64,000 nucleotides of DNA from IMG/VR virus record IMGVR_UViG_3300047157_000137, positions 1-64,000 of that record. One strand, given 5' to 3'. This DNA comes from a virus. The position numbers and the translations under genes are program-made. The notes beneath the pieces were generated by a model. The model was not told where the DNA came from, made no database searches, and saw only the letters and a list, made by a program, of their open reading frames with translations. Positions 1 through 64,000 of this stretch are shown here, one piece after another; within the stretch, counting starts at the first letter, position 1; each line of letters starts with the position of its first letter.

Positions 1-1
1 G

Positions 2-3000
2 GCAAATTGTGAGGAGATAAAAGATAAAAATTCCCAAGAGTATAAAGACTGTGTGGAGAAGAATAAGTCAATATCCAAAACTATTCTTGATCCTATAAAC
101 ATAAATGTTATTAGTGGAGACAAAGAGGTTGCTGATGTTGATTACGTGAGGCTTGATCCTAATTATAAAATAGGAGAAGGTTCTGGTTTTGGTGGTAAAT
201 TAAAAAACTTTTTTAAAGCTATAGACTTTAGTAAAAAAACTACTTTTGAAATAAGTGAAGACAAAACTATTGATAATGGGTTTTTTGGGGTTGGATCTGT
301 AGAAGGAAAAGATAATTTAGAAAACTTATTTGAAGGTATAGAAGGTCTTAATGTAGAGCATTCAGGAAGTGAATATGATGATACTGTTATTTTAAGTTAT
401 AAAAATAAAAACGGAGATATAGTTAAATCTGATAATATTGATTTTGGTAGCTCTATTAATATTCCTGATTCTAGCAATATAGAAAATAACATGAGTATTT
501 TATCTACTTTTTTAGATGAAAATGTAGAGTTAGATAATGAAGAGTTATTAAAGTTTTTAGGTATTAGAAACGAAAAAATAAAAGCTCAACAAAAAATAGA
601 AGAAGATTTTAAAAATAGTAGGGTTGTAAATAAAATAAATAAAGAATATGATAGCCCTGATTTGTTTAGACCTAAAACAGGAACCGTAAGAGGTATTATA
701 TCTAAATTTGATGTTGGTGTAGAAATACCATATAAATCTGAAATTGATGAAGAAATAAGTGTTATAAATCAAAAAATATCGGCGGGAGAATTACCAGCTG
801 CTAGTGAAGAAGATATAATAAAACAAGCTAGAGAAAACGTTAGAGATATTTTAAAGGTTGAAGCTATAACTAAAGCTAAAAAACTTTTTTATGCTGATAG
901 ATCTAATAAAGGTTTAGATCAACAATCCGATGACTTTATAGGAAGTTTATTATTAGCAAAAGCTGTTGAAAATGATATAGATGATAGTAATGCTACATTA
1001 AAAATCTATACAAACGATCAAGATAAAACTCATAACACATTAAAATTAGGTGGTGATATATTAAGTGGAAAAAATACTAATCCTAAAGATATTAAATTAT
1101 TTGAAGAAAAAGCAGAAAGTTTAGGTATTGAAAAGCCTGAAGTTGGTTTTATAGGGGCGGTTATGCAAGGAGAAGGTGTTAATACTAAATGGGATATAAC
1201 AACTCAAAAAGAATTTGTAGCCGCAGGAAGCCCAGATGAATTGGAAGAAGTAACTTTAACTAACGGGGTTAAAACAACGCGTACACTTTTAAATTTACAA
1301 AAACAACTTTTTAACAATTATAACGCAAGAAAAGTAGCTTATGATAAAGAGGTTGAAAAAAGAACTGATTTAATAATGGACTTAAAAGAAGCTGATTTAA
1401 TAAACGATATAGCTTCTAAAAGTTATGATGATTTAAAAGCTAATATAACAACAGCTGGATTAACAGGCGCTGATCTTTTAGCTAGCGCGGGCTACTTAAC
1501 CTCTAAACTTCTAAATACATCGTTAAAATATAATAGATTTGGCAACCCAATACAAATGGGTGTTGACAATGATATTGATAGAGAGCTAGATAAACTTTAT
1601 TTTGGATTTAAAGACACAACTATTGCTTTACAAAATAGACTAAGAGACAAAGTAGAGTTTGACGATGCATTTACTAGTCCTATGAGTTTTGGTAAATTTT
1701 TACTAGAAGAATCTTTTGTTCAACTACCTATACTGTTAAGTATGGCGGTAGGAGGAGCGCCTGCTGCTTATGTAATGGGTGCTAGTGGAAAATTTGGTGA
1801 CATGAAATTCAGCAATTACATGGGCGATAGCGATTATGATATGGCGGATATGATATGGATGCCAGCCGCTTATGGATTAGCTGAGGGGGTATTTGCTCAA
1901 GTTAGCACCGTTCCTATACTTAGAAGGTTTAAGAACAGGTTTAAAGGAAGTACCGGTAGTGAATTGCTACAACAAGGAAGCAAAGAGTGGATTAAAGATA
2001 ATTGGAAAAGAGCTATTGTTTATGATCCATTGTTAGAATGGGGTGCAGAATCTTTAACTCAAGGTTCACAAAATTTAATTGATGGTAAACCTTTTTTAGA
2101 AAATATGGATCACGCAGGTTTTTCAGGATTTTCTATAAGTTTAATGATGGGATCTTCTTCTTTAGCTGTAGGCACATATCAGTCTAATTTTTCTAGTTTT
2201 GATCAAAGACAAAAAATAAGAACAAAGCAACAAGAACTTAACTCGTTAGGTACCGAATATAACAAATTAGATAAAAGAACTAAGGAAGCTAAAATTATAG
2301 AAAATCAAATAAAAGATGCGCGAAGAGAATTAAAGATTGAAATAGAGAAATCTGCTGAAATGTCTAATAATAATATTAGAGAAGGTTTTGCTTCAAGATT
2401 TATTAATTTAATTGATATGCAATCTCAATTACAGGCTGACGCTAGAACTGTTGTTGAATCTAAAGAACTTTCTGATGGTTACAAAAAAGTTACTTTAGCT
2501 AAAATGGAAGCCGAATACAACGCTATTGAACAATTAAAAGCATCATCTTTACAGGGAAATAATTTAATGAAATATAGACCTGAATTTGCTTTATTACAAA
2601 AAACTGATGCTGAAGAGTATAACAGCATTATAGAAGAAGCTACTAGTCAATTAGAAGGAAAACTTGATGGTAAAGAACCTACTCCAGAGCAAATAAAAAG
2701 ACAGGGTTACGAGGTTTATTTAAGAAGAAAAGTAATAGAAATGAATGCTCAGGCTGGAAAAAATGGTGAACTATTAACAGAATATCCTACCGTAAAAGAT
2801 GCTTTAGTTGGTATTGAAGCAGATAACTTAACTGATGAAGAAAAAGCTGAAGCTCGGGTTAATATAATGGACGGGGCTAATGGATGGACAAGTAAAAACG
2901 GAAGAACAAATGTTATTGTAGATAATCAAGTTGCTAACCAAAAGAAAAATACAGCTGTTCATGAAATTGGTCATAAAGTTTTTTGGCAAATACTTAAAAA

Positions 3001-6000
3001 CAACGAACAAGCTTTTAAACCTATAGCTGATCAATTGCTTTCTGACATACAAAATTCTAATCCTGATATATACGAAGAGTTTGTTAACTCTGTAGAAAGA
3101 GGTGCAGACGGAAGGTTATTATCTCAAGAAGTTATAATGAATTTTTTAGAGTTTGCTGCTGATGGTAAAGTAGGTAACAATAATACTATAAAAGGTATGT
3201 TTGGATCTATTGTACAAAAAGTTTTTAATAAAAAATATAATTTTGATTTTAAAGGTGAAAAAGATATAAACACTTTTGTCACTGAATTAGGTAAGAAAAT
3301 TAAAAACGGTACACTAAGTAAGGAAGATATTAAAGCCGCTTCACAAAACCTAAATATTACAACGCTTACACCTTCCAACATGTTTAGGCCTGAAAACAAA
3401 AGTGAAACAGCTTTTTCTAAAGGAGATGGGTTTGCTAATGCTAATATTGCTAGTGAATTAAATTTAACAAACTCTACACAAAGTATTGTTGAAAAAAACA
3501 ACAAAGTATTTAATGATATTATAGAGCTTTCTAAACTTCCAGAAAATAAAGATATTCCATTAAAAGATTTAGTTACTCAGAATATGAAAGATATTCTTAT
3601 AACTAACAATATGCCTAGAGTAACTGCACTTGCTAAACAAGCTGCACAAGCAGGACAAAACATAAACTTAGAACAAGGTTTAAGAAAAACATTTGATGAT
3701 TTTAGTGGAGAATATGCTTTAAAACTAACAGAACTTGCAAACAGCTGGAATCCTGCTAAGAACGATAGCTTTGGAGCTTATATGAATCAATTATTACCTT
3801 TAAAGTATTCTGGTATTTTAGCTAAACTTAAAAAAGGTGAAAGCGATAAAACAACTAGAATTGATGAAAGCACTACACAAATAGCAGATGTTTCAACAAA
3901 TACACCAGTTGATACTAAAGTAGTAGAACCTAAAATAGATCCACTTACTTTTTTACCTGAAGGCAAGAAAAAGGATAAATTTGTAAAAAGTTTAAATAAT
4001 GCTTTAAAAAATGCTACACCAGAACAATTAAAAAATGTATCATTTGCAAACCCTATAACATCAGATAAATTATTAAATGAGTTTGCTGACATGTTTAATC
4101 TTTTAACTACTGGTCGTGACGGAAAAGTTAAAAATCCATTAATTGTTAAATCTTTTAATTTTAGTGATGTAAACAATTTAAAAGATATACAGAGACAAAT
4201 TATAAAAAATTATCAAAATCTTAGAAACTCTATGCCTAAAGGTAATGAAACAGTATTTACTAGACAAGGAAGGCAAGGACCGGTTAAAGAAGGTGGAGGT
4301 AGTTTAGCTTTAACAACAAACTTTTTAAAAGCATATTACACAAGATTACCTAAAAAAATATCTAACAATGTACAATATAAACCTAAACAGTTAACTAGAA
4401 ACGAGTGGTTAGCTCCTTTAGGTATTGTAGATGGTAAAGTTGATCCCAATTATACACCAAGAAAAGGTGAGGCACAAACATTAAAAGGTATGTTTGACGC
4501 TATATATAAAAATATAGCTTCAAAAGCAGCGGAAGCTCAATTAAAAATAGATGAAAAGTTAGATACAGAGTCAAGAGCTAGAGCTAAAGTTAACGTAAGG
4601 TCTGGTAAAGCAGATTTAGTATTTAGCAATAATGGTATGACAATTTTAGAGGCTAATCAACTTCAGGCTTTTGCTACCTCTGAAAGATTAGTTGATTTAA
4701 TGAAAACGTTTAGAAAGTATGGTTTCAAAAATACAACAGTTGAATATCCTAGTAGTAATAAGTCTATAGCTAGAAGAGCTGAAAAAGGTAAATTAAAATT
4801 TAACGAAAAAGATTATATAAGTTCAGAGCCTAGGTTTATTAAAGATGATAATTTTAAAGACGCTAGATCTCGTTGGCTTAAAAAAATTGCACCATTATTA
4901 AATCAAGACTTGCTTGAGTCTTCTTTAATAGCGGGAGGACCAAGAAGTATGTTTGGAACATTAAATGAAGTGTATGAGGCCTTGGGTATAAAAGATATTG
5001 AAAACAAAACACCTAAACAATTAAAAAAAGAAGCTTCAGAGTTTTTTAGCAAAACAGCTCCTAAGATACCTACAAACTTTAATTATAGCAGGGGTAAATA
5101 TGCTGAAATGTCTCCGGATCAATTAAGAGATTATTTTAATTCAGATGAATTTAAAGCAAACGAAGCTTTAAAAATGCCTTTTCTTAAAGATTTTGCTAAG
5201 GTTATGGAAATAACAATGGAAAATGATCCTGAAGCAGAGGCAATGTGGGCCGGGTTTTTAGCGTCTACCAGTAATATGAGTAAAGGTATAATCAGAAGAA
5301 TGGCACCTATAAAATTCTTTTCTTTAATATCACAACAAAAAGGTAATTTATTTGTTGAAGAGCATAGTATGCCAGCTAACAATATAGCTAAGTTTTTATT
5401 TTATATTGCAAAAAACAAAACAGTAGATAAAAACTTTAGTTTTATTGAAAAAAATTATTTTCAAGGTCAGTTAAGAAAACTTGACGATGACAAGCTTAAA
5501 GGTCCTTGGTTTAATTACATATCTAGTATGCCAAAAGAGTTTTTTACTATGGAAAACTTAACAACGTGGATAAGGTATAATAATGAAAATGTAGCGGCGG
5601 TTAATGGTGGTATTAACTTTGATACTTATGAAATGGTTGACACTGGTAAAACAGTTAGTGAACAATTAGCACAGCAAGCTATGGATATAGTTGTTGCATC
5701 TGTAGAGATTGATAATGTTATACAAGATGGTGAGGTGTATTATTCTAAACCTCAAAATCAACCTACATATCCTAATCCAGAAACGTTAAATAAACAGTTT
5801 AATAAAATTATAGAACAAACATTAGGTGTTGATTCTAAAAAAGTGTTTTCAGATATTGTTGCTAAAAGACGTGGGGCTAAAAAAGGTAGGTTCAGACCGT
5901 TTGTTCCACCATCTATGGAAGATTTTCAAGGTTTAATGTATGATCTTTATACTAAAGGAACATTAGGTGAACAACAGATGGCATGGGTTAAAAAGAATTT

Positions 6001-8053
6001 AATTGATCCATATCAAAAAGGTGTTGCTAACATAGATGTATATAGGCAAACGCTTAAACAAGACTATAAAGCTTTACTTAAAAAGTTTCCTAATGTAAAA
6101 AAGAACTTAGGTAAAATAGTTCCTGGTACAGACTTTACACAAGATCAAGCTATAAGAGTTAGTTTGTGGACAAAAGCAGGTTATGAAATACCTGGTATAT
6201 CTAAACGTGATGCTAAAAAATTAAATGATTTTGTAAACAAAAACCCTGAATTAGGTTTATTTGGCGAAGGCGCATTGCTTGTAAGCAAACAAAATAAGTG
6301 GGCTAAGCCAGATCCGTATTGGGACGTACAGAGTATATTGTCTGACTTAAACAACTTTACAAACAACGTAGGTAGACAACAGTTTTTAGAAGAGTTTAAT
6401 GCAAATATTGATGCTATATTTTCTAAAGAAAATTTAAATAAGCTAGAAGCATCCTTAGGTAGCAATTGGCGATCTGCAATAGAAGACTCTTTGTATCGTA
6501 TGCGAACTGGAACAAACAGGCCATCAGGCGCAGATAAACTTACTAATGCTTTTTTAAACTGGACTAATAATTCTATTGGTGCTATCATGTTCTTTAACAG
6601 GAAGTCTGCGTTGTTACAAACCATATCTTCTGTAAATTTTTTAAATTGGAGTGATAATAATCCTGTAAAGGCAGCTATGGCTTTTGCCAATTTTCCTCAG
6701 TTTATAAAAGATTTTGCATTTTTATGGAACTCACCTAAGTTAAAACAAAGAAGAGCAGGTTTAAGAAGTGATGTTAACGAAGCGGAAATAGCGAACGCAG
6801 TTAGAGGTGCTACAAACAAAGCACAAGCAATGATTTCGTATTTACTTAAAATAGGTTTTACACCTACGCAACTTGCAGATAGTTTTGCTATTGCATCGGG
6901 TGGTGCTACATTTTATAGAAACAGACTAAATACTTATAAAAAAGATGGATTAACAGAAGAAGAAGCTTCTAAAAAAGCTTTTGAAGATTTTTCTGAAACG
7001 TCAGAAGTTAGTCAGCAATCAGCAGATCCTATGTTTATATCTCAACAACAAGCGGGTATATTAGGTAGATTAATTTTAGCATTTCAAAATACACCAGCTC
7101 AGGTTACTAGGTTGTTTAAAAAAGCTAGTAGAGACTTTATAAACGTTAGAGGCGATCAAAAAACTAACATGTCTAAAATGGTTTACTACGGCGCTGTTCA
7201 AGGATTAATATTTGCAGCTTTACAAAATGCTATATTTATAGGTATGGATGAAGACGATGAAGATGAAGACGTACAAAGAAGAAAAGAATTAAAACAATCA
7301 AGAGTATTACATAGTATGACAGATACTTTATTAAGAGGATCTGGTGTTTATGGAGCTATTGTAGCTACACTTAAAAACACTATTAACACTTATTATAGAG
7401 AAAAAGATAAAAGTGCTTTTGGAAAAGAAAATGCAAACGTAATATTAGAAGCATTAAATCTTTCACCACCTATAGGTTCAAAACTTAGAAAAATATCTAA
7501 TGCTTTAAAGACAGAAGATTTTCAAGCAGATCAAATTGAAAAAATGGGATGGGATGTTACATATAAAGGTAGAGTTATTTTAAGCCCTAAGTATAATGTC
7601 ATAGCCTCAACAACAGAAGCTGTAACAAATATACCATTAGAAAGAGCTATGAATGAATTTTTAGCTTTGTCTGAAATGATGGATCAAAGAAACTCTACAC
7701 TACAAAGAATAGCTTTAGCTTTAGGTTATAGAGCTTGGGATGTTGGTGCTAAAATAGAAGAGTTTGATGAAATTAAAATTGAAGCAAAAGAAGAAAGAGC
7801 TGCTGCATCAAAAGAAAGAGCTAGATTAAAAAGAGAAGAAGCCGCTAGAATAAAAGAAGCTAAAAAATACGAAGGTAAAACACCTGAACAAATTGTTTAC
7901 ATAAAAAGATATGAAGTTATTATGAAACAAAAGAAAGACGAGCAGGTTAAAACTTTATCAGATTTTGGTTTAACTACAAAGCAAATTAAAGCTTTAAAGT
8001 ATGAAAAAGATAGAGCTAAAAAAATATTAGAATTACAAGACGAAACTAAATAA
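2..8053 (+). CDS. giant internal virion / polyvalent protein with zinc-peptidase motif (5' partial)
   Basis: The reading frame is open to the left edge; the first in-frame start codon in the window is GTG at 53, so the true start lies upstream and at least 2,684 codons are present. A HEIGH zinc-metallopeptidase motif sits at about residue 970 counted from that GTG, with a candidate third ligand Glu in a LEFAADG segment about 60 residues on. Hydrophobic, Gly/Ala-rich stretches occur near residues 550-640 and 2385-2400, the latter followed by an acidic DEDDEDED run. The C-terminus is a charged Lys/Glu/Arg coiled coil. Giant proteins of this kind in podoviruses are packaged in the head and ejected with DNA, or are polyvalent proteins. 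No DxDGD RNA-polymerase motif was seen. It is followed 2 nt later by a lipoprotein gene. The role as an internal/ejection protein is inferred from size, position and composition. Confidence 0.75.
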   Translation, partial: ANCEEIKDKNSQEYKDCVEKNKSISKTILDPININVISGDKEVADVDYVRLDPNYKIGEGSGFGGKLKNFFKAIDFSKKTTFEISEDKTIDNGFFGVGSVEGKDNLENLFEGIEGLNVEHSGSEYDDTVILSYKNKNGDIVKSDNIDFGSSINIPDSSNIENNMSILSTFLDENVELDNEELLKFLGIRNEKIKAQQKIEEDFKNSRVVNKINKEYDSPDLFRPKTGTVRGIISKFDVGVEIPYKSEIDEEISVINQKISAGELPAASEEDIIKQARENVRDILKVEAITKAKKLFYADRSNKGLDQQSDDFIGSLLLAKAVENDIDDSNATLKIYTNDQDKTHNTLKLGGDILSGKNTNPKDIKLFEEKAESLGIEKPEVGFIGAVMQGEGVNTKWDITTQKEFVAAGSPDELEEVTLTNGVKTTRTLLNLQKQLFNNYNARKVAYDKEVEKRTDLIMDLKEADLINDIASKSYDDLKANITTAGLTGADLLASAGYLTSKLLNTSLKYNRFGNPIQMGVDNDIDRELDKLYFGFKDTTIALQNRLRDKVEFDDAFTSPMSFGKFLLEESFVQLPILLSMAVGGAPAAYVMGASGKFGDMKFSNYMGDSDYDMADMIWMPAAYGLAEGVFAQVSTVPILRRFKNRFKGSTGSELLQQGSKEWIKDNWKRAIVYDPLLEWGAESLTQGSQNLIDGKPFLENMDHAGFSGFSISLMMGSSSLAVGTYQSNFSSFDQRQKIRTKQQELNSLGTEYNKLDKRTKEAKIIENQIKDARRELKIEIEKSAEMSNNNIREGFASRFINLIDMQSQLQADARTVVESKELSDGYKKVTLAKMEAEYNAIEQLKASSLQGNNLMKYRPEFALLQKTDAEEYNSIIEEATSQLEGKLDGKEPTPEQIKRQGYEVYLRRKVIEMNAQAGKNGELLTEYPTVKDALVGIEADNLTDEEKAEARVNIMDGANGWTSKNGRTNVIVDNQVANQKKNTAVHEIGHKVFWQILKNNEQAFKPIADQLLSDIQNSNPDIYEEFVNSVERGADGRLLSQEVIMNFLEFAADGKVGNNNTIKGMFGSIVQKVFNKKYNFDFKGEKDINTFVTELGKKIKNGTLSKEDIKAASQNLNITTLTPSNMFRPENKSETAFSKGDGFANANIASELNLTNSTQSIVEKNNKVFNDIIELSKLPENKDIPLKDLVTQNMKDILITNNMPRVTALAKQAAQAGQNINLEQGLRKTFDDFSGEYALKLTELANSWNPAKNDSFGAYMNQLLPLKYSGILAKLKKGESDKTTRIDESTTQIADVSTNTPVDTKVVEPKIDPLTFLPEGKKKDKFVKSLNNALKNATPEQLKNVSFANPITSDKLLNEFADMFNLLTTGRDGKVKNPLIVKSFNFSDVNNLKDIQRQIIKNYQNLRNSMPKGNETVFTRQGRQGPVKEGGGSLALTTNFLKAYYTRLPKKISNNVQYKPKQLTRNEWLAPLGIVDGKVDPNYTPRKGEAQTLKGMFDAIYKNIASKAAEAQLKIDEKLDTESRARAKVNVRSGKADLVFSNNGMTILEANQLQAFATSERLVDLMKTFRKYGFKNTTVEYPSSNKSIARRAEKGKLKFNEKDYISSEPRFIKDDNFKDARSRWLKKIAPLLNQDLLESSLIAGGPRSMFGTLNEVYEALGIKDIENKTPKQLKKEASEFFSKTAPKIPTNFNYSRGKYAEMSPDQLRDYFNSDEFKANEALKMPFLKDFAKVMEITMENDPEAEAMWAGFLASTSNMSKGIIRRMAPIKFFSLISQQKGNLFVEEHSMPANNIAKFLFYIAKNKTVDKNFSFIEKNYFQGQLRKLDDDKLKGPWFNYISSMPKEFFTMENLTTWIRYNNENVAAVNGGINFDTYEMVDTGKTVSEQLAQQAMDIVVASVEIDNVIQDGEVYYSKPQNQPTYPNPETLNKQFNKIIEQTLGVDSKKVFSDIVAKRRGAKKGRFRPFVPPSMEDFQGLMYDLYTKGTLGEQQMAWVKKNLIDPYQKGVANIDVYRQTLKQDYKALLKKFPNVKKNLGKIVPGTDFTQDQAIRVSLWTKAGYEIPGISKRDAKKLNDFVNKNPELGLFGEGALLVSKQNKWAKPDPYWDVQSILSDLNNFTNNVGRQQFLEEFNANIDAIFSKENLNKLEASLGSNWRSAIEDSLYRMRTGTNRPSGADKLTNAFLNWTNNSIGAIMFFNRKSALLQTISSVNFLNWSDNNPVKAAMAFANFPQFIKDFAFLWNSPKLKQRRAGLRSDVNEAEIANAVRGATNKAQAMISYLLKIGFTPTQLADSFAIASGGATFYRNRLNTYKKDGLTEEEASKKAFEDFSETSEVSQQSADPMFISQQQAGILGRLILAFQNTPAQVTRLFKKASRDFINVRGDQKTNMSKMVYYGAVQGLIFAALQNAIFIGMDEDDEDEDVQRRKELKQSRVLHSMTDTLLRGSGVYGAIVATLKNTINTYYREKDKSAFGKENANVILEALNLSPPIGSKLRKISNALKTEDFQADQIEKMGWDVTYKGRVILSPKYNVIASTTEAVTNIPLERAMNEFLALSEMMDQRNSTLQRIALALGYRAWDVGAKIEEFDEIKIEAKEERAAASKERARLKREEAARIKEAKKYEGKTPEQIVYIKRYEVIMKQKKDEQVKTLSDFGLTTKQIKALKYEKDRAKKILELQDETK

Positions 8054-8055
8054 AT

Positions 8056-8436
8056 ATGAAATTATGGAAAATTGCCCTTTGTGTGGTGGCCATGCTGGCT
8101 GCTGCTAGTTGTGGAACTTACAACGTTAAACCTAAAATACAAATTACACATGTTTTAGCGGTCACTGAACAAGGTGATACGTTAAGGCTACCTATTAATA
8201 TGATTAAACCAAACGTTTACTACAACGTTATATCATATCCTAATAGATATTATGGCGGCTGGTATAATAATTATTATCAACCAAGCTACCATAATAATAG
8301 ACCTATATATGCTCCTAGTAAAGGATCTAATGGATCTTCAAGCAATAATAATAACAATAACAATAACAAAATTGTTCCAAGAGACAATCCTGATAAAAGA
8401 CCATCTGGAGAAGTATTATTAAAAGGTAAAAAATAA
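8056..8436 (+). CDS. small phage lipoprotein
   Basis: The 126-residue protein has a type II signal peptide: basic start, hydrophobic core and a lipobox ending AAAS-Cys19. The mature part has a Tyr/Asn-rich segment and a run of eight asparagines near residues 97-104, then a basic tail. It should be exported and lipidated, to sit in the inner or outer membrane. Its place next to two single-span membrane coiled-coil proteins suggests an outer-membrane spanin-like or superinfection-exclusion role, but no family was recognised. It begins 2 nt after the giant virion gene, so it is co-transcribed with it. Confidence 0.7.
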   Translation: MKLWKIALCVVAMLAAASCGTYNVKPKIQITHVLAVTEQGDTLRLPINMIKPNVYYNVISYPNRYYGGWYNNYYQPSYHNNRPIYAPSKGSNGSSSNNNNNNNNKIVPRDNPDKRPSGEVLLKGKK

Positions 8437-8439
8437 ATT

Positions 8440-8739
8440 ATGAAAAACGAAGTAGGTGTAGACATAGACGGTGATGGAAAGCCAGATTTAAGTTTAGATT
8501 TAAAAACTATTATACTAATAGTAGGTGGTTTAATATCTATAACAATGACTTATACTACTTTGACTGAGCAAATTCAGTTAAACAAACAAGGTATTGAAGA
8601 GGCTAAAAAACTACCGCCTCAACAGTCGCATGAAGTTATAGATCAAAAGCTTTTATATCTTGAAGAAATGATGGATAAGCTTGCTGAAGATCATGATAAA
8701 CGTTTAGATAAACTAGAAGATAAAATTTACAGAAGATAA
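8440..8739 (+). CDS. single-span membrane protein with DxDGDG loop and coiled coil
   Basis: The 99-residue protein has an N-terminal DIDGDGKPD calcium-loop-like motif (residues 8-16), one predicted membrane helix at about residues 23-42 and a charged coiled coil to the end. It resembles the next gene in design: an LDLKTI segment, then the membrane span, then a coiled coil ending EDKIY. The two are therefore probable tandem paralogues. A role in lysis (inner-membrane spanin or holin-like) is possible from the neighbouring lipoprotein, but this is inference. Confidence 0.65.
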   Translation: MKNEVGVDIDGDGKPDLSLDLKTIILIVGGLISITMTYTTLTEQIQLNKQGIEEAKKLPPQQSHEVIDQKLLYLEEMMDKLAEDHDKRLDKLEDKIYRR

Positions 8740-8742
8740 AAC

Positions 8743-9039
8743 ATGGCAACAAAAATTGGAGAAGACACTCAAGTACAACTAGACCTTAAAACAATTGGAA
8801 TGATTGTTGGAGGAGTAATAGCTTTGGCAAGTATGTGGTTTACTTTGCAAAGTGATATACAGGAGCTTAAAAATAAAGCAAATCCTGAGGAGTTTGTAAA
8901 ACAAATGGAGTTTCAACTTAAAGATGAGTTGATACGTTCTACAATTTTACAAATAGAAAAATCTACTGAAGGTTTAAAAGAAGATATTTTAGACAATAAA
9001 GAATCAATAGAAAAAATAGAAGATAAAATATACCAATGA
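8743..9039 (+). CDS. single-span membrane coiled-coil protein, paralogue of upstream gene
   Basis: The 98-residue protein has a short cytoplasmic start, an LDLKTIG segment, a membrane helix at about residues 18-36 and a charged coiled coil ending IEDKIYQ. That matches the layout and the terminal EDKIY of the preceding protein, so the pair likely arose by duplication. It lacks the DxDGDG loop. Its stop codon overlaps the next ATG (ATGA). The function is unknown; membrane anchoring during lysis or exclusion is a guess. Confidence 0.65.
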   Translation: MATKIGEDTQVQLDLKTIGMIVGGVIALASMWFTLQSDIQELKNKANPEEFVKQMEFQLKDELIRSTILQIEKSTEGLKEDILDNKESIEKIEDKIYQ

Positions 9040-9359
9040 AAAATTTAATTACAATTATATTTATGTTGTTCACTTTTTTAGTAACAGCACAGGATTATAC
9101 TTTAATGCATATAAATGCACAGTGGAATCAAAGAAATAATTTTGATTTAAGAGGTATTAAAGAGGCAAAAATACAATATGCATTATTAGAAGATCAAGCA
9201 CCTTCTTTAAGAGCTCAAATAAAATCTGTGCCAATAATTATATTACTTGATAAAGATGGTAAACCAAGAGGTCGATGGAATGCAAATTTAAGTTTTAAAA
9301 TAACGGCTTCAAAAGAAGAAATTCAAAATAGAATATATTTTTTACTATCTCAAAACTAA
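9036..9359 (+). CDS. exported thioredoxin-fold-like protein without CxxC
   Basis: The 107-residue protein begins with a signal peptide whose cleavage region (LVTAQDY) is typical of Bacteroidota exported proteins. The mature part has the signature of the second half of a thioredoxin fold: a VPIIILLDKDGKPRGRW segment with the cis-proline position before a beta strand and a DGK turn. An NAQWN segment stands where WCxxC would be, so the redox cysteines are absent and it is unlikely to be an oxidoreductase. It is the last plus-strand gene before the terminator. The fold assignment is by motif only. Confidence 0.6.
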   Translation: MKNLITIIFMLFTFLVTAQDYTLMHINAQWNQRNNFDLRGIKEAKIQYALLEDQAPSLRAQIKSVPIIILLDKDGKPRGRWNANLSFKITASKEEIQNRIYFLLSQN

Positions 9360-9409
9360 CTAGGAATAAAAAAAAATGGGCACCATACCCAAAAATTCCT
9401 GTAACAAGA

Positions 9410-9440
9410 AAGGGAGCTATGAAAATAGCCCCCTTTTTTT
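9410..9440. terminator. bidirectional intrinsic terminator between converging arms
   Basis: An inverted repeat pairs AAGGG-A-GCTAT with ATAGC-C-CCCTT around a GAAA loop (one A/C mismatch). It is followed on the plus strand by seven T. On the minus strand the same hairpin is followed by TTTCTTGTT. It lies between the end of the plus-strand late genes (9359) and the end of nrdA (9503), where both transcripts must stop. The 9360-9502 gap holds no gene; a weaker TGGG/CCCA hairpin lies at about 9377-9391. Confidence 0.7.
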
Positions 9441-9502
9441 ATATAATCAACTCCCACCAACCACTCATTTCCTCCGCTGGTGATCAACCCAACGAACGTT
9501 GA

Positions 9503-11251
9503 TTATCCGTCACAACTAAGACAGCCGTCATCCATTGCTTGTTCAGCAATATCTCCACGTAACACTGACTCAGTTCGAGTATAGTATAAGGTTTTAATAC
9601 CTTTTTTCCAAGCTTCAAAATGTACTTTATTTATCCACTTAGGTGTAGCAACACTAGGAAAAGCTAAGTTTAAACTTACGCTTTGATCTATATACTGTTG
9701 TCTTATACCCGCTTGATTAATTAACTCTAACTGATTAATTTCTTTGAAAGTTTTGAAAATTTCTTTGACCGGTATATCGTGAGGACCGTATGTAATTTTG
9801 TCTAATGCTTTTAATCCCTGTATTGATCCTCCGTCTTTTAGTATTTGATTCCATGTTTTTTCAGTATCTATTTTATGCTTGCGTAATATTTTTTTTAATG
9901 TTGGGTTTTTTCTTATAAAAGTACCTTTAGCGCTTTGTTCTGTAAATACATTTGCTGCCCATGGTTCTATTCCTGGCGATACGTTTCCACTAAGCTTACT
10001 GTTAGATACAGTGGGAGCGATAGCGCGAAGATGGGTATTGCGAAAACCAGTACCGACACACCAAAGAGGTTCTCCAAAAGCTTCAGCCAAAGACATTGAA
10101 GCTCGTTCAGACTCGATTTTAATTTGTGAGAAAATTTTTCTTGTTTCATATTGTGATAATAAACCTTCAAATGGTAGACCCTTTTCTTGTAGATACGTGT
10201 GCCAACCTAAAACGCCTAATCCTAAAGCTCTACCTTTTTCAGCAGATCTTACAGAATTATGAAATCCAACTTTACCTTTGGATCTCTGTATAAACTCTTC
10301 TAATACACCATCTAAAAACCATATAGCATCATGTATTAAGTTGCTTCCTTTCCATTCATCGTACTTAGCTAGATTTAAACTAGATAGACAACAAACAAAA
10401 CTATGTGACTCATCTGTATGTAATGTAATTTCACTACATATGTTTGTCATGTGTACTTTAAGCCCGTGTTTTTTGTAAGCTGGTGGGTTACACTTGTTTG
10501 TATTCCCCTTAAATAACACGTAAGGTTCTCCAGTAGCTTTACGCTTTTGAAGTAATTTTCCCCAACGTTTTCTAGCTGCTCCATCTCCTGATTCAACTCG
10601 TCGCATAAACTTGTCGCCGACCACAGCGCACTGGTGCAGGTTGAGCGATTGACGGTTAACGTCTCCTTTAGGTTCACGTATTTCGAGCCACTCATCGAAA
10701 TCGGGGTGTTCAATGTTAAGATTAACCGATGCAGCTCCTCGTCGGACAGATCCTTGATTAGTGGCAAGTATTGTTGAATCGTATATCTTACAAAAAGGCA
10801 CAACTCCATCACTTGTTCCATTTCCTTTAATTTTTGCACTGGCGGGTCTGATTTGATTAATTCCGATACCTACTCCACCACCGTGCTTTGCGAGTAGCAT
10901 CATCTCTAGGTTTTTACTACCTATATCGTATATACTGTCAGCAACATCTATACCAAAACAACTGATCGGTAAACCCCTGTCTGTACCTGTATTAGACAAC
11001 ACAGGAGACGCAAGACATAACCAACCTGACCAAATGTATTCAAAGAATTTTTCAGCCATATCAGGACGTTCTAAACGTCTTGCCACAGTATTACAAACTC
11101 TATGATATGCGTCTTTAGGCGATTCATCTTTTAAAAGATAACCACCGCCAATTGTTTTTTTATATACGTCAGTATCACCCCAAGCAGGGTAATCAACACC
11201 TTTTTTCCATTCGTTATTCCACATTTGTTTCAAACTTTTTTTCTGGTTCAA
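9503..11251 (-). CDS. nrdA: ribonucleoside-diphosphate reductase, large subunit (class I)
   Basis: The protein catalyses reduction of ribonucleotides to deoxyribonucleotides with the NrdB subunit encoded upstream. Visible hallmarks are Cys98 in an ISCFG segment, the active-site NICSEI segment (thiyl cysteine), an LSSLNLA segment, the APTVSNSKLSGNVSPGIEP loop and the C-terminal CLSC redox pair (Cys577, Cys580). At 582 residues it is shorter than cellular NrdA; it starts directly in the catalytic part and lacks an N-terminal ATP-cone, so it is probably not dATP-inhibited. It ends the early operon, just before the terminator. Its start overlaps the upstream small gene by 38 nt. Confidence 0.95.
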   Translation of the reverse strand: MNQKKSLKQMWNNEWKKGVDYPAWGDTDVYKKTIGGGYLLKDESPKDAYHRVCNTVARRLERPDMAEKFFEYIWSGWLCLASPVLSNTGTDRGLPISCFGIDVADSIYDIGSKNLEMMLLAKHGGGVGIGINQIRPASAKIKGNGTSDGVVPFCKIYDSTILATNQGSVRRGAASVNLNIEHPDFDEWLEIREPKGDVNRQSLNLHQCAVVGDKFMRRVESGDGAARKRWGKLLQKRKATGEPYVLFKGNTNKCNPPAYKKHGLKVHMTNICSEITLHTDESHSFVCCLSSLNLAKYDEWKGSNLIHDAIWFLDGVLEEFIQRSKGKVGFHNSVRSAEKGRALGLGVLGWHTYLQEKGLPFEGLLSQYETRKIFSQIKIESERASMSLAEAFGEPLWCVGTGFRNTHLRAIAPTVSNSKLSGNVSPGIEPWAANVFTEQSAKGTFIRKNPTLKKILRKHKIDTEKTWNQILKDGGSIQGLKALDKITYGPHDIPVKEIFKTFKEINQLELINQAGIRQQYIDQSVSLNLAFPSVATPKWINKVHFEAWKKGIKTLYYTRTESVLRGDIAEQAMDDGCLSCDG

Positions 11252-11444
11252 TTTTTTCTTTAGCTTGTTTTTGTTGTTCTTTTAATTTTTCTATAGCTTC
11301 ATCATAACCAGGCATTAGTTTTATTGTTTCAAAAACACCAAAAGCTACATTACTTAATTTTTGTAATTCAGGTATCATTTGTCTTAGCATACCTTCTAGG
11401 TTAGCTATTCTATTTTGCATTTCTATTAATTTACTTTCTTTCAT
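11214..11444 (-). CDS. small coiled-coil protein between nrdB and nrdA
   Basis: The 76-residue protein starts at the ATG that overlaps the upstream stop codon (ATGA at 11441-11444); a longer reading from a TTG is possible but less likely. The sequence is helical and charged (ESKLIEMQNRIANLEGMLRQ), ending in a Lys/Glu-rich tail. It overlaps the start of nrdA. No family is recognised. Its location suggests translation coupling with nrdA. Confidence 0.6.
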   Translation of the reverse strand: MKESKLIEMQNRIANLEGMLRQMIPELQKLSNVAFGVFETIKLMPGYDEAIEKLKEQQKQAKEKIEPEKKFETNVE

Positions 11445-11692
11445 GATATAAAATGTTTTAGCCAAGCTGTTAGGCCATTAATATTTAAAGCAACTAAGTT
11501 CCATTGCTTACGTGATGCTGTTTGTACTCCAACGCAAATAAAACCAACTATATACAAAGCTGGTTCTATTGTCCATTGTGCTGCTACCAGAAAACCTGCT
11601 CCCATATAACCTATACGGGTAGCTAGTCTTTCGCTAGGTTTTAGTCTTCTTTTTCTTTCTATTAAAAACCTTAGCAGTTTGTATCTTACCAT
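11441..11692 (-). CDS. small membrane protein in RNR operon
   Basis: The 83-residue protein has a strongly basic N-terminus (RKRRLKPSERLATR) followed by two closely spaced hydrophobic segments (about residues 28-43 and 45-58) and an amphipathic C-terminus. By the positive-inside rule the N-terminus is cytoplasmic. Its ATG overlaps the nrdB stop (GTATGGTAA context) and its stop overlaps the next start. The function is unknown. Confidence 0.65.
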   Translation of the reverse strand: MVRYKLLRFLIERKRRLKPSERLATRIGYMGAGFLVAAQWTIEPALYIVGFICVGVQTASRKQWNLVALNINGLTAWLKHFIS

Positions 11693-12663
11693 ACGTCTTC
11701 GAAATCTTCACCTTCATTAGCTTTACTATAGTCAGTCGGCCTAATAGCAAAGAAATCAGTGTGAGTGTGACCCCCGGTAAGATGATCAAACCAAGCCATT
11801 TTATCAATTGACTTTTGGTCATATTCAAATTTAAATTTTCCTTCTGCTTTATAACCCAATTCTTTAAGTTTATCACCTGTACGTTTTTTAATAAAATGTT
11901 TTAGGTCATACTCAGTTATACCTTCAATATCACCCATTTCAAACAACTTAGATATGTAAGTCATCTCAGCATTGTGCATAGTTAAAGCTGCATCATATAC
12001 ATGCTCCTTACATTCTTCTTTTAATCCTGGTATTTGAGAACACATATGTCTGAATAATTGACAACCCATTTTGCTATGTAATGATTCATCTCTTACAGAC
12101 CATTTCATTTGTTGGCCGATACCTTTAAGCATGTTTCTCATTTGAAAACTGTATAGTACAGCAAAGGCAGAATATAGACTAACCCCTTCAGCAAAAGCAG
12201 AAAAAGTAGCAAGAGACTTACCAATACCAACAGGATCGGACCCGCCATAACTAACCAGGTTATCAAACCTTGCAGCAGTAGCAGGCTCATGGAGAAAAGC
12301 TTCGTAATCTTCGAGTCCAAGTGTTTCATTTAAATAACTATAAGCTACAGCATGTATTGTTTCTTGTGAGCCGAACATCATAGCCATTTGCTGTATCTCA
12401 TGTTTTGGAAACCATGATACGACATTTTGTGTCCAGTAATCTGACACTGCACATTCTGTTTGTGCAAAACCTAACAGTATGTTACCTACTAAGTTTTTTT
12501 CTTCTGGAGTTAGTTTTTCGTTCCAGTCTTTAACATCTCCGCTCATAGGTATTTCAGTGTGTAACCAAAATGCTTGAGCTTGCTTTAACCAACCTTCAGT
12601 GTAATATTCAGGATATTCAAAAGGCTTATATGGTATTCTCTCTGTAAATAGTGGTATTCCCAT
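11686..12663 (-). CDS. nrdB: ribonucleoside-diphosphate reductase, small subunit
   Basis: The 325-residue R2 protein makes the diiron-tyrosyl cofactor for NrdA. The metal ligands are visible with the E. coli spacing: Glu70 (position of Asp84), Glu101 and His104 (ETIH), Glu159, and Glu193 and His196 (RDESLH). The radical tyrosine is Tyr108, seven residues after Glu101 as in E. coli. The first ligand is Glu where E. coli has Asp. The C-terminus ends in an acidic EDFEDVW tail of the type that docks on the large subunit. Three small genes overlap or abut its start on the upstream side. Confidence 0.95.
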   Translation of the reverse strand: MGIPLFTERIPYKPFEYPEYYTEGWLKQAQAFWLHTEIPMSGDVKDWNEKLTPEEKNLVGNILLGFAQTECAVSDYWTQNVVSWFPKHEIQQMAMMFGSQETIHAVAYSYLNETLGLEDYEAFLHEPATAARFDNLVSYGGSDPVGIGKSLATFSAFAEGVSLYSAFAVLYSFQMRNMLKGIGQQMKWSVRDESLHSKMGCQLFRHMCSQIPGLKEECKEHVYDAALTMHNAEMTYISKLFEMGDIEGITEYDLKHFIKKRTGDKLKELGYKAEGKFKFEYDQKSIDKMAWFDHLTGGHTHTDFFAIRPTDYSKANEGEDFEDVW

Positions 12664-12788
12664 TAGCGTCCTTGGCCTCTATATTGTTTCTTATAACCGG
12701 TTTGTCCCCTTGAGGCATTTTTAGAGTGGACACCTGGTCGTCTTGTTTTTGTTTTTCTTGTGTAATTTGTTAATACTATTTTTGCCAT
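12663..12788 (-). CDS. 41-residue basic peptide upstream of nrdB
   Basis: An ATG at 12788 opens a 41-codon frame whose stop overlaps the nrdB start (TAATG). The product is very basic (many Arg/Lys, a QGR end) and probably binds nucleic acid or is ribosome-associated. Tight overlap on both sides and lack of a gap support it as a real gene. No family is recognised. Confidence 0.6.
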   Translation of the reverse strand: MAKIVLTNYTRKTKTRRPGVHSKNASRGQTGYKKQYRGQGR

Positions 12789-12943
12789 TATTCTTCGTAA
12801 TAAAAGCTTAAACAAATATCTATAAAACCTAAATAAAGTACGTGATCAACTTGATAATCACCATCTTCGTATGATCTTATGCCAAATAGTATACCTGGAA
12901 AAAATCCTGTAGATAATTCCCATGAAGTATGTTTTTTAATCAT
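12788..12943 (-). CDS. 51-residue hypothetical protein
   Basis: The frame from the ATG at 12943 gives a 51-residue protein beginning MIKKHTSWELSTGFFPG, with an acidic end (YYEE). Its stop overlaps the next ATG (TAATG at 12788). It is a chain member of the nrdB operon. The product has aromatic and hydrophobic stretches but no clear membrane helix. Function unknown. Confidence 0.6.
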   Translation of the reverse strand: MIKKHTSWELSTGFFPGILFGIRSYEDGDYQVDHVLYLGFIDICLSFYYEE

Positions 12944-13100
12944 AACATTTTATATTATATTGATTGTGTATATTTATAAGATCTTTCCATTTTAAATAAC
13001 CTCTTTTATTAATTGTCCATTTAATATAAGTATCGATCTTACGTTCTTTGTATTTAGTTCTAGCTATATGTTTAGAGGCTAGTTTGTTTTTTCTTTGCAT
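12936..13100 (-). CDS. 54-residue basic hypothetical protein
   Basis: The frame from the ATG at 13100 encodes 54 residues, rich in Lys/Arg, including KYKERKIDTYIKW and RGYLKWKDL segments. Its start lies 29 nt inside the upstream endonuclease gene and its stop (ATGATTAA) overlaps the next start by 8 nt. Overlap on both sides is the usual pattern in this arm. Function unknown. Confidence 0.5.
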   Translation of the reverse strand: MQRKNKLASKHIARTKYKERKIDTYIKWTINKRGYLKWKDLINIHNQYNIKCYD

Positions 13101-13557
13101 TTGTTCTAAGATTTTTTCTCATGATTTCTATCTGCTTGATAGTTTCATCACAGTCTTTTTGGTTTTGAGGTTTAAACAATGCTATACTAGGTGAATGTTG
13201 TGCTATCCATGATTTAAATAATTTCCATCTAAGTGGAAATGATTCATTAGCTCTACCCTTACATTCAATTATAAAATCTCTACCTACAAAATCTGGTTTG
13301 TATTTTATAGGTAAAATCTTTTTACAACCTCTATCTTTGTATTCACCTTTACCATTAGCTTGTTTTTCAAAGCATATACCTTCGTAATCAAAACCGTTAA
13401 GCAGAGTATAGCTTGTAGGCTCATACTCAGCTACGATTCTAGCTTCTTTCAAAGCTTTGTACATATATACTTCTAGTCCTGATGCAAACTTAATACCATC
13501 GTGTATTACTTTTTTTGCTCGGACTGGTCCTCTTTTACGTTTATAAGACTTCTTCAT
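13072..13557 (-). CDS. endonuclease I-like Holliday junction resolvase (PD-(D/E)XK)
   Basis: The 161-residue protein carries the T7 endonuclease I pattern: Glu29 in FASGLEVYMYKAL, Asp89 in YKPDF, and Glu98/Lys100 in FIIECKG, with a basic N-terminus. T7 endonuclease I cleaves branched DNA and Holliday junctions to debranch replicated phage DNA before packaging. Four cysteines are scattered, with no clear zinc site. Its start overlaps the end of the upstream MazG-like gene by 17 nt, and it lies among other DNA-metabolism genes. Fold confidence is good; substrate specificity is inferred. Confidence 0.8.
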   Translation of the reverse strand: MKKSYKRKRGPVRAKKVIHDGIKFASGLEVYMYKALKEARIVAEYEPTSYTLLNGFDYEGICFEKQANGKGEYKDRGCKKILPIKYKPDFVGRDFIIECKGRANESFPLRWKLFKSWIAQHSPSIALFKPQNQKDCDETIKQIEIMRKNLRTNAKKKQTSL

Positions 13558-13825
13558 TTACGTTTATATTAGTTACATCTTTGGTAAACCTATTGTATGC
13601 AACCTCTTCTATCTCATCTTGTAAACATCTTTTAGCTGCTTCAATATATAATAATGCATCCATTAATTCTTCTTGCACATCAACCAAGAAACGATTAAGA
13701 TCTTTTTCTTGGCCTTCAATTTCTTGCATCATTGTAGCTCCATATTTTTTCTGGCCTATTAAACTACGTTGGTCCATCTTCCTTAGTACTGCCTGTACTA
13801 TCTTATCTTCTGTTTTAATCTTCAT
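13541..13825 (-). CDS. MazG-like all-alpha nucleotide pyrophosphohydrolase (small)
   Basis: The 94-residue protein has the helical pattern of all-alpha NTP pyrophosphatases: QKKYG followed by DVQEELMDALLYIEAAK, where the EExxDA positions bind metal. Members hydrolyse nucleoside triphosphates to monophosphates; T4 dCTPase is in the same superfamily. It overlaps the upstream MazG-domain gene by 11 nt. Together with the hydroxymethylase-like gene nearby, it could remove dCTP or provide dCMP/dUMP, but the substrate is not visible from sequence. Confidence 0.6.
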   Translation of the reverse strand: MKIKTEDKIVQAVLRKMDQRSLIGQKKYGATMMQEIEGQEKDLNRFLVDVQEELMDALLYIEAAKRCLQDEIEEVAYNRFTKDVTNINVNEEVL

Positions 13826-14585
13826 CTTTTACAAATGTTCCGTTAATCATTTTACCTGTTCTTTCGTTTATAACTTCATATGCAGATTGTATACATGTTT
13901 CAATATAAACACCTCGTTGATGAGCTAAGTTAGTTAAGACCACAACCATATCACCAATAGCATCAATAACTTCTGGTTGATCATCTTTTAATAAAGCTTT
14001 AGCTAACTCACCAGCTTCTTCTTGTAGCTTAACATATTGAGTCATAGTATTTCCTTCTTTATACAAGCCTCTATCGTGTGCCCAAGTTCTAATTTTATCA
14101 AACATTACCTGACTTTTATTATAGTCTGGTATTTCCATGATTATATTAGTTTTAAAATACTCTGCAAAAGCTTTATTATATATATAAGATCTATTATCAT
14201 TATACATAGAAACTTTAGCGTTATCCATTATCCATTGTATTGTTTGCATATCTATGTAGAACTTACCGTGAGACGTATCCCATTTCATATTCATGTTATC
14301 CATAAGATGTCCTTTTAATTTGTTTAAAGGAACTGCAAAAGTTGAAGTTTGTTCTGTTACGTTTATTTTCATTTTCTTAAAAAGGTTTTTATATTTCTTT
14401 CTATCTACTTTATAGCCATAAGACTTTTGAAGTTCTATCTCTTTGTCCGATATATAATCTATATCGTCCGACTGATCAAGAACTTCATATTCACTAGAGC
14501 TATAGCCCTGAATTAATGTAACACGAGTATTAAGATCACGTGTAACACCAATCTTTTTACCTGGTATGTGGTATAAATAATACAT
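13815..14585 (-). CDS. two-domain protein: GIY-YIG-like N-terminus and MazG-type pyrophosphohydrolase C-terminus
   Basis: The 256-residue protein ends in a MazG-type domain (about residues 160-256) with metal ligands Glu189, Glu190, Glu193 and Asp208/Asp212 (KLQEEAGELAKAL, VIDAIGDM). This domain hydrolyses nucleoside triphosphates to monophosphates. The N-terminus (YLYHIPGKKIGVTRDLNTRV) resembles the first strands of a GIY-YIG fold, with KIG standing for the second motif, though the catalytic Tyr residues are not convincing. The middle (residues 75-160) is unassigned. It lies 1 nt downstream of the thymidylate-synthase-family gene, which supports a nucleotide-pool role. Confidence 0.7.
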   Translation of the reverse strand: MYYLYHIPGKKIGVTRDLNTRVTLIQGYSSSEYEVLDQSDDIDYISDKEIELQKSYGYKVDRKKYKNLFKKMKINVTEQTSTFAVPLNKLKGHLMDNMNMKWDTSHGKFYIDMQTIQWIMDNAKVSMYNDNRSYIYNKAFAEYFKTNIIMEIPDYNKSQVMFDKIRTWAHDRGLYKEGNTMTQYVKLQEEAGELAKALLKDDQPEVIDAIGDMVVVLTNLAHQRGVYIETCIQSAYEVINERTGKMINGTFVKDED

Positions 14586-14586
14586 A

Positions 14587-15234
14587 TTATGTTATTTTAT
14601 CGTTATACAAATGTAAGTTATGTGCGAAATGGTAATAAGTACCGATCTCATATCCTGTCCTCTCTGAGACCAATTTTTGTAACATTGAAAAACAATATTG
14701 ATCGTTACAGAAACCGTACCAGAGGTCGTTAGAACGCATCACAACTGACATGTTTAGCTTATTGTTTAATACTGTAAACTGAACTGCATAAGTACACGGC
14801 GTGTCTTTAGCATACCAGTGATGTTCTTTACCATCGTATATACTTATTGCTGCGTGTCTAGTGTTAGGATTATCTTTAAGCTTTGCAACTACATAATCTA
14901 ATTGGTAGTTACGTTCCCATTGATGACCATAATTAGATCTTACCTCGTTGTTACCGTCAACCATTCGTTGCCATATCTCAGGTACTTTACCATATATATC
15001 TCCTAACTTATCTACGTTAGGATTCCCTGACAAGTACCATTGCCATTCAGCTTCAGCATATGTATGATTCCATTTTCTGTTTTTAGCCAATATATGATTA
15101 TCCATAGGGTTTTTAATATAAAAGCCTACGTTAAATAAAGCTTTTGTATTATCAAAATCTATACCATCAAACATTATTGTTGGATAAAAATAATTAAATG
15201 CATCACTTGCTGTTTGAAATTTTGTTTTTATCAT
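14587..15234 (-). CDS. thymidylate synthase family protein, dCMP hydroxymethylase type
   Basis: The 215-residue protein has the ThyA-superfamily core: Trp-rich start of the fold, phosphate-binding Arg near residue 126 (PNTRHAAISIY), catalytic Cys147 (DTPCTYAVQF), a second Arg in RSND (167-170), and a final HLYND segment. At the position of the dUMP-selecting Asn of thymidylate synthase it has Asp178 (GFCND). T4 gp42 dCMP hydroxymethylase also has Asp there, in a GFRND context. The NSNYG/RSNYG and MRSND segments also resemble gp42. It therefore likely uses dCMP and methylene-THF to make 5-hydroxymethyl-dCMP. A true thymidylate synthase is the alternative. Its start overlaps the upstream gene by 32 nt. 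Confidence 0.8.
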   Translation of the reverse strand: MIKTKFQTASDAFNYFYPTIMFDGIDFDNTKALFNVGFYIKNPMDNHILAKNRKWNHTYAEAEWQWYLSGNPNVDKLGDIYGKVPEIWQRMVDGNNEVRSNYGHQWERNYQLDYVVAKLKDNPNTRHAAISIYDGKEHHWYAKDTPCTYAVQFTVLNNKLNMSVVMRSNDLWYGFCNDQYCFSMLQKLVSERTGYEIGTYYHFAHNLHLYNDKIT

Positions 15235-15481
15235 AATAAAATCTATATAATTCGAATATTTTTTCGTTTAATTGTTTGCCATTATATTTAAATGGTGATC
15301 GTTTTTTAGCTCCATTAACCTCTACATCGATCCACCAGTAGTAATTATCTTGTTCATTACTTGCTGCCCATGGAGATATTTTAACACCATTGTTTATACA
15401 CCATCTATATGCCTCTGTATTTTCATCAGTCCATTCAGGACCCAAGATGTTTACCTTCTTCTTACGCCAAGCCGCACTCAT
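15203..15481 (-). CDS. hypothetical protein, Trp/Tyr-rich
   Basis: The ATG at 15481 overlaps the primase-helicase stop (TAATGA), so this start (MSAAWRKKK) is preferred over an upstream TTG that would add three residues. The 92-residue product is rich in Trp and Tyr (EQDNYYWWIDVEVNG) and Lys, and ends with a basic tail. No family is recognised. It sits between the helicase and the hydroxymethylase-like gene, in the replication block. Confidence 0.6.
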   Translation of the reverse strand: MSAAWRKKKVNILGPEWTDENTEAYRWCINNGVKISPWAASNEQDNYYWWIDVEVNGAKKRSPFKYNGKQLNEKIFELYRFYYDKNKISNSK

Positions 15482-17205
15482 TAATCCCAAGGCATTGATT
15501 CCTCTTCTAACTCAGCCATTTGATGAGGTATGAAACAACCTGATTTATGTTCCCATTTAAAATGAGCTTCAGCTCCATTTTCACCGAGGTTTTGAAACTT
15601 TACTTTAAGTACTTTTGCTTTAACTGTTTTAGCCTCGTAATCTCTATGGACCAGTATACCATGATAACTTGCATCGTACCATTCACCACCGCCTTTAATG
15701 TTATACATAGTAGGTTCTTCAATTTTTCCATCTTTATCTTTATACATTTTAGTTGGATGAGCAACAATAAATACTAGTACATCATATTTCTTTGCAAAGG
15801 TTTCAATCTTAGTTAGATATTCCATCGTGTAACGATTTACATCCTCAGTCTTACAATCAACGTCTCTAATCTTATTAAATGGATCTATAACAAGACATTT
15901 AATACCTTTACGTTTAACAAGTTCAGCACCCTTACGCAATACAGATTCAAGAGTATAACGTTCCATGTCTATAAAGAAAAAGTTATCATTAACGTGATCA
16001 GCAACTTGATTCCATTTGTCTGTACCTATATCATTACGTGTTGGCATGTCTTGCCAAACTTTTCTCATTAGTTTATGAGCATGTAAGTATGTAGGTGCAT
16101 TCTCAGGCGATGCAAACGCTGTTTTCCATTGGTAATTGTTATTATAACCAACTACCATCTGATCAACGAAATCTGACTTTCCGCTAGATGGTATGCCAGT
16201 AACAGTGATAAACTGGCCAGTATAAGTACTAAAAATATTGTCAAAGTTAGGTATGCCAATTTGATACCCACGCTTGAAGCCATTTTTAACAAAGTCTGTA
16301 ATTTCATCTTCTATATCTTTAAATGTTGTGACGTTTTCTAATGGAACAGGTCTTGATTTTATAATACGCTCAGACAAAGCTTCTTTACCGTATTTAATTA
16401 AGTAATCATTTGCATCCTTACATTCTTCAAAAGTTGCTAAGAAACAAACTTCAGCACCAAGACGTCTTATTAACTCTTGTTGTAAAGCTTGACCAGGTTC
16501 ATCATTATCAACTGCAAGTATTATTTTTTCTTTATCTTCAAAATAATCTATACAGTTATCTAAATAATCTAAGTTGTTAGAATTTAACGTCGCACCATTA
16601 GGTACAGATATAGCGTTTTTAATTCCAGCTTCATGTAAAGCTAGTACATCCATCTCACCTTCAGTTATAACACACTCTTTATAACCTATTATACTATTTA
16701 TATTATAAAATACTTTTTCAGCACCTTTATATAACTTAAAGTTTTTACGGCCATCTCTGTATTTAACATTGATAAGCTCATCACCCATTATATAATTAAA
16801 CTGAATTGTATTCTCGGACTTGCCGGTCTGTGGCATAAACTCAGGACCCTCTGTGACCATAAGATCGTCGAGGGTTGACTGAGATATTCCACGTGACTCA
16901 AACCATTTAAAGACCTTAGACGTTATTTGTTTTGGGTCTACAACGTTTAACGAATCAGGACGTATATATGTCTTCTCAGACGATCCTTTACGTTGATACG
17001 TATGTAATTGAAATGATGAATCACAATGATGACAAGTACCCAAACCACGTTCCCAATCATAACTAGCACATTTAGCCTTTTGATTTTTAGGTTTCCTATC
17101 ATGTGAACACAGGGGACAAATCCCCTGCGTTTTTCCTACATCTAGTTTATGTTGGTTAAACTGGTCGATTAAAAATCCATTAATCTCCGTGTTGTTTACT
17201 TGCAT
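15481..17205 (-). CDS. bifunctional DNA primase-helicase (T7 gp4 / Twinkle type)
   Basis: The 574-residue protein shows three domains in order: an N-terminal zinc ribbon (CPLC at 30-33, CHHC at 58-61), a TOPRIM primase domain (VITEGEMDVLAL near 185 and AVDNDEPGQAL near 235), and a DnaB/RecA-type helicase domain with Walker A (TGIPSSGKS near 320) and Walker B (CLVIDPFN near 425). This is the T7 gp4 arrangement: RNA primer synthesis coupled to hexameric 5'-3' unwinding. All key motifs look intact. The SSB gene lies 10 nt upstream in the same transcript. Confidence 0.95.
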   Translation of the reverse strand: MQVNNTEINGFLIDQFNQHKLDVGKTQGICPLCSHDRKPKNQKAKCASYDWERGLGTCHHCDSSFQLHTYQRKGSSEKTYIRPDSLNVVDPKQITSKVFKWFESRGISQSTLDDLMVTEGPEFMPQTGKSENTIQFNYIMGDELINVKYRDGRKNFKLYKGAEKVFYNINSIIGYKECVITEGEMDVLALHEAGIKNAISVPNGATLNSNNLDYLDNCIDYFEDKEKIILAVDNDEPGQALQQELIRRLGAEVCFLATFEECKDANDYLIKYGKEALSERIIKSRPVPLENVTTFKDIEDEITDFVKNGFKRGYQIGIPNFDNIFSTYTGQFITVTGIPSSGKSDFVDQMVVGYNNNYQWKTAFASPENAPTYLHAHKLMRKVWQDMPTRNDIGTDKWNQVADHVNDNFFFIDMERYTLESVLRKGAELVKRKGIKCLVIDPFNKIRDVDCKTEDVNRYTMEYLTKIETFAKKYDVLVFIVAHPTKMYKDKDGKIEEPTMYNIKGGGEWYDASYHGILVHRDYEAKTVKAKVLKVKFQNLGENGAEAHFKWEHKSGCFIPHQMAELEEESMPWD

Positions 17206-17215
17206 GTATTACTAT

Positions 17216-17524
17216 TTAAAATGGTAAATCATCTTCGATTGCTGCAGCTGCTACAGGCGGTGCTGCTTGCTGCTGTGGGTTATCGAACTTTTTAACTTCT
17301 CCGTTGGTCCATACTAATTTTACATTACCTAAGTATGTCTTTGCTTCTTTCGCTGTACGTTCTTCTTTACTTTGCGATACAATGACTGGACCCTGATTAC
17401 CGAACTGATCAAGCTCATCGTTAAGAGTAATACTGATAGGTAAGTATTTACCTTTCTTACCAATGATGATCTTGTCTTTAGGTATTTCATTTAGGTTAAT
17501 GCTTGCTGCTAATATTAATGCCAT
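17216..17524 (-). CDS. single-stranded DNA-binding protein
   Basis: The 102-residue protein has a beta-rich N-terminal part and a Gln/Ala/Pro linker ending in the acidic tip EDDLPF, the hallmark of SSB C-termini that recruit partner enzymes. It lies directly upstream of the primase-helicase and its start overlaps the stop of the next gene upstream by 1 nt. It is shorter than bacterial SSB, so the OB fold is probably minimal. A phage SSB is the best call. Confidence 0.75.
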   Translation of the reverse strand: MALILAASINLNEIPKDKIIIGKKGKYLPISITLNDELDQFGNQGPVIVSQSKEERTAKEAKTYLGNVKLVWTNGEVKKFDNPQQQAAPPVAAAAIEDDLPF

Positions 17525-17727
17525 TATGCTGTTGTATTAAATAGGTTTGTGAACATAGTTCTAAGATCTGCTGCATTTACACCAGTTCTTCTTCTGAAAT
17601 TATCTGCTTTCTTAGCATATGGGTGCAAGCCATCTACAGTTGTATTGTTCTTGTAAAATTCAGTTACAGGAAAGTTCATTCCAGTCATTGCACATTGTTT
17701 TGTTGTTACTTTTCTTTTTCTTGCCAT
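17524..17727 (-). CDS. endonuclease VII-like / FYK-motif small protein lacking zinc cysteines
   Basis: The 67-residue basic protein has the spacing of small recombination-endonuclease VII N-termini (a Cys start, then TEFYKN, DGL, YAKKADNFRR), but the second and third cysteines of the usual CxxC pairs are replaced (QCAMTG, YAKKAD). The zinc site is therefore lost and it may only bind nucleic acid. It lies between the recombination genes and SSB. The family link is tentative. Confidence 0.5.
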   Translation of the reverse strand: MARKRKVTTKQCAMTGMNFPVTEFYKNNTTVDGLHPYAKKADNFRRRTGVNAADLRTMFTNLFNTTA

Positions 17728-17739
17728 AATAAAATAAAA

Positions 17740-18468
17740 TTAAAGGGTTTTACTAATAAAATATTGTTTCGGATCGAAACTGTCTGTCTTATAAAACAGA
17801 TCGTAAGCCTCACAGGCTCTTTTAACCTTGTCCTGCCCAGTTTCATAAAACTGAGGTGAACAGTCATAAATACCTATTTGATGTGTTTTTTTGTCTATAA
17901 CAATAAACATAAATTCATAACCAAATAAGCTACTATAAATAAAAGCTTGACTATCGTAATTGTATTTAGAAGCTGAGTATCTAAATTTAGTAAGATCGGC
18001 TGTAGTCTTCAAATCAATGATTAACTTTTCATCGTGATTAACTATGTCAGCTTTACCTTTCCACATTTGTCCTTCAAGTTCTGTAATACCAGGTTGTTCA
18101 TATTCAACGTTACCTGTTATTAAACTTTTACATACATCATTACTCATGATCTTGTCTCTCATTAATTCTATAGAGTCAACTTCATGTTGTAGTAGACATA
18201 ACTCTCCTCCAGCTATATCTTTATAAGCTTTAGTATTTCTAGTAGACGATTTCACAACCTTATACTTTTCAAGCTTGTTTGGCTCTAGTATAGCTGTGTG
18301 AAAATAACCACCGACTAAAAATGCAGCCGATGGTGGTGACTGTTGTCCAAGTGCTAAAGGGTTGTTTAACAAAGCTGATATGTCTGAGTTACTAAGGTAT
18401 TGTTTACCAAAGTCGCCATAGTAATGCTCATCAATTTTAAGCTTATCTAACACCTCTTGTTTAGTCAT
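17740..18468 (-). CDS. RecB-like / RecE-type exonuclease (PD-(D/E)XK)
   Basis: The 242-residue protein matches phage exodeoxyribonuclease VIII-like C-terminal domains. An N-terminal YLSNSDISALLNNP helix is followed by an FLVGGYFHTAILEP segment (His near residue 57), GKADIV with the catalytic Asp near residue 139, LIIDLKTT with Asp/Lys near 152-154, and a helix with YDSQAFIY. Such enzymes resect double-stranded DNA to give ssDNA for the annealing protein, which is encoded 1 nt upstream (ERF family). The pair forms a Red-like recombination module. Confidence 0.85.
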   Translation of the reverse strand: MTKQEVLDKLKIDEHYYGDFGKQYLSNSDISALLNNPLALGQQSPPSAAFLVGGYFHTAILEPNKLEKYKVVKSSTRNTKAYKDIAGGELCLLQHEVDSIELMRDKIMSNDVCKSLITGNVEYEQPGITELEGQMWKGKADIVNHDEKLIIDLKTTADLTKFRYSASKYNYDSQAFIYSSLFGYEFMFIVIDKKTHQIGIYDCSPQFYETGQDKVKRACEAYDLFYKTDSFDPKQYFISKTL

Positions 18469-18469
18469 A

Positions 18470-18976
18470 CTATAATGTTATTTGTTTTTCTATTTCAGGA
18501 GTTACATTATATTTCTTTTTGATAGCATCGAGCTTTCCACCGGCTTGTACAAAGTCTTTAGCTTTTTGTATAGCTGCTTTGTTCATAGGTAAACCATTGG
18601 TTGCATCAGCATCTTTGGTATCATCAATTAGGAATAAGTTACCTAATGCATATTTCTTCCCATAACTTGAAGCAGTACCGAACTGTTGTGGTGTCTGCAT
18701 ACCTTTTTGATTAAGATCAACACCAACTAACGCTGTAGCAGGTATTGTATTTTCTCCATCAGATATAGTAGCACAACTTTCAATAATAGGCACAGGACTA
18801 GTCTCAACTAAGTTTTCATTAATTGTTACTGTTACTCCTAATTCTAATAAATAGGGTTTTGTTGCTTCAAGGATGTCTTCGGCGGAGCGGAAGTAATATT
18901 TGCCGAATGAGTTAAATCTACTTTTCTTCGATTTAAATTTTGTCTGGATCGTAGCCAGCTTTTGGTTTAAGGTCAT
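18470..18976 (-). CDS. erf: ERF-family ssDNA-annealing recombinase
   Basis: The 168-residue protein has the ERF signature: KYYFRSAEDILEATKPYLLELG at the N-terminus and TPQQFGTASSYGKKYALGNLFLIDD in the middle, followed by a linker and a small C-terminal helix-turn segment. ERF proteins anneal complementary single strands and circularise or recombine phage DNA; they work with an exonuclease, which is the next gene downstream. A short gap of 43 nt separates it from the upstream sigma-factor gene, with no recognisable promoter. Confidence 0.88.
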   Translation of the reverse strand: MTLNQKLATIQTKFKSKKSRFNSFGKYYFRSAEDILEATKPYLLELGVTVTINENLVETSPVPIIESCATISDGENTIPATALVGVDLNQKGMQTPQQFGTASSYGKKYALGNLFLIDDTKDADATNGLPMNKAAIQKAKDFVQAGGKLDAIKKKYNVTPEIEKQITL

Positions 18977-19019
18977 AGTTATATAATTACATGTTAAATT
19001 TAAGTTTTACAAGAGTAAA

Positions 19020-19787
19020 CTACAGGTAGTCAAGCACTTGCGAGTGATCTACGTTATCAATTAGTTTATCTACAGCTTGTTTTTTAAGCTCTGAAACACG
19101 TACATAAGCACTGCTTCCTTCGATCTTTAAAATGTCTGCAATTTTATTAGCCGAATGTTTTTCACAGTCTAATCCATAGCTTAATCTTAAGACCTCATAT
19201 TCTTTTTCGTTTAAATGAGTTTTTAATAAACCAGTTAAATAAACGTTTAATAAACCTATATTATAAGGCTCTGATTTATCTGCAATTTGATAGATCATAG
19301 ACTCTTCATCATCTGCATGTTTGGGTTTGTCATCAATAGATAAAAACATACTATTAAAAAACATAGCAACCATCTTTTGATCTTTACCGTTGTTTTTGCG
19401 TATTTCATTAAGTTTGTGCTCAGGTATTCTTATGTCTCCTCTGTTTGTATCAACAGCACGTCTTATGCCACCTTTAATACGTTTAGATAAAAATGATTTT
19501 AATGTTTTTTCTTGATCGTTTGATTCACCTAATCTTACCCAGTCTATTTTTCTAATAGCTTTAGTTAAGCTTAAATTACCTTCTTGTATAAGATCATTAA
19601 TACTCATTACACCTGATGCTTGTTGTGTTGTAGAAAATTTACGAGCTATGTTTTCTACTAAAAGCATAAACTTCCATTGCAATTGTTCTTGACTTAAATA
19701 TTGAATATCAATATCCTCTATCTTTTTTAATTGTATTAACAAATCATTTTTATAACGAATATAGTTAGGTATATTATATTTTTTCAT
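19020..19787 (-). CDS. phage-encoded sigma-70 family factor
   Basis: The 255-residue protein has sigma region 2 features (DLIQEGNLSLTKAIRKIDW, the core-binding helix, then KRIKGGIRRAVD, the DNA-melting/-10 helix) and region 4 features near the C-terminus (LNEKEYEVLRLSYGLD, SANKIADILK, a helix-turn-helix for the -35 box). Region 3 is degenerate and carries an insert, and region 1.1 is missing. It should redirect host RNA polymerase to phage promoters. It overlaps the end of the upstream helix-turn-helix gene by 14 nt. The promoter class it reads is not known from sequence. Confidence 0.85.
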   Translation of the reverse strand: MKKYNIPNYIRYKNDLLIQLKKIEDIDIQYLSQEQLQWKFMLLVENIARKFSTTQQASGVMSINDLIQEGNLSLTKAIRKIDWVRLGESNDQEKTLKSFLSKRIKGGIRRAVDTNRGDIRIPEHKLNEIRKNNGKDQKMVAMFFNSMFLSIDDKPKHADDEESMIYQIADKSEPYNIGLLNVYLTGLLKTHLNEKEYEVLRLSYGLDCEKHSANKIADILKIEGSSAYVRVSELKKQAVDKLIDNVDHSQVLDYL

Positions 19788-20415
19788 TTTCTTGATTTAA
19801 AAGTTCTTTTTCTTTTTTAAGTTCATAGCTCATATTTCTATGTATAGTTCTAGCAGAACAATCTAATAGGCCTGCAAGTCTGTTTATAGTTATTCTTTTA
19901 CCCATGTCATTTATATCTAACATGCATTGATAAATATCATCTTCGTGTATTCTTTTTGATCTACCTATTAATTGACCTACGATCGTTAGTTTTTGTGACA
20001 GATCTAAAGGGCAATTGTCATTAAATATAACTTTTCTTAATTTATTTTTAGGGGGTTCTTCAAGATCACACATACTTACATCATATATTATTCTTTTAAG
20101 TAATTCTGGAGGTATATCAAACGCAATAAATCCATAATTATAATTAGCTATTGTTTCCGCAAGCTTTGTAAACTCATTCATGTCTAGTTGTGGGTTTAAA
20201 TACCACAAGACTAACAAATGCCATTTTAATGATTTGTATGTAGTAATTTTAGCTTTACTACGAAACAGATCATAACATTCATAAGTACCTTCTTCATAAA
20301 ATTTACCGTACTCAAACTCTAATGTAGGTTTATCTGTTATTGGATTACGTCTGTATACAATCCGCCTCTTGTTTAAATAATATAAATAACGCGGTATTGT
20401 TACGTAATGTGACAT
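19774..20415 (-). CDS. helix-turn-helix protein, probable regulator or replication initiator
   Basis: The 213-residue protein ends with a helix-turn-helix (ITINRLAGLLDCSARTIHRNMSYELKKE, about residues 175-205). The N-terminal half contains a YRRNPITDKPTLEFEYG segment and a helical domain rich in Leu/Tyr. It lies immediately upstream of the sigma factor and overlaps it, so the two are probably translated together. No named family is certain. It could regulate transcription or bind the replication origin. Confidence 0.65.
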   Translation of the reverse strand: MSHYVTIPRYLYYLNKRRIVYRRNPITDKPTLEFEYGKFYEEGTYECYDLFRSKAKITTYKSLKWHLLVLWYLNPQLDMNEFTKLAETIANYNYGFIAFDIPPELLKRIIYDVSMCDLEEPPKNKLRKVIFNDNCPLDLSQKLTIVGQLIGRSKRIHEDDIYQCMLDINDMGKRITINRLAGLLDCSARTIHRNMSYELKKEKELLNQENEKI

Positions 20416-20540
20416 TAGCCTCTTACTCTTTTAGTCTTAGACCTATTGTCACGTTTAGGTTTTTGAAATGCTTTAACTTTATCTGAAATGTTAAAAACAT
20501 TAGTTTTTATTAAATGCTTTATTTGTTTACTTGTACTCAT
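20415..20540 (-). CDS. 41-residue basic peptide
   Basis: The frame from the ATG at 20540 encodes 41 residues ending in a run of basic residues (KPKRDNRSKTKRVRG). Its stop overlaps the next ATG (TAATG). Its start lies 14 nt inside the end of the upstream 3D-domain gene. The basic tail suggests nucleic-acid or ribosome binding. Function unknown. Confidence 0.55.
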   Translation of the reverse strand: MSTSKQIKHLIKTNVFNISDKVKAFQKPKRDNRSKTKRVRG

Positions 20541-20874
20541 ATAATTTAATTTTAACATTAGTCCATTTACCTCCCTTCATTGTCTCGTCGACCAGGAAGT
20601 CTATTCTGTTAGTCCATCTTTTATTCATTCTATCTCTTATGACCCAAAGGCCATTCATATCACCTGCATTGCTAACAACAACTACAGTATTCATTTTAAA
20701 ACCTTTAGCTTCAAGATCCCGAGATACAGCAATTATTCTGTGTATCTCAGGGTTGTTCATATTGATTTTAAAATTTGTAGCTGTTCTATCAGGCGTACTG
20801 TCTGTCTGAGACGGTGTTGCGTGATATATCGTAGCGGTCACAGTCAAAAGGGTACTTAGTATAAGGTTTTTCAT
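20527..20874 (-). CDS. exported 3D-domain-like protein
   Basis: The 115-residue protein starts with a signal peptide (MKNLILSTLLTVTATIYHA). Its C-terminal half (TVVVVSNAGDMNGLWVIRDRMNKRWTNRIDFLVD) resembles the 3D domain (named for conserved aspartates) of lytic transglycosylases and resuscitation-promoting proteins. The aspartates in VIRDRM and RIDFLVD are visible. It may act on the cell wall or at the cell surface. It overlaps both neighbours. The enzyme activity is inferred. Confidence 0.6.
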   Translation of the reverse strand: MKNLILSTLLTVTATIYHATPSQTDSTPDRTATNFKINMNNPEIHRIIAVSRDLEAKGFKMNTVVVVSNAGDMNGLWVIRDRMNKRWTNRIDFLVDETMKGGKWTNVKIKLYEYK

Positions 20875-21325
20875 TTTTATTAATTATAGTTTTCTTATCA
20901 TTAATATAGTAATTCCAATAAGCTTTAACAGAATTACCTTCAACTTTATATTCATCAGGCATACATTGTGGCGGTTGTGTAAAACCGGTATGTAATATAC
21001 CACCTGGATATTTAGCTAATGGTTTTTTACATTTAGTAATACTCATATGTATTTTACCATAACGCTTAGTATACTCATCGCCAAGTGCAAGCATGTAATG
21101 GTATAGCCAATAATAGTTTTGACCAGACTGTCTAGCCCATATGGTAGACGGATGATTTACATGCGCTTTCTTATAAGGTATATCCTCACATTCATAATCG
21201 AGGTTATACATGCGATGAGCGGTACATAGCATTTGTGCTGCTTCGAGTATCATCTTAACTTTATGTTTGTCATAATGATAAGCGGCAGCTTCATAAGGGT
21301 CAGGGTGTAAATAAAATATATTCAT
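20789..21325 (-). CDS. conserved phage protein (MNIFYLHxDP family)
   Basis: The 178-residue protein has the recognisable start MNIFYLHPDPYEAAAYHYDKHKVKMILEAAQMLCTAHR, and further a HVNHPSTIWARQSGQNYYWLYHYMLALGDEY segment. This family is widespread in phages of marine bacteria and T4-like phages, and is of unknown function, sometimes loosely linked to DNA glycosylases. His/Asp/Lys-rich positions (HYDKHKVK) could form an active site. It overlaps the next gene by 86 nt, which is unusually long here, so one of the two starts may be internal. Confidence 0.65.
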   Translation of the reverse strand: MNIFYLHPDPYEAAAYHYDKHKVKMILEAAQMLCTAHRMYNLDYECEDIPYKKAHVNHPSTIWARQSGQNYYWLYHYMLALGDEYTKRYGKIHMSITKCKKPLAKYPGGILHTGFTQPPQCMPDEYKVEGNSVKAYWNYYINDKKTIINKNEKPYTKYPFDCDRYDISRNTVSDRQYA

Positions 21326-21423
21326 GTCTTATTTACTCTGTTATAATGTTGATCAAGTAGCATATTGGCAACTTCTATGCTGATCATATTGTCGTTATAC
21401 AATTGCCATACTAGCTTACTCAT
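21322..21423 (-). CDS. 33-residue peptide
   Basis: An ATG at 21423 overlapping the ligase stop (ATGAGTAA) opens a 33-codon frame whose TGA overlaps the next ATG (ATGA). The product (MSKLVWQLYNDNMISIEVAN...) is a possible small helix. Overlaps on both ends are the only support. Function unknown. Confidence 0.45.
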   Translation of the reverse strand: MSKLVWQLYNDNMISIEVANMLLDQHYNRVNKT

Positions 21424-22270
21424 AGTTACGAATAGTTTTAAACAATGGGTGTCTGTAACTACCGTACTGAGTACGTTCGAAATAAGTAAACGTAGCTCGT
21501 TTGCCTATGTAGTCATGAATATTTTTAAGTATATTAGCTAGATCTTTGTAGTTGTAGCCTTTACCTGGAGGACAACCAAACTCTATACCATCATCATCTT
21601 GCATTAGAAACTTGCCAAGAGTACCTTCACGTTTACCTTTGCCGATTTCGTAACCTATAATTGTAGCTTCGGTGTCATTAAAGTCTTTAAACTTTTGTAA
21701 GTTGTAAGATCGTTTTTGCTGATAAGGTTTGTCTAGACGTAGTATAGAGCCTTCGTAACCGTTATTTAGATTATACTGATGTCTTAATTTTGCAGAGTCT
21801 TTAGAATTAACTAGAGTAGTTTCTACGTATTTGATACATAGTTGTACATATCAGAACAAGCTAGTTGATCAGATCTGTAACTGTAAGGCTTGTCCATAAC
21901 TGTTTCTATATAATCATAGCAATGAAACTGTATTAGCCTCTCAGCTTCAGCTTTATCAGCATCAGTTGGTTTTTGTTTTCTAACTAATGATATAATCTTT
22001 TCGAAAGTCATCTTTAAGATCATGGTTGTATAATTCACCGTCGAGTACGACATCTACATTAGCATAGTCAAAGAAAAATTTGTTTAACGATAGTTTAATG
22101 TGTTCAAGATTGTGAAATTCTTTACCTGTACGTGAGAAACATCTGATGTTTTCTTTGTCGTCGACGTATATAACACACCTTACGCCGTCAAGCTTAGGTT
22201 GAATGTATACTTTCTCGGACCAGTCGACAGGTTTTTTGTCTACTTTGTATGCGAGCATTGGTTTAATCAT
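21416..22270 (-). pseudogene. ATP-dependent DNA ligase, split by two frameshifts
   Basis: The gene is spread over two frames. Segment 1 (22270 to about 22004) has the nucleotidyl-lysine motif VYIQPKLDGVRC, SRTGKEFHN and the VLDGELYNHDL motif. Segment 2 (about 22003 to 21840) is in another frame: FEKIISLVRKQKPTDADKAEAERL, typical of T7-like ligases. Segment 3 (about 21836 to 21416) returns to the first frame: KYVETTLVNSKD, the GYEGSILRL motif, RSYNLQKFK (motif V), and an OB-fold C-terminus ending RHPLFKTIRNYE. All ligase motifs are present, so only one extra base near 22001-22007 (GAC TTT CGA) and one missing base near 21836-21845 break it. Sequencing error, programmed frameshift or real decay are all possible. 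If intact it would be about 284 residues and would seal nicks in DNA. Confidence 0.85.
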
Positions 22271-22539
22271 AATTTATCTATTTTATTTTGAATTTTAGTT
22301 ATTTTATTTTTCATTATCTCAGCTTTTTCATACTCTTCATCATCAATAAATTTGTTTTGAAGTGTACATAATCTGCCGAGTTCATCTTGTAGTATTTCAC
22401 GTTCAGACAATTTACCTTCATATATAGGCTCGTCTTCTACGTATTTAACACCATAAGTTGCTGTTTCAGGGTTAATAAATTCCTGATATAGATCGAATTT
22501 AATTCTATCTAATAGTTTTTGATATTGTCTTTCTGTCAT
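22267..22539 (-). CDS. hypothetical protein with UVR-like helical hairpin
   Basis: The 90-residue protein ends in DDEEYEKAEIMKNKITKIQNKIDKL, a helical hairpin reminiscent of the UVR motif (EEYEKAAxLRDxI) that mediates UvrB/UvrC-type contacts. Its stop overlaps the ligase start (ATGA) and its own start overlaps the stop of the next gene upstream. It may couple to ligase expression. Function unknown. Confidence 0.6.
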   Translation of the reverse strand: MTERQYQKLLDRIKFDLYQEFINPETATYGVKYVEDEPIYEGKLSEREILQDELGRLCTLQNKFIDDEEYEKAEIMKNKITKIQNKIDKL

Positions 22540-22712
22540 TAGTAATTTAATTTTTTAGGATTAGCTAAAAAGTATCTTACATCAGATAGTTGTTCTTCTA
22601 ACGTTTCAATACGTACTAACATTTGTTTTAACGTGTATTTTTCACCGTCCATATGTGATTTAACACCACCTGTAAGGTTACCTATATCCATAATTATATC
22701 TTGTTTAAACAT
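22539..22712 (-). CDS. small hypothetical protein; start reset to second ATG
   Basis: The frame can begin at 22727 (MDNNNM...), but the first ATG and four codons lie inside the promoter-like element at 22718-22749. The second ATG at 22712 lies 13 nt after that element's GGATAATA box, as at its sister sites, so 22712 is preferred, giving 57 residues. The product (MFKQDIIMDIGNLTGG...) has a helical KQMLVRIETLEEQLSDVRYFL segment. Function unknown. Confidence 0.55.
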   Translation of the reverse strand: MFKQDIIMDIGNLTGGVKSHMDGEKYTLKQMLVRIETLEEQLSDVRYFLANPKKLNY

Positions 22713-22717
22713 ATTAT

Positions 22718-22749
22718 TATTATCCATTGTCTATCGTATTTAGTTTGTA
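22718..22749 (-). promoter_or_regulatory. 32-bp early promoter-like element, copy 1
   Basis: On the minus strand the order is TACAAACTAAATAC, exactly 10 variable bases, then GGATAATA. The second box resembles a -10 (GATAAT) and the ATG at 22712 follows the GG by 13 nt. The element overlaps the 3' end of the upstream gene. Six copies with identical spacing occur in this arm. Confidence 0.7.
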
Positions 22750-23234
22750 ATTTTAGTTCTATTTACTGCATCAGTTTCTACTAAAAACTTTTCAGTCCAG
22801 TCAGTATAACCCATGTTTCTTTGCTTATACCTGTGTATAAGTTTGTCAGGTGTACCGACAAATTCACATACGTTATTGTACTGATTATAAGCGCTTAACC
22901 ATACGTCAGACTTACCTGTCCATATAATCCACGTGTACTCATGATCTACAGAGTCAACATTAGGATATAAGTATTGACTATTGTAATGAAAGTCGTATAC
23001 TAAATGTGATGCTATTCTTGAGCCATCACCAAAGTTTTTAAAACCTCTATATTCTTGCATGTGATTAATCCAGTTTGCAAGCTCTATACCTCTCCACTCA
23101 GGATAGCCATCATGGTGTAGATACATGTGAATATAAGATTTGTCACTAACAAGTTGAGGTTTAAGTGCAAAACCTGCTTCGTGATCTTCTGCGTATGATC
23201 TATCAACGACCATTGTCATGTTTCTTGTACTCAT
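22740..23234 (-). CDS. conserved phage protein (HxDGYPE family)
   Basis: The 164-residue protein contains SYIHMYLHHDGYPEWRGIELANWI, a signature seen in many phage proteins of unknown function (HWDGYPE pattern), plus Trp/Tyr-rich segments (EYTWIIWTGKSDVWLSAYNQYN). Its start overlaps the stop of the upstream small membrane protein (TAATG). The last codons overlap promoter-like element 1. Function unknown. Confidence 0.65.
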   Translation of the reverse strand: MSTRNMTMVVDRSYAEDHEAGFALKPQLVSDKSYIHMYLHHDGYPEWRGIELANWINHMQEYRGFKNFGDGSRIASHLVYDFHYNSQYLYPNVDSVDHEYTWIIWTGKSDVWLSAYNQYNNVCEFVGTPDKLIHRYKQRNMGYTDWTEKFLVETDAVNRTKITN

Positions 23235-23395
23235 TATACTAATTCTTCACCTATGCTGACTATTTCAGCGATTATTAATACTACTACGCCTAATGGTATA
23301 GATGACATTAGGATACTAAAGCCCATGACTCTGATCATAGACTTGAACACACTCACTTTAAAATGAGGTGTAAACTTGTCTTTTAATTTATTCAT
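23234..23395 (-). CDS. 53-residue membrane protein downstream of tRNA-Met
   Basis: The frame from the ATG at 23395 encodes 53 residues: a basic start (MNKLKDKFTPHFK), then a hydrophobic helix at about residues 24-45 (GFSILMSSIPLGVVVLIIAEIV) and an acidic end. The stop overlaps the next ATG (TAATG at 23234). It lies about 20 nt downstream of the tRNA gene, so it is likely co-transcribed with it. Function unknown. Confidence 0.6.
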   Translation of the reverse strand: MNKLKDKFTPHFKVSVFKSMIRVMGFSILMSSIPLGVVVLIIAEIVSIGEELV

Positions 23396-23414
23396 ATTTA
23401 ATTATTAATGTTAG

Positions 23415-23487
23415 TTGCGGCGGATAGATTCGAACTACCGACCTTCGGGTTATGAGCCCGACGAGCTGACCACTGCTCCACGCCGCA
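23415..23487 (-). tRNA. tRNA-Met (CAT)
   Basis: A complete cloverleaf fits: acceptor TGCGGCG/CGCCGCA (7 pairs), D stem GAGC/GCTC with GTGG loop, anticodon stem TCGGG/CCCGA with loop CTCATAA (anticodon CAT), T stem GGTAG/CTATC with loop TTCGAAT, and discriminator A. The CCA end is not encoded. The T1-A72 pair is normal, so it is more like an elongator than an initiator; lysidine-type Ile cannot be excluded. It lies in the small-gene region of the early arm. Confidence 0.93.
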
Positions 23488-23491
23488 TTTT

Positions 23492-23758
23492 TTAGTCTAA
23501 TAAAACCATATAAGCTTTTATATTGTGTTTTCTAAACCAATCTAAACCTTTTCTAAGGTCTTTTTGAATAGCAACAGAGTTAGGATTAAATATTCCTGAC
23601 ATTTCTAAAGTCATAGTTGCACCCATTATAAAGTCATACATGCTTAGTTCTAAGTTTGTTAGCTTGTATGTTTCGCCTGAAAAACGGTTTTCTACTGTAT
23701 CTCCGTCTTTGTAAGTTGTTCCATTGAACCATTTAGGTAATTGTGTTTTGTTGTTCAT
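23492..23758 (-). CDS. hypothetical protein
   Basis: The 88-residue protein starts MNNKTQLPKWFNGTTYKDGDTVENRFSG and looks like a small beta-plus-helix domain. It ends just before the tRNA gene. A segment NRFSGETYKLTNLELSMYDFIMGA recurs in small proteins of AT-rich phages (an LTxxELSMYDFIMG pattern). Its start overlaps the upstream gene by 26 nt. Function unknown. Confidence 0.6.
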   Translation of the reverse strand: MNNKTQLPKWFNGTTYKDGDTVENRFSGETYKLTNLELSMYDFIMGATMTLEMSGIFNPNSVAIQKDLRKGLDWFRKHNIKAYMVLLD

Positions 23759-23987
23759 AATCTAAGTAATCTATTTTTTCGTGATCTTTTTCTATTAATG
23801 AAGCTATGTAATCCCATACTTCACGCTGTCTTTTAGTGTGATCTAACACACCTTGTAGTTGTTCTACTGTTATAAAAGGTGATATATCTTCTTTTATTTC
23901 TTGCTTTAACCTGCTAATGTCATTGTCTAGTGAGTAAATAGTAGCAAAAGCTTTGTCATGTGCTCTGTTTTGTATATCTTTTTCCAT
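23733..23987 (-). CDS. hypothetical helical protein
   Basis: The 84-residue charged helical protein (DNDISRLKQEIKEDISPFI..., KRQREVWDYIASLIEK) is probably a coiled coil. Its start is 1 nt downstream of the next gene upstream, and it ends 26 nt inside the downstream gene. Function unknown. Confidence 0.55.
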   Translation of the reverse strand: MEKDIQNRAHDKAFATIYSLDNDISRLKQEIKEDISPFITVEQLQGVLDHTKRQREVWDYIASLIEKDHEKIDYLDYEQQNTIT

Positions 23988-23988
23988 A

Positions 23989-24222
23989 TTATTTGTTAAT
24001 TATAGAGTTACCATACATTATATCTTGAGCAGATAAATTGTAAGTTTTTATGTCACAGTATACTGATATATCAGATATTTGACTTACAGTTAAGTCATAC
24101 CATGATGTTTCAGACATAAGTGCATACTTAAGTCTTTTAGCGCTAGAATATTTTCTAGCATTTGTTTGCAGTGACAACTTAAAACCTGGTTTTAGTCTGT
24201 CATAAATTGTTTTTAATCTCAT
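23989..24222 (-). CDS. hypothetical basic protein behind promoter copy 2
   Basis: The 77-residue protein begins MRLKTIYDRLKPGFKLSLQTN. It is the first gene after the promoter-like element at 24228-24259: its ATG follows the GGATAATA box by 13 nt. It has basic helices and a Tyr-rich end. Function unknown. Confidence 0.6.
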   Translation of the reverse strand: MRLKTIYDRLKPGFKLSLQTNARKYSSAKRLKYALMSETSWYDLTVSQISDISVYCDIKTYNLSAQDIMYGNSIINK

Positions 24223-24227
24223 ATTTA

Positions 24228-24259
24228 TATTATCCGTGTTAATTTGTATTTAGTTTGTA
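24228..24259 (-). promoter_or_regulatory. 32-bp early promoter-like element, copy 2
   Basis: It has box 1 TACAAACTAAATAC, 10 variable bases, then GGATAATA on the minus strand; the ATG of the next gene follows at 24222. Box 1 overlaps the last codons of the upstream gene. Confidence 0.72.
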
Positions 24260-24477
24260 AGTTCGTGTGCTTCAAATCTTTGTCTTTCTTTGTCTATTAT
24301 ATCACCAATGTGATCTTGCATTGCTACAATATCCATCGCTAATAGTTGTAGTTCAGCTAAACCATTAACTTCATGAACACTCATGTATTCATTTAAGTCA
24401 TTGTTTTGAAGAGCGATAACACAGTCTTCTAAATCTCTTGCAGTATTTTCAAACCTGCAATAACTCATATTTGCCAT
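24250..24477 (-). CDS. small conserved phage protein (MANMSYCRFENT family)
   Basis: The 75-residue protein has the recognisable start MANMSYCRFENTARDLEDC, found in small phage proteins of unknown function. The rest is acidic and helical (ELQLLAMDIVAMQDHIGDIIDKERQRFE). It lies about 20 nt downstream of the structured RNA at 24498-24781 and ends inside promoter-like element 2. Confidence 0.68.
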   Translation of the reverse strand: MANMSYCRFENTARDLEDCVIALQNNDLNEYMSVHEVNGLAELQLLAMDIVAMQDHIGDIIDKERQRFEAHELTN

Positions 24478-24497
24478 ATTTAATTATTTAATGTTAG

Positions 24498-24781
24498 TGG
24501 AAGTGGGCGGAGTCGAACCGCCGTTATCTTAATCAGTTGTTTGCCATAAGCTATTCGGTGCGTTACTGTTTCAAGATCTTACCTTATCACTCCCTTATGA
24601 GAGACACCAGTTGTGGACAGGTAGTTAACTAGTATTATCATTTATCCACACTTTCTGTTTTGACGCACCACGATCGAGCTAATGCCCCGGTAATCGCCTA
24701 ACGTGACCTGTATGCCGCCGTCTCTCTGCCAGCTATTCACTTATGTGTAAGTTAGTGTGACGCAATATGTAATACACTTCC
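24498..24781 (-). ncRNA. structured tmRNA-sized RNA with tRNA-like ends
   Basis: The 284-nt span lacks a credible ORF. Its 3' end is a perfect T arm (GGCGG-TTCGACT-CCGCC) plus CACTTCC and discriminator A. The 5' end GGAAGTG (24781-24775) pairs with CACTTCC over seven bases. Further perfect complements lie inside: CATAAG/CTTATG (24740-24745 with 24545-24550), GAGAGAC/GTCTCTC (24720-24726 with 24599-24605), GGTGCGT/ACGCACC (24663-24669 with 24557-24563) and TGTGGA/TCCACA (24645-24650 with 24612-24617). The third and fourth helices named here interlock as a pseudoknot. Size, tRNA-like closure and pseudoknot fit a divergent tmRNA, but the usual 5' TTCGAC motif and a clear tag ORF were not found. 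The identity stays open. Confidence 0.55.
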
Positions 24782-24849
24782 TGGTTCGGCACCACATACA
24801 TATATTGTCTCCTATTTCTTACCTGTTAAGCTACTCGTCTGGCTACTTT

Positions 24850-25038
24850 TTACTTTCTACGCCAAGATCTGTGAACTCTGTCACTTAGTTCTTGACTTAC
24901 TATTTGTACTTCTAGTACTTGTTTGTTTGCAATAATAGGAATATAACTATATTGCTTTGTTTCGCTACAGTTTACACAGGTTGAATAACCTAGTGCTAGT
25001 CTGCCTGCTGGTATTTTATTGTTACATTTACATTTCAT
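24850..25038 (-). CDS. small zinc-ribbon protein
   Basis: The 62-residue protein begins MKCKCNNKIPAGRLALGYSTCVNCSETK, with CxC and CxxC pairs (Cys3, Cys5, Cys21, Cys24) forming a likely zinc ribbon, followed by a helical tail. Small zinc-finger proteins of this pattern are common in phages. It follows promoter-like element 3 (ATG 12 nt after its GG) and precedes the structured RNA. Confidence 0.68.
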   Translation of the reverse strand: MKCKCNNKIPAGRLALGYSTCVNCSETKQYSYIPIIANKQVLEVQIVSQELSDRVHRSWRRK

Positions 25039-25039
25039 A

Positions 25040-25171
25040 TTATATTATCCAATTATGTTTGTATTTAGTTTGTAAATTATAACGTCTGTAATACTCTACT
25101 TCAAGCCTTTCAGCTTCATACTTAGTTATTTTAAGTAGTTTAACATGCTTATGTCTTCTTTTACTCTTCAT
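25040..25171 (-). CDS. 43-residue basic peptide
   Basis: The frame from the ATG at 25171 encodes 43 residues (MKSKRRHKHVKLLKITKYEAERLEVEYY...). Its ATG overlaps the upstream stop (ATGAAGAGTAA) and its C-terminal codons run through promoter-like element 3, ending 1 nt before the next ATG. It is basic and helical. Function unknown. Confidence 0.5.
   Translation of the reverse strand: MKSKRRHKHVKLLKITKYEAERLEVEYYRRYNLQTKYKHNWII
25043..25074 (-). promoter_or_regulatory. 32-bp early promoter-like element, copy 3
   Basis: It has TACAAACTAAATAC, 10 bases, then GGATAATA on the minus strand, and the zinc-ribbon gene ATG at 25038 follows the GG by 12 nt. It would drive the zinc-ribbon gene and the structured RNA. 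Confidence 0.72.
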
Positions 25172-25370
25172 ACTCTTCTAATCCTGTATGTAATTTTTCT
25201 ATTGTAGCACACATAATCATGTGCATTAGTTGATTATATTCATCACCATTTAGCTTGTCGTGATCTAAATCTGATCCGTCAATAGCCCACTGAACAGAAT
25301 CATATAATGTTTCTTTGATGTAAGAGACTTGAGCGTCTGCTATTTCATCTATAATTTTCATTTTACTCAT
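25161..25370 (-). CDS. small acidic hypothetical protein
   Basis: The 69-residue protein (MSKMKIIDEIADAQVSYIKETLYDSVQWAIDGSDLDHD...) is acidic and helical, ending LEEYEE. It starts at an ATG overlapping the upstream stop and ends overlapping the next start. Function unknown. Confidence 0.55.
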   Translation of the reverse strand: MSKMKIIDEIADAQVSYIKETLYDSVQWAIDGSDLDHDKLNGDEYNQLMHMIMCATIEKLHTGLEEYEE

Positions 25371-25627
25371 ACTTTATTTATTAATTTTAGTTGATTTACA
25401 GTATATTTTTGCGTATACTCGCGCCAATAACCAGTGTAAACATGCTTTTTACGCTTACTATAGTTAGATTTTTGGTATATTTTTACCTGTTTGTACTCGC
25501 GATCGGTAAATGGTTGGCAAGTACCGTGCACTTTGTTTAGCTCATAGTGTTGAAAACCACGTTTTTTACGCTTATTTGCAACATATTGCTTTAGTTCTTG
25601 CATGTTACTACACATAGATTCTATCAT
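25367..25627 (-). CDS. small basic hypothetical protein
   Basis: The 86-residue protein is strongly basic and Tyr-rich (VANKRKKRGFQHYELNKVHG, YSKRKKHVYTGYWREYTQKY). It overlaps the end of the upstream 48-residue gene by 20 nt. Nucleic-acid binding is a fair guess; no family is recognised. Confidence 0.55.
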   Translation of the reverse strand: MIESMCSNMQELKQYVANKRKKRGFQHYELNKVHGTCQPFTDREYKQVKIYQKSNYSKRKKHVYTGYWREYTQKYTVNQLKLINKV

Positions 25628-25754
25628 TTATAGTATACCAGTTTAAGTAATCTGTGTATTCTGTGTTTTGATGTAGTCTAGTTAGAGCTTTGTAGCCATT
25701 ATCTGTTTCGATAATAGCATTACCTGTTTCTTGATTGAATTTGATTTTTTTCAT
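25608..25754 (-). CDS. 48-residue hypothetical protein behind promoter copy 4
   Basis: The ATG at 25754 follows the GGATAATA box of element 4 by 15 nt and opens a 48-residue frame (MKKIKFNQETGNAIIETDNGYKAL...LNWYTINDRIYV). It looks like a compact beta hairpin plus helix. The stop lies in the start region of the next gene. Function unknown. Confidence 0.6.
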   Translation of the reverse strand: MKKIKFNQETGNAIIETDNGYKALTRLHQNTEYTDYLNWYTINDRIYV

Positions 25755-25761
25755 ATATAAT

Positions 25762-25793
25762 TATTATCCGTTAGTTATCGTATTTAGTTTGTA
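25762..25793 (-). promoter_or_regulatory. 32-bp early promoter-like element, copy 4
   Basis: It has TACAAACTAAATAC, 10 bases, then GGATAATA on the minus strand, with the next ATG at 25754. It follows the 25794-26039 stretch that holds no convincing gene. Confidence 0.72.
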
Positions 25794-26039
25794 TTATAAT
25801 TTACCATAAAAGTAGTTTTTTAAGTAATATTCTAACATAAATTTCATTCTAGCAAGTGAGACCATATTTGAGCTCTAGCTATACCTATATAAATTAGTTT
25901 CTAAGTTTACCATTTTCAGTTAAAAACAGTAGTTCTTCTGTTCTGCTTGTATTGTTGGATTTAGTTGATATGGTGAGTAAGTGCCATTTTGTTTTCTTAC
26001 ATAACCAGACTTTGAAACACTGCTAATCTTAAATTACCT
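25794..26039 (-). other. stretch without a supported gene; possible decayed small gene
   Basis: On the minus strand, three overlapping frames each give short open stretches (one including SGYVRKQNGTYSPYQLNP, another ending SRTEELLFLTENGKLRN). None has a start codon in a plausible place and none spans the interval. It looks like the remains of one small gene broken by indels, or an untranslated region upstream of promoter copy 4. The evidence is weak. Confidence 0.3.
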
Positions 26040-26213
26040 TTACTTTTGTAGTAAGTTTTGGGTGACAGTTGGAACAGGAAATTCAAATTCTCTTGTACCA
26101 TTTTTAGCTTGTCTTTGTGTTGTAACTTCTTTGATATTATACTCGACTAGTAGTCGTCTAGCGAACGCATTTTCAAGCGCTTCTTGTTCGAGTTGCCATT
26201 TAGTTTTACTCAT
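26040..26213 (-). CDS. 57-residue hypothetical protein
   Basis: The ATG at 26213 overlaps the upstream stop (ATGAGTAA) and gives 57 residues: a helical start (KTKWQLEQEALENAFARRLLVEY) and an extended tail. It resembles small phage proteins that precede truncated genes. Function unknown. Confidence 0.5.
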   Translation of the reverse strand: MSKTKWQLEQEALENAFARRLLVEYNIKEVTTQRQAKNGTREFEFPVPTVTQNLLQK

Positions 26214-26427
26214 TGTAATAAGGTTTAGTGTAATCTGTGTTAAAATTGATTGATTTAGCTACATTTTGTCGCCATTGCCACTCGTTCTTGCGATACTCAT
26301 AGCTTTGACACCATTTTTTGACAGCAGTAACTTGTGGTATTTCACCGTATTTTGCTTCATAGTCAAGACATTGTTGTAACTTTGCTTTGATTTCTGAAGC
26401 GGGATAGTCTTTAAATTGTTTATTCAT
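26206..26427 (-). CDS. small hypothetical protein behind promoter copy 5; start reset
   Basis: The frame opens at 26442 (MDNNNM), but that ATG sits inside promoter-like element 5. The second ATG at 26427 is 13 nt after the GGATAATA box, as at copies 1 and 2, and is preferred (73 residues). The product begins MNKQFKDYPASEIKAKLQQC and has a WCQSYEYRKNEWQWR segment, Trp-rich and basic. Function unknown. Confidence 0.55.
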   Translation of the reverse strand: MNKQFKDYPASEIKAKLQQCLDYEAKYGEIPQVTAVKKWCQSYEYRKNEWQWRQNVAKSINFNTDYTKPYYNE

Positions 26428-26432
26428 ATTAT

Positions 26433-26464
26433 TATTATCCATTAGTGTTCGTATTTAATTTGTA
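26433..26464 (-). promoter_or_regulatory. 32-bp early promoter-like element, copy 5
   Basis: It has box 1 TACAAATTAAATAC (one change), 10 bases, then GGATAATA on the minus strand; the ATG at 26427 follows. The upstream small membrane-protein frame reads through the element and stops in its GGATAATA box. Confidence 0.68.
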
Positions 26465-26620
26465 AACTACGTATATTATCGCTATAGTATTTATTATTGA
26501 TAGTATTAGTGAAGTGTTATCAGTTATTGTATGGTGATACAACTCGTGATTATGAACAGCGTTGATCGCTTCTTCCATTTTTAACATAGTTTCTATTTCT
26601 TTCATTGTAAAAGTTTCCAT
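26435..26620 (-). CDS. small single-span membrane protein
   Basis: The 61-residue protein has an N-terminal acidic helix (MKEIETMLKMEEAINAVHNHELYHH) and a C-terminal hydrophobic helix (LILSIINTIAIIYVVYKL), then a short tail that runs through promoter-like element 5. Function unknown; the membrane span is clear. Confidence 0.55.
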   Translation of the reverse strand: METFTMKEIETMLKMEEAINAVHNHELYHHTITDNTSLILSIINTIAIIYVVYKLNTNTNG

Positions 26621-26621
26621 A

Positions 26622-26756
26622 TTATATTGAATTAATTTTGTGAGTTAAAATTATGCCTTCTACGTCTGCTCTTGTTAGTTCATCACTCATTTGTCTGAGT
26701 ATTGCCCAAGTGAGATCAATATCTTTAGCGTAATGTGTATTTAAAGTGTATATCAT
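26622..26756 (-). CDS. 44-residue hypothetical protein
   Basis: The ATG at 26756 gives a 44-residue frame (MIYTLNTHYAKDIDLTWAILRQMSDELTRADVEGIIL...), ending 1 nt before the next ATG. It looks like a compact helical pair. Tight spacing supports it. Function unknown. Confidence 0.5.
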   Translation of the reverse strand: MIYTLNTHYAKDIDLTWAILRQMSDELTRADVEGIILTHKINSI

Positions 26757-26760
26757 ATTA

Positions 26761-26904
26761 TTAAATTTTATTTATTAGTTTTGTTAAAGATTTTTTTAAA
26801 ATGGTTTTAGTAATATTACCATTTAAGTATTGATTTAGTTCGGAAATAGTATTTTTTATTGAAATACTAGTGTTTACATTAAAGAAATATTCATTATTTT
26901 CCAT
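26761..26904 (-). CDS. 47-residue hypothetical protein
   Basis: The ATG at 26904 opens a 47-residue frame (MENNEYFFNVNTSISIKNTISELNQYL...KLINKI), ending 4 nt before the next start. It is Asn/Lys-rich, like other small genes here. Function unknown. Confidence 0.5.
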   Translation of the reverse strand: MENNEYFFNVNTSISIKNTISELNQYLNGNITKTILKKSLTKLINKI

Positions 26905-26925
26905 TTTTATTTTATTTAAGATTAG

Positions 26926-26968
26926 TTGTCACAGTGTGAATCGAACACACTTGTATACCATAGTGACA
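26926..26968 (-). ncRNA. tRNA-like T-arm / acceptor element
   Basis: On the minus strand a perfect T arm (GTGTG-TTCGATT-CACAC) is followed by TGTGACA and A. The nearest match to TGTGACA is TGTCACT only 11 nt before the T arm, giving a 43-nt minihelix (six pairs plus one mismatch). Alternatively TGTTGCA at 27013-27007 pairs with two G-U, giving an 88-nt tRNA-sized RNA, but no D arm or anticodon arm fits. Its 3' flank (A-CTAAT-CTTAA) resembles those of tRNA-Met and the 284-nt RNA. Confidence 0.35.
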
Positions 26969-27042
26969 TTTTACTTGTTCGCATTTTTATACTTATAGCA
27001 CGTGAGTGCAACATATATTACATTTTATATTTAATTAGTTAG

Positions 27043-27234
27043 TTATATTAATATAGTATCTAAATTTAATTCATCAGTTTCTATTGTATATTTAATATTA
27101 TTATCATTTAGTATTTTGAGTGTATCATTAAAATCATAACATGTATTTTCATATAATATAAATTCTGATTTGTTTGATTCATTGTAGTGAAGTTCATCAT
27201 TCATTAGTAGTAATTGTAATTGTGTATAGTTCAT
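27043..27234 (-). CDS. small hypothetical protein, first gene of the early arm
   Basis: The 63-residue protein (MNYTQLQLLLMNDELHYNESNKSEFILYENTCYDF...) is acidic and Asn-rich. It is the first minus-strand gene after promoter-like element 6, with a 27-nt AT-rich leader. As the first early gene it may be a host-takeover factor, but nothing in the sequence shows the activity. Confidence 0.55.
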   Translation of the reverse strand: MNYTQLQLLLMNDELHYNESNKSEFILYENTCYDFNDTLKILNDNNIKYTIETDELNLDTILI

Positions 27235-27261
27235 ATTGTTATTATTTATTTGTTACATTTA

Positions 27262-27293
27262 TATTATCCAAGTGAGTATGTATTATGTTTGTA
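27262..27293 (-). promoter_or_regulatory. 32-bp early promoter-like element, copy 6 (outermost)
   Basis: It has box 1 TACAAACATAATAC (divergent middle), 10 bases, then GGATAATA on the minus strand. It lies at the head of the whole early arm; the first ATG (27234) is further away than at other copies. Confidence 0.6.
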
Positions 27294-27633
27294 GTGAATA
27301 TGTGAAATGTAAATCAAATGTATATAAATAAAACAAAAACGTAAAACAAAATCAAATAAAATCTAAAAATGTAGGGGGCCCTAAGATCTAAAACGATTTT
27401 TTGTGGGAGAAATGGTGTTAGGAGAGGGGGGGGTATGCTACACTTCTATATAACCAATAACTTTTTTTAGTGACATAAGCCTATTAAGGTAGTATAGTAA
27501 CAGGCTAGTGTCACACTATTAAAACATAGCTATACATATAAGAGTAAACCTTGCTAAAAATGTGTGATATTACTAACCATAGTGCGCTTCACAAAAAGCC
27601 CGCTTAAGAATAATGCAAAAATAAAAATAAAAA
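27294..27633. other. divergent intergenic region between early and late arms
   Basis: No gene is visible here. The stretch contains a TAGGGGGCCCTA near-palindrome at 27372-27383, a run of eight G at 27426-27433, T and A tracts, and an AT-rich leader just before the first fibre gene. It must hold the late-arm promoter and could hold regulator-binding sites or a replication origin. No host-type -33/-7 Bacteroidota promoter was found with confidence. Confidence 0.5.
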
Positions 27634-28296
27634 ATGGCAATAATCTACTCATACCCTACATTAACTCCCGAACTTGGTGACAAAGTGCTTGGATCTAACA
27701 TAATAGATTCAGCAGGAAACCCAGTAGTAGGTAATCCGACATGTCAATATACTCTGAAAGACGTAAAAACACTAGTTGATCAGCAATATATCGAACAATT
27801 TTCCTCTTCCTCGGCTGTTGCATCACAAGCATCGGCAAATAACACAGCATATAGTATACGATTCGGCGCTCCAACAGGCACGTCAGGTAGTAATGTACAA
27901 TTATTACAAGGTGGAGGCACAGCTACAGCTGGTGACAAGGTATTATTTAACAAAACAGGTACATATCAAATAACTTTAACGTATTCAGTGGGTGTTATAG
28001 CTGATGCAAATGCTGTACCATACTTAATATTTAGAACATTACAGGATAATACAACACAAGTTGGTCCAACTGTAGTATATAATGAAAAATTTGAAGGTAC
28101 ATACAAACCAGTACCTCTTATTATACCGATAACGGTAAACATAACTAAAGTAAATACATACTTTAACTTCCAAATGGCAAGAAATGGTGTAGATGAAGGA
28201 GGTTTAGTTAAAAACTCTAACCCTATTAATGCTGCTATACTTCCTACAGCAACGGCTCCTTCAATAGCAACCATACAAATTTCTAAACTAATATAA
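27634..28296 (+). CDS. short tail-fibre-like protein with shared N-terminal tag
   Basis: The 220-residue protein starts MAIIYSYPTLTPELGDKVLGS, nearly the same as the next, much larger fibre gene (MAIIYSYPTVQPTADDLVLGT). The rest is a beta-rich domain (residues 60-220) resembling a small TNF-like or collagen-tail jelly roll (ending IATIQISKLI). The shared tag probably docks on the virion and this protein provides an alternative or trimming tip. It starts the late arm. Confidence 0.65.
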   Translation: MAIIYSYPTLTPELGDKVLGSNIIDSAGNPVVGNPTCQYTLKDVKTLVDQQYIEQFSSSSAVASQASANNTAYSIRFGAPTGTSGSNVQLLQGGGTATAGDKVLFNKTGTYQITLTYSVGVIADANAVPYLIFRTLQDNTTQVGPTVVYNEKFEGTYKPVPLIIPITVNITKVNTYFNFQMARNGVDEGGLVKNSNPINAAILPTATAPSIATIQISKLI

Positions 28297-28297
28297 A

Positions 28298-31200
28298 ATG
28301 GCAATAATATATTCATATCCCACCGTACAGCCTACAGCTGATGATTTAGTTTTAGGAACAGACGTTAATCAAGCGGATAAACCGACAAAAAATTTCACAA
28401 TACAAAGCATCGTAGACATTGTAGCTGGTGGAGCTGCAGGTTTAGGTGCTGTATTGAAAATAAGTAGCAATGCTCAAGATTTAACTGACCCTTCTAACCC
28501 AGTTAATCAACCAATACAAAACCTTTCGTTTATAAACGGTACAGGTTCTGCTACATTTGGTTCTTTTACAGATGGAACCATGACTATATCTTCCGGTACT
28601 GGTGTAAATTTTGTAAGTATACAATCAGTTGACTTTGCAGGTAACCTAACAGGTATTGTAAAGGTTGGTTCTTCAATAGCTGGTACTTCTGATGGTAATA
28701 CAAGTAATAATGTTACAGCCGTAACTCAACCAACAGGTACAAATAACACAACAATTGCAACGACCGCATTTGTTCAACAAGAAATAACAGGTGAAGATTT
28801 AGATTTTAGAGGTGATTCTGGAAGTGTTATAGGTTCTGTAGATTTAAATTCAGAAACATTTGCTATAGTAGGTAAAACAGTAGGTGGAATTAAAAATATA
28901 AACACAGATACAACAGCGGGTGGAACATTGTTAAATTTATCTTTAGCTAATAGTGTAACTATAGCAGATGATTTAACAGTAACAGATAAGTTAACTGTAA
29001 ATGGCACAACAGTATCGAACATTATTGAAGGTGGTTTACAAATTAATAACGCAGGTGGTGCTCATACTTTTAATGTTAAAGGTCAAACTAACGATAACTT
29101 AATAAATACAAACGTAGGAGCAACCGATGCTGATGACCAAGTTGCTATAGGTAAAAGTGCTGCTGACTCAGGTGTTAGATTAGATGTTTCTGGTTTAATA
29201 CAAGGTAGTACAATAAAATCTACAGGTCTTTTAACCGCTAATGCAGATTTATGGTTTAAAGATAAAATAGGTTTAGCTGGAGGAGCTAATCCAAATTATG
29301 GTTCTACTGGAAATGTATTAACATCCGGAGGTGCTAGTGGTGATTCTACATGGACAGACATAACAACATGGGGATTTGTTGAAAGTGTATCTGCTGGTAA
29401 AGGAATTCTTTTATCAGGTACTTCGGTAGATCCAGTTGTTAACATAGATTATGAAGGTGCAGATAATGCTATACTAGAAGCTGCAACTCAAAACACAATA
29501 GACGTAACTGCAGATTTTGTGTGGTTTAGTGATGCTAGTGTTGCTTCTGGAACAGTAAGTAAAACTTTAATACAAAACTTACCTTTTATACCAGAAGTTA
29601 ACGGTACACAATATACTTTACCTATGTTTGCAACTACAACAACATTAGGTGATTCAATAATAAAACAAAATGCAGGAGCAACAGAGGCTACTATAACAGG
29701 TACTTTAGATATAACAAGTACAGGTACAGCTACTAAATTTATAGTAGATACAAATAAAGTAGATGCAGATTTTAGAGGTGTTGCTAGTCAAGCTAAAGCA
29801 TTGGAAACTGCAGGAGATATTTCACCTGTTAACGATGTTATATCTTATCCAGCTACATCAGGTACTGTAAAAGCTCAATCAGGAACTGGAGTTGCTGTAG
29901 AATTTCAAGATGGTGCTGGAGAAAATAATAGTATAGTTTATCCAGTCGTAGGACAAGTGGTATCAGTTGCTTCAGGTACTGGTGTAATAACAGCTGGTAC
30001 AACAGTTGCTTCTGTAAGTGGTAGTACTTTTACTTTAAGTGCAGCTACAACAACAGCTTTAGGCGCTGGAGCTACATTAAATTTTGCTGCATCAACTTTA
30101 GATATTTATACATCAGGTGGTAATGTACGTATGCCTAGTTTTATACCTAGTACAGTTGCTACATCAAAATACTTAACTAATTTACCAACACCTACATCAT
30201 CTGCTATTACAGCTACAGATACAATATTATCTGGTATGGCTAAATTACAAGGACAGATAAGTGCTACAACAGGTTTAGCTTATGAAGGAACATGGGCTGC
30301 ATCTACTACCGCAGTTGCAAATGGAGCGGTATCAGCAAGCACATCTCTTGTTATTACTACCGCTGATGCTAACCTTGTTAAAGGTACTGTGGTTGAAGGT
30401 ACAGGTATAACAGGTACTGTAAGAATAGATGCTATAACAGGTACAGCAGTTACATTAGATACTGCAATTACAATAGCTAATGGTATAACTTTAACAATGT
30501 CACCTCCAGGTGGTATTATTACAGGTGCCACAGCAGGTACGGCTGCTTCTTTAACTACAGCTTCTAATAAAGTTAATGGTCATTTTTATATATGTAATAC
30601 TATTGGTAAAGCAGAACCTAACGCTGCCGTGCCTTGGTCAGCAGCCTCAACACCAAATGAGTGGGCTGTAGGTGACTGGGTTATATATGTAGCTAATGGT
30701 TCTACTACAGATGCTTGGCAAAAATTAGATATGACATCTGATATTACAGGTACAGGTGCTGCAGAAAAAGTAGCTTTATGGACAGGAACAAATACTTTAG
30801 GTACTGGTCTTATATCTGATAATGCAACTGTAGTTACTATAGGTGCAGGAGGAACAGGGAACTTTACAGTAGAAGGAGAAACAACACTAGGTGGAGGCGC
30901 AACTAATAATACATTGGTTAGTGGTGATTTAAAAGTTAATAAAGAATTAAACTTAGTTGAAGGTTTAGGTTTATGGGGTGGTTCTGCTTTTAGTTATGGT
31001 GATGGAACAAAAGTATTAACATCAAGCGGTGCTGCAGGAACCCCACCTACTTGGGAAACACCTACTACAGGTACAGTAACAGAAGTAGATAGTGGTGATG
31101 GTTTAATAACAAACCCTGCTACAGGAATTATAACAACTGGTAGTATAGCTATAGATTATGCAGGTACTGACAATGCTATATTAACAGCAACAGCTGCAAC

Positions 31201-32284
31201 AGAACCTATATTAACAACAGATCAAATATGGTTTAATGATATTGCAACACTAGCACCATCAACTATTAATCAAATTAAAAAAGCTCCAATATCTAGTTTA
31301 CCTTTTGATAATTATGCTGGTTGGTTGTTAGGTGATGGAACTAACACAACATCAATAACTACTGGTGCTACAGCTACATTTACCGGTGGTACATATATTA
31401 CAACTGGCGAGTCAAGTGGTACATTAACTATAACTCATGATGCTACAAATAGAACAAGTGATACAGACAGTTCATCACCTGCTTTTGGAGCAGATATTGA
31501 GGTTTATGATGAATTAACAACTAATTCAACAGGTCACGTAACTCAAACTCAATTAAAAACTATTACGTTACCTTCACCAGTTAATTTTACGGCTGGATCT
31601 GCTCCTGGTGCTACAGCTGCTGTTGGTACTGCAGGTTATGTTCCTGCTCCGGCTGCTGGAACAGGTAGTACGGGTTATTTCTTAAATGGAACAGGTGTTA
31701 TGAGTATTCCACCTAATGATAAAGGTGTAGAAACTGTAAATACTACATCCCCAATAGAAGGTGGTGGTTCTTCTGCAACAGTCACCGTAAGTCATAAAGC
31801 TGTATTAACAGATAATAGTGGAAACGCTGGAACTTATAAAATGGCAGATGTAACTGTAGATGGTAATGGTCATATTACAGCTATAACCGATGGCCACAGT
31901 GGTGGTGGTGGTGGTACTAAAAAAGGCGGTACTTTTACTAAACTGTTTACATCTGTAAGTGGTGGTAGTGTAGCATTCACTATTGATAGAGCTACTAGTG
32001 GTGCCATGGTGTTTGATGTTATGCTAACAAGTGATACAAGTAATACTTGTTCTATTGCTAAAAAATATACAGTCGTAAAACAATTTGGAGTAGATCCTGT
32101 GGTTTTTAAAATAATAGATACTGGTCCAGATACAACAGTTGATTTTACACCTGTTTTCGCACAAGCTACGACTGATACTTCTATAAAATGTACTATAACG
32201 CCTAATAATTTAAATACACAAAAAATAGGTATTACAATTGATTTAGGATTTGGGCAAAACGACGCAACAGTAGTAATGAATTAA
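28298..32284 (+). CDS. large tail fibre / adhesin
   Basis: The 1,328-residue protein has the same N-terminal tag as the preceding gene. The body is Thr/Gly/Ala/Ser-rich and repetitive, with recurring segments such as GGTLLNLSLANS, TGTAxxVxLxTAI, a GLLTANADLWFKDKIGLAGG/GLWGGSAF pair, and repeated WGFVESVSAGKGI / VTEVDSGDGLI blocks. The C-terminal domain (GGTKKGGTFTKLFTSVSG...) is beta-rich without a recognised peptidase. It is likely a trimeric fibre for host recognition. It begins 1 nt after the previous stop. Confidence 0.75.
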   Translation: MAIIYSYPTVQPTADDLVLGTDVNQADKPTKNFTIQSIVDIVAGGAAGLGAVLKISSNAQDLTDPSNPVNQPIQNLSFINGTGSATFGSFTDGTMTISSGTGVNFVSIQSVDFAGNLTGIVKVGSSIAGTSDGNTSNNVTAVTQPTGTNNTTIATTAFVQQEITGEDLDFRGDSGSVIGSVDLNSETFAIVGKTVGGIKNINTDTTAGGTLLNLSLANSVTIADDLTVTDKLTVNGTTVSNIIEGGLQINNAGGAHTFNVKGQTNDNLINTNVGATDADDQVAIGKSAADSGVRLDVSGLIQGSTIKSTGLLTANADLWFKDKIGLAGGANPNYGSTGNVLTSGGASGDSTWTDITTWGFVESVSAGKGILLSGTSVDPVVNIDYEGADNAILEAATQNTIDVTADFVWFSDASVASGTVSKTLIQNLPFIPEVNGTQYTLPMFATTTTLGDSIIKQNAGATEATITGTLDITSTGTATKFIVDTNKVDADFRGVASQAKALETAGDISPVNDVISYPATSGTVKAQSGTGVAVEFQDGAGENNSIVYPVVGQVVSVASGTGVITAGTTVASVSGSTFTLSAATTTALGAGATLNFAASTLDIYTSGGNVRMPSFIPSTVATSKYLTNLPTPTSSAITATDTILSGMAKLQGQISATTGLAYEGTWAASTTAVANGAVSASTSLVITTADANLVKGTVVEGTGITGTVRIDAITGTAVTLDTAITIANGITLTMSPPGGIITGATAGTAASLTTASNKVNGHFYICNTIGKAEPNAAVPWSAASTPNEWAVGDWVIYVANGSTTDAWQKLDMTSDITGTGAAEKVALWTGTNTLGTGLISDNATVVTIGAGGTGNFTVEGETTLGGGATNNTLVSGDLKVNKELNLVEGLGLWGGSAFSYGDGTKVLTSSGAAGTPPTWETPTTGTVTEVDSGDGLITNPATGIITTGSIAIDYAGTDNAILTATAATEPILTTDQIWFNDIATLAPSTINQIKKAPISSLPFDNYAGWLLGDGTNTTSITTGATATFTGGTYITTGESSGTLTITHDATNRTSDTDSSSPAFGADIEVYDELTTNSTGHVTQTQLKTITLPSPVNFTAGSAPGATAAVGTAGYVPAPAAGTGSTGYFLNGTGVMSIPPNDKGVETVNTTSPIEGGGSSATVTVSHKAVLTDNSGNAGTYKMADVTVDGNGHITAITDGHSGGGGGTKKGGTFTKLFTSVSGGSVAFTIDRATSGAMVFDVMLTSDTSNTCSIAKKYTVVKQFGVDPVVFKIIDTGPDTTVDFTPVFAQATTDTSIKCTITPNNLNTQKIGITIDLGFGQNDATVVMN

Positions 32285-32292
32285 AATAAAAT

Positions 32293-34722
32293 ATGGCTAA
32301 TTTATCTAATATAAATAATAAACTCGTTTTAACAACAGACGGAGCCGCATTAATCAATCAAGGTAGTGTTGATTATGGAACTGCTAAACTACAAGTTTCT
32401 GGAAGTGGGTCAACAGGTACCATTACCTGGAGAAATGATGGTGGTAGAAAAACTGGTTATTTATATAGTGATTCAGCTGGTGTAGCAATTTATTCCACAG
32501 CTCTTGCTAACGCTGGTATTTATCTAGCAGATAATTTACAAATAGATTTTAGAGTTAACGGTTCACAACGAATGATTATTCTAGAATCAGGCAACGTAGG
32601 AATAGCAGCGACACCAGGAACTTATCTTTCAAGTATTAGAGCATTAAGAATTGGTCAAGGTGCAAGTTTTAGCGCTTTTACAAATTCATTAAATACTTAT
32701 GTAAGTAGTAATGTTAGAGTAGATGCAACTGGAACTAATAAAGCTATTGTAACTGGGGAATCAGCACAATATAGACAATCAGACGGATTACATATTTGGT
32801 ATAATGCTGCAAGTGTATCAGCAGGAGCAACTTCTACTTTAACAGAAAGAATGCGTATAGACAGTTCTGGAATTGTTAATATTGGAACTGCAACAGGAAC
32901 ACAGCCGTCTTATTTTAATAGTTACTTAAATGTTCAAAATAACGCATCAACATCAAACCACGCTTCTATAACAATAACTTCTGGAAGTTCTGGTTATGCA
33001 GGACTGCATTTTGGTGATTCTGATAATGGACGTATTGGTCAAGTAGCTTATAACAATAGTAATAATTCTTTACTTTTTACGGCTAACAATAGTACAAGAA
33101 TGACCATAGACAGTTCTGGAAACGTAGGAGTTGGAGTAACACCTTTTGCACATACATTAGGGACGTCTGCTTCATTGGATTTAAAAGGTAATGGTGGAAT
33201 ATGGGGTTATGCTGGTGCAACTTATGTAAATTCAAACGCTTATTATAATCTCGGATGGAAATATAAAACAACAGCTCCAGCAGCAGTTTTACAAGTAGGT
33301 GGTTCATCACAAGAATTAACTTTTAGACAAGCAGTAAGCGGAACAGCGGGTAATGCTATAACATATACTCAACCTTTTACAATAAATACTTCAGGAAACG
33401 TAGGAATTGGAGGAGGTGCAATAGAGGGTAAATTAAGTATAGATTATACTGCTGCTGAACTACCAACATCAGGAACTACATCTAATTCTGCTATACAAGT
33501 AACAAGCAGTTTAGGTAACCAATTAAATTTAGGTTTAAATACAGTTAGTGGTGATTATGGAGCATATATTCAAGCAAGTGATAATAATTTAGCTGTACCA
33601 TATCCTTTAAACTTACAACCAAACGGAGGAAATGTAGGTATAGGGACGACTTCGCCTGAGTTTAAATTAGACGTAAAATCAAACAGTGATACAGCACCTA
33701 GTGCATATTTAAGAGGTGGTAAATCTTCACAAGGAGAAATACAAAATACAGGTTTAATTGTAGGTACTCAAACAGATATGGCAGCTGGTGATTATCAGGG
33801 TATAAGTTTTACTGGATATACAAGTGTAAGTGCTATAAGAAGAGGTAGAGCTGCAATTGGTGTAGAAGCTGTAAATGGCCCCGGTAAAATGGATTTAGTA
33901 TTTATGGCTAAACATCAAGATGATGGTTCTCAATTATCTGCTGATGATACAAAGATGATCATCAAGGGCTCTCTTACAACTAGTAAACAAAGCAGGGTGG
34001 GTATTGGTTATGATTTTGTTGCAAGCAAGATTCACGAGCCAGAAGGAACTAATTCTTTAGATGTTTACGGAACTGGATTTTTTGGCTACCAAGATTTTAG
34101 AGATCATGATACATACCCACCTCAGAAAGTATTAGTTCTTAGAGGTGCTCCAGCTAGTGGAGCTTATGCTCAAAGTAGATTTAATTGGTACACAAAAAGT
34201 GGTACAACTTCTAATGGAATAGCTGAAATTCAAATAAAAACTCAATACGGAACCGATGCTGAGTCAGGTATAAAGTTTTCATTTGGAAGTGGTGGTGAAT
34301 TTTACGCTTCTGAAGGAATTTTATTAGGCGGAACTGGTAGTTCAAATAAATTAGATTTTTATCAAAGCGGATCATGGGTCCCAAGTGTAACATCAAGTGG
34401 TGGTGCAGGGTTTCCTGCTTATTCATCTATAGGTTACTTTCAAAGAGTTGGAAAAGTTGTTACAGTATCTTTTGAATTTACAATAAGTAATTTAGGTACA
34501 GCATCAGGAACTGTTATAATAAACAATTTACCTGTAGCTATAGCAAGTGGTAATGGTGTTAAAACTGTTGTAGGTTATGGAAACATTCCAACAATAGGCC
34601 AGTCACTTTCTATTTATCATTACACTGCTCAAAACCAAATAGGTATGAATAAATATGATGGTTCTTTTGCAGGAACTACTTATACAACAAGAGGAACTGT
34701 AACTTATTGGGCAGAACTTTAA
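32293..34722 (+). CDS. tail fibre with NINNK-type tag and repeated RIDSSGNVGIG motifs
   Basis: The 809-residue protein starts MANLSNINNKLVLTTDGAAL, sharing the MAxLSNIN start with the next two proteins. The body carries several TERMRIDSSGxxxIG repeats typical of phage fibres that expose beta-strands in trimers. The C-terminus (GSWVPSVTSSGGAGFPAYSSIGYFQRVGKVVTVSFEFTI) is a jelly-roll-type tip, not an S74 chaperone. A receptor-binding role is inferred. Confidence 0.75.
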   Translation: MANLSNINNKLVLTTDGAALINQGSVDYGTAKLQVSGSGSTGTITWRNDGGRKTGYLYSDSAGVAIYSTALANAGIYLADNLQIDFRVNGSQRMIILESGNVGIAATPGTYLSSIRALRIGQGASFSAFTNSLNTYVSSNVRVDATGTNKAIVTGESAQYRQSDGLHIWYNAASVSAGATSTLTERMRIDSSGIVNIGTATGTQPSYFNSYLNVQNNASTSNHASITITSGSSGYAGLHFGDSDNGRIGQVAYNNSNNSLLFTANNSTRMTIDSSGNVGVGVTPFAHTLGTSASLDLKGNGGIWGYAGATYVNSNAYYNLGWKYKTTAPAAVLQVGGSSQELTFRQAVSGTAGNAITYTQPFTINTSGNVGIGGGAIEGKLSIDYTAAELPTSGTTSNSAIQVTSSLGNQLNLGLNTVSGDYGAYIQASDNNLAVPYPLNLQPNGGNVGIGTTSPEFKLDVKSNSDTAPSAYLRGGKSSQGEIQNTGLIVGTQTDMAAGDYQGISFTGYTSVSAIRRGRAAIGVEAVNGPGKMDLVFMAKHQDDGSQLSADDTKMIIKGSLTTSKQSRVGIGYDFVASKIHEPEGTNSLDVYGTGFFGYQDFRDHDTYPPQKVLVLRGAPASGAYAQSRFNWYTKSGTTSNGIAEIQIKTQYGTDAESGIKFSFGSGGEFYASEGILLGGTGSSNKLDFYQSGSWVPSVTSSGGAGFPAYSSIGYFQRVGKVVTVSFEFTISNLGTASGTVIINNLPVAIASGNGVKTVVGYGNIPTIGQSLSIYHYTAQNQIGMNKYDGSFAGTTYTTRGTVTYWAEL

Positions 34723-34731
34723 AACAAATAA

Positions 34732-37158
34732 ATGGCATCATTATCTAATATAAATGGAATACTTGACGTTCATTCTACTGGGGCTATACTTTTTAGTACA
34801 TCTCACGGTACAACTGGGCAGGTATTAAAATCAAATGGTAATGCCGCGCCAACTTGGGTTGATGTACCTCCAATTGTAGATGATAGATATGTTTTAGTTG
34901 CTGGTGATACTATGACTGGTAATTTAGTTATTAATGGAACGAACAGTTTAACCGTTGGAGGAACGATCACAAGTAGTGATCAAATAACTGCAACGCATTT
35001 TTATTCTACAAGTTCAACTGCCAATATTTTTCTTGGTAGTGTAATAACTAAACCAGGTGACAATTTAGGTTTTATTGTTAGAAATAGTAGTAATGCTATA
35101 ATTGGATCTTTACTTAGAACAAGTAATACAACAACTGAGTTGACAGCTGATACTTTAGATTTAGGTGGAACTACTGCTCAATATGTAAGAGGTGATGGTT
35201 CTTTTGCCACTTATTCACCGGGTACTGGAACTATTACAGGATCTGGTACAACAAATACAGTAACAAAATTTACTGGAGCTTCAGCTATTGGAGATGGTCC
35301 TATAACATTCAGTGGGAATAATTCAACTTTTATAGGAACTGTAACTTTTAATCCAGACGCTGATAGTAGTGTTGTTATAAAAAATGCTGGAACAGATGCA
35401 ATAGCTTTATTTGCAGCTTCAGGTGACACATTATATTTAGGTAGTAACGATACAACAGGTTTATACTTTAGTGCGACAAATAACAATGCAACTTTTGTAG
35501 GAACAATTAACTCAGGTGCTATAACTTCTACAGGATTAATAACCGCTGAGTCTTATAAATCAAGTAATTTTGTAGAGATACAAGTAGATGATGCAGAGGT
35601 GTATTGGACTAATACTGCAAATAATGATTATTGGGTTTGGAAACGAGATGCAAGTAATAACTTTATTTGCGACCATTATAATGGAAGTTCAACTACAGCG
35701 GCTTTAACTTTTAATAGTTCTCAAAACGCAACTTTTGCAGGAAATATTGGTATTGGCGGTGCTCCTGGGCAAAATCTTGATATTCAAAAATCTGGTGCCA
35801 GATTTAGATTGATTGATGGTACTAATCAATTAAATATGGGGCTTTGGGATGGTGCTAATTATAGATTTGAGGGTGATGCTAACCGACCTATATATATGAC
35901 TTCATATCAAGGTAATATAAACTTTGGTATTAGTGGTGGTACAACCATGACAATACAAAGTGGGAAAGTAGGAATCGGAATTACTTCGCCTGGAGCTCAA
36001 TTACATAATTATTCAACAGCAACACAAAATGTTTGGCTTAGTGGTTATGGAACTTTAGCTCAAAATGATTGGGGAGCAGGTCATGGGATATTTGCAGCAC
36101 AAGATAATGGTTTACTTATAAGTAAAGCAAATGCCTCTAATAATACAAATAGATTATTTAGTTTTTATCATGATTCTGGTGGTAATTCTGAATTTTATAT
36201 GTATGATACTAACTCCAATAATAAAGTAAAAATAGATTCATCTGGTAATTCATTTTTTAATGGTGGCAACGTAGGAATAGGAACGACTACTCCTGATTCT
36301 CTTTTAGTAGTTCAAGCAGATGCACATAATGAAGCTTTTGCAGGTAAAAGATCTGCAACTGAGTACTTATGGTTTTTAAGAAACGAAAATAATTCCGGTA
36401 GATTTCAATTATACAATAGTAGTAGCAATCATACAATAGAAATGACCGCGGCTAATGGTAGAATAAACCAAGCACAAATGATAGCTGGTACAGCTTTTGC
36501 TTTATCAAATAGTGGTTTTGCTACTCTTGGAAGTACAAGTTCTAGCGTACCTATAGCAATAGCTATTGATGGAGATGCAAGTACAGCTAGTATAGTTGTT
36601 CCAACAAATAAGAACGTTTGTATAGGTGGGGTTTATAATTACGCAGGAACAGGTGTTACATCATTAAATATAAATGGTACTGATTATCCTTTACTGGCAT
36701 TTTATGCTGGTTCTACTTTAAGAACAACTTTAATAAGTTATTCTAATAATACGTATTTTGGTCATTCTCATGCTTCTGCAAAATGGTCATATGAAAATGG
36801 TACAGGAATGATGGGTGAATTAAGTGGAGCAGGAAATTTTACCGTCAAGGGTGACGTTGTAGCTTATGGTTCACCATCGGATATATCATTAAAAGAAAAC
36901 ATTAAACCTATAAAAAATCCTTTAGAAAAAATTAAAAAATTAAAAGGTGTTACTTTTGATTGGAAAAAAAGTAAAAGTATACTAGATATAAAAGAAGATT
37001 ATGGTTTTATTGCTCAAGATGTTAAAAAAGTAATTCCTGAGTTAGTTAGAAAAAATGAAAATGAATTATTATCTATGCGTCACCAAGGTGTTATACCTAT
37101 ATTGGTAGAAGCAATAAAAGAATTAGAAGCTAGAGTAAAAGAATTAGAAAATAAATAA
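34732..37158 (+). CDS. tail fibre/spike with C-terminal S74 chaperone domain
   Basis: The 808-residue protein starts MASLSNINGILDVHSTGAIL and carries GNVGIGTTTPDSL-type repeats. The C-terminus has the S74 intramolecular chaperone signature: SPSDISLKENIKPIKNPLEKI, then GVTFDWKK, DYGFIAQDVKKVIPELV and MRHQGVIPILVEAIKEL, where Ser/Lys of SD-x2-LK form the self-cleaving dyad. Such domains help trimer folding and are removed autoproteolytically. A terminal coiled coil follows. Confidence 0.88.
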   Translation: MASLSNINGILDVHSTGAILFSTSHGTTGQVLKSNGNAAPTWVDVPPIVDDRYVLVAGDTMTGNLVINGTNSLTVGGTITSSDQITATHFYSTSSTANIFLGSVITKPGDNLGFIVRNSSNAIIGSLLRTSNTTTELTADTLDLGGTTAQYVRGDGSFATYSPGTGTITGSGTTNTVTKFTGASAIGDGPITFSGNNSTFIGTVTFNPDADSSVVIKNAGTDAIALFAASGDTLYLGSNDTTGLYFSATNNNATFVGTINSGAITSTGLITAESYKSSNFVEIQVDDAEVYWTNTANNDYWVWKRDASNNFICDHYNGSSTTAALTFNSSQNATFAGNIGIGGAPGQNLDIQKSGARFRLIDGTNQLNMGLWDGANYRFEGDANRPIYMTSYQGNINFGISGGTTMTIQSGKVGIGITSPGAQLHNYSTATQNVWLSGYGTLAQNDWGAGHGIFAAQDNGLLISKANASNNTNRLFSFYHDSGGNSEFYMYDTNSNNKVKIDSSGNSFFNGGNVGIGTTTPDSLLVVQADAHNEAFAGKRSATEYLWFLRNENNSGRFQLYNSSSNHTIEMTAANGRINQAQMIAGTAFALSNSGFATLGSTSSSVPIAIAIDGDASTASIVVPTNKNVCIGGVYNYAGTGVTSLNINGTDYPLLAFYAGSTLRTTLISYSNNTYFGHSHASAKWSYENGTGMMGELSGAGNFTVKGDVVAYGSPSDISLKENIKPIKNPLEKIKKLKGVTFDWKKSKSILDIKEDYGFIAQDVKKVIPELVRKNENELLSMRHQGVIPILVEAIKELEARVKELENK

Positions 37159-37159
37159 T

Positions 37160-40100
37160 ATGGCATTATTAACAAATATAAATGGTAAATTCAGCGTTAG
37201 TGACGCAGGAGCAATAAGATTTAACGATGCGTTTACTTTTCCAACTGCAGATGGTACTGCTAATTATTTTTTACAAACAAATGGTAGTGGTCAGTTAGGT
37301 TGGGCCGCTGCTCCTACAGGTTCAGGTGCTACTAATAGAGTTGCTTATTGGAGTACTGCTAGTAATCTTTCATATAATGATAGTTTTCAATTCGATGGAT
37401 CACATGTAACAATAACCGGAAGATTAGATTTTGCTGCTAGCGCTGGAACATATGGACCTTACATAACAAGTTCTGATGGTGATGATGTTCAGATACATTA
37501 TAATGGTAATGATGCTGGTACTTTTGAAATATGGAATCATAATCAAAATGGTGGTGCGGCTGATAGAATGTTTAAAATTTCAGATGGTTCTACATCTACT
37601 TTTGGTAGTAGTTCACTAGACGTTAATGTAGAAATAACAGGTAATATTCAAGTTGATGGTGGTTTTAAAGATTCATCAGGTGATATTGGTGGAGCGGGGC
37701 AAATTTTAAGTTCTACTGCTACAGGAACAAATTGGATAAATAATAGTGGTGGAACTGTTACAGGATCAGGTACAGGACAAAAGGTAACTAAATGGACAGG
37801 ATCAGGTGCTTCAACAGTATTAGGAGATGGCCCAATAACTTTTGCAACTAATGATTCAACTTTTGCAGGAACTGGAACTTTTACTGATGCAGTAATAGTA
37901 AATGGTTCATACCCTGGTTTAACTCTTAATAGTACTTCTCATACAAAATTTGCTATTACAAATAGATATTCTTCAAATTATGTAACCTTTGATATGACGC
38001 CACAAGGAGGTTCAACACTTGAAGCATTAACTTTAAAAAATAATGGATTTTTAGGAATAAACAGAAACTCCCCAAATGGTTTGTTACATCAACAAAGTGC
38101 AGCAGGAAGTAATTCTGAATACTATATCCAAACAGGTGATACAACTACTAACTCAACTATTTATTTTGGTGATTCCGATTCATCAATTCATGGTGGAATA
38201 GATTATGACCACAATGACGATAGTATGTCATTTAAAGTAAACAATAGCTTTAGAATGGTTATTAACAGTTCTGGATTAACAACAATAAAAAGAACTGGAA
38301 TAACAGGAGTTGCTAAAGCTGATATGACTTTACAAATAGGTTATGAAGGTAATAATGGTCAAAATAACTTAATTGGTTTTGGATATAATGCACAAACTAA
38401 TATTCCTGCATATATTGGATATACTACAACAAGTGGTAGTGGAAGCACAAAAGGAGATTTAGTTTTTGGAACAAGAAGTGTAACTACAAATACTGCTCCA
38501 TCAGAAAGAATGCGTATAGACAGTGACGGAAACGTCGGTATCGGAACAACTTCGCCTGATTTAGGTGCTATTGCAGGAACAAGAGTTCTTACAATAGCTT
38601 CACCTACTGCAGAAAGATGGGGTATATTAGAATTAGCAGGTAATAGAACTTGGGGTGGAAACCAAGTAGGAGAACTTAAATTTATAAGTACTGATAGCAC
38701 TAACAATGGAACACTTGTAAGTTTAACTGCTATAAATGATCCAACTGCAACAGGAACAGGTGGAAGCTTAAAATTTAGCACAAGACCTAATGGAGGTTCT
38801 TTAACAGAAAGAATGCGTATAAAATCTGACGGTGTAATTACTTTTTCTACAACAGCGGTCACAAGTACTCCAGCCGGAAGTATAAATCATGCAAGTAATA
38901 ACTTTCTTTACGTTACAGGGGGTATAGGAGGCGCTTCTTTTGGAGATGATTCACACGCTACACGTATGATAGTGTTTGATAATAATTATTTAAGGTTTGA
39001 TACAGGTAGTACAGAAAGAATGCGTATAGACAGTGTAGGATTGGCAACTTTTAGGTCAACATATATAGTTGCTGGTCTTTATGGAGGAGAAGTTACATTA
39101 GGTGGAAGTAGTACTACTTTTGGTTTACAATTAAAATATAACCAAGATGCAGCTACAACAAGTACCATATATCATTCACCAGGATATGTCAGTAATGATA
39201 ACTCATTTAAACTTGGTTCTGGTTCAGGAAACACAAACCAATTAGTATTAAAAGGGGACGGAAACGTAGGAATTGGGACGTCTACACCTGGTGATTTTGA
39301 TGGTGAATCAAGAAATTTAGTTATTAGAGGTGGAGTGAATGGATCAACACCAACTATAGGTATGACAATAGCTACAGATGGAAATCAAGCTAGTAGTGGA
39401 AGGTGTGCAATTAGATTTGCGGATGGAATAAATGGAAATGAAAGATATAGAGGTGCGGTTGAATACAATCATAATGGAGATGATATGTCATTTAGAACTG
39501 CTGGAACACAAAAAATGCGTATTGATAGTGGAGGAAGTATATTAATTGGTGCTGGTGCTACAAGTGGAACACCCACGTCAGATTATCGTTCTTTAGAAAT
39601 AGGTAGGCAAGGAAATACTATTACAGGTGCACCTTGGAAATCAAACTTATATTTAACCTGTAATGGAACTGTAACTGCAGGTAGTACTGCTTTTACTTAT
39701 AGGTACGCAAATGAAGCTCCTGCCCGAATGGATTTAGAAGATGGTAATGTTACATTTTATAATGCAGCCGCAGGAACAGTAGGAGACACTATTTCTTGGA
39801 ATCAAAGAATGATTGTCAACAGCTCAGGAAACGTAGGAATCGGTGATACATCAGCTCCTAATAAATTAAGTGTAAAAGATACTGGAAATTTAACTTGTAG
39901 ATTTACAGGTGGAACAACATTTTCTTTATATCAAAACAATACAGATGGTTCAGTTATATTTTCAGCAAATCACGGTAATGCGTCTCCTACTGGAGTTGAA
40001 AAAAGATTTATATGGCAATTAGCTGGAGGAACAGCAAAAATGAAACTTGATGATGGAAATTTAACAGTTTCAGGAGATGTTGTGGCTTACGGTTCTCCTT

Positions 40101-40405
40101 CAGATAAAAGATTAAAAGAAAATATTAAACCTATTGAATCAGCTTTAGATAAAGTAAGTAAACTACAAGGTGTAACGTTTGATTGGAAAGATAAAAAACA
40201 AGATAAAGCTTATGATCCTGATCAAGCCTGGAAAGAAGATATAGGATTTATAGCACAAGACGTACAAAAAGTTATACCAGAGCTTGTAAGAGAAAATGAT
40301 AATGGTATGTTATCGATGAGACATCAAGGTATAGCTCCAATATTACTAGAAGCTATAAAAGAATTAAAAGCTGAAATAGAAGAACTAAAAAAACAAATTA
40401 AATAA
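37160..40405 (+). CDS. tail fibre/spike with C-terminal S74 chaperone domain (larger)
   Basis: The 1,081-residue protein starts MALLTNINGKFSVSDAGAIR and has several MRIDSxGxVGIGTTSP repeats. Its C-terminus is an S74 domain (SPSDKRLKENIKPIESALDKV, VTFDWKD, DIGFIAQDVQKVIPELV, MRHQGIAPILLEAIKEL), with the Ser and Lys of SDKRLK as the expected dyad, then a coiled coil. It is paralogous to the preceding gene in tag and C-terminus but not in the tip. It starts 1 nt after the previous stop and its last base is the first base of the next gene's ATG. Confidence 0.88.
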   Translation: MALLTNINGKFSVSDAGAIRFNDAFTFPTADGTANYFLQTNGSGQLGWAAAPTGSGATNRVAYWSTASNLSYNDSFQFDGSHVTITGRLDFAASAGTYGPYITSSDGDDVQIHYNGNDAGTFEIWNHNQNGGAADRMFKISDGSTSTFGSSSLDVNVEITGNIQVDGGFKDSSGDIGGAGQILSSTATGTNWINNSGGTVTGSGTGQKVTKWTGSGASTVLGDGPITFATNDSTFAGTGTFTDAVIVNGSYPGLTLNSTSHTKFAITNRYSSNYVTFDMTPQGGSTLEALTLKNNGFLGINRNSPNGLLHQQSAAGSNSEYYIQTGDTTTNSTIYFGDSDSSIHGGIDYDHNDDSMSFKVNNSFRMVINSSGLTTIKRTGITGVAKADMTLQIGYEGNNGQNNLIGFGYNAQTNIPAYIGYTTTSGSGSTKGDLVFGTRSVTTNTAPSERMRIDSDGNVGIGTTSPDLGAIAGTRVLTIASPTAERWGILELAGNRTWGGNQVGELKFISTDSTNNGTLVSLTAINDPTATGTGGSLKFSTRPNGGSLTERMRIKSDGVITFSTTAVTSTPAGSINHASNNFLYVTGGIGGASFGDDSHATRMIVFDNNYLRFDTGSTERMRIDSVGLATFRSTYIVAGLYGGEVTLGGSSTTFGLQLKYNQDAATTSTIYHSPGYVSNDNSFKLGSGSGNTNQLVLKGDGNVGIGTSTPGDFDGESRNLVIRGGVNGSTPTIGMTIATDGNQASSGRCAIRFADGINGNERYRGAVEYNHNGDDMSFRTAGTQKMRIDSGGSILIGAGATSGTPTSDYRSLEIGRQGNTITGAPWKSNLYLTCNGTVTAGSTAFTYRYANEAPARMDLEDGNVTFYNAAAGTVGDTISWNQRMIVNSSGNVGIGDTSAPNKLSVKDTGNLTCRFTGGTTFSLYQNNTDGSVIFSANHGNASPTGVEKRFIWQLAGGTAKMKLDDGNLTVSGDVVAYGSPSDKRLKENIKPIESALDKVSKLQGVTFDWKDKKQDKAYDPDQAWKEDIGFIAQDVQKVIPELVRENDNGMLSMRHQGIAPILLEAIKELKAEIEELKKQIK

Positions 40406-40941
40406 TGGGAGTACCAAGTTCAGGAACGCTAGAAATGATAAAAATTGCTAGAGAAAGAAGATGGGCTAATTATAGTGGTAATGGAACTATCACTGGACCT
40501 ATATCTATATATAACTTAATACTAGGTGGTAATACAGGTGGATCTGTTAATTCAGGTGATACGTATTTGTCACCTAATCCTAATTCACCTACAGTGTTAC
40601 CAGGCGCTGGACCTGGAAATCAACCTTGGAGATTTAGTGATTTTTATGGTTATGAGCAAGTTAGTGCTAGAACAGCATTTAATTATATTTATGATAGTAG
40701 TAGTGGACCTAATGGATCATGTAATATAGGAATTACACAGGGACCATATTATCATACTGGCTTAAATTTAATGCCAAGCGTTGGTGATGTTGTTTATCAA
40801 GGCGCGGCTCCTAGCACAACTAAAGCGGCTGCTGGATATTACACACCTTACACAACAACTGGATTTCCACCGACATCAAGTGGTCAATGGTTTCAAGTTA
40901 CCGGTATAAATGGTGTGGTTGCAGCGGTTGGATCTTGTTAA
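40405..40941 (+). CDS. fibre-associated protein with GPISxxNLxxGGN motif
   Basis: The 178-residue protein begins MGVPSSGTLEMIKIARERRWANYSGNG, followed by a GPISIYNLILGGN segment and a short FSDFYGYE turn. This arrangement (GVPSSGxLxxxKIAREK, then a Gly-Asn-rich strand) is seen in small virion-associated proteins of Bacteroidota phages. The C-terminal part has two cysteines (Cys near 107 and the final Cys). It is probably a fibre adaptor or tip. Confidence 0.6.
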   Translation: MGVPSSGTLEMIKIARERRWANYSGNGTITGPISIYNLILGGNTGGSVNSGDTYLSPNPNSPTVLPGAGPGNQPWRFSDFYGYEQVSARTAFNYIYDSSSGPNGSCNIGITQGPYYHTGLNLMPSVGDVVYQGAAPSTTKAAAGYYTPYTTTGFPPTSSGQWFQVTGINGVVAAVGSC

Positions 40942-40971
40942 CAAATAAATTAATAAATTAAAACAATAAAA

Positions 40972-41331
40972 ATGGCAATTACTTACAAATGGACAATTAA
41001 CCAAATGAATGCACATATTCAAGCTGAAGGCGAGGATAATGTAATATATACAGTGCATTGGACTTATTCAGGTTCAGAAGAATCTGGTGGAAAGACTTAT
41101 TATGCATCATCAATAGGTGCTCAAAGTTTTACTTATGTAGCTGGAGAACCTTTTATACCTTATGCAGACACTGAAGCTTTTGAAAGTGTAGTGATAGGTT
41201 GGCTTGAAGGAGCATTAGATGTACCAGCAATGGCAGCTAATATTGAAGCTCAAATAGCTAAACAAATAACTCCTGTAAACGAAGATTTATACTTCACATG
41301 GCAAAACCCACCTATTCCACCAGTTGAGTAG
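40972..41331 (+). CDS. conserved small phage protein (AITYKWxI family)
   Basis: The 119-residue protein MAITYKWTINQMNAHIQAEGEDNVIYTVHWTYSG... matches a small family (DUF7936 type) common in marine phages next to tail genes. It has a beta-sandwich-like alternation and a C-terminal IxxQIAKQITPVNEDLYFTWQNPP segment. Function unknown; a tail or capsid decoration role is possible. Confidence 0.65.
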   Translation: MAITYKWTINQMNAHIQAEGEDNVIYTVHWTYSGSEESGGKTYYASSIGAQSFTYVAGEPFIPYADTEAFESVVIGWLEGALDVPAMAANIEAQIAKQITPVNEDLYFTWQNPPIPPVE

Positions 41332-41372
41332 TGTAAGTTTTGTAAAAAACAAGTGATAGTATAACTAAACCT

Positions 41373-41393
41373 ATATTGCTAGCGAGGCAATAT
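41373..41393. promoter_or_regulatory. inverted repeat before the chaperonin cluster
   Basis: ATATTGC and GCAATAT are separated by a 7-nt TAGCGAG loop (seven perfect pairs), with no T run after. It lies in the only gap of note (41332-41432) between the fibre block and the next genes, so it could be an mRNA processing, attenuation or protein-binding site. Confidence 0.45.
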
Positions 41394-41432
41394 TAACCAA
41401 AAATAAAGTTTAACCCTTAAAACCAAAACACG

Positions 41433-41732
41433 ATGACTTATTTTTATTCGTTGAGCTCAAGTATGGGCCAACCACAAACACCGCAGATTACCGAAGAAAC
41501 TATTAAAATCTGGAAACATTTATCCAAAAAGAAACATTGGAGAATAGTTCAGTTACCTAATGGTTATTTTCAAACCGAACACCGTGACCTTGTAGAAAAA
41601 GACAAATGGTACGATGTAACAAGACGTGAAACTATGGAAGCCGCAGAAACTGCAATTGATGGTAGTGTTGATCACTATGCAAAGAAAGTAGATTTCTTAA
41701 AAGGACCTAAAGTAGTTAAGACGTTTAAATAA
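41433..41732 (+). CDS. hypothetical protein upstream of groEL
   Basis: The 99-residue protein starts MTYFYSLSSSMGQPQTPQITEETIKIWKHLSKKKHWRIVQLPNGYFQTEH and resembles small basic proteins near phage tail genes (a KxWRIVQLPNGYFQTE pattern). It is 32 nt ahead of groEL, separated by an AT-only leader of TAAAT repeats. Function unknown. Confidence 0.55.
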   Translation: MTYFYSLSSSMGQPQTPQITEETIKIWKHLSKKKHWRIVQLPNGYFQTEHRDLVEKDKWYDVTRRETMEAAETAIDGSVDHYAKKVDFLKGPKVVKTFK

Positions 41733-41764
41733 TATCAATCAATCAAATTAAATTAAATTAAATT

Positions 41765-43330
41765 ATGTCAAATGCAATTGTAAAGAATCTGAACTTTGGT
41801 TTAGATGCTAAAAACAATGTGTTTGCTGGTATTACAAAACTTACACAAGCCGTTAGCTCCACTCTTGGGGCTAGTGGTAAGTGTGTTATGTTAGAAGATA
41901 GTACGGGCAAACCTATTATTACCAAAGATGGTGTTACTGTAGCAGAAGCTATTACACTATTAGACCCAGTAGAAAATATGGGTGCCACCTTGTTAAAAGA
42001 AGCAGCAAGAAAAACTGTTAAAGAAGCAGGTGATGGTACAACAACAGCAACAGTGTTAGCTCACGCTATCCTACAGGAAGCTTATAAAGTTATAGATAAA
42101 TTAAATTCAAGAGATTTAAAAAATGGTATAAATAAAGCTACTAAAAATGTTTTAGAATACTTAGAAAACATATCTATCCCTGTAAAAGAAAAAATGATTG
42201 ATCAAGTAGCTACAATATCTACTAACAATGATTCTAAATTAGGTAAAATAATTGCTGAATCTTTTAGAGCTGTAGGTGATCATGGTGTTGTAATGATGGA
42301 ATCTAATGATTTACCAGAAACAACATTTGAAATTATTGACGGAGTACAATATGAACAAGGTTTAAAAAATATTCATTTTGTAACTAACAAAGAAACTAAC
42401 ACAGCTGAATTAAGCAATCCATTAGTTTTATTAGTAGAGTCAAAAATTGAAAACATTAGAAAAATACAAAACGTACTTGAATACGTTATAAAAAATAATA
42501 AATCATTATTAATAATAGGTGATACTGATCAACAAGTTTTATCAGCATTAGCTATGAATAAGATTAAAGGTAATATTAAAGTTAATTTAATTGACGCACC
42601 ACATTATGGTATATATAAAAAAGAAATATTAGATGATCTTTCTTTATTAACAGGTGCAACTATAATTAACGAAGACTTAGGAGATGATATTGATTTAATT
42701 GATGTAGAACAACTAGGCCAATGTAAAAAATCTATAAGTACTGAATCTGAAACTATATTACAAGTTGGAAGTTTATCTGATGAAGTTAAAGATTTAATAA
42801 AAGAAGTAGAAGGTAAAATTAAGAAAACAAAAAACCCACAGCTAATTCAAAAATATGAAACAAGATTAGCTAGGTTGTCTGGAAAAGTTGCTATTGTAAA
42901 AGTAGGCGCTAATTCAGAAGTTGAGTTACAAGAAAAAAAAGATAGAGTAGAAGATGCTATATGTGCTACAAAAGCTGCTATCAAAGAGGGTATAGTACCA
43001 GGAGGTGGTATTGCTCTTCTTAATGCTGCACAAAATATAACTAAACCTTCTTTAGCTGAAAATGTTTTATTACAAGCTATTAAACAACCTTTTAAAACTA
43101 TATTAAATAATGCGGGTATAGAAAAATATGACGTAGAAGATTTACATAGTGAAGGTGAAGGTTTGGATGTTGTTACAGGAAATATGGTAAATATGATTGA
43201 GTCAGGGATTATTGATCCTTTACTCGTCACAAAAAGTGCATTAAGAAATGCAGCTTCTGTAGCCACTACTATTTTATCAACCGATTGTGTAATTAATAAT
43301 CTTAGAATTAATGAAGGCAATAGGGAATAA
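41765..43330 (+). CDS. groEL: phage chaperonin GroEL
   Basis: The 521-residue protein is a full-length GroEL homologue. Equatorial ATPase residues are present: Asp55 (ITKDGVTVA), Asp90 (GDGTTTATVLA) and Asp397 (RVEDAICATKAA), with PGGG nearby. The intermediate and apical domains are recognisable (LLVESKIENIRKIQNVL; GNIKVNLIDAPHYG) but the apical substrate/GroES-binding face is diverged: the bacterial GYLSPYF is GLKNIHF and APGFGDRR is APHYGIYK. The C-terminal Gly-Gly-Met tail of bacterial GroEL is absent. Without host GroEL for comparison, replacement or specialised folding of phage structural proteins is inferred. The groES gene overlaps its 3' end by 20 nt. Confidence 0.95.
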   Translation: MSNAIVKNLNFGLDAKNNVFAGITKLTQAVSSTLGASGKCVMLEDSTGKPIITKDGVTVAEAITLLDPVENMGATLLKEAARKTVKEAGDGTTTATVLAHAILQEAYKVIDKLNSRDLKNGINKATKNVLEYLENISIPVKEKMIDQVATISTNNDSKLGKIIAESFRAVGDHGVVMMESNDLPETTFEIIDGVQYEQGLKNIHFVTNKETNTAELSNPLVLLVESKIENIRKIQNVLEYVIKNNKSLLIIGDTDQQVLSALAMNKIKGNIKVNLIDAPHYGIYKKEILDDLSLLTGATIINEDLGDDIDLIDVEQLGQCKKSISTESETILQVGSLSDEVKDLIKEVEGKIKKTKNPQLIQKYETRLARLSGKVAIVKVGANSEVELQEKKDRVEDAICATKAAIKEGIVPGGGIALLNAAQNITKPSLAENVLLQAIKQPFKTILNNAGIEKYDVEDLHSEGEGLDVVTGNMVNMIESGIIDPLLVTKSALRNAASVATTILSTDCVINNLRINEGNRE

Positions 43331-43571
43331 TTTAATAGTAAAACCTTACAAAGCTGGGGTTACAAAAACCAAAGGTGGTTTATTTTTAGCAGAAAAACAA
43401 AGAGAAGATATAAGATATGAAGAGGGAGTTGTTTTGTCAGCTGGATCAAACTCTGGTGGTATAAAAGAAAATGATGTCATTTATTTTGATAAAAATAATT
43501 CACATCAAATAGAGATAAAAAAAGAAATTTACAAGGTGGTAAATATAAATCATGTTGTAGTTGTGTTATGA
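43311..43571 (+). CDS. groES: phage co-chaperonin GroES
   Basis: The 86-residue protein has the GroES fold: MKAIGNNLIVKPY, a mobile loop with GGLFL (E. coli GGIVL), GVVLSAGSNSG, and a C-terminal KENDVIYFDKN and NINHVVVVL strand. The hydrophobic mobile-loop triplet that docks on GroEL is kept. Gene order is groEL-groES, the reverse of bacterial operons. It should cap the phage GroEL (or host GroEL). Confidence 0.88.
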   Translation: MKAIGNNLIVKPYKAGVTKTKGGLFLAEKQREDIRYEEGVVLSAGSNSGGIKENDVIYFDKNNSHQIEIKKEIYKVVNINHVVVVL

Positions 43572-44011
43572 GATTAGAAGCAAGTGACATTAAAAGATTA
43601 AATCTTTTAAAACACTATAGAATAATTAGAAAATGGGCTTGCAAAAACAATAATCTAAATGATGCAGATTTAGAATTACTTATATATTTCGATTGCATGG
43701 ATCTTTTTACAAGAGAAGATTTTAAAATCGGTACGTATTCTTATAGTTGGGACAATAGACGCTGGAACAGATTACTTAAAGAAGGTTGGATAACGGTTTG
43801 GAGAAAACACAACCGCACAACTCAAAAGTATAACATTTATAAAGTTTCCTTCAAGTGTAAACAACTAATAAGCCGTATGTACCGTATTATGCTAGGCACA
43901 GAAGATATACCTACTTCTACCGCTAGAAATAAAATAATGAAAGGTAATAGTTATATAGATAAAGTAATGATTACTTCTATATACAATGTTAACAAAGATA
44001 AAAACCGATAA
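43568..44011 (+). CDS. winged-helix-like hypothetical protein
   Basis: The 147-residue protein is basic, with a helix-turn-helix-like central segment (ADLELLIYFDCMDLFTREDFKIG...RRWNRLLKEGWITVWRKH) that fits a winged helix (the KEGWI wing). Its start overlaps the groES stop (ATGA). Proteins of this type recur next to structural genes of marine phages. Transcriptional control or DNA binding is inferred. Confidence 0.6.
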   Translation: MRLEASDIKRLNLLKHYRIIRKWACKNNNLNDADLELLIYFDCMDLFTREDFKIGTYSYSWDNRRWNRLLKEGWITVWRKHNRTTQKYNIYKVSFKCKQLISRMYRIMLGTEDIPTSTARNKIMKGNSYIDKVMITSIYNVNKDKNR

Positions 44012-44013
44012 TC

Positions 44014-44118
44014 ATGGGAAAAAAAGAAAAAAAAGTAGAAGTAAAAGAATTGTCTTTAATAGACAAAAAGATTGCTAAACTAAAAGACATTATTAAAAAG
44101 CTAGAAGCTAAAAAATGA
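44014..44118 (+). CDS. 34-residue lysine-rich peptide
   Basis: The ATG at 44014 opens a 34-residue frame (MGKKEKKVEVKELSLIDKKIAKLKDIIKKLEAKK), a lysine-rich coiled-coil helix. Its stop overlaps the next ATG (ATGA). Function unknown. Confidence 0.6.
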   Translation: MGKKEKKVEVKELSLIDKKIAKLKDIIKKLEAKK

Positions 44119-44498
44119 TAAATCCTAATAAATTTGCAACAACAGCTGCTCAAGAGCAAGGTGATTCATTGTGGCAAGGCGCATCAACAGCACAGAATTT
44201 TATTGATAATAGAAATAATATTCAGGATGCTCAAGATAGATCTTTACCTACACCTGTACCTCAGGAAAATGAATCTGGTTTAAATTTTAATGGAAATCCT
44301 ATAAAAGACAATAAAAAAAACTTTAATAAAAAAGTACCTGGTTTAGAAAAGACTGTTGTTAAAGATAATACTAACATTAAAAAACCTTTTCCGCATAATC
44401 ATCTCAATAAAGTTCAAAACTATAAAAAGAAAAAAGATTATGCAAATCATCCAGAAGTTATAGCGCATAACGAACACGCGGCAAGAACAAATTCTTAA
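44115..44498 (+). CDS. hypothetical protein
   Basis: The 127-residue protein is Asn/Lys-rich with no membrane segment (MINPNKFATTAAQEQGDSLWQGASTAQNF..., ending HNEHAARTNS). A histidine-containing C-terminal region (HPEVIAHNEHAAR) is notable. Function unknown; position among virion accessory genes. Confidence 0.5.
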   Translation: MINPNKFATTAAQEQGDSLWQGASTAQNFIDNRNNIQDAQDRSLPTPVPQENESGLNFNGNPIKDNKKNFNKKVPGLEKTVVKDNTNIKKPFPHNHLNKVQNYKKKKDYANHPEVIAHNEHAARTNS

Positions 44499-44508
44499 AA
44501 CAAATATT

Positions 44509-44736
44509 ATGGCAAAAAATCCAAGTCAATTAGGAGCTAATGCAATATGGAATGGCCCATCAAAGCCAACCAATTTAGTTCCAGGAAACGCAAGATATGG
44601 ATCCAATTGTATGAAAGTGTCTCAAGCACCTTTACCATACAAAGCTGGTCCTATCACAAGCAGAGCACAAGCTAACGATGGTGGATCACTAGGATCTCAC
44701 ATGGCTAGCAAGTATATTAATCCTACTGCAAAGTAA
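44509..44736 (+). CDS. hypothetical protein
   Basis: The 75-residue protein (MAKNPSQLGANAIWNGPSKPTNLVPGNARYGSNC...) has little regular secondary structure, with several Gly/Pro/Asn; its DGGSLGSHMASKYINPTAK end is typical of small virion-associated proteins. Function unknown. Confidence 0.5.
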   Translation: MAKNPSQLGANAIWNGPSKPTNLVPGNARYGSNCMKVSQAPLPYKAGPITSRAQANDGGSLGSHMASKYINPTAK

Positions 44737-44748
44737 AAACTCACTAAA

Positions 44749-45213
44749 ATGAGTGATAGAATAAGTGAGCATATTTCACTTAAAGAAGGTATTAAATCTA
44801 ACACAGCTACTAGGTTAAGTATTGACAATACACCTAGAGAAATAGATTTAATTAACATGAAAACTATTGCTGAAAAAGTATTTGAACCTCTACGCAAATG
44901 GGTGGGTGGTCCAATAGCTATTAATAGTTTCTATCGCTCACCCAAATTGAATTCTGCTATCGGCGGAAGTACAACCTCTCAACATTGTATTGGTTGTGCA
45001 CTTGACCTAGACGATAACTATGGTTATAAGACTAATGCAGAAATGTATGAGTATATAAAAAATAATTTAGATTACGATCAAATGATTTGGGAATTTGGTG
45101 ACGAAACAAACCCTGCTTGGGTTCATGTAAGCTATGTATCAGAAGATGTTAATAGAAGAAGATGTTTACAAGCGTATAAAGAAAACAGTAAAACAAAATA
45201 CAAAATAATATAA
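44749..45213 (+). CDS. endolysin: M15 family peptidase
   Basis: The 154-residue protein has the peptidase M15A (PF08291-type) pattern: SFYRSPKLNSAIGGSTTSQH with His79, ALDLD with Asp86, and WVHVSY with His126 as the zinc ligands. M15 enzymes cleave peptidoglycan cross-links (D-Ala-D-Ala or L-Ala-D-Glu). There is no signal peptide; a holin is encoded downstream at 48787. It is the probable lysis enzyme, although a virion-associated role is possible. Confidence 0.88.
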   Translation: MSDRISEHISLKEGIKSNTATRLSIDNTPREIDLINMKTIAEKVFEPLRKWVGGPIAINSFYRSPKLNSAIGGSTTSQHCIGCALDLDDNYGYKTNAEMYEYIKNNLDYDQMIWEFGDETNPAWVHVSYVSEDVNRRRCLQAYKENSKTKYKII

Positions 45214-45215
45214 TT

Positions 45216-45371
45216 ATGGCATCACCGTTATTAAAAAAAATGATGAAAGGACCTAAATGCTGGAAAGGTTATGAAGCAAGAGGTAAGAAAAAATCACCTA
45301 GTGGTAAAAAAACTAAAAGTGGTAAGGTTAAAATGGTCAACAACTGTGTTAAAATAGGTAAGAAAAAATAA
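45216..45371 (+). CDS. 51-residue basic Cys-containing peptide
   Basis: The ATG at 45216 opens a 51-residue frame (MASPLLKKMMKGPKCWKGYEARGKKKSPSGKK...VNNCVKIGKKK), strongly basic with two cysteines. The stop overlaps the next ATG (TAATG). Together with the next gene it forms a pair of Lys/Arg-rich peptides, probably DNA-binding or packaged with DNA. Confidence 0.6.
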   Translation: MASPLLKKMMKGPKCWKGYEARGKKKSPSGKKTKSGKVKMVNNCVKIGKKK

Positions 45372-45646
45372 TGGCTTTTAATTTACCAAGCGGACCATTA
45401 GATATGAGAAAGACTACCAAGGGTAAAGGTAGAACTTTTAGAAAGACAGAAGAAGGAGCTGGTATGACTAAGAAAGGAGTCAAACAATATAGAAAAGAAA
45501 ACCCTGGTAGTAAATTAAAAACTGCTGTAACAGGTAAAGTTAAACCTGGTAGTAAGGCTGCCAAAAGAAGAAAATCATTCTGCGCAAGATCAAAAGGATG
45601 GACTGGTGAAAGAGGTAAAGCTGCTAGACGTAGGTGGAAATGTTAA
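45371..45646 (+). CDS. small basic phage protein (DUF6321-like)
   Basis: The 91-residue protein (MAFNLPSGPLDMRKTTKGKGRTFRKTEEGAGMTKKGVKQYRKENPGSKLKTAVTGKVKPGSKAAKRRKSFCARSKGWTG...) belongs to a family of small basic proteins in marine phages and resembles DUF6321-type sequences. It may condense DNA in the virion or bind nucleic acid. The last residues are RRRWKC. Confidence 0.6.
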   Translation: MAFNLPSGPLDMRKTTKGKGRTFRKTEEGAGMTKKGVKQYRKENPGSKLKTAVTGKVKPGSKAAKRRKSFCARSKGWTGERGKAARRRWKC

Positions 45647-45670
45647 ATAAAAAAAAAAAAATAAAACATT

Positions 45671-46180
45671 ATGATTAGAAATTATTACACTGACTCTTTT
45701 AAAGAAGGAAGAGTTGTAACAGCTAGCGATACGTTGTTGATTGATGGCAAAACTCAAGCTTCAACACCACAAAGTGTGTGGAAAGAATACAATTTATATA
45801 TAGGCACCACAGGAAGTGTTGTTACTACAAATGATAACGACGCATCTACAAATGGTACACTTACATTAAGAGCACCTAACACAGATATTAAAATAGGTAT
45901 GTTTGTAGCTGGTGCAGGAGTTCCTAACGACTGTAAAATTACAAACGTTGTTGTTACTTTAGGTACAATGGCTATAACAGTGGATAAAACATTAGGTATT
46001 GCTGCTGACATTCTTTTAACATATGGTTTTCCTAATGAAAACAGTGTTAGAGTTAGAACTATAGATGACGATACAGTTACTTTTTATAACCCACCACAAG
46101 GTGAAATTTTACCAGTAAGTGTTGTGCAAGTTTTTGCAACAGGTACTAGTAATATTTCAGGCTTAGTTGCTTTAAGTTAA
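45671..46180 (+). CDS. beta-rich virion-like protein
   Basis: The 169-residue protein is rich in Thr, Val and Gly, with beta strands and ending SNISGLVALS. It starts MIRNYYTDSFKEGRVVTASDTLLIDGKT. A capsid decoration or head protein is a fair guess, but no family is recognised. Confidence 0.55.
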   Translation: MIRNYYTDSFKEGRVVTASDTLLIDGKTQASTPQSVWKEYNLYIGTTGSVVTTNDNDASTNGTLTLRAPNTDIKIGMFVAGAGVPNDCKITNVVVTLGTMAITVDKTLGIAADILLTYGFPNENSVRVRTIDDDTVTFYNPPQGEILPVSVVQVFATGTSNISGLVALS

Positions 46181-46184
46181 TGTT

Positions 46185-46499
46185 ATGGGAGTTAAAAGAC
46201 TAGAAAGAAGAGCAAAAAGAGTTGCTGACAGACAAGCAAAATTGTTTCGTAAAGAAGATATGGGACAAAAGTTTAATAAGTCAAGACTTAATAGATTAAG
46301 TGATTTAAGTGATGATCTTCAAGTTAAAATAAAAGAAAAAAAAGGTGCACCCTTTTATAAGACCGGTGGTTTTATGGGTATTAATCCTGATCACAAAGGA
46401 TATTGCACACCAATGACTAAACCTACATGTACTCCACGAAGAAAAGCATTAGCTAAAAGGTTAAAACCAGGTGGAGACTTATATAAAGGAAAAAAATAA
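46185..46499 (+). CDS. small basic hypothetical protein
   Basis: The 104-residue protein is strongly basic (MGVKRLERRAKRVADRQAKLFRKEDMGQ..., CTPMTKPTCTPRRKALAKRLKPG). A CxxxxxxxC pair lies in its C-terminal third. It may bind DNA or the virion interior. Function unknown. Confidence 0.5.
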   Translation: MGVKRLERRAKRVADRQAKLFRKEDMGQKFNKSRLNRLSDLSDDLQVKIKEKKGAPFYKTGGFMGINPDHKGYCTPMTKPTCTPRRKALAKRLKPGGDLYKGKK

Positions 46500-46520
46500 A
46501 CAATATAAAAAAATAATATT

Positions 46521-46832
46521 ATGGCTTACAAAAAAAGTAAACAAAGAGTAGAACAAGATCTTGCGAGAAACGCTATTTATGATAAAAAACATGGATATGG
46601 AAAAGAAGGTAAATATGAAGATGAACAATTAACTAAAGTTTCTTCAGGAGCAGCTACATACATGAAAGGTTCTTATGGACCAGACGCTTATGGTCAACCT
46701 CATATGAAAGGTCAACCTCATATGAAAGGTCAACCTCATATGGAATCAAACAAACAAGAAAAGTATAACTTAATGCATGACAACCCAGTTGCAAAACATG
46801 GATCATTTTTGTCTAAGCATATGAAAGGATAG
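46521..46832 (+). CDS. hypothetical protein with QPHMKG repeats
   Basis: The 103-residue protein has three tandem copies of the hexapeptide GQPHMK (nucleotides 46692-46743), and other repeats of the MKG/SKHMKG motif at its end. The His/Met pairs suggest a metal-binding or disordered region. Function unknown. Confidence 0.5.
   Translation: MAYKKSKQRVEQDLARNAIYDKKHGYGKEGKYEDEQLTKVSSGAATYMKGSYGPDAYGQPHMKGQPHMKGQPHMESNKQEKYNLMHDNPVAKHGSFLSKHMKG
46692..46743 (+). repeat. 18-bp tandem repeat inside a coding gene
   Basis: The unit GGTCAACCTCATATGAAA is present twice exactly (46692-46709 and 46710-46727), then a partial third copy. It encodes GQPHMK repeats. It probably arose by slippage and may vary in copy number between relatives. 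Confidence 0.9.
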
Positions 46833-46834
46833 TC

Positions 46835-47659
46835 ATGGGAAAACCAGGAAAAAACGCTAAAAATAATTTAAGCAAACAGCTAGGTTTAGAAATGAAAGGA
46901 TCACCGTATCCTATGACAGCTAGTCAAGACAATACTTTTGGGCCAAGTGGATCTAATCCAAACCCAGTCATATTTAATGCTATAAAAGCTGCTGATGAAA
47001 AAAAATCTAAAAGCGAAGGTCCTAACTTTATTGGAGCTCTTATAGCTAAAGGTGTTGGTGGAGCAATAGCTAAAACAGTTGCAAAAAAAGCTGTTAGTAA
47101 AATAGGTGGAAGCATTATTCAAAAGGGCTTGTCTGAAGTTGGGGCAAAAGCTTTTGGAGCAGGTTCTAATATAAGTTCTTTAGTAAAAGACGTTCCTGCA
47201 GGTCCTAAAAGTAAAACTGGTATGGGTAAAGCTCTTTCTACAATTGGATCTAGCATAACAGAAGGTGTAAGAGGTCTTGGAGAAGGTATAGCTGGAAAAG
47301 CAGGTGGTTCGCCAAAAGGGTTTGGAGATAAAGTTAAAAACTATATTGGTAGCTTAGATTTAATTACTAATAGTAACCCAGATGGATCATTAAGAAAAGA
47401 AACAGATAAACCTTCTACCGCGGCAGATAGTGATAAAAATATTACCGATCTTACATCTAACGAAGCAAACAGTACAGTTCCTGATAATTCAGGTTCAATA
47501 CCTCAAACTTCTATAGGAAACGATAATACAGCTAAACCTACTGCAGGCGATCCTTATGGAAATGCAGATGAAAGAAAAGCTTATGTGCAAAGTCAAAAAC
47601 CTTCAGGTATGAATATGGAAGGACCTTTAAACAAATTAAAAAATATGTGCCGAAGATAA
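46835..47659 (+). CDS. Gly/Ala-rich hypothetical virion protein
   Basis: The 274-residue protein has a central stretch of Ala/Gly/Lys with short hydrophobic segments (GALIAKGVGGAIAKTVAKKAVSKIGGSIIQKG, residues about 66-98) that could be an amphipathic or membrane-active helix. The rest is disordered (Ser/Thr/Asn/Pro-rich). It may be an internal virion or membrane-interacting protein. No family is recognised. Confidence 0.5.
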   Translation: MGKPGKNAKNNLSKQLGLEMKGSPYPMTASQDNTFGPSGSNPNPVIFNAIKAADEKKSKSEGPNFIGALIAKGVGGAIAKTVAKKAVSKIGGSIIQKGLSEVGAKAFGAGSNISSLVKDVPAGPKSKTGMGKALSTIGSSITEGVRGLGEGIAGKAGGSPKGFGDKVKNYIGSLDLITNSNPDGSLRKETDKPSTAADSDKNITDLTSNEANSTVPDNSGSIPQTSIGNDNTAKPTAGDPYGNADERKAYVQSQKPSGMNMEGPLNKLKNMCRR

Positions 47660-47701
47660 CACATTAACAACAATCATTAACAACAAACAAAAACAATTAT
47701 T

Positions 47702-47995
47702 ATGGCAAAGTTTATTTCGATTAAATCGGTGGGAGCTGGTATCGCAGGTGGAGACATCTTATTAAGTGGTGACTCATGTGCAACTGTTAGCATTTCAAGT
47801 CCAACAGTTATTCATTATCATTTTCTTGCTGGTACAACTGGCGATGTAGCTGCAATCACTTACACAGGTGGTGCTACTGAAGGTGTAAAACTAAGAGACG
47901 CTATTAATTATGCATTAACTGCTAATCCAGGTGGTATTTTAGCTAAGGTTAAAATTCCAGCAGGAGCAACAGTTACAGGTATAGCAGTATCTTAA
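47702..47995 (+). CDS. small beta-rich hypothetical protein
   Basis: The 97-residue protein is Gly/Ala/Val/Thr-rich (MAKFISIKSVGAGIAGGDILLSGDSCATVSISSPTVIHYHFLAG...) and ends TVTGIAVS. It looks like a small beta barrel, and such proteins are often capsid decoration proteins. Function unknown. Confidence 0.5.
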   Translation: MAKFISIKSVGAGIAGGDILLSGDSCATVSISSPTVIHYHFLAGTTGDVAAITYTGGATEGVKLRDAINYALTANPGGILAKVKIPAGATVTGIAVS

Positions 47996-48147
47996 TGAAA
48001 TCAAGAGGCTTAGGTGATAAAATAGAGTCTTTCACTAAGGCAACTGGTATCAAGAGAATTGTTGATAACGTGTCACAGGGTTTAAACATACCCTGTGGCT
48101 GTTCTCAACGTAAAGATTATTTAAATAAAATGTTTCCAGGAAAATAA
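47995..48147 (+). CDS. 50-residue small protein with CGC motif
   Basis: The ATG at 47995 overlaps the previous stop (TAATG) and gives a 50-residue frame: a helical basic start (GLGDKIESFTKATGIKRIVDNVSQGL) then NIPCGCSQRKDYLNKMF. Small proteins of the form TGIKxxVDxVS...CGCxxRKxxLNK are common in Bacteroidota phages near structural genes. The pair of Cys could bind zinc. Confidence 0.65.
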   Translation: MKSRGLGDKIESFTKATGIKRIVDNVSQGLNIPCGCSQRKDYLNKMFPGK

Positions 48148-48458
48148 TGGCTTATAAACAAAAACCCGCACCATATTCTTACAATGTTATTCCTATTTAT
48201 AATTCTACTTTAGAAGAAGGAGTATTAGGTAAAGCTGATAGAAGAGGCGGTATACTAGTTAATAAAGAAATTAAAGATCCTGCGCAACTTGAAGAAGTTA
48301 TATCACATGAAAAAATTCACATTGAGCAAATGCAAAGAGGTGATTTAGATTATGATGAACAAAACGTATACTGGAAAGGTAAAACTTATCCCAGATCTAA
48401 AATGAAAGAAGGAGCTAAAGATCTTCCATGGGAGACTGAAGCTTATAAAAACATGTAA
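48147..48458 (+). CDS. mini zinc-peptidase-like protein (HEKIH)
   Basis: The 103-residue protein has a HEKIH motif at residues 54-58, preceded by LEEVIS and followed by IEQMQRGDLDYDEQN; a LPWETEAY near the C-terminus could supply the third ligand Glu. It resembles the small HExxH domains of phages that process structural proteins. Its size is the minimum for a zincin. Whether it is active is unproven. Confidence 0.6.
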   Translation: MAYKQKPAPYSYNVIPIYNSTLEEGVLGKADRRGGILVNKEIKDPAQLEEVISHEKIHIEQMQRGDLDYDEQNVYWKGKTYPRSKMKEGAKDLPWETEAYKNM

Positions 48459-48460
48459 TT

Positions 48461-48781
48461 ATGGCGTATAAAATGAAAGCATCTATTCCTAGTTTATGCT
48501 CGAGTCCTTTACAAATCAATGAACCTAAAAAAAGGGGAAGATTACATATAGAAAACATAGATGGAATAAAAAATAAAAATACAGCAGAACAATCTTCTGA
48601 TAATTCAAACTTAAGGGTTAATGAAAACTACGACACCAACGATTCTTTTGTTAATACAAAAATAAACGATCCTAAAGGTGTTCTTAATAGAGAAGCAAGA
48701 AAACGCGAATATAATAAAGGATACAGATATAAAAGTGAAAAAGATGGATCTATAACTCTTAAAGGTAGAAAAGGTAATTAA
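48461..48781 (+). CDS. hypothetical protein
   Basis: The 106-residue protein is charged and Asn/Lys-rich, with no membrane span (MAYKMKASIPSLCSSPLQINEPKKRGRLHIENIDG...). It begins 2 nt after the previous gene. Function unknown. Confidence 0.5.
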   Translation: MAYKMKASIPSLCSSPLQINEPKKRGRLHIENIDGIKNKNTAEQSSDNSNLRVNENYDTNDSFVNTKINDPKGVLNREARKREYNKGYRYKSEKDGSITLKGRKGN

Positions 48782-48786
48782 ATATT

Positions 48787-49248
48787 ATGTCTAAGCCAAA
48801 AAAGAAATTTAAAGATACAACAGTAGGTAAACTATTGTTCGGTGCAGCTTCACTAGTTAATCCTGCTTTAGGCAGTGTGCTAAGTGGTGTTAGTTCACCA
48901 GCGGAAGCTATTGCTGCTATCGGTAAATCTGACGTAAGTGGTGAAGATAAAATAAAATTACAACAACTTATATTTGAACAACAAAATAAAGAGATGGAAG
49001 CCGTCACTTCAAGGTGGCAAGCCGATTCAATATCAGATTCATGGCTTTCGAAAAATGTACGCCCATTAGTTTTAGTATGGTGTATTGTTATATTTTCACT
49101 AGCTGGAATATTAGATAGTGTAGAATCAATACCATTTAACATAGGTGCTACATGGAACGATACATTTGAAAAAGTAATGATGGCAGTAGTTTTAGCCTAT
49201 TTTGGCGGACGAAGTAGTGAAAAGGTTACAAGTATATTTAAAAAGTAA
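48787..49248 (+). CDS. holin (3TM_holin family)
   Basis: The 153-residue protein matches the PF11351-type holin: a first hydrophobic segment (VGKLLFGAASLVNPALGSVLSG), a middle helix with EMEAVTSRWQADSISDSWLSKNVRPLVLVWCIVIFSLAGI and a last helix VMMAVVLAYFGGRSSEKV. The SRWxADxxSDSWLSKNVRP pattern is the family hallmark. It should form the lysis pore with the M15 endolysin. Confidence 0.85.
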   Translation: MSKPKKKFKDTTVGKLLFGAASLVNPALGSVLSGVSSPAEAIAAIGKSDVSGEDKIKLQQLIFEQQNKEMEAVTSRWQADSISDSWLSKNVRPLVLVWCIVIFSLAGILDSVESIPFNIGATWNDTFEKVMMAVVLAYFGGRSSEKVTSIFKK

Positions 49249-49300
49249 ATAAAACCTGTAACTATATTAATACATTAATAACCAATTAAATTAAATTAAA

Positions 49301-49555
49301 ATGAGTGAAGTAAAACAAATGATTACCAAAGACCAATTAGAAAAGATTCAAGGCTTTCAAAAAGAGTTAAATAAACTCTTAAATGAAGTAGGTTTCTTAG
49401 AAGCCCAAAAATCCGCAGTATTAGGAAAGTTCCATGAAGAAAACAAAAAAACTGAAGACTTCAAAAAAGAACTAGAAAAAGAATATGGCTCTATCAATAT
49501 TAATTTAGAAGATGGAACATTCGAACCTATTGAAAAAGAAGAAGATAAGAAATAA
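49301..49555 (+). CDS. coiled-coil hypothetical protein
   Basis: The 84-residue acidic protein (MSEVKQMITKDQLEKIQGFQKELNKLLNEVGFLEAQKSAVLGK...) is a coiled coil that ends EKEEDKK. It starts after an AT-only leader (TTAAATTAAATTAAA) and its last base is the first base of the next gene's ATG. Function unknown. Confidence 0.6.
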   Translation: MSEVKQMITKDQLEKIQGFQKELNKLLNEVGFLEAQKSAVLGKFHEENKKTEDFKKELEKEYGSININLEDGTFEPIEKEEDKK

Positions 49556-49782
49556 TGTCTTCAGTAATTAGAAAGATAAGTATTGGTTCTGACTATAAAA
49601 CTGATGCTATGCACTACTCGATAGGGCAGTCAGTATATGGTGGACATACAATATCACATATACTTTCTGATAAAGAAGATAATTCTTACAATATTTACAT
49701 TAAAAAGAACAACGAAGTATTGCCATGGAAAAAGTTTAACTCTAACATGGCAATATCAGTTGAGTATGATTTAGAGTATTAA
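49555..49782 (+). CDS. small hypothetical protein
   Basis: The 75-residue protein (MSSVIRKISIGSDYKTDAMHYSIGQSVYGGHTISHILSDKEDNSYNIYIKKNNEV...) is beta-rich and ends VEYDLEY. It shares 1 nt with each neighbour (the stop/start overlap TAATG). Function unknown; it belongs to the packaging block. Confidence 0.6.
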   Translation: MSSVIRKISIGSDYKTDAMHYSIGQSVYGGHTISHILSDKEDNSYNIYIKKNNEVLPWKKFNSNMAISVEYDLEY

Positions 49783-50387
49783 TGAAAAGTTTATTTGATT
49801 TTATCGTTGAGCCTTATGGCCAGCGATATAATAATAAAGTAAAAGTAGGTGACAAAAGCCTTATAATTAATACACAAGTTGAAACTTTTAAAGCTGTAAA
49901 TAATGTGGCTAAAGTTATAGAAGTACCTTTGTCATATAAGACGGTTATACAAAAAGGAGATTTAATAATGATCCATCATAATGTTTTTAGAAGATGGTTT
50001 AATATTAAAGGAGAAGAAAAAAATAGTAAAGCATATTTTAAAGATAATTTATATTTTGTTCAAAGAGATCAAATATATCTTTATAAAAGAAAGAACAAAT
50101 GGATAGCTTTTGATGATAGATGCTTTATTAATCCGTTAAAAAATGATGACATTATAGACGCTAATTTAGAGCAACACCTTATTGGTATACTAAAATATGG
50201 TAATAGTTCGTTAGAAGCGCTAGAAATAAGCGAGGGAGACCTTGTAGGTTACAAACCATATGGTGAATATGACTTTATTGTAGACGGCAAGCGTCTTTAT
50301 TGTATGAAATCTAATGATATTGTAATTAAGTATGAACGTCAAGGAAACGAAACAGAATATAATCCTAGCTGGGCACAAAGCAGTTGA
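49782..50387 (+). CDS. protein with two GroES-like domains
   Basis: The 201-residue protein appears to contain two GroES-like repeats. Each has a strand followed by a GD-V motif and a closing strand: first FDFIVEP...IQKGDLIMIHH...KDNLYFVQRDQIYLYKRK, second RCFINPL...ISEGDLVGYKPYGEYDFIVDGKRLYCMKSNDIVIKYE. The second is the better match to GroES (GD-V, then an IDGE-Y-M--DI pattern). Mobile loops are not obvious. It is just ahead of the terminase genes. The assignment is by pattern and should be tested by structure prediction. It is distinct from the canonical groES at 43311. Confidence 0.65.
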   Translation: MKSLFDFIVEPYGQRYNNKVKVGDKSLIINTQVETFKAVNNVAKVIEVPLSYKTVIQKGDLIMIHHNVFRRWFNIKGEEKNSKAYFKDNLYFVQRDQIYLYKRKNKWIAFDDRCFINPLKNDDIIDANLEQHLIGILKYGNSSLEALEISEGDLVGYKPYGEYDFIVDGKRLYCMKSNDIVIKYERQGNETEYNPSWAQSS

Positions 50388-50607
50388 GGAATTAATAAAG
50401 GTTGCTAAAGAAGCTATTGTCGATTCTGACGATGATATATCGGCTGATAGATTAAAAAATGCAGCAGCAACTAAAAAACTAGCTATATTTGATGCTTTTG
50501 AAATACTTAATCGTATTAAAGAAGAAGAAGATATGTTAAATGATAAACCAAAAGAAGAAAAGAAAAAAGAGGTTTTTGGAGGTTTTGCAGAAAAACGATC
50601 TAAATAA
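50332..50607 (+). CDS. probable small terminase subunit
   Basis: The 91-residue protein starts inside the end of the preceding gene and ends 1 nt into the large terminase start. It is helical and charged (HKAVEELIKVAKEAIVDSDDDISADRLKNAAATKKLAIFDAFEILNRIKEEEDML), with a basic C-terminus. Position directly before TerL and an oligomerising-helix composition suggest TerS, though no helix-turn-helix is clear. Confidence 0.55.
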   Translation: MNVKETKQNIILAGHKAVEELIKVAKEAIVDSDDDISADRLKNAAATKKLAIFDAFEILNRIKEEEDMLNDKPKEEKKKEVFGGFAEKRSK

Positions 50608-52811
50608 TGTATAAACAAACATTATACAAAGTAATCGATCACATTAAACCACACGTGGTTAAAAGATTAAACAAATCTAAAAAATGGAAATACGGTTACA
50701 ATAAAGAACACGATGTTATTGTTATCTCAAGAACCGGCCAAATAGGTGAAGTTTATGAAATACAAAATCTTAAAATAGCATTACCAAAGGAAAACAATAT
50801 TGATAAGGAAAATGACAGGTGGACTACTCATGAATACCCTAAGACGTTAAAAAAAATAAAAACAATATTTGACTGGAAACAATATCCAGATGATTTTAAA
50901 GATAAATGGTATGCATACATTGATAGAGAATTTGCTAGACGTCACGAAGGTTATTGGTTTACTAATAAAGGTAAAGCTACCTATATTACTGGTACTCACT
51001 ACATGTATTTGCAATGGTCAAAAATTGATGTTGGGCAAGCAGACTTTAGGGAAGCAAACAGATTATTCTATATATTCTGGGAAGCTTGCAAAGCAGATAC
51101 AAGATGCTACGGAATGTGTTATCTTAAGAACAGACGTTCAGGATTCTCTTTTATGGCATCGGGCGAAGCTGTTAACATGGCCACAATATCAAGCGATGCT
51201 AGATTCGGTGTCTTATCGAAGTCCGGGGCTGATGCTAAAAAAATGTTTACCGACAAGATCGTACCCATCTCCGTTAATTATCCGTTCTTCTTCAAACCGA
51301 TTCAAGACGGTATGGATAGGCCGAAGACGGAGCTTGCGTACAGAGTCCCAGCCAGTAGATTCACTAGAAAAAAATTAGATACTAACGAACAGTTAGAAGA
51401 AATTGAAGGATTAGATACAACTATTGACTGGAAAAATACAGGTGACAATAGTTATGATGGAGAAAAATTAAAACTACTTGTACACGATGAAAGTGGTAAG
51501 TGGGAAAAACCTGACAACATATTAAACAACTGGAGGGTTACAAAAACTTGTTTACGATTAGGATCTAGAATTATAGGTAAGTGTATGATGGGATCAACGA
51601 GTAACGCTCTTGACAAAGGTGGTAGAAACTATAAAAAAATATATGATGACTCAGACGTTACCAAAAGAAACCGCAATGGACAGACTAGCTCGGGATTATA
51701 TAGCTTGTTCATACCTATGGAATGGAACTACGAAGGATACATTGACTCTTATGGGTTACCTGTCTTCGAAACGCCAGAAAAACCAAAAAAAGGTCCAGAC
51801 GGTTTCCCAATTGAAATCGGTGTTATCGAGCACTGGGAAAATGAAGTAGATGGCCTTAAGGATGATCCTGATGCACTTAATGAATTATACAGACAGTTTC
51901 CTCGTACAGAAAAACACGCGTTCAGAGATGAAACAAAACAATCTTTATTTAATCTAACTAAGATTTACGAACAAATTGATTATAATGAAGATTTAAAGCA
52001 TTCAAACGTAGTTACTCAAGGTAATTTTCAGTGGGAAGGTGGGATTAAAGATACAAGTGTTATGTTTACTCCAAGTAAACAAGGTAGATTTTTTATTACT
52101 TGGGTTCCAGAAACACATCAACAAAATAGATATATAGTTAAAAATGGTATTAAATACCCTGCTAACGAACATATAGGCGCATTTGGTTGTGACAGTTATG
52201 ATATATCAGGAACAGTAGATGGCAGAGGATCAAAAGGTTCTTTACATGGTTTAACTAAGTTTAGCATGGATAACGCTCCTGCTAATTTGTTTTTTTTAGA
52301 ATATATATCACGACCACCAACTGCAGAAATATTTTTTGAAGATGTTCTTATGGCATTACATTTTTATGGTATGCCACTTCTTGCAGAAAACAATAAACCA
52401 AGATTATTGTATTATTTAAAACGTAGAGGATATAGAGCATATTCTATGAACAGACCAGATAAAACAATGTATAAATTATCTGTAGCTGAAAAAGAAATAG
52501 GTGGAATACCTAATTCAAGTGAAGATGTTAAACAAGCACACGCTGCTGCTATCGAAGCTTATATTGAAGATTTTGTAGGTTACAATAACGAGCAATATGG
52601 CACAATGTATTTACAAAAAACATTAGAAGATTGGGCTGCATTTGATATAAACAATAGGACTAAACATGATGCTTCAATTAGTTCTGGTTTAGCAATCATG
52701 GCTTGTAATAAAAATAAATATAGACCGGTTGCTGAAATTACAAAAGAAAAAATTAACTTAAATTTTTCTAAATACGACAACAAAGGTATTAATTCAAAAA
52801 TAATTAATTAG
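50607..52811 (+). CDS. terL: terminase large subunit
   Basis: The 734-residue protein packages DNA into the capsid. Walker A is atypical (KNRRSGFSFM, residues about 174-183), Walker B is LLVHDES (Asp294, Glu295), followed by a coupling STSNA motif. The nuclease domain has its first Asp in GCDSYD (Asp529), and the end carries the conserved DASIS block. Segments such as PTAEIFFEDVLMALHFYGMPLLAENNKPRLLYYLKRRGYRAY resemble crAss-like terminases. It is followed immediately by the portal gene. Confidence 0.93.
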   Translation: MYKQTLYKVIDHIKPHVVKRLNKSKKWKYGYNKEHDVIVISRTGQIGEVYEIQNLKIALPKENNIDKENDRWTTHEYPKTLKKIKTIFDWKQYPDDFKDKWYAYIDREFARRHEGYWFTNKGKATYITGTHYMYLQWSKIDVGQADFREANRLFYIFWEACKADTRCYGMCYLKNRRSGFSFMASGEAVNMATISSDARFGVLSKSGADAKKMFTDKIVPISVNYPFFFKPIQDGMDRPKTELAYRVPASRFTRKKLDTNEQLEEIEGLDTTIDWKNTGDNSYDGEKLKLLVHDESGKWEKPDNILNNWRVTKTCLRLGSRIIGKCMMGSTSNALDKGGRNYKKIYDDSDVTKRNRNGQTSSGLYSLFIPMEWNYEGYIDSYGLPVFETPEKPKKGPDGFPIEIGVIEHWENEVDGLKDDPDALNELYRQFPRTEKHAFRDETKQSLFNLTKIYEQIDYNEDLKHSNVVTQGNFQWEGGIKDTSVMFTPSKQGRFFITWVPETHQQNRYIVKNGIKYPANEHIGAFGCDSYDISGTVDGRGSKGSLHGLTKFSMDNAPANLFFLEYISRPPTAEIFFEDVLMALHFYGMPLLAENNKPRLLYYLKRRGYRAYSMNRPDKTMYKLSVAEKEIGGIPNSSEDVKQAHAAAIEAYIEDFVGYNNEQYGTMYLQKTLEDWAAFDINNRTKHDASISSGLAIMACNKNKYRPVAEITKEKINLNFSKYDNKGINSKIIN

Positions 52812-55196
52812 ATGATTAAAACAACTAGTAATAGTTCTTTCCCTAGTCAGGTGGTACCTGAGGCGGAAAAGCGAAGTTGGGAATACGGTTTGCAAGTAGC
52901 TCAAGCCATTGAAAATGAGTGGTTTAGAGGTGGTAGAATAAACAGTAGCCGATGGATGACTGGTTATCAAAATTTTAATAGACTTAGATTATACGCAAGA
53001 GCAGAGCAACCAATACAAAAATATAAAGACGAATTATCTATTAATGGTGATTTGTCTTATTTAAATTTAGACTGGAAACCAGTACCTATTATACCTAAAT
53101 TTGTAGATATAGTAGTTAATGGTATCGCATCAAAAGAATATGAGATAAAAGCTTTTGCTCAAGATCCATATTCACAAAAACAAAGAACATCATATGCTAA
53201 TACTATAATGAGAGATACAATGGCAAAACCATTGCTTGATAGTATTAAACAAAACATAGGAGTTAACCTGTATCATTCATTAGATCCAGATAATCTTCCT
53301 AAAAATAAAGAAGAACTAGAAGTTCACATGCAATTAAGCTATAAGCAATCTGTAGAAATAGCTGAAGAAGAAGTTATAAATAGTATACTAGACTTTAACA
53401 AATATGATTTAATAAACAAAAGATTAGTAGAAGATATAGTGACAATAGGTATTGGAGCGTGTAAAACTAGTTTTAATAAATCTGAAGGAGTAGTTATAGA
53501 TTATGTTAATCCAGCTAATTTGGTTTATTCATATACTAATGATCCTAACTTCCAAGACTTATATTATGTAGGTGAAGTAAAATCTATTACATTACCTGAG
53601 CTTAAAAAACAATTTTCTGATTTAACTGACGAACAATTATCTCGTATAGCTAAATATCCAGGAAGACAAGGTTACTTACGAGGTCCAAACTCTGATAATG
53701 ACGAGATACAGGTTTTATACTTTGAATATAAAACATATGTAGATCAAGTATTTAAAGTAAAGTATACAGAGCAAGGTTTAGAAAAAGTATTAGAAAAACC
53801 TGATACATTTAATCCACCACCTAATGATAATTTTGATAGAGTTTCAAGAAGTATTGAAGTTTTATTTACAGGTGCAAAAGTAATGGGATTAGAATTAATG
53901 TTAGACTGGAAGCTGTCAGAAAACATGACAAGGCCAGAAAGTGATTTAACTAAGGTAAATATGAACTACAATATTGTAGCACCTCATATGTACCAAGGTC
54001 GTATAGATTCACTTGTAGGTCGTATAACTGGTTTTGCTGATATGATACAGCTTACATCACTTAAACTACAACAGGTGATTGCTAGGATGGTACCAGACGG
54101 TGTATTTGTAGATGTAGATGGTTTAGCAGAGGTTGATTTAGGTAATGGCACTAATTATAATCCACAGGAAGCTTTAAATATGTATTTCCAAACTGGTAGT
54201 ATAGTTGGTAGATCACTAACACAAGATGGTGATCCAAACAGAGGTAAAGTACCAATACAAGAATTACAAACGTCAAGTGCTAACGGTAAAATACAATCAT
54301 TAATTAATACTTATCAATATTATTTACAAATGATAAGAGATGTAACCGGTTTAAATGAAGCTAGAGATGGTAGTTTACCAGAAAGAGATTCATTAGTAGG
54401 TTTACAAAAAATGGCTGCTAACGCTTCAAACACAGCAACTAAACATATATTAAAAGCATGTTTATATTTAACGTTGAGAACTTGTGAAAACGTATCACTT
54501 AGAGTTGCTGACATGTTACAATTTGATTTAACTAATGCTTCTTTATTAGGAACAATAGGTAAATTTAATGTTGCAACTTTAGAAGAAATACAAAAATTAC
54601 ATTTATATGATTTTGGTATTTATTTAGATTTAGAACCTGAAGAAGAAGAAAAAGCAATGTTAGAGCAAAATATACAAATGGCTCTACAACAAAACCAAAT
54701 ATATCTTGAGGATGCTATTGATATTAGGGAAATTAAAAACTTAACATTAGCTAATCAAGTATTAAAATACAAAAGAGTTCAGAAACAAGAACAAGATCAA
54801 GCTCAACAACAACAAATGATTGAGTCTCAATCTCAAGCAAATCAACAAGCTACTGAAGCTGCTGCAATGCAAGAAGTTGAAAAACAACAAGCTTTAGCAG
54901 ATACGCAGAGTCAAATTGAACAAGCTAAGTCTCAGTTTGAAATACAAAGAATGCAAACAGAAGCTGAAATTAAAAGAGAGCTTATGGCTCAAGAGTTTGA
55001 ATATGATGTCAAGTTAAAGAAAATGGATATTGACATTAACAAACAAAAAGAAAAAGAAATAGAAGATCGCAAAGATCAAAGAACAAAAATACAAGCTACA
55101 CAGCAATCACAAATGATTAGTCAACGTCAGTCGGGCGGAGTTCCTACTGATTTTGAAGCACCTAGCTCAGCAGATCTTTCTGGGTTTTCTATATAG
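52812..55196 (+). CDS. portal protein
   Basis: The 794-residue protein directly follows TerL and has the large portal layout: an N-terminal alpha/beta wing (PVIIPKFVDIVVNGIASKEYE type segment near 90-110), a stem helix region, a tail of long Gln/Lys/Glu coiled coil (residues about 620-770) typical of the crown/barrel of P22-like and crAss-like portals. It would form the dodecamer through which DNA enters and leaves. Confidence 0.88.
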   Translation: MIKTTSNSSFPSQVVPEAEKRSWEYGLQVAQAIENEWFRGGRINSSRWMTGYQNFNRLRLYARAEQPIQKYKDELSINGDLSYLNLDWKPVPIIPKFVDIVVNGIASKEYEIKAFAQDPYSQKQRTSYANTIMRDTMAKPLLDSIKQNIGVNLYHSLDPDNLPKNKEELEVHMQLSYKQSVEIAEEEVINSILDFNKYDLINKRLVEDIVTIGIGACKTSFNKSEGVVIDYVNPANLVYSYTNDPNFQDLYYVGEVKSITLPELKKQFSDLTDEQLSRIAKYPGRQGYLRGPNSDNDEIQVLYFEYKTYVDQVFKVKYTEQGLEKVLEKPDTFNPPPNDNFDRVSRSIEVLFTGAKVMGLELMLDWKLSENMTRPESDLTKVNMNYNIVAPHMYQGRIDSLVGRITGFADMIQLTSLKLQQVIARMVPDGVFVDVDGLAEVDLGNGTNYNPQEALNMYFQTGSIVGRSLTQDGDPNRGKVPIQELQTSSANGKIQSLINTYQYYLQMIRDVTGLNEARDGSLPERDSLVGLQKMAANASNTATKHILKACLYLTLRTCENVSLRVADMLQFDLTNASLLGTIGKFNVATLEEIQKLHLYDFGIYLDLEPEEEEKAMLEQNIQMALQQNQIYLEDAIDIREIKNLTLANQVLKYKRVQKQEQDQAQQQQMIESQSQANQQATEAAAMQEVEKQQALADTQSQIEQAKSQFEIQRMQTEAEIKRELMAQEFEYDVKLKKMDIDINKQKEKEIEDRKDQRTKIQATQQSQMISQRQSGGVPTDFEAPSSADLSGFSI

Positions 55197-55233
55197 TTAT
55201 TAAACTATTTATTAATTTTTATTATATTATATT

Positions 55234-56421
55234 ATGTCAGAACAAATTAAACAAGAGGGTGAGTTTAAAATTAAAAAAACTACACCTAAAAAATTTAAAC
55301 AAGATGAACCTGTTAAAATAGATTTATCTAAAATTAAAGAAGAAAAAGATGCCGTTCAAACACAAGAGACAAATGTGGGCGATGCTCCTGTCGAAAAACA
55401 ACAAGACAGTAAAGACAGCCAAGCAGTGGTTGAAGACGTACGGTCCACCGAAGAAGAAGTAAAACCAGTTATTGAAGAAATAATTGAAGAACCTGTTGAA
55501 GATAAAAAGGTAGAAGAAGAAGAAGAAGTTGTTGAAATAGGAGAAAAAATGGAGAAAAAAATAACTCCACCTACTCCTGAAGAAGTAAGAGAAGTTGCTT
55601 CACTACCAGAAAACATCGAGAAAGTCGTAGACTTTATGAAAGAAACAGGTGGTACATTAGAGGATTATGTTAGATTAAACGCTGACTATGCTAATGTAGA
55701 TAATGATACTTTATTAAGAGAGTATTATAAACAAACGAAATCTCATCTCAATTCAGAAGAAATTGATTTTTTAATAGATGACAATTTTTCTTTTGATGAA
55801 GAGATTGATGAAGAGCGAGTAGTTAAAAAAACTAAACTCGCCTATAAAGAAGAGGTTGCAAAAGCCCGAAAGCATTTAGATGGTTTAAAGAGTAAGTATT
55901 ACGAGGAGATCAAGTTGAGACCCGGAGTTACTCAAGACCAACAAAAAGCAATGGACTTTTTCAATCGCTATAACGAAGAGCAAGACATAGCTTCTCAACA
56001 ACATGAAGATTTTAGATCTGAAACTAAAGATTACTTTGCTAATGAATTCAAAGGTTTTGATTTCAAAATAGGAGATAAAAAATTTAGATATGGAGTTAAA
56101 AATCCTAATGAGGTTGCAGAAAAACAATCTAATATTACCAACACGATTAAGAAGTTCTTATCCACAGATGGTAGCATTAAAGATGTTAGTGGTTATCACA
56201 AAGCTATTTATGCTGCTGAAAACGCGGATACTATTGCACAGCATTTTTATGATCAGGGTAAAGCCGATGCTATAAAAGGTGTTGTTGCAAAAACCAAAAA
56301 CATAAGCAATGAAACTAGAGCTACAGCTCCAAGTGATGTTTTTGTTGGCGGTTATAAAGTTAAAGCTGTTACAGGTCTTGATTCTTCAAAATTGAAAATT
56401 AAAACAAAAAACTTTAACTAA
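55234..56421 (+). CDS. scaffold-like acidic protein
   Basis: The 395-residue protein is very acidic in its first third (VEDKKVEEEEEVVEIGEKMEKK) and helical later, with no membrane span. Its place between portal and major capsid protein is where podoviruses encode the scaffold. The last third has a compact KGVVAKTKNISNETRATAPSDVFVGGYKVKAV segment. It may also carry a head protease domain, but no motif is clear. Confidence 0.75.
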   Translation: MSEQIKQEGEFKIKKTTPKKFKQDEPVKIDLSKIKEEKDAVQTQETNVGDAPVEKQQDSKDSQAVVEDVRSTEEEVKPVIEEIIEEPVEDKKVEEEEEVVEIGEKMEKKITPPTPEEVREVASLPENIEKVVDFMKETGGTLEDYVRLNADYANVDNDTLLREYYKQTKSHLNSEEIDFLIDDNFSFDEEIDEERVVKKTKLAYKEEVAKARKHLDGLKSKYYEEIKLRPGVTQDQQKAMDFFNRYNEEQDIASQQHEDFRSETKDYFANEFKGFDFKIGDKKFRYGVKNPNEVAEKQSNITNTIKKFLSTDGSIKDVSGYHKAIYAAENADTIAQHFYDQGKADAIKGVVAKTKNISNETRATAPSDVFVGGYKVKAVTGLDSSKLKIKTKNFN

Positions 56422-56438
56422 AATAATTTAAAACTATT

Positions 56439-57950
56439 ATGGGATCAATTAATCCAATTTATGGAAGTATTTTACCTTCCTTAACTCAACAAGCTCTTCA
56501 ATCAAACTACCTAAGTTTTACTGATGCTGCTGGCGGTAACTTCGCGCAACAATACTTACCAGAAGTATATGAACAAGAAGTTGAAAGATATGGGAACAGA
56601 ACCTTATCTGGATTTTTAAGAATGGTTGGCGCTGAAATGCCAATGACATCTGACCAAGTTGTTTGGTCTGAGCAAAACAGACTTCATATTGCATATGATG
56701 GTTGTTATATAGATGACGATACTGCTGCTGATGCAGGTGTTGTAACTATACCTACTAATGATAATGCTGCTCCTTGGACTGGTACTAATCAAGCTATTAA
56801 CGTAATCAATGAAAACGACACTGTTGTTTTAATGAACGTTAACTCAGGTGTAACTATCAAAGCTGTCGTTTCTAACGTAGCAGCTGGTGGTGGTACTACT
56901 ACTGATGTAACTTGTTTAGCTTTTCAAGAAGTTAATTTACGTACTTTAGGTGTTGGTGCTGCAGGTGTTAACCCTATCAAACTATTTGTATATGGTTCAG
57001 TATTTGCAAAAGGAACTGTTGGTAATCCTAACAAATCTGCACAACCACAATTCACACAATTTCACAACACACCAATTATTATAAAAGACAGATACCAAAT
57101 TTCTGGTTCTGACACTGCACAGATTGGTTGGGTAGAAGTTGCTACTGAAGATGGTACATCAGGATACTTATGGTATCTAAAGTCTGAGTCTGAAACAAGA
57201 CTAAGATTTGATGACTACTTAGAAATGGCAATGATTGAAGGTGAAAAAGCTGCAATCAACGGTGTTGACGGTGCTGCTGCTGATGGTATGTTCCAAGCTG
57301 GTAAAGCTGGTGTACCTGGATTTACAGCTGTAAACGCTCATGGTACTGAAGGTTTATTTGCTGCTATTCAAGGAAGAGGTAATATTATGTCTGGTTTTTC
57401 TGCTGGAACTGGTATTTCTGATTTTGATCAAATCCTTAAAAACTTAGATACTCAAGGAGCTATTGAAGAAAACATGCTTTTCTTAAACAGAGCTACTGAT
57501 TTAGGTTTTGACGATATGCTATCTCAAATCTCTAGCGGTTACTCTGGTGGTACTGCTTATGGTTTATTTGAAAACTCTGAGCAAATGGCACTTAACCTAG
57601 GTTTCTCTGGTTTCAGAAGAGGTTCTTATGACTTCTACAAAACTAGCTGGAAATACTTAAACGACGCTTCTACAAGAGGTGCTGTTGGTACTCCTGGAAT
57701 CGATGGTGTATTGATACCTGCTGGAACTTCAACTGTTTATGACCAAGTATTAGGTACAAACATTAGAAGACCGTTCTTGCACGTAAGATACAGAGCTTCA
57801 CAAGCTGACGACAGAAGATATAAAAACTGGATCACTGGATCTGTTGGAGGTGCTTACACTTCTGATTTAGATGCAATGGAAGTCCACTTTTTATCTGAAA
57901 GATGTCTTGTTACTCAAGCTGCTAACAATTTCGTATTGTTCCAAGCTTAA
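56439..57950 (+). CDS. major capsid protein
   Basis: The 503-residue protein follows the scaffold and has a low-charge, beta-rich sequence (MGSINPIYGSILPSLTQQALQSNYLSFTDAAGGNFAQQYLPEVYEQEVERYGNRTLSGFLRMVG...), compatible with the HK97-like fold (an N-arm, E-loop and P-domain order). GC at wobble positions is higher than in neighbours, as expected for a highly expressed gene. A strong terminator follows. It belongs to a crAss-like head module by context. Confidence 0.9.
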   Translation: MGSINPIYGSILPSLTQQALQSNYLSFTDAAGGNFAQQYLPEVYEQEVERYGNRTLSGFLRMVGAEMPMTSDQVVWSEQNRLHIAYDGCYIDDDTAADAGVVTIPTNDNAAPWTGTNQAINVINENDTVVLMNVNSGVTIKAVVSNVAAGGGTTTDVTCLAFQEVNLRTLGVGAAGVNPIKLFVYGSVFAKGTVGNPNKSAQPQFTQFHNTPIIIKDRYQISGSDTAQIGWVEVATEDGTSGYLWYLKSESETRLRFDDYLEMAMIEGEKAAINGVDGAAADGMFQAGKAGVPGFTAVNAHGTEGLFAAIQGRGNIMSGFSAGTGISDFDQILKNLDTQGAIEENMLFLNRATDLGFDDMLSQISSGYSGGTAYGLFENSEQMALNLGFSGFRRGSYDFYKTSWKYLNDASTRGAVGTPGIDGVLIPAGTSTVYDQVLGTNIRRPFLHVRYRASQADDRRYKNWITGSVGGAYTSDLDAMEVHFLSERCLVTQAANNFVLFQA

Positions 57951-57964
57951 GATTACTATAAAGC

Positions 57965-58020
57965 GTTAGGGGTGTCAAAAAGCAAAGGCTCAAAAAGGCA
58001 CCCCAACCTTTATTTTTTTA
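57965..58020 (+). terminator. intrinsic terminator after the major capsid gene
   Basis: GTT-A-GGGGTG-TC pairs with GG-CACCCC-AAC (11 pairs, one bulge); the loop contains an AGC/GCT mini-stem. It is followed by a T-rich stretch with seven consecutive T. It gives partial termination so that the capsid gene can be more abundant than the distal genes. Confidence 0.8.
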
Positions 58021-58041
58021 TTAATTATATTATATTATATC

Positions 58042-58806
58042 ATGTCAAAAACAAAAGAAATTAAAGCCCCTAAATGGGAGATTAAAAATAGATCCTATAA
58101 ATTAGCAGGACCTCACGCACCTCTTACATTCACACTTCAATCTAAACATAGTTCTAGATACCCTTTATTATGGTTTGATAATGAAACTGGTGAACAAAGA
58201 GAGTTAAGGTATGCTACTAATCAAAACTCTCCGTTTGTAGATGAACAAAAAGGAGAATGTACATTAGGTCATATTATTTTTGAAAATGGAATACTTGTTG
58301 TTCCAAAACAAAAAATAAATTTACAAAAATTATTATCATTATATCACCCTAAAAAAGGTTTTAAATATAATGAAGTTATGCCTGCTAAACAAGCGGCAGA
58401 TCAATTAGATCAGATGGACTATCAATTAGATGCAATGAATGCAGCTAAAAATCTTGAAATAGATCATGCAGAAGCAATTCTTAGAGTTGAAAAAGGAAGT
58501 GATGTAGCAAATATGAGTTCTAAAGAAATTAAAAGAGATGTTATGCTTATGGCAAAACAAAATCCAGCTAATTTCTTAGCTATAGCTTCTGATGAAAATG
58601 TAGGCTTAAGAAATGTAGGTATAAAAGCTGTTGAGCAATCAATAGTTAAAATATCTCAAGACCAAAGAAGTTTCCATTGGGGATCAAATGATAGAAAACT
58701 TATGACTGTTCCTTTTGATGAAAACCCATACTCAGCATTAGCTGCTTGGTTTAAAACTGATGAAGGCGTAGAAGTTTTCAGAACAATTCAGAAAAAGTTA
58801 CAATAA
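58042..58806 (+). CDS. conserved hypothetical phage protein downstream of MCP
   Basis: The 254-residue protein begins MSKTKEIKAPKWEIKNRSYKLAGPHAPLTFTLQSKHSSRYPLLWFDNETGEQRELRYATNQNS and recurs in Bacteroidota phages after the MCP. The N-terminal half is beta-rich and the second half helical (IKRDVMLMAKQNPANFLAIASDENVGLRNVGIKAVEQSI). It may be a head completion or cargo protein; function unknown. Confidence 0.7.
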   Translation: MSKTKEIKAPKWEIKNRSYKLAGPHAPLTFTLQSKHSSRYPLLWFDNETGEQRELRYATNQNSPFVDEQKGECTLGHIIFENGILVVPKQKINLQKLLSLYHPKKGFKYNEVMPAKQAADQLDQMDYQLDAMNAAKNLEIDHAEAILRVEKGSDVANMSSKEIKRDVMLMAKQNPANFLAIASDENVGLRNVGIKAVEQSIVKISQDQRSFHWGSNDRKLMTVPFDENPYSALAAWFKTDEGVEVFRTIQKKLQ

Positions 58807-58822
58807 TATGTAACTATAATTA

Positions 58823-58856
58823 TAGTGAAGGGTCACTATTGTGGCCCTAATCACTA
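58823..58856 (+). promoter_or_regulatory. stable intergenic hairpin
   Basis: TAGTGA-AGGGTCAC pairs with GTGGCCCT-AA-TCACTA around a TATT loop: 14 pairs with one G-U and a two-base bulge. It is in the gap between two structural genes (58807-58873) and has no T run after it. It could be an mRNA stability or processing site, or a weak terminator. Confidence 0.65.
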
Positions 58857-58873
58857 TTAACTAAAATATTAAA

Positions 58874-59797
58874 ATGGCAATAAACGTAAATACTGTATAT
58901 CAAACCGTTTTATTAATACTAAATAAAGAGCAGAGAGGTTATATGACACCTGTTGAGTTTAATAAAATAGGTGCTCAAGTTCAATTAGAAATATTTGAAT
59001 CATACTTTGATAGCTTGAACCAGCAATTACGTGTTCCACAAGCAGACGTCGATTACTCTGATAGAGTAATGAATTTAGACGAGAAAATATCTATATTTAA
59101 AACATCAGGTGCAGCTATATATGACGCACCTTCTTTTTCTTTACCCAAAGAATCTGGTGTTGCTCAATCTACAGAGACATTAAGCACCATAATTAATCAA
59201 CAAGCTTATACATATACTACGTTAACATCTAATCAGTTGTCTAACGGTACAGTTCAAGTTTACTTTGATGGAGTGTTACAACCTTCTTCAGCTTATACTA
59301 TAACTAACAATATTATATCATTAACAGTATCACCAGCTTCGGTTTTTACTGTTTTGACAGTTGTTGATTCAAATGATTTTTATAGGTTAGGCACAGTGAC
59401 TTATCAAGCTGGTGCATTGCCTTATTATGAATTAGAAAGAGTTGGTAAAAGTGAATTATATCATTTATTAAGTTCTAATTTAACAAAACCTTCTACTAGA
59501 AATCCTATTTATACATATGCAAATCAAAAAATAACTGTATATCCAAGCACTATAGTTAGCGGAATTAATGTAGATTATATAAGAAAACCTTTAGCTCCTA
59601 TATGGAATTTTAGCTTAAACGGAAATGCTTATCAATATAACGAAGCTACCTCAGTAAACTTTGAACTACATGATGCAGATCAAACAGAATTAATATTAAA
59701 AATATTATTATATGCGGGTGTTGTAGTAAAAAGTATGGAAATTGTACAAATTGCAGATCAACAAGTACAACAAGAAAACATTAATCAACAAAGATAA
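58874..59797 (+). CDS. head-tail connector / ring protein 1-like
   Basis: The 307-residue protein (MAINVNTVYQTVLLILNKEQRGYMTPVEFNKIGAQVQLEIFESYFDSLNQQLRVPQADVDYSDRV...) resembles the connector (ring) proteins found after MCP in crAss-like phages: an alpha-helical start, a beta domain and an acidic helical C-terminus with VQIADQQVQQENINQQR. Its place between MCP and the tail block fits a portal-tail adaptor. Confidence 0.75.
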   Translation: MAINVNTVYQTVLLILNKEQRGYMTPVEFNKIGAQVQLEIFESYFDSLNQQLRVPQADVDYSDRVMNLDEKISIFKTSGAAIYDAPSFSLPKESGVAQSTETLSTIINQQAYTYTTLTSNQLSNGTVQVYFDGVLQPSSAYTITNNIISLTVSPASVFTVLTVVDSNDFYRLGTVTYQAGALPYYELERVGKSELYHLLSSNLTKPSTRNPIYTYANQKITVYPSTIVSGINVDYIRKPLAPIWNFSLNGNAYQYNEATSVNFELHDADQTELILKILLYAGVVVKSMEIVQIADQQVQQENINQQR

Positions 59798-59803
59798 TAA
59801 AGC

Positions 59804-61708
59804 ATGTCAAGACCTAATGGTGGTTTAATAACCGAAACTAATAGACAATATTACGCTGGAGCTCAGCAGTTTTATATAGACACTACCGGTTCAGGTAAAA
59901 CGTTTACATCAACTTTTGATACTGATTTAGTTTTTGGAGGTTCTGATCCTGCGACAGGAGATTTTAATAAAAACAATTTTAAATTATTTACTAGCCCTGA
60001 TGCAACTGTATGGACTGAGCTAACTCCATCTAGTTCAAGCGAAACAGGTATAGTTACAAACGCAACAGGTGTTGCAAGTACATCAGTAGATTTAACAACT
60101 TATAATTCAGATATACAAGTTGGTATGACGGTTACAGGTTTAGGTGTAGACTCAGGAACAACTGTTCTTTCTACAATTAACCCAGGTACTTCAATAACAG
60201 GCAACGCTTATGTTCCTTTTGTTACAGGTAACATAGGGTCTATATTAAGTAACTATAGCGTTATAATGACTGCAAATATAACAGCAGATATACAAGCTTT
60301 AGGGGCTAATGCTGTTGTTGATGATCCTAATCCTGCAGGGGTTGGAACTTTTACAGTATATGATCCACCAACTTTTTTACAAAGTGTATCTACTAACGCT
60401 GGTGTTACAACTGTTGTATGGAATAAACTACAATCTGGTACTGCTAATGGAATGCTTCTTAGGTTTCAACCAGCGATTACAGGTACTACAACACTTACAT
60501 TAAGCGCTTATAATGCTAGTATAGTTGCTGGTATGGGCGTAAGTGGACCGTATGTATCAAGTGGTACTATAGTTGTTAGTAATACAAATTCTGGAGGTAG
60601 AAGTGTTATAGTGTTAAGTAAAGTAATGACACAAAGAGCTGATAGTAATGGTGCTTACAGTTTTTTTAAACAAGAAATTACTCTTAATAAAAACGCTACA
60701 GTTGTTGATACTGAGGTTTTAACTTTTAAAAACGCTAGTCCTTTTACTGCTGCAAACAATATAGTTACTGTTAATGTATTTTTAGCAGCTGGAACATATT
60801 TAAAAATACAATTAGATGAAACAACGATGTGGGATAACAACGGTAGTTATGGTTATACCACATTGCATGATATAATTGATAATTTTCTTATTGCTTATGT
60901 AGGAGCTGGCAAGCTTATACCTAGTGTAAAAAGAACAGATGTAATATTTCATGCAAAAAGAGGATTACAAGAATTTAGTTATGACACATTACAAAGTGTT
61001 AAATCACAAGAGGTAAGTATACCACAAAGTTTATCTATTATTATACCACAAGATTTTGTTAATTATGTAAGATTATCGTGGATAGATGAATTAGGTGTTC
61101 AACATACTATATTTCCGGCAAACACTTTAACTAGTAATCCTTATACAACACCAGCGCAAGATAATTTAGGTGTTCCTACTCAAGACAATATAGAGGAAAA
61201 TATAGAAGGTACATCGGTTATAAATGAAAGATGGGCTGGTACTGATCCAGCAAGAATTAGTGGAGCATTAATGACTAATCAAGGTGATCAAGTTGCAGAT
61301 ATATATAGAACTATGTGGGGTGATGGTTATACAACTTGGTTAGGCCAAAGATATGGTATGAATCCAGAAACAAGTCAAAGAAACGGCTGGTTTACTATAG
61401 ATGAAAGAAAAGGTATGTTTACTTTTACTAATAATTTAAAAAACAAAATAGTTCTTATAGAGTATATATCTGATGGTAACGCTTATGAAATGGATACACG
61501 TATACCAAAAATGGCAGAAGAAGCTTTATATGCACATATTATACACGCTATATTAAGTGTTTCAACAAATGTACAAGAATATGTTATAAGAAGATTTAAA
61601 CAAGAAAGAAGTGCTAAACTAAGAAATGCTAAAATTAGATTATCTAATATAAAACTTGATCAAATAATGCAAGTAATGAGAGGTAAATCTAAATGGCTTA
61701 AATTTTAA
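59804..61708 (+). CDS. head-tail / ring-like structural protein
   Basis: The 634-residue protein is Thr/Val/Gly-rich in its first half (including STSVDLTTYNSDIQVGMTVTGLGVDSGTTV-type repeats) and has a second half with helical YDTLQSVKSQEVSIPQSLSIIIPQDFVNYVRLSWIDELGVQHTIFP and ETSQRNGWFTIDERKGMFTF segments, as in connector/ring proteins of crAss-like phages. It is immediately upstream of the tail 'stabilization'-type gene. Confidence 0.75.
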   Translation: MSRPNGGLITETNRQYYAGAQQFYIDTTGSGKTFTSTFDTDLVFGGSDPATGDFNKNNFKLFTSPDATVWTELTPSSSSETGIVTNATGVASTSVDLTTYNSDIQVGMTVTGLGVDSGTTVLSTINPGTSITGNAYVPFVTGNIGSILSNYSVIMTANITADIQALGANAVVDDPNPAGVGTFTVYDPPTFLQSVSTNAGVTTVVWNKLQSGTANGMLLRFQPAITGTTTLTLSAYNASIVAGMGVSGPYVSSGTIVVSNTNSGGRSVIVLSKVMTQRADSNGAYSFFKQEITLNKNATVVDTEVLTFKNASPFTAANNIVTVNVFLAAGTYLKIQLDETTMWDNNGSYGYTTLHDIIDNFLIAYVGAGKLIPSVKRTDVIFHAKRGLQEFSYDTLQSVKSQEVSIPQSLSIIIPQDFVNYVRLSWIDELGVQHTIFPANTLTSNPYTTPAQDNLGVPTQDNIEENIEGTSVINERWAGTDPARISGALMTNQGDQVADIYRTMWGDGYTTWLGQRYGMNPETSQRNGWFTIDERKGMFTFTNNLKNKIVLIEYISDGNAYEMDTRIPKMAEEALYAHIIHAILSVSTNVQEYVIRRFKQERSAKLRNAKIRLSNIKLDQIMQVMRGKSKWLKF

Positions 61709-61711
61709 TAC

Positions 61712-64000
61712 ATGGCAGAAATAAAGAATAGTTTTCTAAAGTCCAAGATGAATAAAGACTTGGACGATAGGTTAATTCCTAACGGCGAGTATAGAGACGC
61801 ACAGAATATATCTGTGGGTAAATCTGAAGAAGATGATATAGGTGCGTTAGAAACTGTTTTAGGCAATGTACTTATGACTGCCACGGGTTTAATATCACCA
61901 ACTCTACCTAGTGATATGACTGTTATAGGATATTTAGCAGACGAATACTCTGATAAAATATATATCTTTTCTACAAATTATACAGATAGTTACCCCGACA
62001 CTCAACCAACTTATACTCCTTCTAACAAAAGATGTATTATATATGCTTTTTCACCTGGAGCTACAAACGCTGATGTTATAGTTGATAATGTATTTTTAAA
62101 TTTTTCTACAACAAACCCTATACAAGCTAGTTTAATTGAAAATTTATTATTTTTTACAGATAATAGAAATGCTCCTAGAAAAGTAAATGTAGATCCAGAA
62201 AGTGGAATATCTGGATATTATACAAATGAAGACCAATTAAGTGTTGCTAAATACAACCCTTATTTGCCAATTAAAATGTTTAAAAAAGCTACCGGAGTTG
62301 TAGTAGCTAGTCCAGCACCAACTACAACTACATTTGTTGTCAGCAAAAATATTAATATATTAGCAGGAATGTCTGTTATGAGTACTAGCTCTACTGGAAC
62401 AGTAAAGGTAGCTAGTTATGATTACGTAACAGTTGTAAGTGCTATAGAAAGTGGTTCTTCACCCAACGAAATAACAACAGTAACTTTATCTAGCCCTATT
62501 ACAGCTCCTGTAGCTGGTGATATATTTACATTTCTTATATCTACCATGACTAATAAATCTTCAGATACTACTTGGCCTGGAGATCCTGATTACTTAGAAA
62601 GTAAATTTGTAAGATTTAGTTATAGATATAGATTTGATGATGGTGAATATTCTTTAATGGCACCATTTACACAAATTGCATATATACCTAAACAAAAAGG
62701 TTATTTTATTAATGGTGACGAAGATGATGCTTATAGAAGCACTATACTAGGTTGGATGGAAAACAATGTTAACAATGTAGAATTGTTAATTACTTTACCT
62801 TGTCTTTTCAATCAATTAAATAGTGACTTTAAAATATCTTCAATAGATATTTTATATAAAGAGTCTGACGGCACGTCAATAAAGGTGTTAGAAAACTTAA
62901 ATCTAAGCAGTATACAACCTGACACTGTTGATAATATTTTTAGTTATAACTATCAGTCTAGAAAACCATATAAAACTTTACCTTCTGATCAAACGACTAG
63001 AGTTTATGACGTTGTACCTGTTAGAGCATTAAGTCAAGAAACCGCTGGTAATAGAATTATTTATGGTAATTTTAGAAATGCATACACCGCACCTGGATCA
63101 ATAGAATATGATGTGCAGGTTGGTGATAAAGGTGGAAAATCGTCTACTAGCTGGGTAGAATATCCTAATCACTCATTAAAACAAAATAGAAATTATCAAG
63201 TAGGTTTTGTTCTTTCTGATAAATATGGTAGAACATCACCTGTTATTTTATCATCTGTAAGAACATCACAACCTAACTTAGGTTCTACACTGTTTTCTGC
63301 TTATAACAGTGTTTCATCTAATATAAAAGCTTGGTTAGGTGATACGTTACAAGTTTCTGTTACTCAAGCTATAACAAGCACATCTAATGAGTATCCTGAT
63401 TTTACAGAGGGTAGACCTGGTTTATATGCTATACCTACTAATGTTACTGGTTTTGCAATAACAAGTGCTCCAACAGCTATTTCAGACACACAATATCAAT
63501 TCACTCTTGATAATTCTAATACACCATCTAATGTAACGGTTCCAGTACAGGGAGATTATTTAAGAGGTGAATATATAGATTATGTTAAAGTTGGCACTGT
63601 AACAAACGATGGTGCTACTCCACCTAGATACACTGTGCCTACAGATGGTAGAGTTAATTCTAGTTATTCAAATAATACCACACTTGGAACAGCAGCTGAT
63701 ATAAAATTTGCATATAATATAAATCCTATAGGTTGGTATTCATATAAAGTTGTTTTAAAGCAAACAGAGCAGGAATATTATAATGTATATTTACCAGGTA
63801 TATTAAATGGTTATCCTGCTATAAAATCAGGTGGTATTGCTTTTCCTCAAAATGAAGATAATAAAACAGCTAACATTGTTTTAATAAATGATAATATAAA
63901 TAAAGTTCCTAGAGATTTAAACGAAGTTTCAGATCAACAAAGACAATTTAGGAGTTCAGTACAATTACACGGTAGGGTTGAAAACAATTCTGCTACTACA
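61712..64000 (+). CDS. tail (stabilization-type) protein, 3' truncated by window
   Basis: The ATG at 61712 opens a frame that stays open to the right edge (763 codons). The start (MAEIKNSFLKSKMNKDLDDRLIPNGEYRDAQNISVGKSEEDDIGALETVLGN) is the recognised beginning of tail stabilization proteins of crAss-like and related phages. The rest is a large beta-rich structural protein. It starts 3 nt after the preceding gene. Confidence 0.85.
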   Translation, partial: MAEIKNSFLKSKMNKDLDDRLIPNGEYRDAQNISVGKSEEDDIGALETVLGNVLMTATGLISPTLPSDMTVIGYLADEYSDKIYIFSTNYTDSYPDTQPTYTPSNKRCIIYAFSPGATNADVIVDNVFLNFSTTNPIQASLIENLLFFTDNRNAPRKVNVDPESGISGYYTNEDQLSVAKYNPYLPIKMFKKATGVVVASPAPTTTTFVVSKNINILAGMSVMSTSSTGTVKVASYDYVTVVSAIESGSSPNEITTVTLSSPITAPVAGDIFTFLISTMTNKSSDTTWPGDPDYLESKFVRFSYRYRFDDGEYSLMAPFTQIAYIPKQKGYFINGDEDDAYRSTILGWMENNVNNVELLITLPCLFNQLNSDFKISSIDILYKESDGTSIKVLENLNLSSIQPDTVDNIFSYNYQSRKPYKTLPSDQTTRVYDVVPVRALSQETAGNRIIYGNFRNAYTAPGSIEYDVQVGDKGGKSSTSWVEYPNHSLKQNRNYQVGFVLSDKYGRTSPVILSSVRTSQPNLGSTLFSAYNSVSSNIKAWLGDTLQVSVTQAITSTSNEYPDFTEGRPGLYAIPTNVTGFAITSAPTAISDTQYQFTLDNSNTPSNVTVPVQGDYLRGEYIDYVKVGTVTNDGATPPRYTVPTDGRVNSSYSNNTTLGTAADIKFAYNINPIGWYSYKVVLKQTEQEYYNVYLPGILNGYPAIKSGGIAFPQNEDNKTANIVLINDNINKVPRDLNEVSDQQRQFRSSVQLHGRVENNSATT

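Follow-up and report, generated by a model that had tools for sequence, protein, structure and literature searches.

The window, the 64,000-nt stretch analysed here, comprises positions 1–64,000 of IMG/VR virus record IMGVR_UViG_3300047157_000137 (69,680 bases). The virus is a phage of flavobacteria, whose terminase shares 61% identity with its counterpart in the unclassified podovirus MW202828 and 44% with the terminase of Flavobacterium phage elemo; terminase matches were also found in Cellulophaga, Tenacibaculum and Maribacter phages. On the minus strand, an array of structured, gene-free RNA lies between two co-directional small genes (24850–25038 and 24250–24477). It is composed of three abutting modules, termed A, B and C, each with its own closing helix, and begins 6 nt after the stop codon of the upstream gene. 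The features of the locus are as follows.

24850–25038, minus strand: upstream gene, 62-aa cysteine-containing protein without a Pfam match
24728–24843, minus strand: module A, 54 copies with covariation; fold z -2.4
24600–24725, minus strand: module B, 29 copies with covariation, including a pseudoknot
24498–24594, minus strand: module C, 97-nt tRNA-like end, assigned as a CDS-less tmRNA (tRNA-like domain only)
24250–24477, minus strand: downstream gene, 75 aa, phrog_8760
23414–23487, minus strand: ordinary tRNA-Met, found by ARAGORN and Rfam

When relatives are compared in register the order A-B-C is kept, with one or another module absent in some phages, and in several of them a tRNA-Met lies directly 3' of module C. 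At gathering thresholds, ARAGORN and Rfam reported nothing in the whole window besides the tRNA-Met at 23414–23487. The Bacteroidetes -7 promoter motif occurred at chance level. A scan for promoters and terminators gave nothing decisive, and its ‘terminator’ at 24506–24522 corresponds to the opposite strand of the T arm. The window also encodes a 255-aa protein (19020–19787, minus strand) with weak, below-cut-off matches to sigma-70 regions 2 and 4, which is possibly a phage sigma factor.

An initial annotation had described this region as a single ORF-free RNA of 284 nt with tRNA-like ends, closed by pairing of CACTTCC with a distant GGAAGTG and enclosing a pseudoknot. The span indeed contains no minus-strand ORF of at least 40 aa.

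Module C adopts the fold of the tmRNA tRNA-like domain

The elements of module C, all on the minus strand, are listed below.

24594–24588 with 24505–24499, minus strand: acceptor stem, GGGAGTG with CACTTCC, containing a G3-U70 wobble
24587–24578, minus strand: D region, ATAAGGTAAG
24577–24571 with 24532–24526, minus strand: helix P2, ATCTTGA with TTAAGAT, which covaries; followed by the linker AAC
24522–24506, minus strand: T arm, followed by the 3' strand of the acceptor and A73 at 24498
24495–24497, minus strand: CTA trailer, directly after A73, where the CCA end would lie

The perfect T arm of the initial annotation is present (GGCGG-TTCGACT-CCGCC, then CACTTCC and A73, on the minus strand of 24498–24522). 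The topology is that of the tRNA-like domain of tmRNA: a 7-bp acceptor, a D region mostly of 10 nt and bearing GG, P2, a short linker and the T arm. The minimum-energy fold of 24498–24594 is exactly this structure, near acceptor partner included (z -2.6). Module C has neither a D stem nor an anticodon arm, which places it outside the tRNA family (RF00005), and ARAGORN finds no tRNA here. It also has no tag reading frame or mRNA-like domain, as just a variable hairpin lies between the D region and the T arm. A full standard tmRNA holds tag frame and pseudoknots in one molecule, whereas here the only pseudoknot, that of module B, lies outside the closed domain.

Conservation was assessed in related phages over 90 distinct C copies, a set from which full tmRNAs, one real tRNA and one fused copy had been excluded. 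All seven acceptor pairs are formed in every copy, with five forms at pair 4 (C-G, A-U, G-C, U-A or G-U) and variation on both sides at pairs 1 and 5. The T-stem pairs are likewise formed in 90/90, four to five types occurring at pairs 2 and 3. P2 reaches at least 5 bp in 74% of the copies, compared with 11.5% when strands are mixed between copies; 43 different stems were seen, and the P2 interior is swapped wholesale between relatives. The alanine signature is retained, with G3-U70 in 87 and A73 in 87 of the 90 copies, that of the window included. The sequence ACTA (A73 plus the CTA trailer) is found in 81/90. A genomic Bacteroidetes tmRNA (L208) is likewise without an encoded CCA, ending in CCACTT with CTT in the CCA place.

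These data bear on the closure at 284 nt. GGAAGTG is present at 24775–24781 and is an exact 7-bp complement to the acceptor. However, Rfam and folding pair the acceptor with GGGAGTG at 24588–24594, and this near partner pairs in every relative copy. The distant exact complement occurs in 4 of the 20 copies with a CACTTCC acceptor and in 0 of the 61 with other acceptors, and because it is not kept in relatives, while the near strand pairs in all 90, the 284-nt closure was rejected. With the proper partner in place, the G-U at acceptor pair 3 that had been reported missing is the G3-U70 wobble, and the alanine determinant is present. GGAAGTG is instead part of an insert motif, GGAAGTGTATT, whose position differs among relatives; in the window this motif (AGGAAGTGTATT, 24771–24782, minus strand) lies within module A, and it recurs in relatives and is not an acceptor strand. 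Folded as one unit, the whole 301-nt span does not outperform shuffles (z -0.46). A tag-bearing full tmRNA was also rejected, since the interior changes wholesale from one relative to the next and contains no conserved frame. The exact complement in the window is what speaks for one 284-nt divergent tmRNA with an unrecognised tag, and given the behaviour of the relatives we regard such a molecule as extremely improbable.

Homology of module C to tmRNA

A permissive Rfam search returned one strong match, to tmRNA RF00023 (24594–24495, 35.7 bits, E 8e-13), which reaches both model ends (1–374) with nearly the whole interior skipped. The tmRNA search proposed in the initial annotation therefore does give a match over C, but not over 284 nt, and at a score below the RF00023 gathering cut-off of 47. 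This score is insufficient alone to prove identity, because a true tRNA-Ala used as control reaches 39.9 bits against the tmRNA model (72.2 against the tRNA model); the identity is supplied by the C family. Three of its copies (L050, L058 and L076) score 64.7–64.9 bits against RF00023, end to end, with the mRNA/pseudoknot domain missing. Moreover, the best-scoring copies have a D region, ACCTGGTTTTGACG, similar to the one in a tmRNA from a Bacteroidetes MAG, ACTGGTTTTGACAG, and the Rfam models call the C copies tmRNA rather than tRNA, whereas a real tRNA-Ala is called tRNA.

Since its best members, at 65 bits, lie over the RF00023 cut-off and the mRNA/pseudoknot domain is missing, module C is, as judged from sequence, a CDS-less (tag-less) phage tmRNA reduced to the tRNA-like domain, and a new variant among such RNAs. 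The earlier suggestion of a divergent phage tmRNA or tRNA mimic holds for the last 97 nt, which are a tmRNA tRNA-like domain, and fails for a 284-nt tmRNA with an internal pseudoknot.

G3-U70 and A73 are common to tRNA-Ala as well, and the attP sites of phages can contain 3' fragments of tRNA or tmRNA genes. A tRNA-Ala gene remnant or an attachment site for integration would nevertheless not account for covariation of both acceptor strands, P2 and the T arm over 90 copies, for the missing D stem and anticodon arm, or for the preference of C for the Rfam tmRNA model where a real tRNA shows the reverse. This origin is highly unlikely and was rejected on the covariation and the model comparison.

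Modules A and B and the exchange of hairpins

Modules A and B contain the following elements.

Module B, minus strand: closing helix, AGAGAC/GTCTCT
Module B, minus strand: H-type pseudoknot, CAGGT/ACCTG (24706–24710 with 24618–24622) and GTGGA/TCCAC (24645–24649 with 24613–24617)
Module B, minus strand: variable hairpin between CGTTAG and AAACAG
Module A, minus strand: closing helix, GCCAG/CTGGC (24843–24839 with 24732–24728)
Module A, minus strand: second helix, GCTTA/TAAGT
Module A, minus strand, 24746–24825: exchangeable nested insert

In module B pairing within the crossing helices reaches 100% of cells across 29 sequences, and the covariation score of the structure was matched by 0 of 500 shuffles. 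Counted over the 29 copies irrespective of kinship, the pair formed by alignment columns 16/173 is U-A (16 copies) or A-U (13), that of columns 144/178 is U-A (19) or C-G (10), and that of columns 145/177 is G-C (27) or A-U (2). On this evidence the crossing helices of the initial annotation are real, yet they form part of the separate module B and not of the tRNA-like RNA. For module A, 54 copies were found, and 44 distinct rows were aligned. With kinship again ignored, its closing helix takes several compensated forms, and the second helix changes from C-G to G-C in six copies, with no copy showing a one-sided change. The strands AGTA/GAA beside this helix would presumably suit a bulged-G (loop E) motif. 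Covariation in homologues, put forward earlier as a check, is thus seen within modules A, B and C, and it refutes the 284-nt closure.

No Rfam match to A or B was obtained among 4227 models; in the window stretch, hits up to E 10 were to tmRNA-type models over C alone, and at 12 other loci searched up to E 0.1 there was nothing apart from tRNA and tmRNA. The module A motif was not found in bacterial genomes. Modules A and B look like undescribed structured RNA modules. They are independently folding RNA parts that share the region with C and carry exchangeable hairpins: the hairpin inserts of A, B and C have 222 14-nt words in common across module types, compared with none in shuffles, and the window A insert contains two recurrent motifs, one of them with GGAAGTG.

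The gene slot and its occupants in related phages

Relatives were collected from IMG/VR by a scan with the 25-nt T arm plus acceptor, which gave 21 contigs, and by five further pattern scans that gave many more; the sample consists of metagenomic contigs with some redundancy. All 85 C-bearing loci encode homologues of window proteins, most commonly the upstream 62-aa protein (65/85). When 39 loci were sampled via this protein rather than via the RNA, 20 had a C-type or F-type element within 900 nt (18 standard C and two of type F, described below), the remaining loci having different modules or none. The tRNA-like element therefore occupies a fixed slot but is itself accessory. The modules were absent from the stretches examined, in some cases partial, of phi38:1, Calle_1, Panino, elemo, phi18:3 and MW202828, and blastn against known phages returned one coding match in the downstream gene and short tRNA-end matches, and nothing else. 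Among bacterial genomes, matches to the 3' end of module C were confined to three MAGs (four contigs); judged by their neighbouring sequence, these contigs appear to be of phage origin.

Other tRNA-like elements were also observed. Type E (19 copies; L028, L038, L043, L049, L051, L056, L058, L059, L068, L072, L076, L078 and others) has the acceptor AACTAG/CTAGTT, a 3' part CTACCGACGGGTATGAGG-TTCGAAT-CCTCA-CTAGTTAC and a variable hairpin inside; it is not of alanine type and is unreported by ARAGORN and Rfam. Type F (L075, L232 and L233) has the acceptor GAACATA/TATGTTC and occupies the same slot as C. A tRNA-like element of ∼50 nt with acceptor and T arm, lacking the P2 hairpin, lies at about 1680–1735 of L249, directly 3' of the stop of the conserved upstream gene. 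A tandem pair of tag-less tmRNAs (L019:79–260) has A3-U70 in place of G3-U70 in its first member.

Other tmRNAs occur in phages too. Maribacter phage Panino (PP540027; L122:27590–27732) has a permuted tmRNA inside a tRNA array (RF04321, 63.9 bits, cut-off 47), the match covering only the tRNA-domain part of the model. Cellulophaga phage Calle_1 has a full-size tmRNA (L125:27951–28312, 86.6 bits) that ends A-CTA like module C; the coordinates in the deposited record seem to be displaced by about 50 nt. Phage tmRNA-like RNAs of 376–389 nt with an encoded CCA were found in L006, L187, L188, L195 and L197, and in L006 the last 25 nt are identical to those of the window copy.

The position of the array, 6 nt past a stop codon between co-directional genes, would suit RNA-processing punctuation: RNase P and tRNA 3'-processing enzymes, drawn by the tRNA-like element, would cleave a polycistronic transcript, and A and B would stabilise the upstream mRNA as its 3' ends. 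The positional conservation of the CTA trailer and the occupation of the same slot by the non-alanine types E and F agree with this. However, punctuation needs neither the conserved G3-U70 and A73 nor a tmRNA-type D region, and ordinary tRNAs, which these phages also carry, would suffice; we consider it a minor possibility.

Accessory presence and the fast exchange of hairpins and modules would also fit an arms race, in which defence proteins able to recognise tRNA, tmRNA or other RNA are bound by C, perhaps also by A and B, and so kept away from their targets. Candidates of this kind exist in CoCoNuT systems, whose SmpB-like domains are predicted to bind tmRNA (PMC11090510). Such decoying of defence proteins would, however, not obviously require an alanine-charging signature, and in this analysis neither these phages nor their hosts were linked to a defence system; it seems somewhat less probable still.

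A candidate decoy of ribosome rescue

The structure of module C, its homology to the tmRNA tRNA-like domain, the conservation of the alanine signature, the modularity of the array and the common gene slot are what the analysis shows; transcription, processing, charging, SmpB binding and a benefit to the phage are what we infer beyond them. The reading that we modestly favour is that the phage makes an alanine-chargeable decoy, module C, that engages SmpB and EF-Tu and perturbs trans-translation. Because C is homologous to the tmRNA tRNA-like domain, it is predicted to undergo processing, CCA tailing and alanylation and to associate with SmpB and EF-Tu. A compact RNA would be made from the intergenic slot, its last module being a tmRNA reduced to the tRNA-like domain; host tRNA machinery would excise C and add CCA, and G3-U70 and A73 would direct charging with alanine. 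The charged C could then be bound by SmpB and EF-Tu, and having no tag frame it would leave trans-translation incomplete, either titrating SmpB or entering a stalled ribosome, where it would serve as a dead-end or tag-less acceptor. As a result, fewer incomplete phage proteins and mRNAs would be subject to tagging and decay in the host. In this way the array RNA may let the virus interfere with host ribosome rescue.

SmpB titration would not require G3-U70, and this counts against the decoy reading. The fixation of G3-U70 in an otherwise drifting acceptor suggests that charging matters, and hence ribosome entry rather than mere titration. A C or F-type element is present in only about half of the relatives sampled, so any benefit of C would be conditional. 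The decoy model accounts for C and not for A and B.

A more tentative proposal, which we would put forward only as a possibility, takes in the whole region. The locus would be a recombining cassette array of RNA parts, comprising a tag-less alanine-type tmRNA, other tRNA-like forms and at least two undescribed RNAs (A and B) that swap hairpins, acting jointly against host ribosome rescue or translation-linked defences as the RNA counterpart of a protein anti-defence island. The modular exchange is itself a case of RNA domains being shuffled in a viral hotspot, and modules A and B, if confirmed, are new structured RNA families. That the alanine signature is kept while the rest drifts makes it testable whether phages sabotage or rewire trans-translation.

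Comparison with known RNAs

Like GOLLD, ROOL and other large structured RNAs, some of which come from phages, the modules described here are structured and non-coding. However, no Rfam match to those RNAs was obtained from the array, and its modules are interchangeable and roughly 50–190 nt each. Module C shares with the standard tmRNA (RF00023) the acceptor with G3-U70, A73, the GG-bearing D region, P2 and the T arm, but misses about 300 model positions and has neither the tag frame nor pseudoknots PK1–PK4. The tag frame is absent from mitochondrial and permuted CDS-less tmRNAs (RF02544, RF04321) as it is from C. In C, by contrast with permuted RF04321, the gene order is standard, and RF04321 scores just 16.6 bits on the window.

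CDS-less forms are very rare in the curated tmRNA database, where nine of standard order and 72 permuted are found among 97,179 entries (PMC11915505); here ninety distinct copies occur in one phage group. The tmRNA of mycobacteriophage DS6A consists of little beyond the tRNA-like domain, and a molecule similar to it, chargeable or not, strongly inhibited tmRNA, perhaps via SmpB titration (PMC4131195, PMC11915505). By its published description, the DS6A RNA is like module C a tRNA-like domain without tag frame and pseudoknots (PMC4131195, PMC11915505). Module C differs from it in coming from flavobacterial podoviruses in about 90 diverse copies, in carrying large exchangeable hairpins on P2, and in sitting in an array with other RNA modules.
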